NCBI GenBank assembly: GCA_034722995.1 | Contig: JAYEOL010000056.1 | Coordinates: forward strand, 1-34,649 | Direction: 5' to 3' | Length of the DNA stretch: 34,649 bases | Origin: Candidatus Cloacimonadota bacterium | GTDB lineage: Bacteria; Cloacimonadota; Cloacimonadia; JGIOTU-2 | Shown here: positions 1 through 34,649 of the stretch, piece after piece | How positions within the stretch are numbered: position 1 is the stretch's first letter | Layout of the letters: each line of letters starts with the position of its first letter | Notes under the pieces: model-generated | What the model was told of the DNA's origin: nothing | The model's input: only the letters and a program-made list of their open reading frames with translations | The model's database searches: none | Made by a program: the position numbers and the translations under genes

Positions 1-3000
1 GGATAGTTCTGATAGAGGGTAAATTCTTTCGGGAATTCAATTCCTGCTCCTGTGCCTAATCTTACAATAGCATAGCTTTTATTATCAAGAATGATTGGCT
101 CTTTTACAAAAGCATCTTTCATTTCATTATACACAAAAGCAGGGATGCTTCTTTTTCCACCTTTACCATAAGTTGCTATTTGAAAAGTTAGTTCATTAAA
201 GTCTTTATTTCCTGTAGAATCTTCTTCTATGTATGCGGGGATAAATACTGGATACCCTTCCACTACACTGGCTCCAACGCATTCATCTCCAAGGAACACA
301 CCTATCTCATCTATACCGGTAACAGCTTCCGTACTATCAACAAATATCGGCATATAGTCTGAGTTTTCCTGATAACCAAATACTACTGTTTCTGGTTTCT
401 CGTAAGGTTCAGCAGGTGCTAAAGGAAGCCCCCAGGTAAAACTGCAATCCTCTGATACACCCACTACATAAGATTTTCCATAGTCAACAGTAGGACAAAC
501 AGCCGGTGGTTGAGCTTGTTGTTGTTTATCAAATAGAATAGTCCAATTTTGTGCCTTAATATAAGTAAGCTTATCCCATACCTGTGAAAAAGCATCCTGA
601 GGTTTCATACTATGCTCAATAAAATAGCCAATCCAATTTCCATATTCTGCCTCTGCTTCCATTGTTATTACTGCATCAGGGTCTTCAAGAAAACCTGAAA
701 TTGGCAAAGTGTCAGGTGCATTCATCTCTATCTTATAACCATCTACACTCCGAAAATCTCCTATTTCATTTTCCCATGCCATACTATCAGGGTTCCAATA
801 AATCCTTACGAATTGGTTAACTTCATTTAGCCCGATAACTTCTTCCATATTATCCAGTATTGGATCCAGTATTTCTAAGGCATCCACATTTCCTATTGTT
901 ACTGTATCCCGAACAGGAAATGAGAACCAGTTCCAGTCTTCATAGAGGGTTCTGTAATCATAATTGTGGGTTGTTGCAGGGATAGCGCCCATATCAGGTA
1001 GGGTATTATCTTCATCCCATTCGGTCTCTGGGTCCCCTGTGTCTATACAGGCACTGCGGACAGAATCATTCCAGGTTAATGAGTAGTCGCCACTGGCAGT
1101 ATCTGCAAAGCATGGGTTATCAGATATGTTGCCATCACCATCCCATCCTACTTGAATATCTGAATAAGTTACTGTAACAGAACTGTATGTATCTAAATAA
1201 ATTTCTTGAGGAGTATTGTTCCATAAGATACAATTAACTAAATTTGGACTGGATTCACAAATATTTATTCCTCCACCAGAATCGTTCGCAATATTATTAC
1301 TGATGGTCACATTATTTAAACTCGGACTTGAACCACTACAGTAAATCCCAGCACCAGAACTAGCAGTATTTCCAATAATGATAAGATTGTTTAAACTTGG
1401 ATTCGAACTACTGCAGTAGAGACCTCCACCTCTTTCAGCATATCCATTAGTAATGGTAAATCCACACAAAATAGCTGTGGTATCTTCTCCAAGAGAAAAT
1501 CTTATAACACTACCATCTTGATTGCCATTAATTATAGTTGAGTCAATGTAGGAATAATCTTGAGTTGTAAGGAACAGACTGGTAAGTGTAATATTTTTCC
1601 CATTAAAATTTACATTTTCGTAATAAGTTCCAGGATAAACCAAAATTGTATCACCGTCAACACAAAAACTATTATTTATCGCATCCTGTATACCAGGATA
1701 TTCACCAGGAACTTCTTTAACATAATCATGGGGTTCAAGTTCAAAAAGTATCGTCATATCCTCTTCAACCACAACCACTGTATCAAGTACTTCATAGTCC
1801 TGTGCTTTTATAACAAATAAGTAAGTATAGCTTAAAAGCTCTATAGTGAAAGTGCCATTTGGGTTAGACTCAAGACTGTCTATTAAATCGTGATTATCGT
1901 TTGTGTATATTTTAACATTTGCGATACTTGGTTCGCCATTTTCAAAGAGAATAATGCCAGTCACGGTATGAGTGTCTGCAGGTTCAATTTCTATATCAAT
2001 TATATTTTCACCATATTCTACAAAATAAGGCTCTTCATAAGGCTCATAACCATATTTTTCTACTATAAAGTTATATTCTCCTACTAATATTGATATATTG
2101 GATTCATATTGACCGATATCTTGGCCATCATCATTTGTAATAACGATAATCACTGGATCCCATTCCGTAGTGAATACTTTAACCCGGGCATCTCCCACTC
2201 CAACGCTGTTTGTATCAGTCACTATTCCTGACACAGTGCCATAAGCTTCTATAATAGGAAATTCTGCTGAGTAGATATTGTAATTTGTTTTAGTAATCAT
2301 TCCAGTTACTTTGCCCAGCTCTTCCGGAATAATTTCCATACTATCTTCTGTTGTGCTTTGCCAATCATTTTTATTCACCTTTGCCCAAAGCATACAACCC
2401 TCTTCTTCAACAGTATAATGTAAGATGCCAGAAAGGTTCATTGCAAATGTATCACTTAAACCGAACTCAGTTGTTACTGTTAAATCAGGATTTGTCAGGT
2501 CCAAACCATTTATAACAGATATAGCCTCATCAAAAAGGTAATATGCCTCTCCAGGTTTCCAACCTCTGATTCTGACAAATTTATCTCCGCCATATTCTGC
2601 ACCAAAATTAAGAACACAAATGCCGTTTTCATCAGTTATTCCCAATGTGTCACCAAATACTCCGGGACCATATGCTTCTACATTAACATCAGGAAGCGGG
2701 GTTCCTCTAACATCTTGGAAAACCGTAACTGTAACTTCTGTTTGTTCATTTATAGGGATTGACTCAGGTTCTATTACAGCATAAGTAAAATGAATCACAG
2801 GTATTTCATCTTCATAGAAATAATAATTATGAGACCAGATAGATAAGGTGGCCGTTCCGGTATCATCAGGAGGATTAAAGATGTTAAGTTCTGCTGAACA
2901 TCCAGCCAAATCACCTTTGGCAATGATTTCATTGTTAAAATGAAGTGCAACCCTACCTGTGTCGCAATTAGTCCAAGGAATTTCAAAACTTTCCTGTCCT

Positions 3001-4859
3001 ATGAATAGTACATCATTGTATATAGCTGAGATAGTATCCGGAAAATCAGTCCAGAGTTCTAAAGCAGGGTCTCCAAAAACATTCAATTCATAACAGCACC
3101 ATCTATGTGCATAAGAGGTATCAATAAAAGAGATTGAATGTTCTTTTGAATATTGGTTTGCTGCACAAACTCCATAAATTCCATTACCGAAAATAGCATC
3201 TATATACTTCCTATGAAATACCTGTGAAGGACCATTTGTTCCACCAGGTTGTCCCCATCCATAACGAGAATTAGCTATAAAAGTAGATGCAGCAGTTTCC
3301 ATAGTCGTTATCTTCTCAACAAAGCAATCATCAACATAATTCATATTAGAAGTACGGTTATCAAAAGAGCCCGAATAACAAGCCTGAGAGTAGCCGTTAA
3401 AGAAGTTATGCCTGGTACCGTTATTTGTTATATTAGAAGGAATTAAGTCAGTATTATAAATACCCAGGCATTTATTCACGTAACCATGACCTAGATGATT
3501 AACAAGATTAGGTCCGTTACTAAGAAGTGAAAACAAGTGCTCGGGGCCCCATGGCTCAATCTTGAAATAAAGTTTTGTAATATCCCAATAAATAGGTATA
3601 CCAATTGTTGTATAGTCGCTCGAGTCACACTCACCTATCAATTCATCCATGTAATCGCCAGCAAATACCTCCCAATAAAGATTTTCACCGATCAATAAAG
3701 CGCTTTGCAGTTTGTATGCCACAGGTATTTCTAAATAAGTAACGGTCTTGTTTATGAAATTAGATATCTCTGTAGAATTATTTACACAAATCCTTCCAAT
3801 ATAAAATTCTGCAAGAAGGTCTGCTTCATTGGGCTCACCCCACATATCATCATTATCATTATTCCAGTCTGGGCCACCACCTGGTGCGTCCGTACTATCC
3901 AGACATGCAAAGTACATATCACTAGGTATATTGTAATCAACCCAGACTCCCCAAACATTACCATATAAGCCACGATATGGCATTATATCTGTGTCGCCAC
4001 CGAGCAGTACAAATTGAAAAGGATTCTGAGCGTACTCATCTTTGAAATAGTTTCTTAGCCTATCTGCATCATCCACACCACTATAGGAAGATAGAATATC
4101 TCGAATTAGTGTAATTTTTGTTTGATAGCCTCTTTGTTCATGAAAATCTGCTAATGGCTGGAAATCATCAGCATATTCTTCTGATGTTACTATTATGTAG
4201 TCATAAGCCCTATCAGGTCTCTCTTTGGTTATATTGTAGAATGCATCTTTATCATCATAATTCTCTACAAGTATTTTGAGTCGTTTTTCAATCTCTGGAT
4301 TCTCACATAAGAACTTATCAGCAGCAGTCGCAGCAGCATCGCTATATTCTGTTTCCACAATAACAGTTATTTCCTCAAAATATGATAACTCACCTGTTAC
4401 AGGAATGTAAGTAAAAGGTGTAATTGACAAAAACCCAATTGAATACCCAGCAAGGTAATGAGTACTAAAATCTGTATTCTGCTTTGCAGGAAATGGTTCT
4501 GAACTCCCATAAATATCAGGATCAGGTTCAGTAAACTCATATCCACTTGTGTCACTAATAGGTACTGACCGTTGGATCGGATATACAATGTGTTCACCCA
4601 AATCAATTTCGTTACCTTTTTCAATAAGAACATTTGTTATATTTTCATTCTGTGGAATCAATAAACTTATACCTCTATATGGAAGTGCAGGATATCCGGG
4701 AGTTCCTACTACAACTCCATCGGTAATTTCTATTCGGGTATAAATACTATCAGGAGTTAATAATGGTTCATCAAAATAATAGGTTCTTGTTATCATCCCT
4801 GCAAAACTTACACTTGTAAGGATAAGTGTGAATATTAGTATGTTTATTATCTTTTTCAT
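1..4859 (-). CDS. Gingipain-like C25 cysteine peptidase, multidomain T9SS cargo (3' end cut by window edge)
   Basis: Open without a stop from the ATG at 4859-4857 to the left edge (about 1619 codons seen); a purine-rich GAAGGA lies just upstream. Residues 1-20 are a signal peptide ending SFA. A gingipain-type propeptide precedes the C25 catalytic domain (about 215-605), with the catalytic pair visible as NHLGHG (His458) and SQACYSGSFD (Cys494), 36 residues apart, and the family's closing GDPALELW at 596-603. Then follow an Ig-like segment, two CarboxypepD_reg-like repeats (about 875-1040), and a right-handed beta-helix (about 1045-1290) opening EVPGEYPGIQDAI. A C-terminal region ends FPKEFTLYQNY(P) exactly at the edge, the start of the type A T9SS sorting domain (usual form LxQNYPNPFNP). 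Inference: a secreted, surface-anchored protease exported by T9SS. Only the last ~70-80 residues should be missing. The domain order is clear; substrate is unknown. Confidence 0.92.
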   Translation of the reverse strand, partial: MKKIINILIFTLILTSVSFAGMITRTYYFDEPLLTPDSIYTRIEITDGVVVGTPGYPALPYRGISLLIPQNENITNVLIEKGNEIDLGEHIVYPIQRSVPISDTSGYEFTEPDPDIYGSSEPFPAKQNTDFSTHYLAGYSIGFLSITPFTYIPVTGELSYFEEITVIVETEYSDAAATAADKFLCENPEIEKRLKILVENYDDKDAFYNITKERPDRAYDYIIVTSEEYADDFQPLADFHEQRGYQTKITLIRDILSSYSGVDDADRLRNYFKDEYAQNPFQFVLLGGDTDIMPYRGLYGNVWGVWVDYNIPSDMYFACLDSTDAPGGGPDWNNDNDDMWGEPNEADLLAEFYIGRICVNNSTEISNFINKTVTYLEIPVAYKLQSALLIGENLYWEVFAGDYMDELIGECDSSDYTTIGIPIYWDITKLYFKIEPWGPEHLFSLLSNGPNLVNHLGHGYVNKCLGIYNTDLIPSNITNNGTRHNFFNGYSQACYSGSFDNRTSNMNYVDDCFVEKITTMETAASTFIANSRYGWGQPGGTNGPSQVFHRKYIDAIFGNGIYGVCAANQYSKEHSISFIDTSYAHRWCCYELNVFGDPALELWTDFPDTISAIYNDVLFIGQESFEIPWTNCDTGRVALHFNNEIIAKGDLAGCSAELNIFNPPDDTGTATLSIWSHNYYFYEDEIPVIHFTYAVIEPESIPINEQTEVTVTVFQDVRGTPLPDVNVEAYGPGVFGDTLGITDENGICVLNFGAEYGGDKFVRIRGWKPGEAYYLFDEAISVINGLDLTNPDLTVTTEFGLSDTFAMNLSGILHYTVEEEGCMLWAKVNKNDWQSTTEDSMEIIPEELGKVTGMITKTNYNIYSAEFPIIEAYGTVSGIVTDTNSVGVGDARVKVFTTEWDPVIIVITNDDGQDIGQYESNISILVGEYNFIVEKYGYEPYEEPYFVEYGENIIDIEIEPADTHTVTGIILFENGEPSIANVKIYTNDNHDLIDSLESNPNGTFTIELLSYTYLFVIKAQDYEVLDTVVVVEEDMTILFELEPHDYVKEVPGEYPGIQDAINNSFCVDGDTILVYPGTYYENVNFNGKNITLTSLFLTTQDYSYIDSTIINGNQDGSVIRFSLGEDTTAILCGFTITNGYAERGGGLYCSSSNPSLNNLIIIGNTASSGAGIYCSGSSPSLNNVTISNNIANDSGGGINICESSPNLVNCILWNNTPQEIYLDTYSSVTVTYSDIQVGWDGDGNISDNPCFADTASGDYSLTWNDSVRSACIDTGDPETEWDEDNTLPDMGAIPATTHNYDYRTLYEDWNWFSFPVRDTVTIGNVDALEILDPILDNMEEVIGLNEVNQFVRIYWNPDSMAWENEIGDFRSVDGYKIEMNAPDTLPISGFLEDPDAVITMEAEAEYGNWIGYFIEHSMKPQDAFSQVWDKLTYIKAQNWTILFDKQQQAQPPAVCPTVDYGKSYVVGVSEDCSFTWGLPLAPAEPYEKPETVVFGYQENSDYMPIFVDSTEAVTGIDEIGVFLGDECVGASVVEGYPVFIPAYIEEDSTGNKDFNELTFQIATYGKGGKRSIPAFVYNEMKDAFVKEPIILDNKSYAIVRLGTGAGIEFPKEFTLYQNY

Positions 4860-5246
4860 TTTTCCTTCAATATTTTTGTTTTTTTAAACTCCATTAGAAA
4901 AAAGTTATCTAACAGCATAAACTAATTTTTTATCGTAAATCCCTTTTGGTTAATATAAATTTTTTGTCTTAATGTATTGGACAGATGCCTATCAATTAAA
5001 TTAACCCTGTTAGATATCTCCGATATCTTTGGGTGATGTTTACCCCTTTGGATATAGAATGTTATCCCATAGCAAAAAAGGTTAATGAATAACAGACATC
5101 TAACGGGGTAAACATTTTTTATGAACCTCACAAAAGAATTATGGGGTTCGCCTATTTATGGCATTAGCTTATTTATCAGAAGTACCTGCTCACCAAAGGA
5201 AAATCCTTCGGATTTCAGTTGTTAATCTCTTTTTTAAATTCGTCAA
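4860..5246. other. Intergenic stretch with an inverted-repeat element; no gene seen
   Basis: This 387-bp gap separates the PorV-like stop from the C25 start. It holds the CCCTGTTAGAT/ATCTAACGGGG element at 5005-5108 and, at about 5194-5213, a small hairpin of the CCGAAGGA/TCCTTTGG family (seen here as CCAAAGGAAAATCCTTCGG), which recurs inside the broken S23 gene at 18729-18756. A 69-codon frame across it is not supported by any recognisable protein or ribosome binding site. The C25 promoter must lie in the right-hand neighbour of its ATG, but no clear boxes were found. Confidence 0.6.
5005..5108. repeat. MITE/REP-like element with CCC(T/C)GTTAGAT terminal inverted repeats, copy 1
   Basis: Left arm CCCTGTTAGAT (5005-5015) faces right arm ATCTAACGGGG (5098-5108), complementary except for one G-T pair. 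A third related word, CCCCTTTGGATA, sits inside at about 5043-5054. The ~104-bp length is close to that of copy 18565-18663, but the interior is unrelated, so only the arms are conserved. No coding capacity. Confidence 0.7.
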
Positions 5247-6179
5247 CTAAAAATTATATCCCACAGAAAGCTGATGAATAAAGCCTAATTCCCCAAAAGA
5301 ATTAATTGCATAATCAAAATTATATTCTTTCCATTTAAAGCCAAATCCTGCTGAGATTCCAGATAAAAAATCTATGTTAGAACCTACATGCCAATCAGTT
5401 GCATTAGTCCGATATCCACATCTTAATTTTAGATTACTACGGAGGTTTGTTTCATACCCAATAGTGCCGTAAAAATCATTGTCCATCGGTTTGTTAATAT
5501 CCAATGTAAGAAATCCATTATTAAGATAATATGCAAAACCAGCAGCAAAATAGATTGGTAAATCTTCTTTCTCAGAATCAAACTGTGATATTTGCTTGCC
5601 GAGATTTTTTGCTACAACTCCTAATTTCAATCTTGGATTTGTTGTTTGGTGTAATATGGAAATATCACCAGCTATTGCTTGAGATGAATATTCATCAATA
5701 GTCTCAGATATAAATTTTATATTAATTCCCCAGTTCAAAATTTCTGATAGGACTTTTGCATAAGAAAAACCGAGCAACACATCAGAGGAACCAAAAGTGC
5801 CAAGCGGGATAAGTTCGTTGTCGTCATCTATGCCAGTTTTTGGAATATTGCCAATACCAGCGAATTTGGAAAAAATCGCTATTGTGGATTTATCTGAAAT
5901 GGGCAATACAAAGCTTGCTGCACCTCCATTAAATCCTGCAAAATAATTAAGATAAGTAATCCCTAATTTCTTGTTTTTTACTTGTGGTAAACCTGCTGGA
6001 TTCCAGAAGGGTGCTAACTCATCATTTGATAATCCATAAAATGCATTCGCCATAGCTGAGCCACGAGGTCCAATAGGTATCTTAAGAAAATTAAATACAG
6101 ATGTTCCTGCATCATTATGAATTGCAAAAAGTGGTTGCACTAAAAATAAAACTAACATTAAAAGCGTTATTATTTTCAT
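5247..6179 (-). CDS. PorV/PorQ-family outer-membrane beta-barrel protein
   Basis: A 310-residue protein with a signal peptide (about 1-19, ending LFA) and the family opening GTSVFNFLKIPIGPRGSAMANAF followed by ELAPFWNPAGLP, the hallmark of PorV/PorQ-type (UPF0164-like) barrels. The rest alternates short beta strands and ends SVGYNF, with a C-terminal aromatic residue typical of outer-membrane proteins. In characterised T9SS systems PorV is the shuttle that hands cargo to the attachment complex; PorQ-like paralogues are common in FCB genomes. It lies directly downstream of a T9SS cargo gene in the same direction, which fits, though paralogues of this family also occur away from T9SS genes. A role as shuttle is inference; the family call is firm. 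Confidence 0.82.
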   Translation of the reverse strand: MKIITLLMLVLFLVQPLFAIHNDAGTSVFNFLKIPIGPRGSAMANAFYGLSNDELAPFWNPAGLPQVKNKKLGITYLNYFAGFNGGAASFVLPISDKSTIAIFSKFAGIGNIPKTGIDDDNELIPLGTFGSSDVLLGFSYAKVLSEILNWGINIKFISETIDEYSSQAIAGDISILHQTTNPRLKLGVVAKNLGKQISQFDSEKEDLPIYFAAGFAYYLNNGFLTLDINKPMDNDFYGTIGYETNLRSNLKLRCGYRTNATDWHVGSNIDFLSGISAGFGFKWKEYNFDYAINSFGELGFIHQLSVGYNF

Positions 6180-6310
6180 ATTAACCTTTCAATTAATAAG
6201 CATAATTTCTGAAATATATTTAAGATTCTTCATTTTGGTAAATTTTTGAAATTTCTTTTATTTTGTCAATAACTATTATTCAAAATTTATTATTTATTAT
6301 GAAAATTATT

Positions 6311-7636
6311 TTAATGTCCAAAATCTTTTAGTATCTTTTTTCTATAAAATTTTGCACGATCAATTAATTCATCCTCATCAACATTAACAAGTTCTCTATT
6401 TTCCATAACAATTTTCCCATTAATAATCACATCCTTAACATGTTCGCTTGATATTGTATATACTAAATGAGAATAAACATTATACATTGGAACAGTGTCC
6501 AATTGGTTCTTATCAATCAAAATAATATCTGCTTTTTTGCTAATTTTTAGAGAACCTATTTCTGAATCTTTTTTAAATGCTTTTGCTGAATTGATTGTTC
6601 CCATTTTAACAACTTCAATAGCCGGTAAAAAAGTTGGGTCTTGATTATAAGCCTTATGCAACTTTGCAGTAAAATCCATTTCTTCTAATATACTTAAATT
6701 ATTATTACTTGCAACACCATCGGTTCCCAAACAAACATTTATCCCATTTTCCAAATATCTTTTCATAGGAGCAAAACCGGAAGCCAATTTTAAATCACTT
6801 TCTGTAGTTATTGAAATGCTAACACCTTTTTCACACAACAATTTCATTTCATTATCACTTACCCAAATCCCATGAGCCCCAATATTATCCTCACCTAAAA
6901 ATCCTATATCCTGAAGATATTCAATCGGAGGTTTGCCATTTTGCTTTATACAATTCTCAACTTCTTTTTCCGTTTCTGAAATATGTATATGTAAAAGCAT
7001 ATTATTTTTTCTTGCTGTTTTTGCAGAAAGCTTAAGCGTTTCTTTGCAACAGGCATAAATTGAATGAGGAGCAATTGCATAATCAATTAACTCATTATTT
7101 TCAAATTCTTTATGTTGCTTAGCTGAATAGTCAATAATTTGTTTTGGATTGGTGCAATTGGCAACAGGAAAATCCAGAACAACTTCTCCGATAATAGCAC
7201 GCATACCTACCTTTGAAGCAGCCTCACCACATTGCTTTCCAAAAAAATACATATCATTAAACAGGACTATTCCATTTTTAACCATCTCAGCCGCACTATG
7301 CAACACAGAATTATATATAAATTCCTCGGATAAAAATTTTGCTTCCGAAGGCCAGATGTAGTCATTTAACCATTTATCTAATGAAAGGTCATCAGCCAAT
7401 CCGCGAAAATATGTCATTCCAGCATGTGTGTGTGCATTTATAAATCCTGGCATCACAATTTTTGAAGTGGCATTGATAATTTTATCTGAATCATACTTTT
7501 GCTCAATGACTTTTGTTAAATCAATATCAATAATGCTCCCATCATTGATTGCAATAGCACCATTTTCAATAATCTTCAAATGTTTATCAACTGTAACAAT
7601 AAGCCCATTTTTTATTAGAATATCAACTATCTTCAT
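6311..7636 (-). CDS. mtaD: Amidohydrolase, S-adenosylhomocysteine / 5'-methylthioadenosine deaminase-like
   Basis: A 441-residue cytosolic metal-dependent amidohydrolase of the TRZ/ATZ (MtaD/SAH deaminase) family. Metal ligands are visible: HTH (69-71), a HIHISETEKE segment with His218 and Glu221, GAHGIW (His255) and LGTDGVASNNNLSILEEM (Asp306). APHS at 189-192 is the substrate-loop motif. Length and motif order match the family (about 420-440 residues). It would deaminate MTA or SAH to the inosine derivatives, a salvage route in anaerobes. The start is supported by CTGGAG five bases before ATG. Other TRZ/ATZ members act on guanine or chlorohydrolase substrates, so specificity is a family-level inference. 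It is transcribed toward the PorV-like gene but 131 bp away, so co-transcription is uncertain. Confidence 0.82.
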   Translation of the reverse strand: MKIVDILIKNGLIVTVDKHLKIIENGAIAINDGSIIDIDLTKVIEQKYDSDKIINATSKIVMPGFINAHTHAGMTYFRGLADDLSLDKWLNDYIWPSEAKFLSEEFIYNSVLHSAAEMVKNGIVLFNDMYFFGKQCGEAASKVGMRAIIGEVVLDFPVANCTNPKQIIDYSAKQHKEFENNELIDYAIAPHSIYACCKETLKLSAKTARKNNMLLHIHISETEKEVENCIKQNGKPPIEYLQDIGFLGEDNIGAHGIWVSDNEMKLLCEKGVSISITTESDLKLASGFAPMKRYLENGINVCLGTDGVASNNNLSILEEMDFTAKLHKAYNQDPTFLPAIEVVKMGTINSAKAFKKDSEIGSLKISKKADIILIDKNQLDTVPMYNVYSHLVYTISSEHVKDVIINGKIVMENRELVNVDEDELIDRAKFYRKKILKDFGH

Positions 7637-7727
7637 TGATTCTCCAGAAACAATATTTTCATCCTTTCTGTCTTCTAAATATAATTGTAAAAATTATATC
7701 TATTTAAAATTTTATTTAATTTAATTA

Positions 7728-7756
7728 TTGACATAAAATATATTTTTAGATATTTT
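7728..7756 (+). promoter_or_regulatory. Candidate promoter for the 1841-residue kinase gene
   Basis: TTGACA at 7728-7733, 17 bases, then TATTTT at 7751-7756, in a very AT-rich divergent intergenic region. The kinase gene starts 89 bp downstream with AAGGAG before its ATG. This is a pattern match only; similar TTGACA boxes precede other plus-strand transcription units in this window. Confidence 0.4.
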
Positions 7757-7845
7757 TAAATAATAAATTGTCAAGAATTTCAGAATTATCTCATAAAAAA
7801 GTTTTTTAGCATTAATTTTATATTTTTGAAAAATAAAGGAGAACT

Positions 7846-10800
7846 ATGTCTTTAATAGCCTTGCATTATAAGATAAAAGAAAAAGTTGGAGAAGGAAATT
7901 TCGGGTCTGTATATAAGATAGAAGATATTGCTACTAAAAAAGCTTTTGCTATAAAAATCTTTGATAAAATTCCTATTGAAGATATTCGTGAAAAATTGAA
8001 TCCTGAAATAATGAATGATATTACAAAATTATCTCACCCAAATCTTATTAAAATATATGATTATGGAGTTTATCAAAACAATTTATATTGTATTTCTGAA
8101 TATTTTGAAGGTGAAAATCTTCAAAACTTCAGATTAAATGATAAAAATAAACAGGATTTCTTTCAAATTACTACTCAAATCTGTTATGCACTTGGCTATC
8201 TCCATTCCCATAATATTATACATAAAGACTTAAAACTTGAGAATATTCTTTTCAAAAGAGTTAATGGAGAACTCACGATAAAAGTTTTGGATTTCGGTTT
8301 TAACAAAATTATATCACAAACTGAGACCTACACTGAAGGAGAAGCAGTAGCTCAACAATATTTATCTCCAGAACTACTACAAGGAAATCCATTTTCTACA
8401 AAAAGTGATTTTTATGCTCTGGGTATAATTCTTTATTATTTAGGAGTTGGTACATTCCCTTTCTCTCTGGAAGAAATCAAATTAATGGCTGAAAAAAATT
8501 TCCCTAATATTATTCCGCAATTCCCGAGCAAAATAAATCCCGCTGTAGATCCAAAATTGGAAGATTTAATTTTTCAGCTAATTGAAGTTAATCCTGATTT
8601 GAGAGTTAATGACGCCTTTGAAATTATTAAATATATCAATAAAACCCAGGAAAAGAAATTCCCAATTTCCTTAGAACCATCTATTGCCAAGCAAATTGAA
8701 TCTAAATCAATAAAATACAATAAAAAAAGAATTATGTTATTGAAAGATTATGTTGATGAAGCTTCAGCTGGAAATGGTAAGATAATCTTTATTACAGGCG
8801 AAAAGGGTATTGGAAAAAAGGAATCATTGCGTTATTTAAAATGGCATTTGCTTTCCGAAGATTGTTATACTTTCTATTATATCTGCAATAAATATCATCG
8901 TGACCCATTTTTTCTTTTAAGCAAAGAAATATATCTCTCCCAGAATGAGAAAGACAGACAAAAATTTGAAGATAAAGCATCAAAAAAATTTAGCGAATTC
9001 CTGTTCAGGTCAGAAAAAAAATCTCTAAAAATCTTAGAAAATGAGACTGATTTGATAAAAGATTTCACTTTAGTTAAAGATTATATCTATTCATTCTCAA
9101 AAATAAAGCCAATTATTTTTTTCGTCATTGACATTGATATGGCAGAGAAAGATACAATGGACTTTCTTGAATTTCTTTCAAAGGATATTTATTATTATCC
9201 AATTTTGATTGCTGTTAGTACATATAATACTTCATTAGTTGATAGAATAGAAAATGCCGAACAAATTAATATGCCGTTCCTTTCAAAAGCTGAAACAAAT
9301 GAATATCTAAAATACTTACTTGAATTAGATTATCCGCAAAATTTTTTGAATCAGATTTATCATCTCTCAAATGGAAATCAAACATTTATAAAAAATCTTT
9401 TAATTTCACTCGTTGAAAACAGAATAATTATTAACAAAAGTAATGAATGGAATTTTGATATAGATATCAAAAAAGTAGAGCTGCCTTCTAATATTAAAAC
9501 TTTAATACAATCAAAACTAAAAATAACCCCTAAAAAGATTAGTACCCTACTATCAAAATTAGCTACTCTACAAGTCCCACTTTCAACAGGAATAATTAGA
9601 TACATACTTAATTTTGATACATCAAAAGCGCTCTTCTTTTTCCTCCAGCAATGTGAAAATCTTGAAATTTTAGTCAAAGATGAAAATTATGTTAAAGAAG
9701 GATATTATAAATTTGTTTATCCTGCAATTAGAGATATCTTGCTAAATAAGACATCCCTAATAGAAAAAAAATCCATTTCCAAAAAAACCGTTAATTATTT
9801 CAAAGATAAAAAGGTAACAAAACCTTCTATTATGGATGGTATAATCTATCACTGTGATGTTATAAAAGATTATGATTCAATCATTGACTATCAAATGGCA
9901 AAAACCAAGTATTTCTTTGATAAAAAAGACTTTCTAAATTCCTGGGATTCATGCTTATCTGCTGTTAAAAATTTAGAGAAAATAAACACTAAAAAACTAA
10001 ACACAAAAATAAAAGAATGTATTACATTTCTAATGAAAATCAGTATTATCCTTGAAAAATGTGAGATAGCAATAAAATCTTATCAATTCTGGCAGAAGTC
10101 AATAGCTGGGAATTTTAAAATTTTATGGCTTTATAGTAAATTGCTTTCAAAATGCAATAAATATAATCAAGCACTAAAAACATTAGAATCTGCAGAAAAG
10201 GTTGCATTGCCAGATGAAATTAATGATATTTTAATATCCAAGATAGAAATCTATACATCCTCTGCTGATTATTCAACTGAACAATCAGCTGAACTTATGC
10301 AAAAAATCAGTTTAGACAATCTTTCTCCAAGACAGAAGATTGATTTTCTTACTCAGAAAGCTAAGTATCAATATACCTCTACAAAGTATAAAGAAGCTAT
10401 AGATAATTTAAAAATAGCAGAAAAAATCTCACAAAAAGCATCAATGCCATTTCAGCTTGGAAGAATTTGTAAACTTATAGGCGATAATTACAATATTCAA
10501 AATATATTACCAAAAGCCATTCACTATTATGAAAAAGCTACAGGTATAAGCAAGAGTGAAGGGGATATTTTTAATCTTGGAAATATATACTCTTCCTGGA
10601 ACATGGTTGACCTTAAGAAAGGAAATCTCAACAAAGGCATAGAAAAAAGTAAGAAAGCTTTGCATAATTATGAAACCTTGCAATATCTTCCAGGTATTGG
10701 TGAGGTAAATCTTATTCTTGCACGAACTAATTACAAATTAGGAAAATTTCGCGAATCAAATAAATATTTCAAAAATGCTTTGAAAGTTGCGCATGGGATA

Positions 10801-13371
10801 AAAGATAGTAAATTAGAAAAAGAAATTCTTTGTAGATATTCCTTTCTAAAACTTAAAATTTCTTCGCCCATAGCTTTTATGAACTTCCTGCACAAAAATT
10901 ATCCTGAATACTTCAAAAATGATAAAATAACATCAATTAATTCATTTCTTAAAAACTATATATTTTATCTTGTTCAGACCGGAAAAGAAGAACACATTGA
11001 AAACATTCTCCAACAAATTGAAAATCAACAAGTGGATTATAACTTAGAAAAAGAATTTATACTACAGGCTTATGGTTGCGTTGAAAGGTCCAAAGGTAAT
11101 ATTATGGCTTCAATAAATTATTTTAAAAAAGCTGCAACAATTTCTAAAACTAATGAGAATGAATATGCTCTTATGATTAACAACTTTAATATATCCGATT
11201 CATATTATAGGAAAGGAGATATTAATAAAGCAAAAATCTATTGTGACCTGGCGGAATCTATTGCTTCTAAAAATAGTTTTGCTCGCTGGCAAAATAAGGC
11301 TAGAGTTTTACAATCCAAAATCCTTCTTAAAAATAAAAATATTCATTTGCGAACTATCCTAAATAATCTACTGTTAGCTGAAAAAATTGCTAAAGAAATG
11401 AAGGACTGGACATTAATATGTGAAAGCCAATTATTTATTATGTTAATTTATAGGGTCTTGCACTCATATAAATTTGAGAAAATCTATAAAAGAAAATATT
11501 TACACCAAATCACACTGCTAACAAGAGGGTTAGATAAAAAAGACCAACAATTATTTAAGGAGAATTTTAATTATTCTCTTGCAGAATCAAATAGAAAAAT
11601 AAGAGAATTGATTATCCCTCGTACTCATATCTCTGCTACAAGGCTTCAACATAAATTTCTTGATTTATTACACCTTACTAGTTTAGAACAAATAAAGTTT
11701 TATTTGGAAAAGTATATAAAGGAAATATTGGGTATCAAAAGATTCGCTATTCTGCTTTATGAGGAGAAAAAAACGGTTGGAGAATTCTGGTTAAACATTG
11801 GTTTTTCCAGAAAGTCTTTGGAAAGTGACCATCAACCATATCTTGAAAAATTAAGAGAGGAGATGAAGCAAGAATATTATAAAGTGGGAAAGATTCATTA
11901 TTGCTTAACTCCACTTATGATTAAAAATGAAATAGTAGGAATGATTATTTTATCTGATAATGGTGAGATGCCTTTTACAAAAACTGAAAAATTAACAATT
12001 AAACTCTCAAGTTTCTATCTTACAATTATATTGAAAAAAATTGAAGAGTATAATGAAATTTTAGAACAAAGCAAACAACTCGCAAACCTTCTTACTATTA
12101 GTAGAGATATCTTACAAATTATGGACTTAGAAGAGCTTGAGAACCAAATAACTTTAAGTGCTTTGCAATTTACTGGAGCGGAACGAGGCTTTTTTATTGC
12201 TCTTGATGAAAATAATAACTTTATGTTCAATGCAGCATTCCTTAAATCAGGTGAAAGAATTGAAAAAACTAATTTAGAAATAAATAAGGAGATATTAAAA
12301 GATGTGTATGATGCTGGAATGCCTTTTACATATACAACTGCTGGACAAAAAGCAAGTTACACTGACTTTGGTATTACAAAAAACTACGGTGTGCGTTCCG
12401 TACCACCGACTAAATCCTGTTCAATATATTGTGCACCTATAAAGGAGAATAAATCTATCTTTGGATTCTTATACTTAGATAATCTTGGCAGTAAACAAAT
12501 AACATTGAAATTTAATGAAAAATTATTAGAGATTTTCCTGTTAGCCATAGAGACTTCAATAAAAAATTCATTAGATTATAGAAAGTTATGCAAAGCAAAT
12601 GAAGAATTACTTAAAGTTGACCAGGAAAGAGCTGATTTTATAAACATCTCATCGCATGAATTCAATACACCAATTCAAATATTGAAAGGATATCTTGGTA
12701 TTCTTAAAGATGAAGATATCTCACCTAAAATAAAAGCAAATACCTTAAGAATTATGGAAAATAATATAAATAGATTGATTCACTCAATTAATAATACTTT
12801 ACAGATGAATGTGCTCGAAAAAAGTACCTCTAAATTAGAAAAAGAATCGCTTGATATAAAAGATATTTTGAAAATCGTTTATGATGAAATAAAAGTTTTA
12901 TCTGACAGACGAAAGCAGAAATTGACTTTGAAAATTGCAAAAGATATTAAACCTGTGTATGCTGAGAGAATATGTTTGATAAATGCAGTAAAAAATCTCG
13001 TCCTTAATGCTATTAAGTTTACTGATGATTATGGAGAGATAATCATAGGTGCAAGAACATCTAAATTCAAAAATGAAAAAATCAATAACAAAGATTCTCT
13101 TATAATCTATGTTCAGGATAATGGAATCGGAATTCCATTCTATGAATTAAAAAATATTTTCAAGGAATTTTATGAAGTTGCTGATATTAAAGCTCATCAC
13201 TCTGGATTGACAGAATTCAAATCCTCTGGATTGGGCTTAGGACTTCCTGTAACAAAATCAATAGTAGGACTATTTGGTGGCAAAATATGGGCTGAAAGTG
13301 TAAAAGGAGAAGGTTCAACTTTCTTTATTGCATTGCCTTTATCAAATGATGAAAATCAAGATGATGAATAA
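7846..13371 (+). CDS. Giant hybrid signalling protein: Ser/Thr kinase - ATPase-like - TPR - GAF - histidine kinase
   Basis: A single 1841-residue frame. Residues 8-265 are a Hanks-type kinase: glycine loop GEGNFG (15-20), Lys37, catalytic HKDLKLEN (126-133), DFG (149-151) and SPE (174-176), so it looks active, with HKD replacing HRD. Residues ~290-600 resemble the AAA_16-type ATPase of this architecture, but the P-loop reads GEKGIGKKES (318-327), with Lys where Ser/Thr normally follows GK. About 690-1250 is helical TPR-like repeats. Two GAF-like domains follow (about 1265-1405 and 1415-1575). The histidine kinase has H-box SSHEFNTP (His1604), N-box with Asn1721, G1 DNGIGIP (Asp1758) and G2 SSGLGLGLP. 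There is no transmembrane segment, receiver domain or neighbouring regulator. Such trifunctional proteins are known from cyanobacteria and Deltaproteobacteria. The signal sensed is unknown. Confidence 0.93.
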   Translation: MSLIALHYKIKEKVGEGNFGSVYKIEDIATKKAFAIKIFDKIPIEDIREKLNPEIMNDITKLSHPNLIKIYDYGVYQNNLYCISEYFEGENLQNFRLNDKNKQDFFQITTQICYALGYLHSHNIIHKDLKLENILFKRVNGELTIKVLDFGFNKIISQTETYTEGEAVAQQYLSPELLQGNPFSTKSDFYALGIILYYLGVGTFPFSLEEIKLMAEKNFPNIIPQFPSKINPAVDPKLEDLIFQLIEVNPDLRVNDAFEIIKYINKTQEKKFPISLEPSIAKQIESKSIKYNKKRIMLLKDYVDEASAGNGKIIFITGEKGIGKKESLRYLKWHLLSEDCYTFYYICNKYHRDPFFLLSKEIYLSQNEKDRQKFEDKASKKFSEFLFRSEKKSLKILENETDLIKDFTLVKDYIYSFSKIKPIIFFVIDIDMAEKDTMDFLEFLSKDIYYYPILIAVSTYNTSLVDRIENAEQINMPFLSKAETNEYLKYLLELDYPQNFLNQIYHLSNGNQTFIKNLLISLVENRIIINKSNEWNFDIDIKKVELPSNIKTLIQSKLKITPKKISTLLSKLATLQVPLSTGIIRYILNFDTSKALFFFLQQCENLEILVKDENYVKEGYYKFVYPAIRDILLNKTSLIEKKSISKKTVNYFKDKKVTKPSIMDGIIYHCDVIKDYDSIIDYQMAKTKYFFDKKDFLNSWDSCLSAVKNLEKINTKKLNTKIKECITFLMKISIILEKCEIAIKSYQFWQKSIAGNFKILWLYSKLLSKCNKYNQALKTLESAEKVALPDEINDILISKIEIYTSSADYSTEQSAELMQKISLDNLSPRQKIDFLTQKAKYQYTSTKYKEAIDNLKIAEKISQKASMPFQLGRICKLIGDNYNIQNILPKAIHYYEKATGISKSEGDIFNLGNIYSSWNMVDLKKGNLNKGIEKSKKALHNYETLQYLPGIGEVNLILARTNYKLGKFRESNKYFKNALKVAHGIKDSKLEKEILCRYSFLKLKISSPIAFMNFLHKNYPEYFKNDKITSINSFLKNYIFYLVQTGKEEHIENILQQIENQQVDYNLEKEFILQAYGCVERSKGNIMASINYFKKAATISKTNENEYALMINNFNISDSYYRKGDINKAKIYCDLAESIASKNSFARWQNKARVLQSKILLKNKNIHLRTILNNLLLAEKIAKEMKDWTLICESQLFIMLIYRVLHSYKFEKIYKRKYLHQITLLTRGLDKKDQQLFKENFNYSLAESNRKIRELIIPRTHISATRLQHKFLDLLHLTSLEQIKFYLEKYIKEILGIKRFAILLYEEKKTVGEFWLNIGFSRKSLESDHQPYLEKLREEMKQEYYKVGKIHYCLTPLMIKNEIVGMIILSDNGEMPFTKTEKLTIKLSSFYLTIILKKIEEYNEILEQSKQLANLLTISRDILQIMDLEELENQITLSALQFTGAERGFFIALDENNNFMFNAAFLKSGERIEKTNLEINKEILKDVYDAGMPFTYTTAGQKASYTDFGITKNYGVRSVPPTKSCSIYCAPIKENKSIFGFLYLDNLGSKQITLKFNEKLLEIFLLAIETSIKNSLDYRKLCKANEELLKVDQERADFINISSHEFNTPIQILKGYLGILKDEDISPKIKANTLRIMENNINRLIHSINNTLQMNVLEKSTSKLEKESLDIKDILKIVYDEIKVLSDRRKQKLTLKIAKDIKPVYAERICLINAVKNLVLNAIKFTDDYGEIIIGARTSKFKNEKINNKDSLIIYVQDNGIGIPFYELKNIFKEFYEVADIKAHHSGLTEFKSSGLGLGLPVTKSIVGLFGGKIWAESVKGEGSTFFIALPLSNDENQDDE

Positions 13372-13525
13372 ATGCTGAAAAGTAATCTCAATAGATTTAC
13401 TGACGCTAACTTAAGATGATAATTAGTAAGATGCGAGTGCTTTACGACTTATCATATTTTACAGAATGAGTCTGAAATAAAAGAAATTTGTCATTACTGT
13501 TTTCCTTCAGTTATGGATAAAAAAT

Positions 13526-13553
13526 TTGACACCATTAACAAACAAAATACAAA
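13526..13553 (+). promoter_or_regulatory. Candidate promoter for gcvPA-gcvPB
   Basis: TTGACA at 13526-13531, 16 bases, TACAAA at 13548-13553. It lies about 220 bp upstream of the gcvPA start, with the repeat element in the leader between. No glycine riboswitch motif was recognised in the leader. Confidence 0.35.
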
Positions 13554-13597
13554 TTCTCACAAAATCTATTCAGGAAAATAAATGAGCCATGAAATCA

Positions 13598-13659
13598 CCC
13601 TGTTAGATAACATCTCATTAGATAGCGAGTATCTACCGGGACAAGAGCATCTAACAGGG
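13598..13659. repeat. CCC(T/C)GTTAGAT inverted-repeat element, copy 2 (compact, compound)
   Basis: CCCTGTTAGATA at 13598-13609 faces TATC/ATCTAACAGGG ending at 13659, a perfect outer arm pair. Inside is a second pair, TTAGATA (about 13619-13625) and TATCTACCGGG (about 13630-13640), so the 62-bp element looks like two nested or tandem copies. The right-hand units are each followed by (G/A)CAAG, as is the copy at 18329-18340, suggesting the conserved word extends past the arm. Confidence 0.7.
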
Positions 13660-13743
13660 CAAGCACGAACTATCACGCATCTCCCGATGCATCAAGATAA
13701 ATAAAGAAAAAAGTTAGTGTTTGTTCGTGTTAGTTAGTGGCAA

Positions 13744-13761
13744 ATCCGCCAGCTGGCGGAT
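13744..13761. repeat. 18-bp perfect palindrome next to the gcvPA ribosome binding site
   Basis: ATCCGCCAGCTGGCGGAT is fully self-complementary and ends one base before the AGGAG (13762-13766) that serves gcvPA. A hairpin here could affect ribosome access; whether it does is unknown. Its GC-rich core is out of keeping with the surrounding sequence, which points to an inserted REP-like word. Confidence 0.8.
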
Positions 13762-13771
13762 AGGAGCACTA

Positions 13772-15148
13772 ATGCCATTCATTTCAAATACAGATGAACA
13801 AAGAAAACAGATGCTTCAAGAAATTGGAGTAGATAGTTTTGAAGAATTGCTGAACGGAATTCCAAAGGACTTATTTATAAAAGGAAAATTGAACTTATTA
13901 AATCCAATGTCCGAAATGGAGATAGCAAAACATATTACTAATCTTTCTGAGAAAAACATCAATACAAATCAGATGGTTTCTTTTTTGGGTGCTGGTATTT
14001 ATGACCATTTTGTGCCTGCTGCAGTAAATTATATTATCGGGCGTCCAGAGTTCTATTCTGCTTATACGCCTTATCAAGCAGAAGTAAGTCAAGGAACCCT
14101 TCAATTCATTTATGAATTTCAAACAATGATATGCGAACTAACAGGAATGGAATGTGCAAATGCCTCAATGTATGATGGAGCAACCGCGGCTGCAGAGGCA
14201 ATTTTGATGGCAATTCGTCATACACGCTGTAAAAAAATTCTCATTTCCAGTCTTATTCACCCCTCTTATAAAGAAGTAATCAAAACTTATACATCATCGT
14301 TAGAAGTAGAATTGGTCTACATTCAACAGAAAGATGGAAAAATCAATATTCAAGAATTAAAAAGCCAGATGGACGACTCTATTTCTGCTGTGTTTATCCA
14401 AACCCCAAATTTTCTGGGCTGTATTGAAGATATGAAATCTATTGAGACAATTGTCCATTCTTATAAGAATTGTTTACTAATAGCATCAGTTGACCCTATT
14501 TCACTTATGTTATTCCATGCTCCATCAGAATACAACGCAGATATTGTTATTGGTGAAGGACAGGTTTTAGGAAATATGCAGAATTTTGGTGGACCACTTT
14601 TCGGATTTTTCGCAGCAAAAAAGAATTTAATCAGAAAAATGCCTGGTAGAATTGTTGGTGCAACTCATGACAAAGATGATAGAAGGGGATATGTTCTCAC
14701 ATTACAGGCTCGTGAACAGCATATTCGTAGAAATAAGGCTACCTCTAATATCTGCACAAACGAATCTCTCTGTGCTTTAGCGGCAACTGTATATATGGTT
14801 TTGATGGGTAAAAAAGGCTTACGAGAGGTTGCCACACAATCAACTATTAAAGCTCATTATCTTTTTGAAGAAATATGTAAATTAGATGGATTCTCGCCAG
14901 CATATAGTTCTGCATTCTTCAAAGAATTTGCTGTAAAAACTGAAGAAGAGCCAAAGAACATAATTGAAGAAATGAAAAAGAAGGGTTTCTTTGCTGGCGT
15001 TGATATAACCCCTTTCGGATATGAAAATCAAATTCTAATGGCTGTTACCGAGAAACGAACAAAAGAAGAGATGGATAATTTGATAAAAGCACTTACCACT
15101 GAGGTTCATCCCTGCCCGCCAAGGCTTGGCAGGCGGGCTTCGCAGTAG
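13772..15148 (+). CDS. gcvPA: Glycine dehydrogenase (aminomethyl-transferring) subunit 1
   Basis: Subunit 1 of the split P protein of the glycine cleavage system; with GcvPB it decarboxylates glycine and loads the aminomethyl group onto lipoyl-GcvH. Motifs typical of GcvPA: GRPEFYSAYTPYQAEVSQGTLQ, ECANASMYDGATAAAEA, and MPGRIVGATHD. The start is taken at ATG 13772, five bases after AGGAG; an in-frame TTG at 13721 would add 17 residues encoded by a palindrome and is not favoured. That gives 458 residues. The last ~17 (TTEVHPCPPRLGRRASQ) look unlike family C-termini and are encoded by a GC-rich hairpin, so the natural stop was probably replaced by an inserted element. gcvPB follows after 173 bp; gcvT and gcvH are not in the window. 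Confidence 0.93.
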   Translation: MPFISNTDEQRKQMLQEIGVDSFEELLNGIPKDLFIKGKLNLLNPMSEMEIAKHITNLSEKNINTNQMVSFLGAGIYDHFVPAAVNYIIGRPEFYSAYTPYQAEVSQGTLQFIYEFQTMICELTGMECANASMYDGATAAAEAILMAIRHTRCKKILISSLIHPSYKEVIKTYTSSLEVELVYIQQKDGKINIQELKSQMDDSISAVFIQTPNFLGCIEDMKSIETIVHSYKNCLLIASVDPISLMLFHAPSEYNADIVIGEGQVLGNMQNFGGPLFGFFAAKKNLIRKMPGRIVGATHDKDDRRGYVLTLQAREQHIRRNKATSNICTNESLCALAATVYMVLMGKKGLREVATQSTIKAHYLFEEICKLDGFSPAYSSAFFKEFAVKTEEEPKNIIEEMKKKGFFAGVDITPFGYENQILMAVTEKRTKEEMDNLIKALTTEVHPCPPRLGRRASQ

Positions 15149-15163
15149 CAGTCCTACTGCTAC
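15112..15163. repeat. Two adjoining hairpins forming the end of gcvPA and its stop codon
   Basis: GCCCGCC (15114-15120) pairs with GGCGGGC (15132-15138), and GTAGCAG (15145-15151) pairs with CTGCTAC (15157-15163), both perfect. The gcvPA stop TAG (15146-15148) lies inside the second hairpin. This is a REP-like insertion that supplies codons and the stop; it may also act as a processing or attenuation hairpin between gcvPA and gcvPB, though no T-run follows. Confidence 0.75.
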
Positions 15164-15321
15164 GGAGAATGGACACGGAGTACACAGAGATAAATTTTGT
15201 ATTATGAAAAAAGATTAAAAGATGGAAAAATGAAAATACTATGCTCATATGAAAAATGAAAATTATAATAAAAACTTTGTGGTCTTTGAGCTCTTTGTGT
15301 TAAAATTTCTTAAGGAGAAAG

Positions 15322-16770
15322 ATGGAAACGAAAACAATTTTTGAAAAAAGTGTAAAAGGAAGGAGAGGATGTTCCCTTCCTGAATGCAAGATTGAGAAAA
15401 AGATTGAAGGTATTTTTTCTGAAGATATCTTACGAAAAGAAGCTCCCAATTTGCCAGAAGTGAGTGAATTAGATGTAATGCGGCATTACATAGAGATTTC
15501 TGCCAAGAACCATTTTATTGAAAAAGGTTTTTATCCACTCGGCTCCTGCACAATGAAATACAATCCCAAAATAAATGATATTGTAAATACTTTGCCTGGA
15601 CTTACAAATCTGCATCCATACCAGCCAGAAGATACAATTCAAGGCGCTTTGCAGATTATGTACGAATTGCAAAATATGTTGGCAGAAATATCAGGAATGG
15701 CTGAGGTCTCTTTGCAACCAGTGGCTGGAGCACATGGTGAATTCACTGGGGTCAATATCATCTATAATTATCACAAGAGCAAAGGGAATAAAAAAACAAA
15801 AATTATAATGCCAGATTCCGCTCATGGCACAAATCCTGCTACATCTGCTTCACATGGCTATAAAGTTGTGGAATTAAAATCCGGTTCAGATGGAAAAGTT
15901 GATATAAATGCTTTGAAACAAGTAATTGATAAAGATGTTGCTGGTTTTATGTTGACTAACCCAAATACCTTAGGTATCTTTGAAACCGATGTAAAAAAGA
16001 TTGCAGAAATTGTTCATTCTGTAGATGGATTAATGTATATGGATGGCGCTAATCTCAATGCAATGCTCGGGTATATTCGTCCTGGAGATATTGGCTTTGA
16101 TATAGTGCATTTTAATCTGCATAAAACCTTTTCTACTCCACATGGTGGCGGAGGACCAGGAGGGGGAGGAATAGGTGTTGTTGAAAAATTAGTTGCTTTC
16201 CTCCCTTATCCAATTATTAAAAAGGATGGTGATAAATACTTTTTTAACTACAAATTGAAAAACTCAATCGGCAAAGTGCACTCATTTTATGGAAACTTTT
16301 TGGTGATGGCTCGTGCTTATATCTATCTAAAAATGCTTGGTGAAAAGGGATTGAGAAGAGTTGCTGAAAATGCTGTTATCAACGCTAATTATTTGATGAA
16401 AAAGTTAAAAAACCATTTCCCGGTCCCCTACCAAAACGATGTTATGCATGAATTCGTGGCTTCTGGTGAAAGGTTCAAAAAATATGGTGTCAAAACGGTG
16501 AATATTGCAAAAAGGCTTTTAGATTATGGCTTTCATGCTCCAACAATTTATTTTCCTTTGATTGTTCACGAAGCTTTGATGATTGAACCGACAGAAACAG
16601 AAAGCAAGGAAACGCTGGACAATTTTATCAAAGCAATGATAAGAATTGCGCAAGAGGCGGAAAGTAATCCTGAATTAGTTAAAAACGCTCCTTTTAATAC
16701 GCCAGTTGGCAAATTAGATGAGACTGTTGCTGTGAAAAATTTAGATATTAAATTTAGTTTTGATGATTGA
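15322..16770 (+). CDS. gcvPB: Glycine dehydrogenase (aminomethyl-transferring) subunit 2
   Basis: The PLP-carrying half of the two-subunit P protein, 482 residues, close to the family norm. Visible motifs: FYPLGSCTMKYNPK (70-83), the QPVAGAHGEFTG segment (132-143), DSAHGTNPA (165-173), DGANLNA (241-247), and the PLP lysine in NLHKTFSTPHGGGGPG (Lys268). A strong ribosome binding site (AAGGAG) precedes ATG 15322. The 173-bp gap to gcvPA contains the gcvPA hairpins and words of the 'CACGGAGTACACAGAGA' and 'TTTGTGGTCTTTGAG' kind, so the two genes probably form one transcription unit that has been invaded by repeats. Confidence 0.96.
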   Translation: METKTIFEKSVKGRRGCSLPECKIEKKIEGIFSEDILRKEAPNLPEVSELDVMRHYIEISAKNHFIEKGFYPLGSCTMKYNPKINDIVNTLPGLTNLHPYQPEDTIQGALQIMYELQNMLAEISGMAEVSLQPVAGAHGEFTGVNIIYNYHKSKGNKKTKIIMPDSAHGTNPATSASHGYKVVELKSGSDGKVDINALKQVIDKDVAGFMLTNPNTLGIFETDVKKIAEIVHSVDGLMYMDGANLNAMLGYIRPGDIGFDIVHFNLHKTFSTPHGGGGPGGGGIGVVEKLVAFLPYPIIKKDGDKYFFNYKLKNSIGKVHSFYGNFLVMARAYIYLKMLGEKGLRRVAENAVINANYLMKKLKNHFPVPYQNDVMHEFVASGERFKKYGVKTVNIAKRLLDYGFHAPTIYFPLIVHEALMIEPTETESKETLDNFIKAMIRIAQEAESNPELVKNAPFNTPVGKLDETVAVKNLDIKFSFDD

Positions 16771-16860
16771 CCTATTAAAATCGCTAATCAATGCAAATTT
16801 TTGCAAATATACAAATGTTTTAATTTATTCGTGTCCATTCGCGGTCAATTCTTATAATTT

Positions 16861-17046
16861 ATGAAATATAAAATTATTCCTGAAAAATGCGATCTATGTG
16901 GCGGTTGCGTGTCTGTCTGCTCTGCCGATGCAATCAGGATAACTGAATTTTCAGCCATGATTCTGAAAGATTTGTGTAGTGGTTGCAGAAAATGCTTTAT
17001 TGTGTGTCCAGTTTCGGCTATTGAAGAGGCATCAGATGAAGATTAA
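16861..17046 (+). CDS. Small 2[4Fe-4S] ferredoxin
   Basis: A 61-residue ferredoxin with two CxxCxxCxxxC motifs: CDLCGGCVSVC near residue 10 and CSGCRKCFIVCP near residue 39, spaced as in clostridial-type bacterial ferredoxins. It overlaps the next gene by 11 bp and is thus almost certainly co-translated with it, suggesting it is that flavoprotein's electron donor. The 90-bp gap before it contains a word 'TTCGTGTCCATTCGCGGTCA' (about 16828-16847) typical of dispersed intergenic repeats. No clear ribosome binding site precedes ATG 16861. Confidence 0.88.
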   Translation: MKYKIIPEKCDLCGGCVSVCSADAIRITEFSAMILKDLCSGCRKCFIVCPVSAIEEASDED

Positions 17047-18220
17047 AGATTTTTACGACATAGTAGTAGTTGGAAGTGGACCGGCAGGTGGAATGACAGC
17101 TTTAACTGCAGCCCGGAATGGTGCTTCAGTACTGATTCTTGAGCGAGATAGGGAAGTTGGAATTCCGGTTCGCTGTGCTGAAGGCATCTCCATTAGAAGT
17201 TTAACGAAATTTTTTGACCTTGAGGAAAGATGGATTTCAAATCATCTTGAAGGCGCCAAATTATATGCACCCAATGGAGAATTCTGCTCAATGCTTGCCT
17301 CTGCAATTGGCGGAGGGGTGATTCTGGAAAGAAGGCTCTTTGATGCGCATATCTGTAAATTAGCTACTGAAAATGGTGCAGAAATTACTATAAAAGCTAA
17401 TGCCTTTGATCTGTTGAAAAAAAACGGAAAAATTTGTGGAATAAAATTCAAACATTTCAACAAAGAAAAAATGGTGAAGACAAATCTTGTTATTGGCGCT
17501 GATGGTTCAGAGTCACGAATAGGTCGCCTTGCCGGGATAAAAACCGCTCTGCAACTTTCTGATATTGAATCATCTGTACAATATCTTATGACAGACATTA
17601 AAATAGACTATAGGTATTCTCATTTCTTTTTTGGGAATAAGATTGCCCCGGGTGGGTATGCCTGGGTTTTTCCAAAAGGGGAAGATACTGCTAATGTTGG
17701 AATTGGCGTTCAGCCTGATAAATGCAATGGAAAAAGTGCAAAAGAACTCTTGGATAGATTTATTGGAGAGAAATTTCCTGATTGTCAAATGATTTCTTTT
17801 ATTGCTGGCTGTGTGCCTACAGCAGTAACCTTGAAAAAGATAACTGCTGATAATCTTATGCTTGTTGGTGACGCTGCACGACAGGTCAATCCTGTTACAG
17901 GTGGAGGACTTAGCAATGTGCTTTTAGCCGGAAAAATCGCTGGTGAAGTTGCAGCAGAAGCTGTGAAGAAAAACGAGTTCTCAGATAAATTCTTGAAAAA
18001 ATATCATAAAATCTGGATGAAAGAAAAGGGCAATCAACAAAAGCTTTTTTATAAGCTAAAAGAAGTTTTTTTTGATTTCTCTGATGATAAATTAAATGAG
18101 ATATGTAATTTACTCAATGAAATTCCAAAGGAAAAGTTAACTCTTCTCCAACTTTTTAAAACTGCAATTAGAGGTTATCCAGCTCTTGTAAGGGAACTCA
18201 TTAAAGCTTATATAATATAA
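17036..18220 (+). CDS. Geranylgeranyl reductase family FAD-dependent oxidoreductase
   Basis: A 394-residue flavoprotein of the GGR/ChlP/archaeal digeranylgeranylglycerophospholipid reductase family. N-terminal Rossmann FAD motif VVVGSGPAGGMTA is followed by the family's PVRCAEGIS (cysteine in the PxxCxG-type motif), GADGSESRIGRLAG, GGYAWVFPKG and the second FAD contact VGDAARQVNPVTGGGLSN. Start is ATG 17036, six bases after AGAGG and overlapping the ferredoxin stop by 11 bp; a longer frame from 16979 would lie in the ferredoxin gene. It should saturate isoprenoid double bonds using reduced ferredoxin; the substrate (quinone side chain, polyprenol or lipid) is not determined. A polyprenol-kinase-like gene and a DPM1-like transferase lie a few kb downstream. 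Confidence 0.87.
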   Translation: MKIKDFYDIVVVGSGPAGGMTALTAARNGASVLILERDREVGIPVRCAEGISIRSLTKFFDLEERWISNHLEGAKLYAPNGEFCSMLASAIGGGVILERRLFDAHICKLATENGAEITIKANAFDLLKKNGKICGIKFKHFNKEKMVKTNLVIGADGSESRIGRLAGIKTALQLSDIESSVQYLMTDIKIDYRYSHFFFGNKIAPGGYAWVFPKGEDTANVGIGVQPDKCNGKSAKELLDRFIGEKFPDCQMISFIAGCVPTAVTLKKITADNLMLVGDAARQVNPVTGGGLSNVLLAGKIAGEVAAEAVKKNEFSDKFLKKYHKIWMKEKGNQQKLFYKLKEVFFDFSDDKLNEICNLLNEIPKEKLTLLQLFKTAIRGYPALVRELIKAYII

Positions 18221-18221
18221 C

Positions 18222-18293
18222 TCAAGTTTCGCAAGAGATATTATAAAAAGTTAAATATGATTTATTCGGTAATTCCCATCTTTTGAAACTTGA
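18222..18293. repeat. 72-bp MITE-like repeat, copy A
   Basis: Begins TCAAGTTTCGCAAGA two bases after the flavoprotein stop and ends TCTTTTGAAACTTGA, so the unit has its own imperfect terminal inverted repeats. Copy B (19014-19085) is also 72 bp, in the same orientation and about four-fifths identical by eye, with the shared core TATGATTTATTC. The two copies bracket the broken S23 gene. Confidence 0.75.
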
Positions 18294-18308
18294 ATAACTA
18301 ATTATTCA

Positions 18309-18340
18309 CCCCGTTGGATAGAAAAACTTATCCAACGGGG
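18309..18340. repeat. Perfect hairpin of the CCCCGTTRGATA family, copy 3
   Basis: CCCCGTTGGATA (18309-18320), 8-base loop, TATCCAACGGGG (18329-18340): a flawless 12-bp stem. It is the shortest form of the element seen at 5005, 13598 and 18565, with both arms carrying the same T-to-G variant, which implies the arms are maintained as a pair. It is followed by CAAG like other right arms. Confidence 0.85.
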
Positions 18341-18405
18341 CAAGAATATCTAATTTCTAATGAAATTTCAAATGACAAATGTCAAATAAAAAGAAATTCG
18401 ATTTA

Positions 18406-18435
18406 TCTGCCAGAGGTAGGTTCATCTTTGGCGGA
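18406..18435. repeat. 30-bp hairpin word inserted in frame in the S23 gene
   Basis: TCTGCCAGA (18406-18414) and TTTGGCGGA (18427-18435) are inverted repeats matching at 7 of 9 positions. Removing ten codons here restores the normal family sequence DLS-ERTAKFGE, so this is an in-frame insertion. Confidence 0.65.
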
Positions 18436-18564
18436 GAGGAGAGAACTGCAAAATTCGGTGAGGATATTATCGAATTTGCTAAAAAAATCCCCCAAAATCC
18501 GATAACTCTACCTCTAATTACTCAATTAGTTAAAGCGGGTACAAGTGTTGGTTCCAATTACCTG

Positions 18565-18663
18565 CCCCGTTAGATAAATGTGTAAATATTTGTTTCACAA
18601 AATTAAATGAAAAAGAAAACAAACTCAAGAGGAAGAATCCTTTCAAGATATATCTAACAGGAT
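18565..18663. repeat. CCCCGTTAGATA terminal-inverted-repeat element, copy 4, interrupting the S23 gene
   Basis: CCCCGTTAGATA (18565-18576) and TATCTAACAGG (18651-18661) bound a ~99-bp, AT-rich, non-coding insert. Because the S23 protein sequence stops at SNYL before it and resumes at ADYAESK just after it (GCA at 18669), the insertion boundaries can be placed within a few bases. No transposase; it would need one acting in trans. Confidence 0.8.
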
Positions 18664-18728
18664 GAAAAGCAGATTATGCAGAGTCAAAAAGAGATTTTGA
18701 ACACAAAATTGGTATTTGCAAAAAGGAG

Positions 18729-18756
18729 TCTTCCGAAGGATCCGCCTTTGGCGTGA
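18729..18756. repeat. 28-bp CCGAAGG/CCTTTGG hairpin inserted in the S23 gene
   Basis: CCGAAGG-ATCCG-CCTTTGG forms a 7-bp stem. The same word, in reverse, is present at about 5194-5213. Its insertion between GAG (18726-18728) and AAA (18757) shifts the S23 frame. Confidence 0.7.
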
Positions 18757-18964
18757 AAAGAAGCAAAACATTGGTTGCGAATAATTTCTAAAGCAGTTTC
18801 AGAATTATCAGCCAAAGGCTGAACTGCCTATGACATAAAAAAAAAGTGAGAAAGAAAATGTCAAAGGATAAAAATGTTAGCTATTCTCGTTCCAAAACCC
18901 CTGTTTGAAAACGCTATAGATTGTAGGATATTTTTATCATTAGGAATTTGGATTTTGAAATTTT

Positions 18965-18985
18965 ATCCCCGATTTAATCGAGGAT
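18965..18985. repeat. CCCCGATT-AATCG palindrome, intergenic copy
   Basis: ATCCCCGATT (18965-18974), one-base loop, AATCGAGGAT (18976-18985), one mismatch. Near-identical to the palindrome in frame inside the patatin gene at 24551-24569. Confidence 0.75.
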
Positions 18986-19013
18986 TAGGATTTAGAAATT
19001 AATTTAACCTTGC

Positions 19014-19085
19014 TCAAGTTTTAAAGTAAATATTATAAAAGTTAAGTATGATTTATTCAGTAATTTCCACTTCTGCGAAACTTGA
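19014..19085. repeat. 72-bp MITE-like repeat, copy B
   Basis: Direct-repeat partner of copy A. Its right end TGCGAAACTTGA is the exact reverse complement of copy A's left end TCAAGTTTCGCA, so the 18222-19085 block has perfect 12-bp outer inverted repeats. Confidence 0.75.
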
Positions 19086-19213
19086 ATAATATAATTTGCT
19101 TTCAATTAAAAAGCTTATGACGAAAATAATGTTATTTTACTTGACATAAAAAACAAGGATAAATGAATTATTGAAATTCTTCTAAAGAATCCATAAAAAT
19201 ATAAGGAGATACA

Positions 19214-19849
19214 ATGAAAAAATTAATATCATTAATATTATTTTTGTGCTTGTTATTTATAATTAATTGCTCCTCAAACAATGATACAACACCTCCCACT
19301 GTAACTATAAGTCAACCCCAGGATGGTGCGACAATTACTGATTCAATAACCTCAATTAAAGTGAATGCAACTGATAATGAAGGAATTGCATCTATAACAC
19401 TTTATATAGACGATATTGAAGTAGGTTCCACTGTTGGTAATACAACTTATGAATATGAATGGTTTGTCTTTTATTGGTCTGATAGCAATGACCATACTAT
19501 TCGTGCAACCGCATGTGACTTGAATGATAACAAAGGGTCTAAAAGTATAGATGTGACAGTAACAGAAGAAGCATTTATATATCCAGAATTACTGGAACCG
19601 GCAGATAGCAGTGAAGTACAAAATTCAATTGAATTCAAATGGACAAGTCTACCTGATGCGTATCAATATGAGGTGCACTTTGCTCACAATGATATTGTCT
19701 TTATAGAAACACCTTCTGATACTACCATTACTAAGAATTTTGATATTTTCGGTTCTTTCAAATGGAAAGTAAAAGCAGAAAGAATCTTTATAGCAGGAGC
19801 TGATACGAGTAAATATAGTCCACCATTCCACTTTACTTTAACTGAATAA
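19214..19849 (+). CDS. Lipoprotein with Ig-like and FN3-like domains
   Basis: A 211-residue protein with a type II signal peptide: MKKLISLILFLCLLFIINC, lipobox IINC, lipidated Cys19. Residues ~26-115 (TPPTVTISQPQDGATI...VTVTE) form a Big/cadherin-like Ig domain of the kind repeated in FCB surface proteins; ~120-211 (YPELLEPADSSEVQNSIEFKWT...) resemble a fibronectin type III or 'fibrous' adhesin domain. Ribosome binding site AAGGAG precedes ATG. No catalytic residues; a role in surface binding is inference. It appears to be transcribed alone. Confidence 0.8.
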   Translation: MKKLISLILFLCLLFIINCSSNNDTTPPTVTISQPQDGATITDSITSIKVNATDNEGIASITLYIDDIEVGSTVGNTTYEYEWFVFYWSDSNDHTIRATACDLNDNKGSKSIDVTVTEEAFIYPELLEPADSSEVQNSIEFKWTSLPDAYQYEVHFAHNDIVFIETPSDTTITKNFDIFGSFKWKVKAERIFIAGADTSKYSPPFHFTLTE

Positions 19850-20030
19850 TAATTCTAAGGATAAAAAGTATCTATCTGTATGTGTTGGACTACGGAAAAT
19901 TTCTAAAAGTATTCAGGATTGTGAAAACAAGTAAATAAAGACAAATCTATGTGCTCTCGACATCCTCTTATATTGAATACAAATGTCTTAATATCTTTTG
20001 GGGTGTAAGCATGTTTGCTATTACAAAAAT

Positions 20031-20060
20031 TTGACACAATAAAATAACAAAATATTTTTG
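20031..20060 (+). promoter_or_regulatory. Candidate promoter of the TPP riboswitch-thiE-thi4 unit
   Basis: TTGACA at 20031-20036, 16 bases, then TATTTTTG at 20053-20060, six bases before the aptamer begins. The downstream box fits both a sigma-70 -10 element and the Bacteroidetes -7 consensus TAnnTTTG. Confidence 0.55.
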
Positions 20061-20065
20061 TCTTA

Positions 20066-20168
20066 AATTTGGGGTGCTCTTTAGGGCTGAGAACATACCC
20101 ATTGAACCTGATCCGGGTAATGCCGGTGTAGGAAAGTTCACCGAGCATCTCAGATGTTCGGTTTTTTT
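20066..20168 (+). ncRNA. TPP riboswitch (THI element), transcription-terminating type
   Basis: The aptamer core is unmistakable: GGGGTGCTC (20071-20079), CTGAGA (20087-20092), ATACCC (20095-20100), GAACCTGATCCGGGTAATGCC (about 20104-20124) and GTGTAGGAAAG. P1 is AATTT (20066-20070) with AAGTT (20134-20138); P3 is GCTC/GGGC; P5 is CCGG/CCGG. GGGGTGCTC can alternatively pair over nine bases (two G-U) with GAGCATCTC (20143-20151). That antiterminator would block the left arm of the downstream terminator, so TPP binding should release the terminator and switch thiE-thi4 off. It precedes thiE by 49 bp. Confidence 0.95.
20141..20168 (+). terminator. Intrinsic terminator of the TPP riboswitch
   Basis: CCGAGCATC (20141-20149), loop TCA, GATGTTCGG (20153-20161), nine pairs with one G-U, followed by seven T. 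Its left arm overlaps the antiterminator strand 20143-20151, so the two structures exclude each other. Confidence 0.93.
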
Positions 20169-20216
20169 ATTTGTTTAAACCCACAGAGACACAGAGAAAG
20201 AACCTGAATTTAAAAT

Positions 20217-20858
20217 ATGAAAAAAATAAATAGAAATCTTGGATTGTACTTCATCATTGATGGTAACTTCACAAGAGATTTTGTGAAGATGACCAGGTTG
20301 GCTATTGATATTGGGTTAAAAATAATTCAATATAGAGATAAAAATGCTAATGCATCAGAAATGCTTACTAATGCAATTAAAATAAGAGAACTTACTGAAA
20401 ATTCAGATACGATTTTCATTGTTAATGATAATGTTGAAGTTGCTCGCGCCTCTAATGCAGATGGCGTGCATATCGGCCAGGAAGATACTCAATATGAAGA
20501 AGCCAGAAAGCTGCTCCCCAAAAGGATAATTGGAATGAGTGTAGGTAATTTAGAACAATCTCTTCTTGCAGAAAAAATGGGAGCTGATTATATCGGTTTG
20601 GGACCAATTTTTCCAACATTAACAAAACCGAATGCGGGTCAAATAATTGGAACTGAAAAACTGTCTAAAATCGTGAAAGCAGTTCAAATTCCAATTATTG
20701 CAATCGGTGGAATAAATCTTTCCAATCTAAAAAGTGTTCTTGAAACAGGTGTAAATGGAGTCGCAATAATCTCAGCAATCCTTGGAAGTTCAAATCCAGA
20801 AAGGGAAATCAAAAAAATTAAAAACAAAATCAATAAATATAATCAAATGAAAGGATAA
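20217..20858 (+). CDS. thiE: Thiamine phosphate synthase
   Basis: A 213-residue TIM-barrel enzyme joining HMP-diphosphate and the thiazole phosphate to give thiamine phosphate in the cytosol. Motifs: QYRDKNA (38-44, usual QLRDK), [10 protein letters not shown] with [34 protein letters not shown] and [11 protein letters not shown], all in family order and at normal length. It lies under the TPP riboswitch, with thi4 starting two bases after its stop. A 'CCACAGAGACACAGAGAAAG' word (20181-20200), a common kind of dispersed intergenic sequence, lies in the leader; no clear ribosome binding site is seen. Confidence 0.95.
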
Positions 20859-20860
20859 GA

Positions 20861-21640
20861 ATGGTATTAAAAGAAGAAATAATCACAAAAGCAATTGTGG
20901 AAAGATTTTCTGAAAAATTTGTGAACAACCTAAATCAAGATGTCATCATTGCAGGTGCTGGTCCTGCTGGATTGACTCTTGCATATTATCTTGCGAAAAA
21001 AGGAATCAAAGTTTCAGTTTTCGAGAAGAAATTATCTGTTGGAGGAGGAATGTGGGGAGGCGGAATGCTGTTTAATGAAATTGTTGTACAGGAAGATGGA
21101 AAGGCAATTCTGGAGGAATTTGGCATCAAAACTGTAAAATATGATGCTGACTACTATACTGCTGACTCAATTGAAGCAATTTCAACAATATGTTCGTTAG
21201 CAACAAAGGCTGGTGTGAAAATCTTCAATTGTATGATGGTTGAAGATGTTATGGTAAAAAAAGATGAAGTATGCGGTGTGGTGGTCAATTGGACACCAGT
21301 GGAAATGGCAGGTCTTCATGTAGACCCTTTATCAGTAAAATCAAAAATAATTGTAGACGCCACAGGACATCCTCTTGAACTGTTAAAAATAATTGAGAGA
21401 AAAGCCCAAGGAAAATTGTTTACAAAGACTGGAAAAATTATGGGAGAAAAGTCTATGAACGCTGAAATTGGGGAAAAAACTGTAGTTGAAAATTCTAAAG
21501 AAATCTATAAAAATGTATATGTTGTAGGAATGGCAGCAAACGCTGCATTCGGTGCGTGTAGAATGGGACCTGTCTTCGGCGGGATGCTCTTATCTGGAAA
21601 AAAATTAGCGGAGATAATTACAAACAGACTAAGTGCTTGA
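20861..21640 (+). CDS. thi4: Thiazole synthase of the archaeal (sulfide-dependent) Thi4 type
   Basis: A 259-residue Thi4-family flavin/NAD-fold enzyme. GAGPAG (31-36), [14 protein letters not shown] (59-72), [17 protein letters not shown] (141-157), IVDATGHP and [18 protein letters not shown] are all present. At the site where yeast and plant Thi4 carry the sulfur-donating cysteine that is used once, this protein has His153, as in methanogen enzymes that use free sulfide and turn over repeatedly. It supplies the thiazole half of thiamine, replacing the ThiFSGH route, and points to an anaerobic, sulfide-containing habitat. AAAGGA across the thiE stop serves as ribosome binding site. No thiC or thiD is in the window. 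Confidence 0.93.
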
Positions 21641-21729
21641 AAGTTAGAAGGTTGAAAAAATCCCTTTAAAAATAGCAAAAGATGAAATTATTGACAATAT
21701 AACTATTGAATTCACATCTAACCATTATA

Positions 21730-22359
21730 ATGGGAAAACAGGAAATATATCGCAAATTGATTCATCTTTTCGCCATAATAATTCCAGTATTATATTACTT
21801 TGTAGTGAAATCCCAGATTGTTTCAATCTCTATCTTACTACCCATAGCATTGATTTGTGTTATTGCAGATGCTGCTCGTATGGAAAATCCTGAACTTAAG
21901 AACAGGTTTTATAAACTTTTTGGCTCAATGTTGCGGGAAAATGAAGTAAGTCAGCTGACAGGTGCCTCCTATCTGTTAACATCTTCAGTTGTAACTATTG
22001 CAATTTTTACAAAAGAGATTGCATTTTTTGCAATATCTTATTTAGTTATTGGTGATACCTTTGCTTCTATAGTAGGTTTAAAACTTGGCAAAAGGCAGAT
22101 AGTCCGCACCAGAAAAACTGTAGAAGGCTTCATTGCATCCTTTTTAGCATGTGCGATTTATGGACTTATCTGTTATTTTTTATATTTCAAGAAATTTTTT
22201 GCACATGCTAATAAAAACCCACAGGGAATAATTATAATTATCCTGGTTGGTGCACTAATTGCCTCAATCACTGAGGTAAGTAATTTGCATATAAATGATA
22301 ACATCAGTATTCCAATTATTTCAGGAGTGGCAATGTCTATTGTTTGGCTGTTCATATAA
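21730..22359 (+). CDS. Polyprenol/diacylglycerol kinase family membrane protein (SEC59/DGK1/VTE5)
   Basis: About 209 residues, nearly all hydrophobic segments (6-7 transmembrane helices). EIYRKLIHLFAII at the N-terminus, AD-A-RMENPELKNRF, then YLVIGDTFASIVGLKLGKRQIVRTRKTVEGFIASF are the conserved CTP-binding loops of dolichol/phytol/DGK1-type CTP-dependent kinases. Start is put at ATG 21730; an in-frame TTG at 21706 would add eight polar residues, and neither has a good ribosome binding site. Family knowledge: phosphorylates a polyprenol, phytol or diacylglycerol with CTP. Given the GGR-family gene upstream and the DPM1-like gene downstream, a polyprenol substrate is the attractive guess. Confidence 0.8.
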   Translation: MGKQEIYRKLIHLFAIIIPVLYYFVVKSQIVSISILLPIALICVIADAARMENPELKNRFYKLFGSMLRENEVSQLTGASYLLTSSVVTIAIFTKEIAFFAISYLVIGDTFASIVGLKLGKRQIVRTRKTVEGFIASFLACAIYGLICYFLYFKKFFAHANKNPQGIIIIILVGALIASITEVSNLHINDNISIPIISGVAMSIVWLFI

Positions 22360-22375
22360 GGAGATAGGGAGATAA
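22358..22375 (+). repeat. Left terminal inverted repeat of the GxxExxY cassette
   Basis: Perfect 18-bp match to the reverse complement of 22840-22857. It overlaps the stop codon of the upstream membrane-protein gene and includes the ribosome binding region of the GxxExxY gene. Confidence 0.85.
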
Positions 22376-22380
22376 AGGAG

Positions 22381-22779
22381 ATGAAGAAATTTAATTATAA
22401 GGATGATAAGATTACAGAAATGATTATTCAGTGTATCATTAGAGTTCATAAAATCTTGGGTCCGGGATTCCTTGAATCAATATATAAGAATGCTTTATTG
22501 ATAGAATTGAAAAATTCTGGATTGAAATGTGAGGCTGAAAAACTGATCAAGATTTATTATAATAACATTGAAATTGGAACGCATCGGTTGGATATTGTTG
22601 TTGAAAACAAGATAATTATTGAATTAAAAACAGTTGAAGAATTATGTGGACAACATTATGCTCAAATAAAATCTTATCTGCGAGCCACAAATTTGAAAAC
22701 AGGGATTTTAGTAAACTTCGCAAAAGAAAAGGCAGATTTTAGAAGAATAGAGAATGAGTATACGGGGATAAAGGAATAG
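22381..22779 (+). CDS. GxxExxY family protein (PD-(D/E)xK-like fold)
   Basis: A 132-residue member of TIGR04256 (GxxExxY). The naming motif is GFLESIY (29-35) inside VHKILGPGFLESIYKNAL. A nuclease-like core is visible: Asp71 in HRLDIVV and ELK (81-83) after a hydrophobic strand, the D...ExK arrangement of PD-(D/E)xK enzymes, and CGQHYAQIKSYL downstream. The biochemical activity of the family is not established; it is found in many scattered copies in some environmental genomes. AAAGGAG lies directly upstream of ATG. The flanking repeats suggest it travels as a cassette. Confidence 0.9.
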   Translation: MKKFNYKDDKITEMIIQCIIRVHKILGPGFLESIYKNALLIELKNSGLKCEAEKLIKIYYNNIEIGTHRLDIVVENKIIIELKTVEELCGQHYAQIKSYLRATNLKTGILVNFAKEKADFRRIENEYTGIKE

Positions 22780-22782
22780 GAA

Positions 22783-22812
22783 GATAAAGAAGATGAAGAA
22801 ATTTAATTATAA
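22783..22812 (+). repeat. Second copy of the GxxExxY gene's 5' end (direct repeat, no gene follows)
   Basis: Matches 22371-22400 at 29 of 30 positions, including ribosome binding region, ATG and codons for MKKFNY. After it the reading frame continues into inverted-repeat sequence, so it is a remnant of a second copy. Confidence 0.85.
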
Positions 22813-22839
22813 TAATAAATTTATCCCCTTATCTCCGCC

Positions 22840-22857
22840 TTATCTCCCTATCTCCTT
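22840..22857 (-). repeat. Right terminal inverted repeat of the GxxExxY cassette
   Basis: TTATCTCCCTATCTCCTT, perfect partner of 22358-22375. It is preceded by two looser copies (TTATCCCCTTATCTCC), so the end may be a short degenerate array. Confidence 0.85.
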
Positions 22858-22874
22858 GTATTATAAGGAAAATT

Positions 22875-23774
22875 ATGGATTTATCATTTGTAATACCAGT
22901 TTTTAACGAGGAAAAAAGTCTAAAAGAGCTTCATAAAAAAATTTTGGGAAATATTGGAATCCAAAGTTATGAAATAATATTTATTGATGATGGCAGCACA
23001 GATAATTCTTTTAAGATATTACAAGAGATTGCTAAAGACGACAAAAATGTTCATATTATAAAATTTCGTAGAAACTTTGGAAAATCTGCTGCACTTCAAA
23101 CTGGCTTTGATAAGGCTAAAGGAGATATTGTTTTCACCTTAGATGCAGATTTGCAAGATGACCCAGAGGAAATCCCAGGATTTATTGAACAAATTAACCA
23201 GGGTTATGACCTTGTTGCCGGATGGAAAAAACATCGTAAAGACCCAATTACAAAAAAAATAACATCAAAGATATTTAATATAGTTACCTCAATAATTTTC
23301 AGATTAAAATTACATGACTACAATTGTGGATTCAAAGCCTATAGAAATGAAGTAGTAAAGTCTATAAATATTTATGGAGAACTGCATCGGTATATTCCTG
23401 CATTAGCTAAAGCAAAGGGATTTAGCATTTGTGAGATTCCAGTCAAACATCATAAGAGAAAATTCGGAAAGTCAAAATATGGTATGGAAAGGCTTGCTCG
23501 TGGATTCCTTGACCTGCTTACTGTAACAATGATAACAAAATTCGAAAGGAGTCCTCTTTATCTTTTCGGTATTGGTGGACTGATTATATCGTTAATTGGA
23601 TTTGTAATAACTCTTTATTTGGCTGTAATGAAGATTTTCTATGGAATGCCTTTAAGTAACCGTCCCCTACTTTTTCTTGGCGTTCTGTTAATTGTTGTTG
23701 GTGTCCAATTAATTTCTATTGGTTTATTGGGAGAAATAATTGTATATAGCACAAAAAATAAAAAAGTTAATTGA
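22875..23774 (+). CDS. Family 2 glycosyltransferase, DPM1/GtrB-like, with C-terminal membrane hairpin
   Basis: A 299-residue GT-A glycosyltransferase. VIPVFNEEKSL starts the fold; IDDGSTDNS (37-45) and TLDADLQDDPEEIP (metal-binding Asp90/Asp92) are the nucleotide-sugar and metal motifs; RKFGKSKYGMERLARG matches the undecaprenyl/dolichyl-phosphate sugar synthase subgroup. Two transmembrane helices occupy about 230-255 and 265-290. It would move a hexose from a nucleotide sugar to a polyprenyl phosphate at the inner membrane, for envelope glycan or lipid modification. AAGGA precedes ATG, 18 bp beyond the GxxExxY right repeat. Confidence 0.9.
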   Translation: MDLSFVIPVFNEEKSLKELHKKILGNIGIQSYEIIFIDDGSTDNSFKILQEIAKDDKNVHIIKFRRNFGKSAALQTGFDKAKGDIVFTLDADLQDDPEEIPGFIEQINQGYDLVAGWKKHRKDPITKKITSKIFNIVTSIIFRLKLHDYNCGFKAYRNEVVKSINIYGELHRYIPALAKAKGFSICEIPVKHHKRKFGKSKYGMERLARGFLDLLTVTMITKFERSPLYLFGIGGLIISLIGFVITLYLAVMKIFYGMPLSNRPLLFLGVLLIVVGVQLISIGLLGEIIVYSTKNKKVN

Positions 23775-23841
23775 AGAACTCTAATTTTGCAGGATTTATA
23801 GTTTGTAATTTGTAATTTTTTTGTAAATTAGTGAACTCGTT

Positions 23842-23880
23842 AATTGGTAAATTAGCAACCAGTTTACTAATTTACCAGTT
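23842..23880. terminator. Hairpin between convergent genes, possible bidirectional terminator
   Basis: GGTAAATTAG (23846-23855) and CTAATTTACC (23867-23876) pair perfectly around an 11-base loop, and the stem extends a few bases outward. It lies between the convergent glycosyltransferase and patatin genes. There is no T-run directly after either arm and the surroundings repeat the word GTAAATTAG, so it may instead be a low-complexity repeat. Confidence 0.35.
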
Positions 23881-23953
23881 TACAGTTTACAAGTTCCTCT
23901 TCTTAATTAATCCCTTTGTGATGCAAGAAACAATCTAATAGAAGGTTTGGAAT

Positions 23954-26311
23954 TTAGAAATTATATCCTATTGAAAAATTCCAAAAATTATTGTCTTTGC
24001 TATTTTCATACATTAGAATAACCGGACCAAAAATCGTTGGCATCTCTAAACCAATTGCATAACCGGATTTTGAACCTTTCTTAAAAATATCCCAGAATTC
24101 CTCCATTTCATCTATAGTTCCAAATTCTCCAATACCAGCTTTTGTAACCAAAAACAGTTTTTGCCTCGGGTCGCTTAAGCTAAATTTTTTCAATAATATA
24201 CGCATTTGAAGTGAAATATAGAAAATATCTTCTCCTGCTATTTGACCATAATGATATCCGAAAAATGTATCATCGGGCCTTCTTTTTACCTTTCTATTAT
24301 ATGGAATCTTCCCATTATTTGTGCTATTAATTATTAGATATATCCAATTTGAGACTGAAATACCCTTATATAACTTTTCATGAATACCATTAATCAGTTT
24401 AAATTGCTGAAAGTTATATTCCGAGCCTAAAGCTTCATTGAAGTTTGTATAAGAAGCCATTCTATATAATCCTTTATAAGGATATGGAAATCTGTCAAAA
24501 CTGTCAAACACCAATCTTACTCCCAATCCAGAAGTTTCTTTCTGACCTATTCCCCGATTAAATCGGAGATTTGATACTTTATAATCAAAAATGAGTGACA
24601 TCAGACCTAATCTTCTATCATCAAAAAATCCTGTTTCAGTAAGTATATTCCAATCCCTATCAGAATCAATTTCTGTATTGTCTTTTAAATAAAATTCAAG
24701 AGAATTATTAAGATTAGTTTTACCAATCCTATCTGTAGCAAGACGAAATCCAAACCTCCTCTCTACTCCAAACCTCATATAAAAATCCAAAGCATTACCA
24801 GTACCAAAGATATTTTCGTGTCCAACAGAAATAAATGCGGATGATGATTCTTCTGTATTGTAATTTGCTCCAGCCTCAATAATACCAAAAGGCTTCTCTT
24901 TTACCACAAAAGTCAAAGCAACATTTTTGGATTGGGTCTTTTTAACATCAAAAAACACTAAATCAAAATAATTTGTACTATAGATTTTTTTTATATCGGA
25001 CTGAATTTTGTTAATATTAAAAACATCCCCTGTTTTCGAAGAAATCTCTCTTAATATTACAAAATCTTTTGTTAACTCATTTCCAGATAATGAAATATTT
25101 TCTATATCGGCTTCATTGATATGAAGAAATGTCACTTTATTTTTCACAGAAATTGAATCAATATCAGCTAATATGTACCCACTATTTATATATTTTTCTA
25201 AAATAATATTTTTTAATCTATTTGTATCTTCTTTGGATATTTTTGATGGTAAATTAAAAAGTAATTCTTGTGTATTAAAAACTTTATTTCCGAAAAGGAT
25301 TATCTGCTCTATGTTTGAATCCTTAATATTCTCATTTACTGATGCTGATTCTTGGACAGGTTCAACTAAAGAAAGCAGAGAATCAATATTGTTTTCTGCT
25401 TCTGCTTTTCCAATGTCAATCAACTCAGCCCATCTTGTGAATTCAGTATTTGATACTTCTTCAAGGGGAGGACGAATTATTATGTTAGCCTGTTTTAATT
25501 CATCCTCTATTTTTGAGAACATCATAATGTTAATAATTTGATTAGCCACAGTTATAGGATTGTTCATATATTTGCGTGAATACAGGAAACTTGTGGAATT
25601 AGAAGCAATTATTATATCTGCTCCCATTTCCTTCATTGTAGAAATTGGAAGATTATTTGTTATCCCACCATCAATATATAAATCAGAACCGATTTCTACG
25701 GGTGTGAACAAAAATGGTGCAGACAAGCTTGCTTGAAGAACTTTTATAAGATCTCCACACATAAATGTTTTATTCTTTCCACTTACAATATCTGTAGCAG
25801 AAATAAAAAGTGGGATTTTAAGTTTAAGAAAATTTCCGTCTGAAATATAATTCGGACGCGTAAAGTAAAAGGCAAGACTATTAAGAATAGTTTGAGAACT
25901 GGAAATAGAACTTGGAATTCTAAGTCTCCAATTCTTAAATCTTACTTTTATAAGATTTTCTTCCTTGGATTTGCGCGTGTAAAAATAGTACTGGTGTCGG
26001 GATTGCGGAGCGGATAAAGTCGTCTCCCAATTTACATTTTTTATGATTTTCTCAATCTGATAAGAATCATATCCCGAAGCATAGAAAGCGGCAATCAGCG
26101 CACCAAAACTTGTTCCACCAATATAATCAACTGGAATATGATATTTTTCTAACACTCGTAAAACACCGATATGAGCAATACCTCTTGCTCCACCACCGCT
26201 AAGCACCACACCAACAGATGGTCTGCCTTGACTATTGTCTCCAAAAATAGATTGAATATCTAATAAAAAAACAAATAGTAATATCGCTAAAATTATCTGA
26301 TTTTGTTTCAT
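23954..26311 (-). CDS. Patatin-like phospholipase fused to POTRA and a BamA-type barrel
   Basis: From the preferred ATG at 26311 the protein has 785 residues; an in-frame TTG at 26329 would put six more residues before a good signal peptide (MKQNQIILAILLFVFLL). The patatin domain has GGGARG (39-44) as oxyanion loop, GTSFG (66-70, Ser68) and DGG (214-216, Asp214), a complete Ser-Asp dyad. A POTRA-like segment (about 320-450; IEQIILFGNKVFN, LSGNELTKDFVIL) leads to a C-terminal barrel like BamA/Omp85 surface-antigen proteins, ending FSIGYNF. Related to the PlpD/type Vd idea, a lipase with its own outer-membrane barrel; here the lipase may stay at the inner face of the outer membrane. A palindromic word encodes part of a barrel loop at 24551-24569. 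Confidence 0.9.
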   Translation of the reverse strand: MKQNQIILAILLFVFLLDIQSIFGDNSQGRPSVGVVLSGGGARGIAHIGVLRVLEKYHIPVDYIGGTSFGALIAAFYASGYDSYQIEKIIKNVNWETTLSAPQSRHQYYFYTRKSKEENLIKVRFKNWRLRIPSSISSSQTILNSLAFYFTRPNYISDGNFLKLKIPLFISATDIVSGKNKTFMCGDLIKVLQASLSAPFLFTPVEIGSDLYIDGGITNNLPISTMKEMGADIIIASNSTSFLYSRKYMNNPITVANQIINIMMFSKIEDELKQANIIIRPPLEEVSNTEFTRWAELIDIGKAEAENNIDSLLSLVEPVQESASVNENIKDSNIEQIILFGNKVFNTQELLFNLPSKISKEDTNRLKNIILEKYINSGYILADIDSISVKNKVTFLHINEADIENISLSGNELTKDFVILREISSKTGDVFNINKIQSDIKKIYSTNYFDLVFFDVKKTQSKNVALTFVVKEKPFGIIEAGANYNTEESSSAFISVGHENIFGTGNALDFYMRFGVERRFGFRLATDRIGKTNLNNSLEFYLKDNTEIDSDRDWNILTETGFFDDRRLGLMSLIFDYKVSNLRFNRGIGQKETSGLGVRLVFDSFDRFPYPYKGLYRMASYTNFNEALGSEYNFQQFKLINGIHEKLYKGISVSNWIYLIINSTNNGKIPYNRKVKRRPDDTFFGYHYGQIAGEDIFYISLQMRILLKKFSLSDPRQKLFLVTKAGIGEFGTIDEMEEFWDIFKKGSKSGYAIGLEMPTIFGPVILMYENSKDNNFWNFSIGYNF
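24551..24569. repeat. CCCCGATT palindrome in frame inside the patatin-barrel gene
   Basis: TCCCCGATT (24551-24559), one-base loop, AATCGGAGA (24561-24569), one mismatch. Read on the coding strand it gives NLRFNRG in a barrel loop. The same word is intergenic at 18965-18985 and, as shorter CCGATTT variants, at about 31833 and 32022-32038. Confidence 0.75.
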
Positions 26312-26383
26312 TATTTTGAATATTTGCAAAAGGCTTAATTAAATGTCAATTTTTTCTAAAAAATTTTGAGGTTACTCTATTTA

Positions 26384-26412
26384 TTGACAAGTAAACAATC
26401 AATGTCTGTTTT
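26384..26412 (+). promoter_or_regulatory. Candidate promoter for the serine-palmitoyltransferase-like gene
   Basis: TTGACA at 26384-26389 in the 145-bp divergent region; the -10 is weak (TGTTTT at 26407-26412, 17-base spacing). On the other strand an ATTGACA (about 26343-26349) lies close to the patatin start and would give a very short leader. Confidence 0.3.
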
Positions 26413-26456
26413 TTAACAAAAATTCGGGTTGAATTTACAGGAGTATTATTATAAGT

Positions 26457-27629
26457 TTGTATAATAAATGTAGAAATTTCACAGAAGCAAAAAGAGTTAA
26501 AAAACTTGGATATTATCCCTATTTTAGAGTAATCAGTTCAGAACAGGACACAGAAGTTATTGTTAATGGTAAAAAAACTTTAATGCTTGGCTCAAACAGT
26601 TATCTTGGTTTAACAAATCATCCAAAAGTGAAAGAAGCAGCCATAAATGCTATCAAAAATTATGGGACTGGTTGTGCTGGTTCCCGCTTTCTTAACGGAA
26701 CACTTAATATTCATATTGAATTAGAGGAAAAATTAGCAGATTTTGTGGGTAAAGATGTTGCCCATGCTTATTCAACTGGCTTCCAAGCTAATTTGGGTGC
26801 AATTGCAACTATAGTTGGTCGTGGCGAATATTTGATAACTGATAAGTTAGACCATGCAAGCATTATAGATGGATGCCGACTTTCCTTTGGGAAGATGCTT
26901 CGTTTCAATCATAATAATATGAATGATTTGGAAAGGGTTCTCCAATCTGTCAAAGATAGTAACAAACTGATAATTGTTGATGGAGTTTTTAGTATGGAAG
27001 GTGATATTGCAAAACTTCCAGAAATTTGTGAATTGGCAGAAAAATACAATGCACAAGTTATGTCTGATGATGCACATGCAATTGGGGTAATTGGGGAAAA
27101 TGGTTCTGGAGCTGGCAGCCATTTCGGAATAACGGATAAAATAGATATAATTATGGGCACTTTTAGCAAATCATTGGCTTCTATTGGTGGCTTCATTGCT
27201 GGCAATGAACTTCTGATGCATTATCTAAAACATTTTTCTCGCACACTTATTTTCAGTGCCAGCTTGCCGCCAGCGTCTGCTGCTTCAGTTATGGCTGCAC
27301 TTGAGATTATGAAAAGTGAACCTGAAAGAAGAGAGAAACTCTGGAAGAATACTCGTAAGATGCAAAAAGGATTTAAAGAAATGGGTTATAACATTGGCTT
27401 GAGTGAAACTCCTATAATACCGCTTCATGTTGGTGATATGATGACAGCATTTAAGATGTGGAAGATGCTGTCTGATGAAGGGGTATTCATCAATCCAGTT
27501 GTTCCGCCTGCTGTGCCACCAAACGATTGCCTTATTCGCACAAGTTTTATGGCAACACATACAGACAAACAGCTTGATTTTGCTCTTGATAAATTTGAAA
27601 AGATTGGAAAGAAATTGGGTGTAATATAA
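26457..27629 (+). CDS. Serine palmitoyltransferase-like alpha-oxoamine synthase
   Basis: A 390-residue PLP enzyme of the KBL/BioF/SPT family. LGSNSYLGLTNHPKV (44-58), GTGCAGSRFLNGTLNIHIELE (70-90), DHASIIDG (132-139), DDAHAIGVIG (204-213) and the PLP lysine in MGTFSKSLASIGGF (Lys238) are all present. Wording such as YYPYFRVISSEQDTEV, FLNGTLN and IFSASLPPA is closer to Bacteroidetes serine palmitoyltransferase than to BioF or KBL, which suggests sphingoid base synthesis (serine plus acyl-CoA/ACP to 3-ketosphinganine). No in-frame ATG exists near the N-terminus; the start is TTG 26457, 13 bases after AGGAG, and an in-frame TGA at 26430 limits any extension. KBL or BioF activity cannot be excluded. 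Confidence 0.85.
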   Translation: MYNKCRNFTEAKRVKKLGYYPYFRVISSEQDTEVIVNGKKTLMLGSNSYLGLTNHPKVKEAAINAIKNYGTGCAGSRFLNGTLNIHIELEEKLADFVGKDVAHAYSTGFQANLGAIATIVGRGEYLITDKLDHASIIDGCRLSFGKMLRFNHNNMNDLERVLQSVKDSNKLIIVDGVFSMEGDIAKLPEICELAEKYNAQVMSDDAHAIGVIGENGSGAGSHFGITDKIDIIMGTFSKSLASIGGFIAGNELLMHYLKHFSRTLIFSASLPPASAASVMAALEIMKSEPERREKLWKNTRKMQKGFKEMGYNIGLSETPIIPLHVGDMMTAFKMWKMLSDEGVFINPVVPPAVPPNDCLIRTSFMATHTDKQLDFALDKFEKIGKKLGVI

Positions 27630-27689
27630 AAAGTTCAGAATGCGGAAGGCTGAATGTTAATTTCCAACTAAGATATAGGGCAGAAAGAT

Positions 27690-28319
27690 ATGAGGAAATC
27701 AATTATCATAAGCTTACTCTTCTTTTTTCTATTGATTACTGCTACTGCGAATGCAGAAGGTAATCTTGAATTTTTTACCAATTCAGGAATAAACCTTCCA
27801 AGTAGCTCTGAAGAATTGGGTAAACATTGGGACCCTGGATTTTTAATTGGCGGAGGAATAGAATACAAAGCCTTCAATGATTTCTTTATATTCTCAGATT
27901 TTAACTATTCGCAATTTAGTTTTAATGGGAAGCCTCTTTCTCCTGTTACTATTCCAGAAGTAAGAATTCTGGATACGATTGGTGAAGAATCTAAAGTTTT
28001 TGATTTCTCTGTTGGACTAAAATTTCAAAGACTGCAGTTTGATTCTTTTATTTATCCCTATTTCTTATCAAGTGTTGGTTACATTGAATATAAAGTTGGT
28101 AAAGTCTGTGAATTGTCTGAGGATTTTATAAATTCTCCTGGCTTAATAAACTGCTCTACCCACTATGGTTACACCCAAAATGACTATTTTGGCAAATTAG
28201 GAATGGGATTCAACACTAAATTGAAATATGACCGATTGCTATTTTGCGAAGGTAATTTTATCTTTCCGTTTAAAGGAACTCTCTCAATAATTTTAAAACT
28301 TGGAATAAGGTTTTTCTAA
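27690..28319 (+). CDS. Small outer-membrane beta-barrel protein, function unknown
   Basis: A 209-residue protein with a signal peptide (about 1-22, ending ANA) and strand-like segments rich in aromatic residues (GFLIGGGIEYKAFNDFFIFSDFNYSQF, FDFSVGLKFQRLQF, FGKLGMGFNTKLKY), ending LKLGIRFF. This is the pattern of an 8-stranded OmpA/OmpX-like barrel (outer membrane beta-barrel domain). No enzymatic motif. It is downstream of the SPT-like gene in the same direction with 60 bp between, so possibly co-transcribed. Short words of the TTCAGAATG...GCGGAA type occur on either side in opposite orientation. Confidence 0.7.
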   Translation: MRKSIIISLLFFFLLITATANAEGNLEFFTNSGINLPSSSEELGKHWDPGFLIGGGIEYKAFNDFFIFSDFNYSQFSFNGKPLSPVTIPEVRILDTIGEESKVFDFSVGLKFQRLQFDSFIYPYFLSSVGYIEYKVGKVCELSEDFINSPGLINCSTHYGYTQNDYFGKLGMGFNTKLKYDRLLFCEGNFIFPFKGTLSIILKLGIRFF

Positions 28320-28320
28320 T

Positions 28321-28334
28321 CCCGATATATCGGG
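28321..28334. repeat. Perfect 14-bp palindrome between convergent genes
   Basis: CCCGATATATCGGG begins one base after the stop of the small barrel gene. It belongs to the CCCGAT...ATCGGG word family seen elsewhere here and may help end transcription from both sides, although no T-run follows. Confidence 0.7.
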
Positions 28335-28390
28335 ACTAACTTCTCTTCCCTCCATTCCGCATTTCCCATTCTGAATTCCGAACCCCAAAT

Positions 28391-31300
28391 TTAAAAATCT
28401 GCTCTCACTTCCATTTTTAGCTGATTTCTAACATCAGATTCAGGGTATTTCTCGGTATAATATGTTAGAAATCCTGCAACATATTTACTGAACTGATAAT
28501 TAAACTGCAATGTTGCACGGGTAATTATCCCATTCCGTTTACTAACCAAAATATCCGAGAGATAGTCAGAACCTTCTCTTTTATTTTTCTGAAAATGAAC
28601 TTGAGCCATAAGATGATATTTGCTTCCAGAATTATACACAAAGCAGGGTTTAATTTGATAAGAGAAAATTTTATATGAGTTTGAACCATCTTCCTTATTT
28701 CCTTTCTCAAAATCATACCCAAATTCAGTAGAAAAAATCATATTATAATTAAATTTATATCCAATGTCAGCTGAAATTCTATAGTTTTTAGATTTCAAAG
28801 AATCTGTTGTCTGATAATTAGAAGTTCTATCTTTATAGGAAATCTTATTTTCTAAATTCCATTTATTTATATTATACAAATTAAATTCAAATCCCCACTC
28901 ATTTTGCAATAATTCATCAAATTCCTTTTCATACTGATTATCCATTTTCTTAGTCTTTTCATAAACTAGTTTTGTAGTTATCTTATTCTTTCTGATATTG
29001 AACCAGAGTTGTTCTCTATATTTTTGATAACCATAATCAGTGTAATCCTCATTCATTAAAGAATTTTTCTTTAACAGATAAAGGTCCAATTTGTGTGGTG
29101 TCCGTGATTTCTCCTGAATAGCAATATCAGAGGTAAAAAGAAATTTACTTAATACTTTTGTAAACTTTCCCTCGTTCCCAAGCCCGCCCCAATTGAATTG
29201 GGGATTGGTAACGAGACGTGCAGGATTAAGAGTCATATTCCAATTAATCTGCAATTCTGTAATAGGTTGGGGATTTCCAATTTTCGTAATTTCATAATCA
29301 TAATCACCATCTTCCTGATAAAATCCAAGACTATCATAAATACCGTTTCCCTGACCAACAAAAACAAGTTCCCTCACTTTTGGATATATTGCAAGATTTC
29401 CTATTTTGTAATTTATCTTATTATAAATAATTTTTTTAAGAATATTCATTGAAATCTGAGTATTAAGCAAATCAAATGTAGAGTTTTGCATTCCATTAAA
29501 ATATTTATTCTCTCTATGCGAATATTCAGATTTTATATTGAATTTTTCACCACCGTGATAAACATCTCCTCTCCATAAATAGGCTTGCTTAAAATTTTGC
29601 CAGTTTATATAGTTTATATTAAGACTATCTTGATTTTCGTGTTGATATTCCAAAGTTAGTTTAACTTTTCCGAAATCAAAGTTTGTCTTGTAAAAGTTCT
29701 TATCAATTTTTATTCCATAAGAGGATGTTCCTTCTGATTCAAATCGTCTTTCATAATACCCGGCTGATAGGTTAAGAAAATTATATTTATAATTCCCATT
29801 CAAATCATAAACTTCCTGTTTTAAAGTTTGATTATTCATAATATTAGATTCTTCTGATATGCTCGAATAATTATAATTTATTGAAGGGAAATATGGAAAA
29901 CTTTGATTTTGTAAGTATGAAAATCGGTTTGAAAGATTTCTACTTTGGGCAATTGATTTTAGATTCTTTTCAGAAAATTTGGTACTATTTTTTGCCCAAT
30001 TTTTTATTTCAAGCAAAATATTAGCACCGTATCGAATTGCATCTACAGTATCTGCTTTTATAAATTGAGAATATTCATATTCAGTTTCTGCTGATTCTGT
30101 TCGTGTTAATGGATGATAATTTTTATCAATATATTGATAGAAAAATGAATTCTCAGTTCTTCCAATATTTGAAATATCACTTTTGAATCTTACTTCATTG
30201 AATAATGCGAAACCAAAATCATCCTCGTCATCAATTTTAGAAAAACTATTCTTATCGTAATTTGAAATTATCCCTTCAGAATAGAGTAAAACTTTACCCA
30301 GCTTTAGCTTAGAGCCGAAATCAAGGTTAAGATTTTTTTCAGGCATTGGCAGTTGAATTTCTGAAATATAATCTCCATCTCCATCCCCTACCCATTCATA
30401 TTGATTATATCCAGATTTTTGGTAAGAACCATTTTCATCGCCTACATAAGAGAAACTCACGAGGTAATTTCCTGTAGAATCAAATCCAACATATTCATAA
30501 TGTGTATCAACTTTGATATAATTTCCATCACCAACAGCAATAGAATCAACACCGGATTTACGAGCTTTGATTGGGTCATCGCCAGCTTTAGATAAAATCT
30601 CTTTATCGCTATCAGAAAAAGTGTAATTCAGAGGTTTTTCCTTATCATTGTTATCAGACAGAATTTTAAAAAACAATTTAGCATTATTATCAAAAAAATG
30701 GAAATTACCTGAGCCTAAGTAAAAATTACTTCGGAAATCCTCTGCAGAGTATTCATAATCGGCAATAATACAAGAATTTTCTGTAATGACATTCTTATTC
30801 TTAAAAGTTAAAGAACCCTCATTATAATCAATTGTATAATCATCGCCTCTTGAGAGTAATTTTCCATTTAAATAGATTTTCTCGGTTCCGGACAGGATTT
30901 TTACATATGAGCTATTCTTTCCAGGGAGATAATAAGGTCCCTGCTTTCCTTCCACACCATAAAATTTGTGAGATATAAAATCACCATTAGAAATTGCACC
31001 TGCAACATCCAGGTTATTCCTTCCATCCCATTGGAAATTTACACCTTCTAATTTATACTCATAATTCGCAAAATGAGTGTCATCAAACTTGCAAAAGAAG
31101 TCTCCAAAAGAAAGTGCATAATTACCAGAATAAATTTTAATAAACATCTTATCCAATTCACTTATCTTTTCTGTAGTTCCTTCTGGAGCGATTGGAGAAT
31201 TATTGTCAGAAAGTTGTGCTTTAATAAATATTTTCTTAGAGAGTTCTCCATCAATCTGTAGATATAATGATTGGTCAAAATCCATATCTGCCTGATTCCC

Positions 31301-31762
31301 AACTGAAATGGCAAAACTTTTACTTCCAGAAATATTTAGATTGGATGAAGAAGAATATTCAGACTCTTTATGAGTGGGCCTTCTCGGTCTATAATCTTTC
31401 TTGTTAGAAGTTTTTTGTTTTTGAAATCTGTAAAACGAGTATTTTAAATCTTTTGGGAAAACCTTAAAAGTTATAATAATTTCTGTATCTGTTGGGTATC
31501 GTTTTAAGATTCTGATTTTCCCTTCTTTATAAAATATTTTGTAATCTATATCCTTTTTAATTGTATCATTTTGAACTATTACGGTTTCTGAATTTGCGAT
31601 TATATTCTGAAAGCCAAGTTCGTAGAGTTCTTCGTTATCAAACTCAGTTTGGTAACGAGAGACTTGTATGACCTTTTTCTTATCTAAAAGAGAAAAATAT
31701 TCTTGGGTGAATGCATTTGCAAAAGTCAGAAGTAAAATAATTAAGAATAGTAATTTTTTCAT
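28391..31762 (-). CDS. Large outer-membrane barrel protein, 1123 residues, unknown function
   Basis: A signal peptide (MKKLLFLIILLLTFANAFTQ) is followed by a soluble N-terminal part with a KDIDYKIFYKEGKIRIL-type segment, a repeated theme (TEKIYLNGKLLSRGDDYTIDYNEGSLTF at about 300-327) and NLNISGSKSFAISVGNQADMDFDQSLYLQIDGEL (about 142-175). From about 470 onward the sequence alternates hydrophobic and polar residues in amphipathic strands ending MEVRADF, as in very large barrels. The 'ISGSKS...QSLYLQIDG' stretch and the 'YTIDYNEGSLTF' strand repeat are reminiscent of large FCB surface or translocon barrels, but I cannot name the family. A 45-bp palindromic element is inserted in frame at 29171-29215. 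It is preceded by a repeat-dense region rather than a recognisable promoter. Confidence 0.8.
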   Translation of the reverse strand: MKKLLFLIILLLTFANAFTQEYFSLLDKKKVIQVSRYQTEFDNEELYELGFQNIIANSETVIVQNDTIKKDIDYKIFYKEGKIRILKRYPTDTEIIITFKVFPKDLKYSFYRFQKQKTSNKKDYRPRRPTHKESEYSSSSNLNISGSKSFAISVGNQADMDFDQSLYLQIDGELSKKIFIKAQLSDNNSPIAPEGTTEKISELDKMFIKIYSGNYALSFGDFFCKFDDTHFANYEYKLEGVNFQWDGRNNLDVAGAISNGDFISHKFYGVEGKQGPYYLPGKNSSYVKILSGTEKIYLNGKLLSRGDDYTIDYNEGSLTFKNKNVITENSCIIADYEYSAEDFRSNFYLGSGNFHFFDNNAKLFFKILSDNNDKEKPLNYTFSDSDKEILSKAGDDPIKARKSGVDSIAVGDGNYIKVDTHYEYVGFDSTGNYLVSFSYVGDENGSYQKSGYNQYEWVGDGDGDYISEIQLPMPEKNLNLDFGSKLKLGKVLLYSEGIISNYDKNSFSKIDDEDDFGFALFNEVRFKSDISNIGRTENSFFYQYIDKNYHPLTRTESAETEYEYSQFIKADTVDAIRYGANILLEIKNWAKNSTKFSEKNLKSIAQSRNLSNRFSYLQNQSFPYFPSINYNYSSISEESNIMNNQTLKQEVYDLNGNYKYNFLNLSAGYYERRFESEGTSSYGIKIDKNFYKTNFDFGKVKLTLEYQHENQDSLNINYINWQNFKQAYLWRGDVYHGGEKFNIKSEYSHRENKYFNGMQNSTFDLLNTQISMNILKKIIYNKINYKIGNLAIYPKVRELVFVGQGNGIYDSLGFYQEDGDYDYEITKIGNPQPITELQINWNMTLNPARLVTNPQFNWGGLGNEGKFTKVLSKFLFTSDIAIQEKSRTPHKLDLYLLKKNSLMNEDYTDYGYQKYREQLWFNIRKNKITTKLVYEKTKKMDNQYEKEFDELLQNEWGFEFNLYNINKWNLENKISYKDRTSNYQTTDSLKSKNYRISADIGYKFNYNMIFSTEFGYDFEKGNKEDGSNSYKIFSYQIKPCFVYNSGSKYHLMAQVHFQKNKREGSDYLSDILVSKRNGIITRATLQFNYQFSKYVAGFLTYYTEKYPESDVRNQLKMEVRADF
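29171..29215. repeat. 45-bp palindromic element in frame inside the 1123-residue barrel gene
   Basis: Outer arms CTCGTTCCCAA (29171-29181) and TTGGTAACGAG (29205-29215) pair at 10 of 11 positions; the core CCCCAATTGAATTGGGG (29187-29203) is a perfect 8-bp stem. The length is 15 codons and the frame stays open, adding roughly LVTNPQFNWGGLGNE. The core's exact reverse complement occurs in the intergenic nest at 31806-31822. Confidence 0.85.
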
Positions 31763-32255
31763 CTGAAAATCACTTTTTCTTTATCTCAATTCGGGATAAA
31801 CCCGTCCCCAATTCAATTGGGGATACCCACCAGTCCCGATTTATCGCGACTCCGTCTCGGAGTTGGCGGGTAGCAACAGGTTTATCCTGTTGCTGCTTCT
31901 TTAAGCCACCTGAAATTTTCATGCTCCTTTGTGTCTGCTTGCTGACATGTGAGTTTCATATGTAAATAGCACACCCGTCTACGCTAAAGCTACTCCTGCC
32001 AGGCTGATTACACACCCCGCCCTCCGATTTCATCGGAGTCCACCCCTCTTATTAGAGGGGATTTCTGTAATTCCCCTCTAATAAGAGGGGATACGGCTTC
32101 AGCCGAGGGGTGTGTTATTTTCATTATTATTTGTCCCGCTAAAAAATCTTTTCTAACGGGGTGTATGTTTCATTATTTAATTGCACGCCAAAAAACAGTG
32201 ATTAAAGAGGCTAAATAATCCAGAAAGATAGAAATTATATTTTTCTATATATATT
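31763..32255. repeat. Intergenic nest of at least six palindromes; no gene
   Basis: Stems seen: CCCCAATTCAATTGGGG (31806-31822); AGCAACAGG/CCTGTTGCT (31872-31894); CTCCGAT/ATCGGAG (32022-32038); CCCCTCTTATTAGAGGGG (32043-32060) with its exact reverse complement CCCCTCTAATAAGAGGGG (32073-32090); CGGCT/AGCCG (32094-32105); and a degenerate CCCGCTA...TAACGGGG (about 32135-32161) of the MITE family. An outer pair ACCCACCA...TGGCGGGT surrounds 31824-31871. Elements appear to have been inserted into or beside one another. The region should contain the promoter of the 1123-residue barrel gene, not recognised. Confidence 0.8.
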
Positions 32256-32672
32256 TTAACCTTTCTCTTTTGGTATAACAATCGCCAAAACCAAATAGAG
32301 CAAAATCCCAAAACCAACAGAGCACAGCATGACTACAAAAAGAATCCTCACTAAACTGGAATCTATATTAAAATATTCAGCTAATCCACCGCACACGCCA
32401 AAAATAAATTTATCACTCTTGCTAAGATGTAGCCTTGCTTTTTCTTTATCCTTCTCTACTATCGCACCTTCAACAGCCCCATTCGGTTTTTTAGGAATAA
32501 TTATAATAGCTACTAAATAAGAAAGCACACCTGCGCCACCTAATAAAGTCAACAAAACCCAGATAACTCTCACCAATGTAACATCAATATCAAAATATTC
32601 TGCTAATCCACTACATACTCCAGCGATCTTCTTACTTTTCAAATCACGATATAATTTCTTTTTAACATTCAT
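32256..32672 (-). CDS. Tandem PspC-domain membrane protein
   Basis: A 138-residue protein made of two PspC domains. Each has the family's basic start, the GVCSGLAEYFDID / GVCGGLAEYFNID motif (residues ~18-30 and ~92-104), a VRV(I)W/LVRILF stretch and one transmembrane helix ending IIPKK / VIPKE. PspC proteins sit in the inner membrane and, in proteobacteria, help sense envelope stress; many FCB members are small and of unknown role. Its ATG overlaps the permease stop by four bases (ATGA), so the two are translationally coupled. The two halves are similar enough to suggest a duplication. Confidence 0.9.
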   Translation of the reverse strand: MNVKKKLYRDLKSKKIAGVCSGLAEYFDIDVTLVRVIWVLLTLLGGAGVLSYLVAIIIIPKKPNGAVEGAIVEKDKEKARLHLSKSDKFIFGVCGGLAEYFNIDSSLVRILFVVMLCSVGFGILLYLVLAIVIPKEKG

Positions 32673-34534
32673 GATTCATCTCTCTTTCTTTCTGATAATA
32701 AAATTATATTTCTTAAATCTTCAATATCTTTAGCTTTAAGCCAGTGCCTTTCAAAATCTGGCTGTTGAACAATCTGTGCAATTGACATCAAAGCCCGCAG
32801 ATGAAAATTCCTTTCATCACGAGTTCCTATCAAAACAAAAACAGTATAAACAGGTGGTAAATCTAAAGAAAAAATAACACCTTCTTTGCATCTGGCTAAT
32901 AAAATATCAAATTTATTGTTTCCCTCAATAATAATATGAGGAATTGCCATACCGGGTTGTAAAGCGGTTGTTGATTGTTCCTCTCTTTTAATCAAAAGGT
33001 CATACAGCATATCCGCATTAATATTTTGCCTTTTTGATAGATGCTCTGCAATAATCTTAAAGAATTCCTCCGCAGTCATTGACCTCTCTATATCCAATAT
33101 CTCACATTTACTAATAAGTTTATCAAATCTATCTTCAATGATATTATCTCGCTCAACCAAAATGTCTTTTAACTCTTTTACAAGTGTGGTAGTTTTTATT
33201 TTTTTATCTGTAAGTCTCTCAACAATATGGATAAGTGCAGATTTCCTTTTGACTCTAAATCTTACATAAATCAAATACCAAAGAATGGAGAGAATAATAA
33301 AACAACCAGTAATAATAAGAGGAATTTTGCCCATTTCAAAAATCAAAAATCCATATATTATAATTGCAGCAATTTGTATCCAGGGATACAGAGGTGAATG
33401 AAATGAAGGGCGATATGTCTGAATTTTGCTTTCCCGCATCACAATAACAGAAGCATTTACATAGATGAACAAAATAATCTGCATAGTAGATGCGGCTTTT
33501 ACAAGATTCTCAAGATTAAAAGAGGAAATCATAACAATCATAAAAATTCCAGTAAGAATAATAGATATATAAGGAGTACCGTATTTTTTACTTATCTTAC
33601 CAAAGAATTCAGGCAATAAATGGTCTCTACTCATTGCAAGCGGAAATCTTGAAGCTGATAGAATTCCAGCATTTGCTGTAGAGAAGAATGCGAAAAGTGC
33701 AGCAATTGCCAAAATTATCATTCCAAAAGAACCCATAAATACACCTGCTCCATCTGAAATGGGTGTAAGCGTAGGCTTAAGTAAATTACCCCATTGTTCG
33801 GAAGTTAGAACCCCTACAGTTATAAAAATCACAATAATATAAAAAACAAGAACAATGAAGAAAGACAGAAACATTCCAAGTGGTAAATTCCTCTTTGGAT
33901 TTTTTATCTCTTCAGCAACACTTGCTATTTTTGTAACCCCGGCAAAGGAAATGAAAACCAATCCAACTACCGGGATTATGGAGCTAAATCCTTGTGGCGA
34001 AAATGGTATATACTTCTCTAAATTTATATTTTTTATTCCAAAAGTACTGTAGATAAATAATATTCCTAAAAGGGATAATACTAAAATAATCTGTAACCTT
34101 CCTGTATGCTTAACGCTTTTCAGATTAAGAATTATAAATATTACACAAAATGCAACCGCGATGATTTTGATTTGTAGTTCTGTAATTTGTGGAAAAATCA
34201 GAATAGTAAATGCTCCAATTCCGATAAGGGCAAATGCACTTTTCAGTGCAAGACTAAACCAGGTTACAAAACCGCCCAATGTTCCTGCTGCCGGCCCCAT
34301 ACTTCTTTCAATGAAAAAATAGCTTCCACCAGCCCTGGGCATTGCTGTGCCAAGTTCTGCCTTTGATAGTAAACTGGGTATAAAAATAATCCCTGCAAAA
34401 AGATATGCAATTATTACTGCTGGCCCACATTTAGCGAATGCTATACCTGGCAAAACAAACAGCCCAGAGCTTATCATTGCTCCAGCTGCAATACAGAATA
34501 CATCAAGAAGACCTAACTGCTTTTTTAATCCCAT
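32669..34534 (-). CDS. APC-family amino acid permease fused to a PTS EIIA (type 2)-like domain
   Basis: A 621-residue protein. Residues 1-430 form an APC-superfamily transporter with about 12 helices: GLLDVFCIAAGAMISSGLFVLPG (helix 1 with the GxxIGxGIF-like substrate motif), RAGGSYFFIERSMGP, SFAGVTKIASVAEEIKNPKRNLP (amphipathic consensus loop) and STANAGILSASRFPLAMSRD. Residues ~480-615 are EIIA-like, with REEQSTTALQPGMAIPH carrying the phosphorylatable histidine, His533. The same fusion (permease plus PtsN-like domain) is known in other phyla; it suggests transport controlled by phosphorylation, nitrogen or carbon status, yet no HPr or EI is in the window. Start ATG 34534 lies just left of a 9-bp tandem repeat; no ribosome binding site is visible. 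Confidence 0.88.
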   Translation of the reverse strand: MGLKKQLGLLDVFCIAAGAMISSGLFVLPGIAFAKCGPAVIIAYLFAGIIFIPSLLSKAELGTAMPRAGGSYFFIERSMGPAAGTLGGFVTWFSLALKSAFALIGIGAFTILIFPQITELQIKIIAVAFCVIFIILNLKSVKHTGRLQIILVLSLLGILFIYSTFGIKNINLEKYIPFSPQGFSSIIPVVGLVFISFAGVTKIASVAEEIKNPKRNLPLGMFLSFFIVLVFYIIVIFITVGVLTSEQWGNLLKPTLTPISDGAGVFMGSFGMIILAIAALFAFFSTANAGILSASRFPLAMSRDHLLPEFFGKISKKYGTPYISIILTGIFMIVMISSFNLENLVKAASTMQIILFIYVNASVIVMRESKIQTYRPSFHSPLYPWIQIAAIIIYGFLIFEMGKIPLIITGCFIILSILWYLIYVRFRVKRKSALIHIVERLTDKKIKTTTLVKELKDILVERDNIIEDRFDKLISKCEILDIERSMTAEEFFKIIAEHLSKRQNINADMLYDLLIKREEQSTTALQPGMAIPHIIIEGNNKFDILLARCKEGVIFSLDLPPVYTVFVLIGTRDERNFHLRALMSIAQIVQQPDFERHWLKAKDIEDLRNIILLSERKRDES

Positions 34535-34544
34535 AATAGATATA

Positions 34545-34649
34545 GTTGAATTGGTTGAATTAGTTAAACTGGTTGAACTGGTTGAATTGGTTGAACTGGT
34601 TGAACTGGTTGAACTGGTTGAACTGGTTGAACTGGTTGAACTGGTTGAA
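34545..34649. repeat. 9-bp tandem repeat array (GTTGAAYTG)n upstream of the permease, running off the window
   Basis: Eleven full 9-base units and part of a twelfth: GTTGAATTG, GTTGAATTA, GTTAAACTG, GTTGAACTG, GTTGAATTG, then six identical GTTGAACTG units to the edge. Degeneracy is highest near the gene and units are identical toward the edge, as in a growing array. It starts ten bases from the permease ATG, where the promoter or leader should lie. Confidence 0.95.

Follow-up and report, generated by a model that had tools for sequence, protein, structure and literature searches.

Mirrored arrays of short words around GxxExxY genes point to a widespread class of minimal, probably homing-like mobile elements

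Introduction

In REPIN/RAYT systems (Bertels and Rainey 2011, PMC3116915), short inverted repeats lie between chromosomal genes, gene-less doublets outnumber the gene, and the gene sits beside repeats of its own class. The elements described here, which are built around genes of the large and widely distributed bacterial GxxExxY family, share all of these properties. The two systems differ in both protein and repeat: RAYT is an HUH (Y1) transposase whereas GxxExxY is a PD-(D/E)xK protein, and REPs are fixed palindromic words read as hairpins whereas a GxxExxY arm consists of about three spaced, degenerate words with no pairing constraint seen. Recent transfer of the gene into the same site is a further feature seen for GxxExxY.

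Free-standing homing endonuclease genes include the PD-(D/E)xK enzyme I-Ssp6803I. Homing, which is reviewed in PMC3943268, resembles the behavior of GxxExxY genes in that a small nuclease gene invades the same site across genomes whose flanks have diverged. However, a homing gene interrupts its own recognition site and has no inverted copies at either end, whereas the putative GxxExxY sites lie to the left and right of the gene, arms without a gene persist, and units are also found at unrelated sites. Insertion sequences and MITEs likewise have inverted ends and occur as autonomous and internally deleted copies, but GxxExxY elements have no DDE or HUH transposase, show no general target duplication and end in degenerate word arrays that are different at each locus of a genome.

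Cas4, lambda exonuclease and RecB-like nucleases share the predicted fold and the catalytic D-ExK residues of GxxExxY proteins. Unlike Cas4, GxxExxY is a single minimal domain without the iron-sulphur part, and no CRISPR or recombination operon context was seen at the GxxExxY loci examined. The tandem heptamer repeats of Beggiatoaceae, TAACTGA among them (PMC4679880), are similar to GxxExxY words in being seven bases long, intergenic and often overlapping gene ends, but there the words are repeated exactly and directly in tandem, with neither an inverted partner array nor a nuclease gene enclosed.

Because one defining feature each of REPIN/RAYT systems, of homing genes as usually defined and of insertion sequences was tested and found absent, the GxxExxY system is not a member of any of the three. 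By analogy, its way of working would come closest to that of a homing gene crossed with an element that has MITEs of its own. In the open-access literature, searched by family name, accession and sequence words, GxxExxY is mentioned in passing and its flanking arrays and mobility are undescribed; a prior description in subscription journals or preprints, which lay outside this scope, is possible.

Results

The window locus

The locus under study lies in a 34,649-nucleotide stretch of DNA from a Candidatus Cloacimonadota bacterium, referred to below as the window. An earlier note on this DNA had described a GxxExxY gene enclosed by perfect 18-bp inverted repeats, with a second copy of the left end and first six codons running directly into the right end, and had read the whole as an autonomous unit and its MITE. 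The inverted repeats are real (Table 1). In the two 100-bp flanks of the gene the longest perfect inverted repeat is 18 bp, whereas 500 Markov shuffles gave 7.5 on average and 16 at most. Low complexity does not explain it, though the margin over the best shuffle is small.

Table 1. Features of the window locus (positions are those of the whole window)
Feature	Position	Strand	Remarks
Upstream host gene, membrane protein	21706..22359	+	Stop codon (22357-22359) adjoins the element
Candidate 8-bp target duplication, left copy	22355..22362	+	TATAAGGA; window compared with empty sites in relatives
Left arm	22358..22380	+	Three GGAGAT words, AAGGAGATA GGGAGATAA AGGAG|ATG, oriented towards the gene; begins at the upstream stop codon
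Perfect 18-bp inverted repeat, left	22358..22375		AAGGAGATAGGGAGATAA
GxxExxY / PDDEXK_3 gene	22381..22779	+	132 aa; D71, E81 and K83 intact
Partial second copy, left end and first six codons (MKKFNY)	22768..22812	+	89% identical over 45 nt, final 21 nt identical; overlaps 3' end of gene
Right arm	22820..22857	-	Four inverted words, TTATCCCC TTATCTCC(GCC) TTATCTCC CTATCTCC, oriented back to the gene
Perfect 18-bp inverted repeat, right	22840..22857		TTATCTCCCTATCTCCTT
Candidate 8-bp target duplication, right copy	22862..22869	+	TATAAGGA; window compared with empty sites in relatives
Downstream host gene, glycosyltransferase	22875..23774	+	Element sits in front

The second left end is present as well and, together with the right arm, forms an internally deleted copy. 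The right arm follows it after 7 bp. The earlier note needs one correction: the second left end overlaps the last codons and stop codon of the intact gene, giving the layout L-gene-(L-delta)-R with a single shared R. Misaligned repair or tandem growth accounts better for this partial copy than an independent MITE does; (L-gene)n-R and (gene-R)n layouts occur elsewhere. Folded as a single strand, positions 22771-22860 give z = -2.6.

The corresponding junction is empty in three related genomes (G001, G005 and G008; empty sites L091-L093), where the upstream stop codon, the TAAGGAGAT ribosome-binding site and the glycosyltransferase start lie within a few bases. These empty alleles indicate that ∼500 bp were inserted at the ribosome-binding site in the window genome, possibly with an 8-bp duplication whose right copy provides a new AAGGA ribosome-binding-like site for the glycosyltransferase gene. 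The GGAGATA word itself resembles the ribosome-binding site of this target gene.

The window protein matches TIGR04256 (E = 1.6e-39, 134.9 bits against a cut-off of 35) and PF13366 (E = 2.3e-39, 134.8 bits against a cut-off of 22), and carries the family motif as G29-x-x-E32-x-x-Y35. The putative active-site residues D71, E81 and K83 are invariant in 73 sequences. A confident AlphaFold model (pLDDT 90.6) predicts a single domain whose nearest solved folds in a Foldseek search are the Cas4 protein SSO0001, LHK-Exo and lambda exonuclease (E 2e-5 to 3e-4), with low TM-scores to the Cas4/lambda exonuclease folds (0.46-0.56). By predicted fold and catalytic residues the protein belongs to the PD-(D/E)xK nuclease superfamily, in keeping with the core assigned to it in the earlier note. 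No sequence-level match was found in the PDB and no extra DNA-binding domain is obvious. PDDEXK_3 and GxxExxY are its sole Pfam and NCBIfam matches, with no HUH/Y1 or DDE transposase among them. In pairs of intermediate divergence, first/second codon positions are 0.95-0.98 identical and third positions 0.77-0.84, the pattern of purifying selection. Assignment to a defense system was considered and dropped, the only matches being weak and Cas4-like.

Arms at other GxxExxY loci

Eight GxxExxY copies are present in the window genome. The co-occurrence of the 18-bp ends with other GxxExxY genes, which the earlier note had proposed to check, fails in its literal form: a search at the other GxxExxY loci found none, and the ends are private to the window locus and one gene-less copy. 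Exact matches to the 16-bp core of these ends number three in the genome: the two window arms and this gene-less, hairpin-like copy on contig C69. Yet each of five further copies that have an open frame and are clearly similar to the window gene has its own, different pair of reverse-complementary wordy flanks, of the CACAGAT-, CACCGAT-, CGCAAAG-, CACGAAG/CACTAAG- and CACAAAG-types. The architecture of the terminal inverted repeats is shared, and their sequence is common to close copies, yet it differs among loci of one genome. As the ends are locus-specific but reverse-complementary flanks recur at the five copies, the focus of the analysis moved from the 18-bp sequence to the architecture, and in that form the co-occurrence holds: other GxxExxY loci have ends of the same design made of other words. 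Ends-only copies, also proposed as a check, exist in the form of gene-less arrays, the C69 copy included.

One such gene-less array, of the CACTAAC/CACGAAC-type, lies in the window at 13713-13739 (minus strand) and its surroundings, directly upstream of a glycine dehydrogenase subunit gene; GxxExxY genes of this type are present in relatives G002 and G005 and none was found in the window genome. At L012, L015 and L017, near position 1501, one-sided runs of GGAGATA/GGATATA start exactly at a host gene stop codon, without a nuclease gene or an inverted partner.

Our total sample comprises 165 distinct GxxExxY (TIGR04256/PF13366) loci from many phyla. Arms were scored as the best local alignment between the upstream flank and the reverse complement of the downstream flank, with a threshold of 28. 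Matching inverted flanks were found at ∼63-74% of loci, compared with 7-11% of cross-locus pairs and ∼2% of shifted windows. At the 62 loci of the window's own class, the mean arm score is 36.8, compared with 20.8 across loci and 19.1 for shifted windows, and scores of at least 28 are reached in 74, 8 and 2% of cases, respectively. A broad set of 73 loci (Bacteroidota, Planctomycetota, Chloroflexota, Acidobacteria, Verrucomicrobia, Proteobacteria and others) gives 37.6, 20.8 and 18.9, with 68, 11 and 1.5% at or above the threshold, and a third set of 30 loci gives 36.9 compared with 20.1 across loci (63 and 7%). The two arms of a single locus are alike beyond what word class accounts for (36.2 versus 26.5, p = 2e-16). 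The inverted-word-array architecture around GxxExxY genes is general; clear arms are absent at ∼30% of loci. Some genomes hold ten or more GxxExxY copies.

Words, spacing and protein

The usual arm has three degenerate 7-nt words (range 2-6), such as CACnGAG, CGCnAAG or GGAGATA, that are oriented towards the gene on both sides and spaced 8-10 bp from start to start (mean 9.4). The outer end of an arm is often TTA(A/G)CCAC. C-R-C-N-R-A-N, in which the fourth base is degenerate, describes the commonest words; GGAGATA, GGAGTAA, ACGGATT and CAGGATTA also occur. Long, near-perfect arms are found at a few loci (L190, L026 and L156); at L190, a Hymenobacter locus, unusual words (CGCAGTGT) form a perfect inverted repeat of 52 bp, which suggests that the two arms were homogenized very recently.

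Spacer length is equal between the two arms of a locus in 84% of cases, compared with 36% for other loci of the same class, and unequal spacer pairs match in order between arms in 52% of cases and in swapped order in 5%. Spacer sequence is not mirrored (0.377 versus 0.380). Words agree between the arms of a locus at 0.835 of variable positions, compared with 0.481 across loci; the variable positions alone are informative, the words having been collected with the C-R-C-N-R-A-N pattern, which fixes the other letters by construction. Because word type and spacing are mirrored while spacer sequence is not, the arms look like sites that would be read by the protein at two mirrored ends. A simple inverted duplication of one arm was rejected on account of the non-matching spacers, the few loci with long, near-perfect arms notwithstanding.

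Similarity between a word and its pairing partner does not exceed that between the word and the rest of the opposite arm (0.835 versus 0.833; 0.612 versus 0.621 at the degenerate position), and arm mismatches show no wobble asymmetry (35 versus 39). With register and wobble tests both negative, an RNA or ssDNA hairpin was rejected as the conserved object, although single copies fold well.

Word type is correlated with protein identity (Mantel r = 0.38 for own-class loci and 0.34 for the broad set, p = 2e-4), as is spacing (r = 0.19, p = 2e-4). Among the 12 pairs of proteins with 70-86% identity, spacing is equal in 84% and word class is the same in 75%, compared with 20 and 2% at below 40% identity. 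Co-descent contributes to the protein-word correlation, but flanks free of constraint would be unrecognizable at 50-60% protein identity. The nearest relatives of the window protein (50-54% identity) have CACAGAC or CACTGAA words rather than GGAGATA, which indicates that words can switch.

Mobility

Near-identical units occur at unrelated sites both within and between genomes. In these cases identity spans 400-470 bp, covering the gene and its arms, and ends at the arms, as seen for two copies in one genome (L049/L052) and across genera. The converse situation, the same site with diverged surroundings, is found in four pairs, in which third codon positions of the gene are 0.92-0.96 identical and those of same-strand flanking genes 0.32-0.77: grpE-dnaK (G000/G001; flanking third positions 0.62-0.71), a hydrogenase-like operon (G003/G005; 0.70-0.77), a Bacteroidota site (L192/L193; 0.61-0.68) and an mnhG-like site in two different genera (G006/G002; 0.32-0.49). 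Because the third positions of the gene are far more identical than those of its flanks, these comparisons show recent exchange of the element alone, without its surroundings, at all four sites. The possibility of a self-spreading or homing element, raised in the earlier note, gains from this signature of same-site, gene-only transfer.

Empty sites, whose joints the earlier note had proposed to check, were found in related genomes for the window, grpE-dnaK and mnhG-like sites. At the mnhG-like site, G007-G010 have no element, G004 has arms alone, of the same word class, and G006 and G002 have both gene and arms. The G004 copy could be a deletion product instead of a target. In G001 this intergenic site is taken up by an unrelated hairpin made of GGAAACTAGAAACTTGATACTG-type words (L226, upstream of position 1512). 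At the dnaK site, G008 has no element, G000 and G001 carry the gene, and G005 has an internally deleted copy that keeps only the first and last codons; in G017 another word class has inserted there independently. No general target duplication was found: in the test for a fixed target-site duplication, similarity of a locus's own flanks exceeded that of cross flanks by only 0.02-0.03 at any offset, and the 8-bp candidate at the window locus is a single case.

Genome-wide counts drew on stretches totaling 402 kb and on pattern searches; the 402 kb contain 24 strict word arrays, compared with none in shuffles. The majority are gene-less, and these include classes without a cognate gene in the window genome. 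Arms of one class alone recur in 12 of 18 genomes, with up to 45 matches in one. Tandem forms are (L-gene)n-R in G018 and (gene-R)n in G027, and pseudogenized copies also occur. The G018 tandem copies (L217:3351-3467 and 4400-4516) have the same ∼117 bp insertion in mid-gene. At 69 of 75 loci a same-strand ORF of 80 codons or more terminates no further than 400 bp upstream, in about half of the cases no more than 20 bp from the left end; the count is an upper estimate, as open frames were taken without a start-codon check. A plasmid or phage origin was rejected, with eight plasmid records, all non-mobilizable, two viral contigs and no phage record. Taken together, the genome comparisons show, indirectly but strongly, that the GxxExxY unit is mobile. 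The reading of the earlier note is supported as to a mobile unit with internally deleted and gene-less relatives; as a classic autonomous transposon with its MITE it is weakened, there being no general target duplication and no transposase.

Discussion

The interpretation that we favor, and consider probable, is that the GxxExxY unit is a minimal, probably homing-like mobile element of ∼400-500 bp in which a single-domain PD-(D/E)xK protein acts at its own word arrays. The window locus is likely to be one member of a very widespread class of such elements. In the mechanism we envisage, the protein would bind the words of both arms, with motif and spacing serving as the recognition code, and would cut or nick at or beside the words, be it at further copies of the site or at arrays that lack the gene. 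With a gene-bearing copy as template, repair would then insert the gene into arms-only or empty alleles, as in homing. Re-annealing at the wrong array during repair could produce tandem L-gene-L-gene-R forms, copies with internal deletions and the window's own L-gene-(L-delta)-R layout. Colonization of new sites leaves no fixed target duplication, and the usual position is just after a stop codon. Cleavage at the left arm only, which the (L-gene)n-R form in G018 and the window would suggest, is not general because G027 has (gene-R)n. Weighing against the favored mechanism, the closest folds to the predicted model are those of end-processing exonucleases or nickases (Cas4, lambda exonuclease) and not of site-specific endonucleases. 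Further points against it are the different words at the nearest relatives of the window protein, the ∼30% of loci where clear arms are absent, the want of a general target duplication and the gene-less arrays of classes that have no cognate gene in the window genome.

Some of the same observations might be expected of a REPIN/RAYT-like system, in which the nuclease would recognize a single-stranded hairpin of the two arms and act on ssDNA hairpins during replication. Four of five gene-less copies fold well as single strands (z from -2.6 to -7.5), the predicted fold is Cas4/lambda-exonuclease-like and the elements are intergenic. We nevertheless think this unlikely because pairing-partner words are no closer than other words of the opposite arm, spacers are unpaired, wobble asymmetry is absent and the GxxExxY protein is not an HUH transposase. 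If instead an unrelated transposase or recombinase moved the element in trans, with GxxExxY as a passenger or accessory, gene-less copies could be as widespread as they are, including those of classes without a cognate gene in the window genome. This is quite unlikely, given that word and spacing track the GxxExxY protein, that the active site is invariant, that the target duplication typical of DDE transposases was not found and that the association between gene and array holds across many phyla.

The recent transfer of the element alone into identical sites, the restriction of identity to the unit where sites are unrelated, and the existence of pseudogenized and tandem copies all speak against a host function, according to which the arrays would be regulatory or terminator-like RNA or DNA and the nuclease a defense, toxin or repair gene sitting there by chance. 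Beyond weak Cas4-like matches, no defense family was matched. We regard such a function as very unlikely despite the position of the elements immediately behind stop codons, in the same direction as the upstream host gene at 69 of 75 loci (an upper estimate), and despite the purifying selection. It is more improbable still that slippage-prone, low-complexity sequence attracts insertions and that words and gene are functionally unlinked: the words are short and purine-rich, and GGAGATA in the window resembles the ribosome-binding site of the target gene, but spacing is mirrored where spacer sequence is unmatched, the association extends across phyla and shuffles contain no arrays.

The flanks suggest a job for a family without an assigned function, that of driving its own spread, and they name the DNA on which GxxExxY presumably acts, making the function of the family directly testable. 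More tentatively, and with somewhat less than even confidence, GxxExxY units may form a kind of mobile element of their own, with a single-domain nuclease reading a modular code (a word about three times, plus spacing) that is mirrored at its own ends and in gene-less arrays, with word and spacing co-evolving with the protein. If this modular-code reading is true, one family would hold dozens of natural, decodable specificities, and natural protein-word pairs would form a data set on how a minimal nuclease fold chooses DNA. Such a code would also explain many of the wordy intergenic repeats, such as those of the CACAGAG- and CGCAAAG-types, in these genomes.

Words are also found within open frames. 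At L070/L059 a start codon lies just outside the left arm and the words are translated (MSHENT..., MKTTENT...). Arms-only copies of this kind retain the open frame, and they may yield spurious small proteins in databases.
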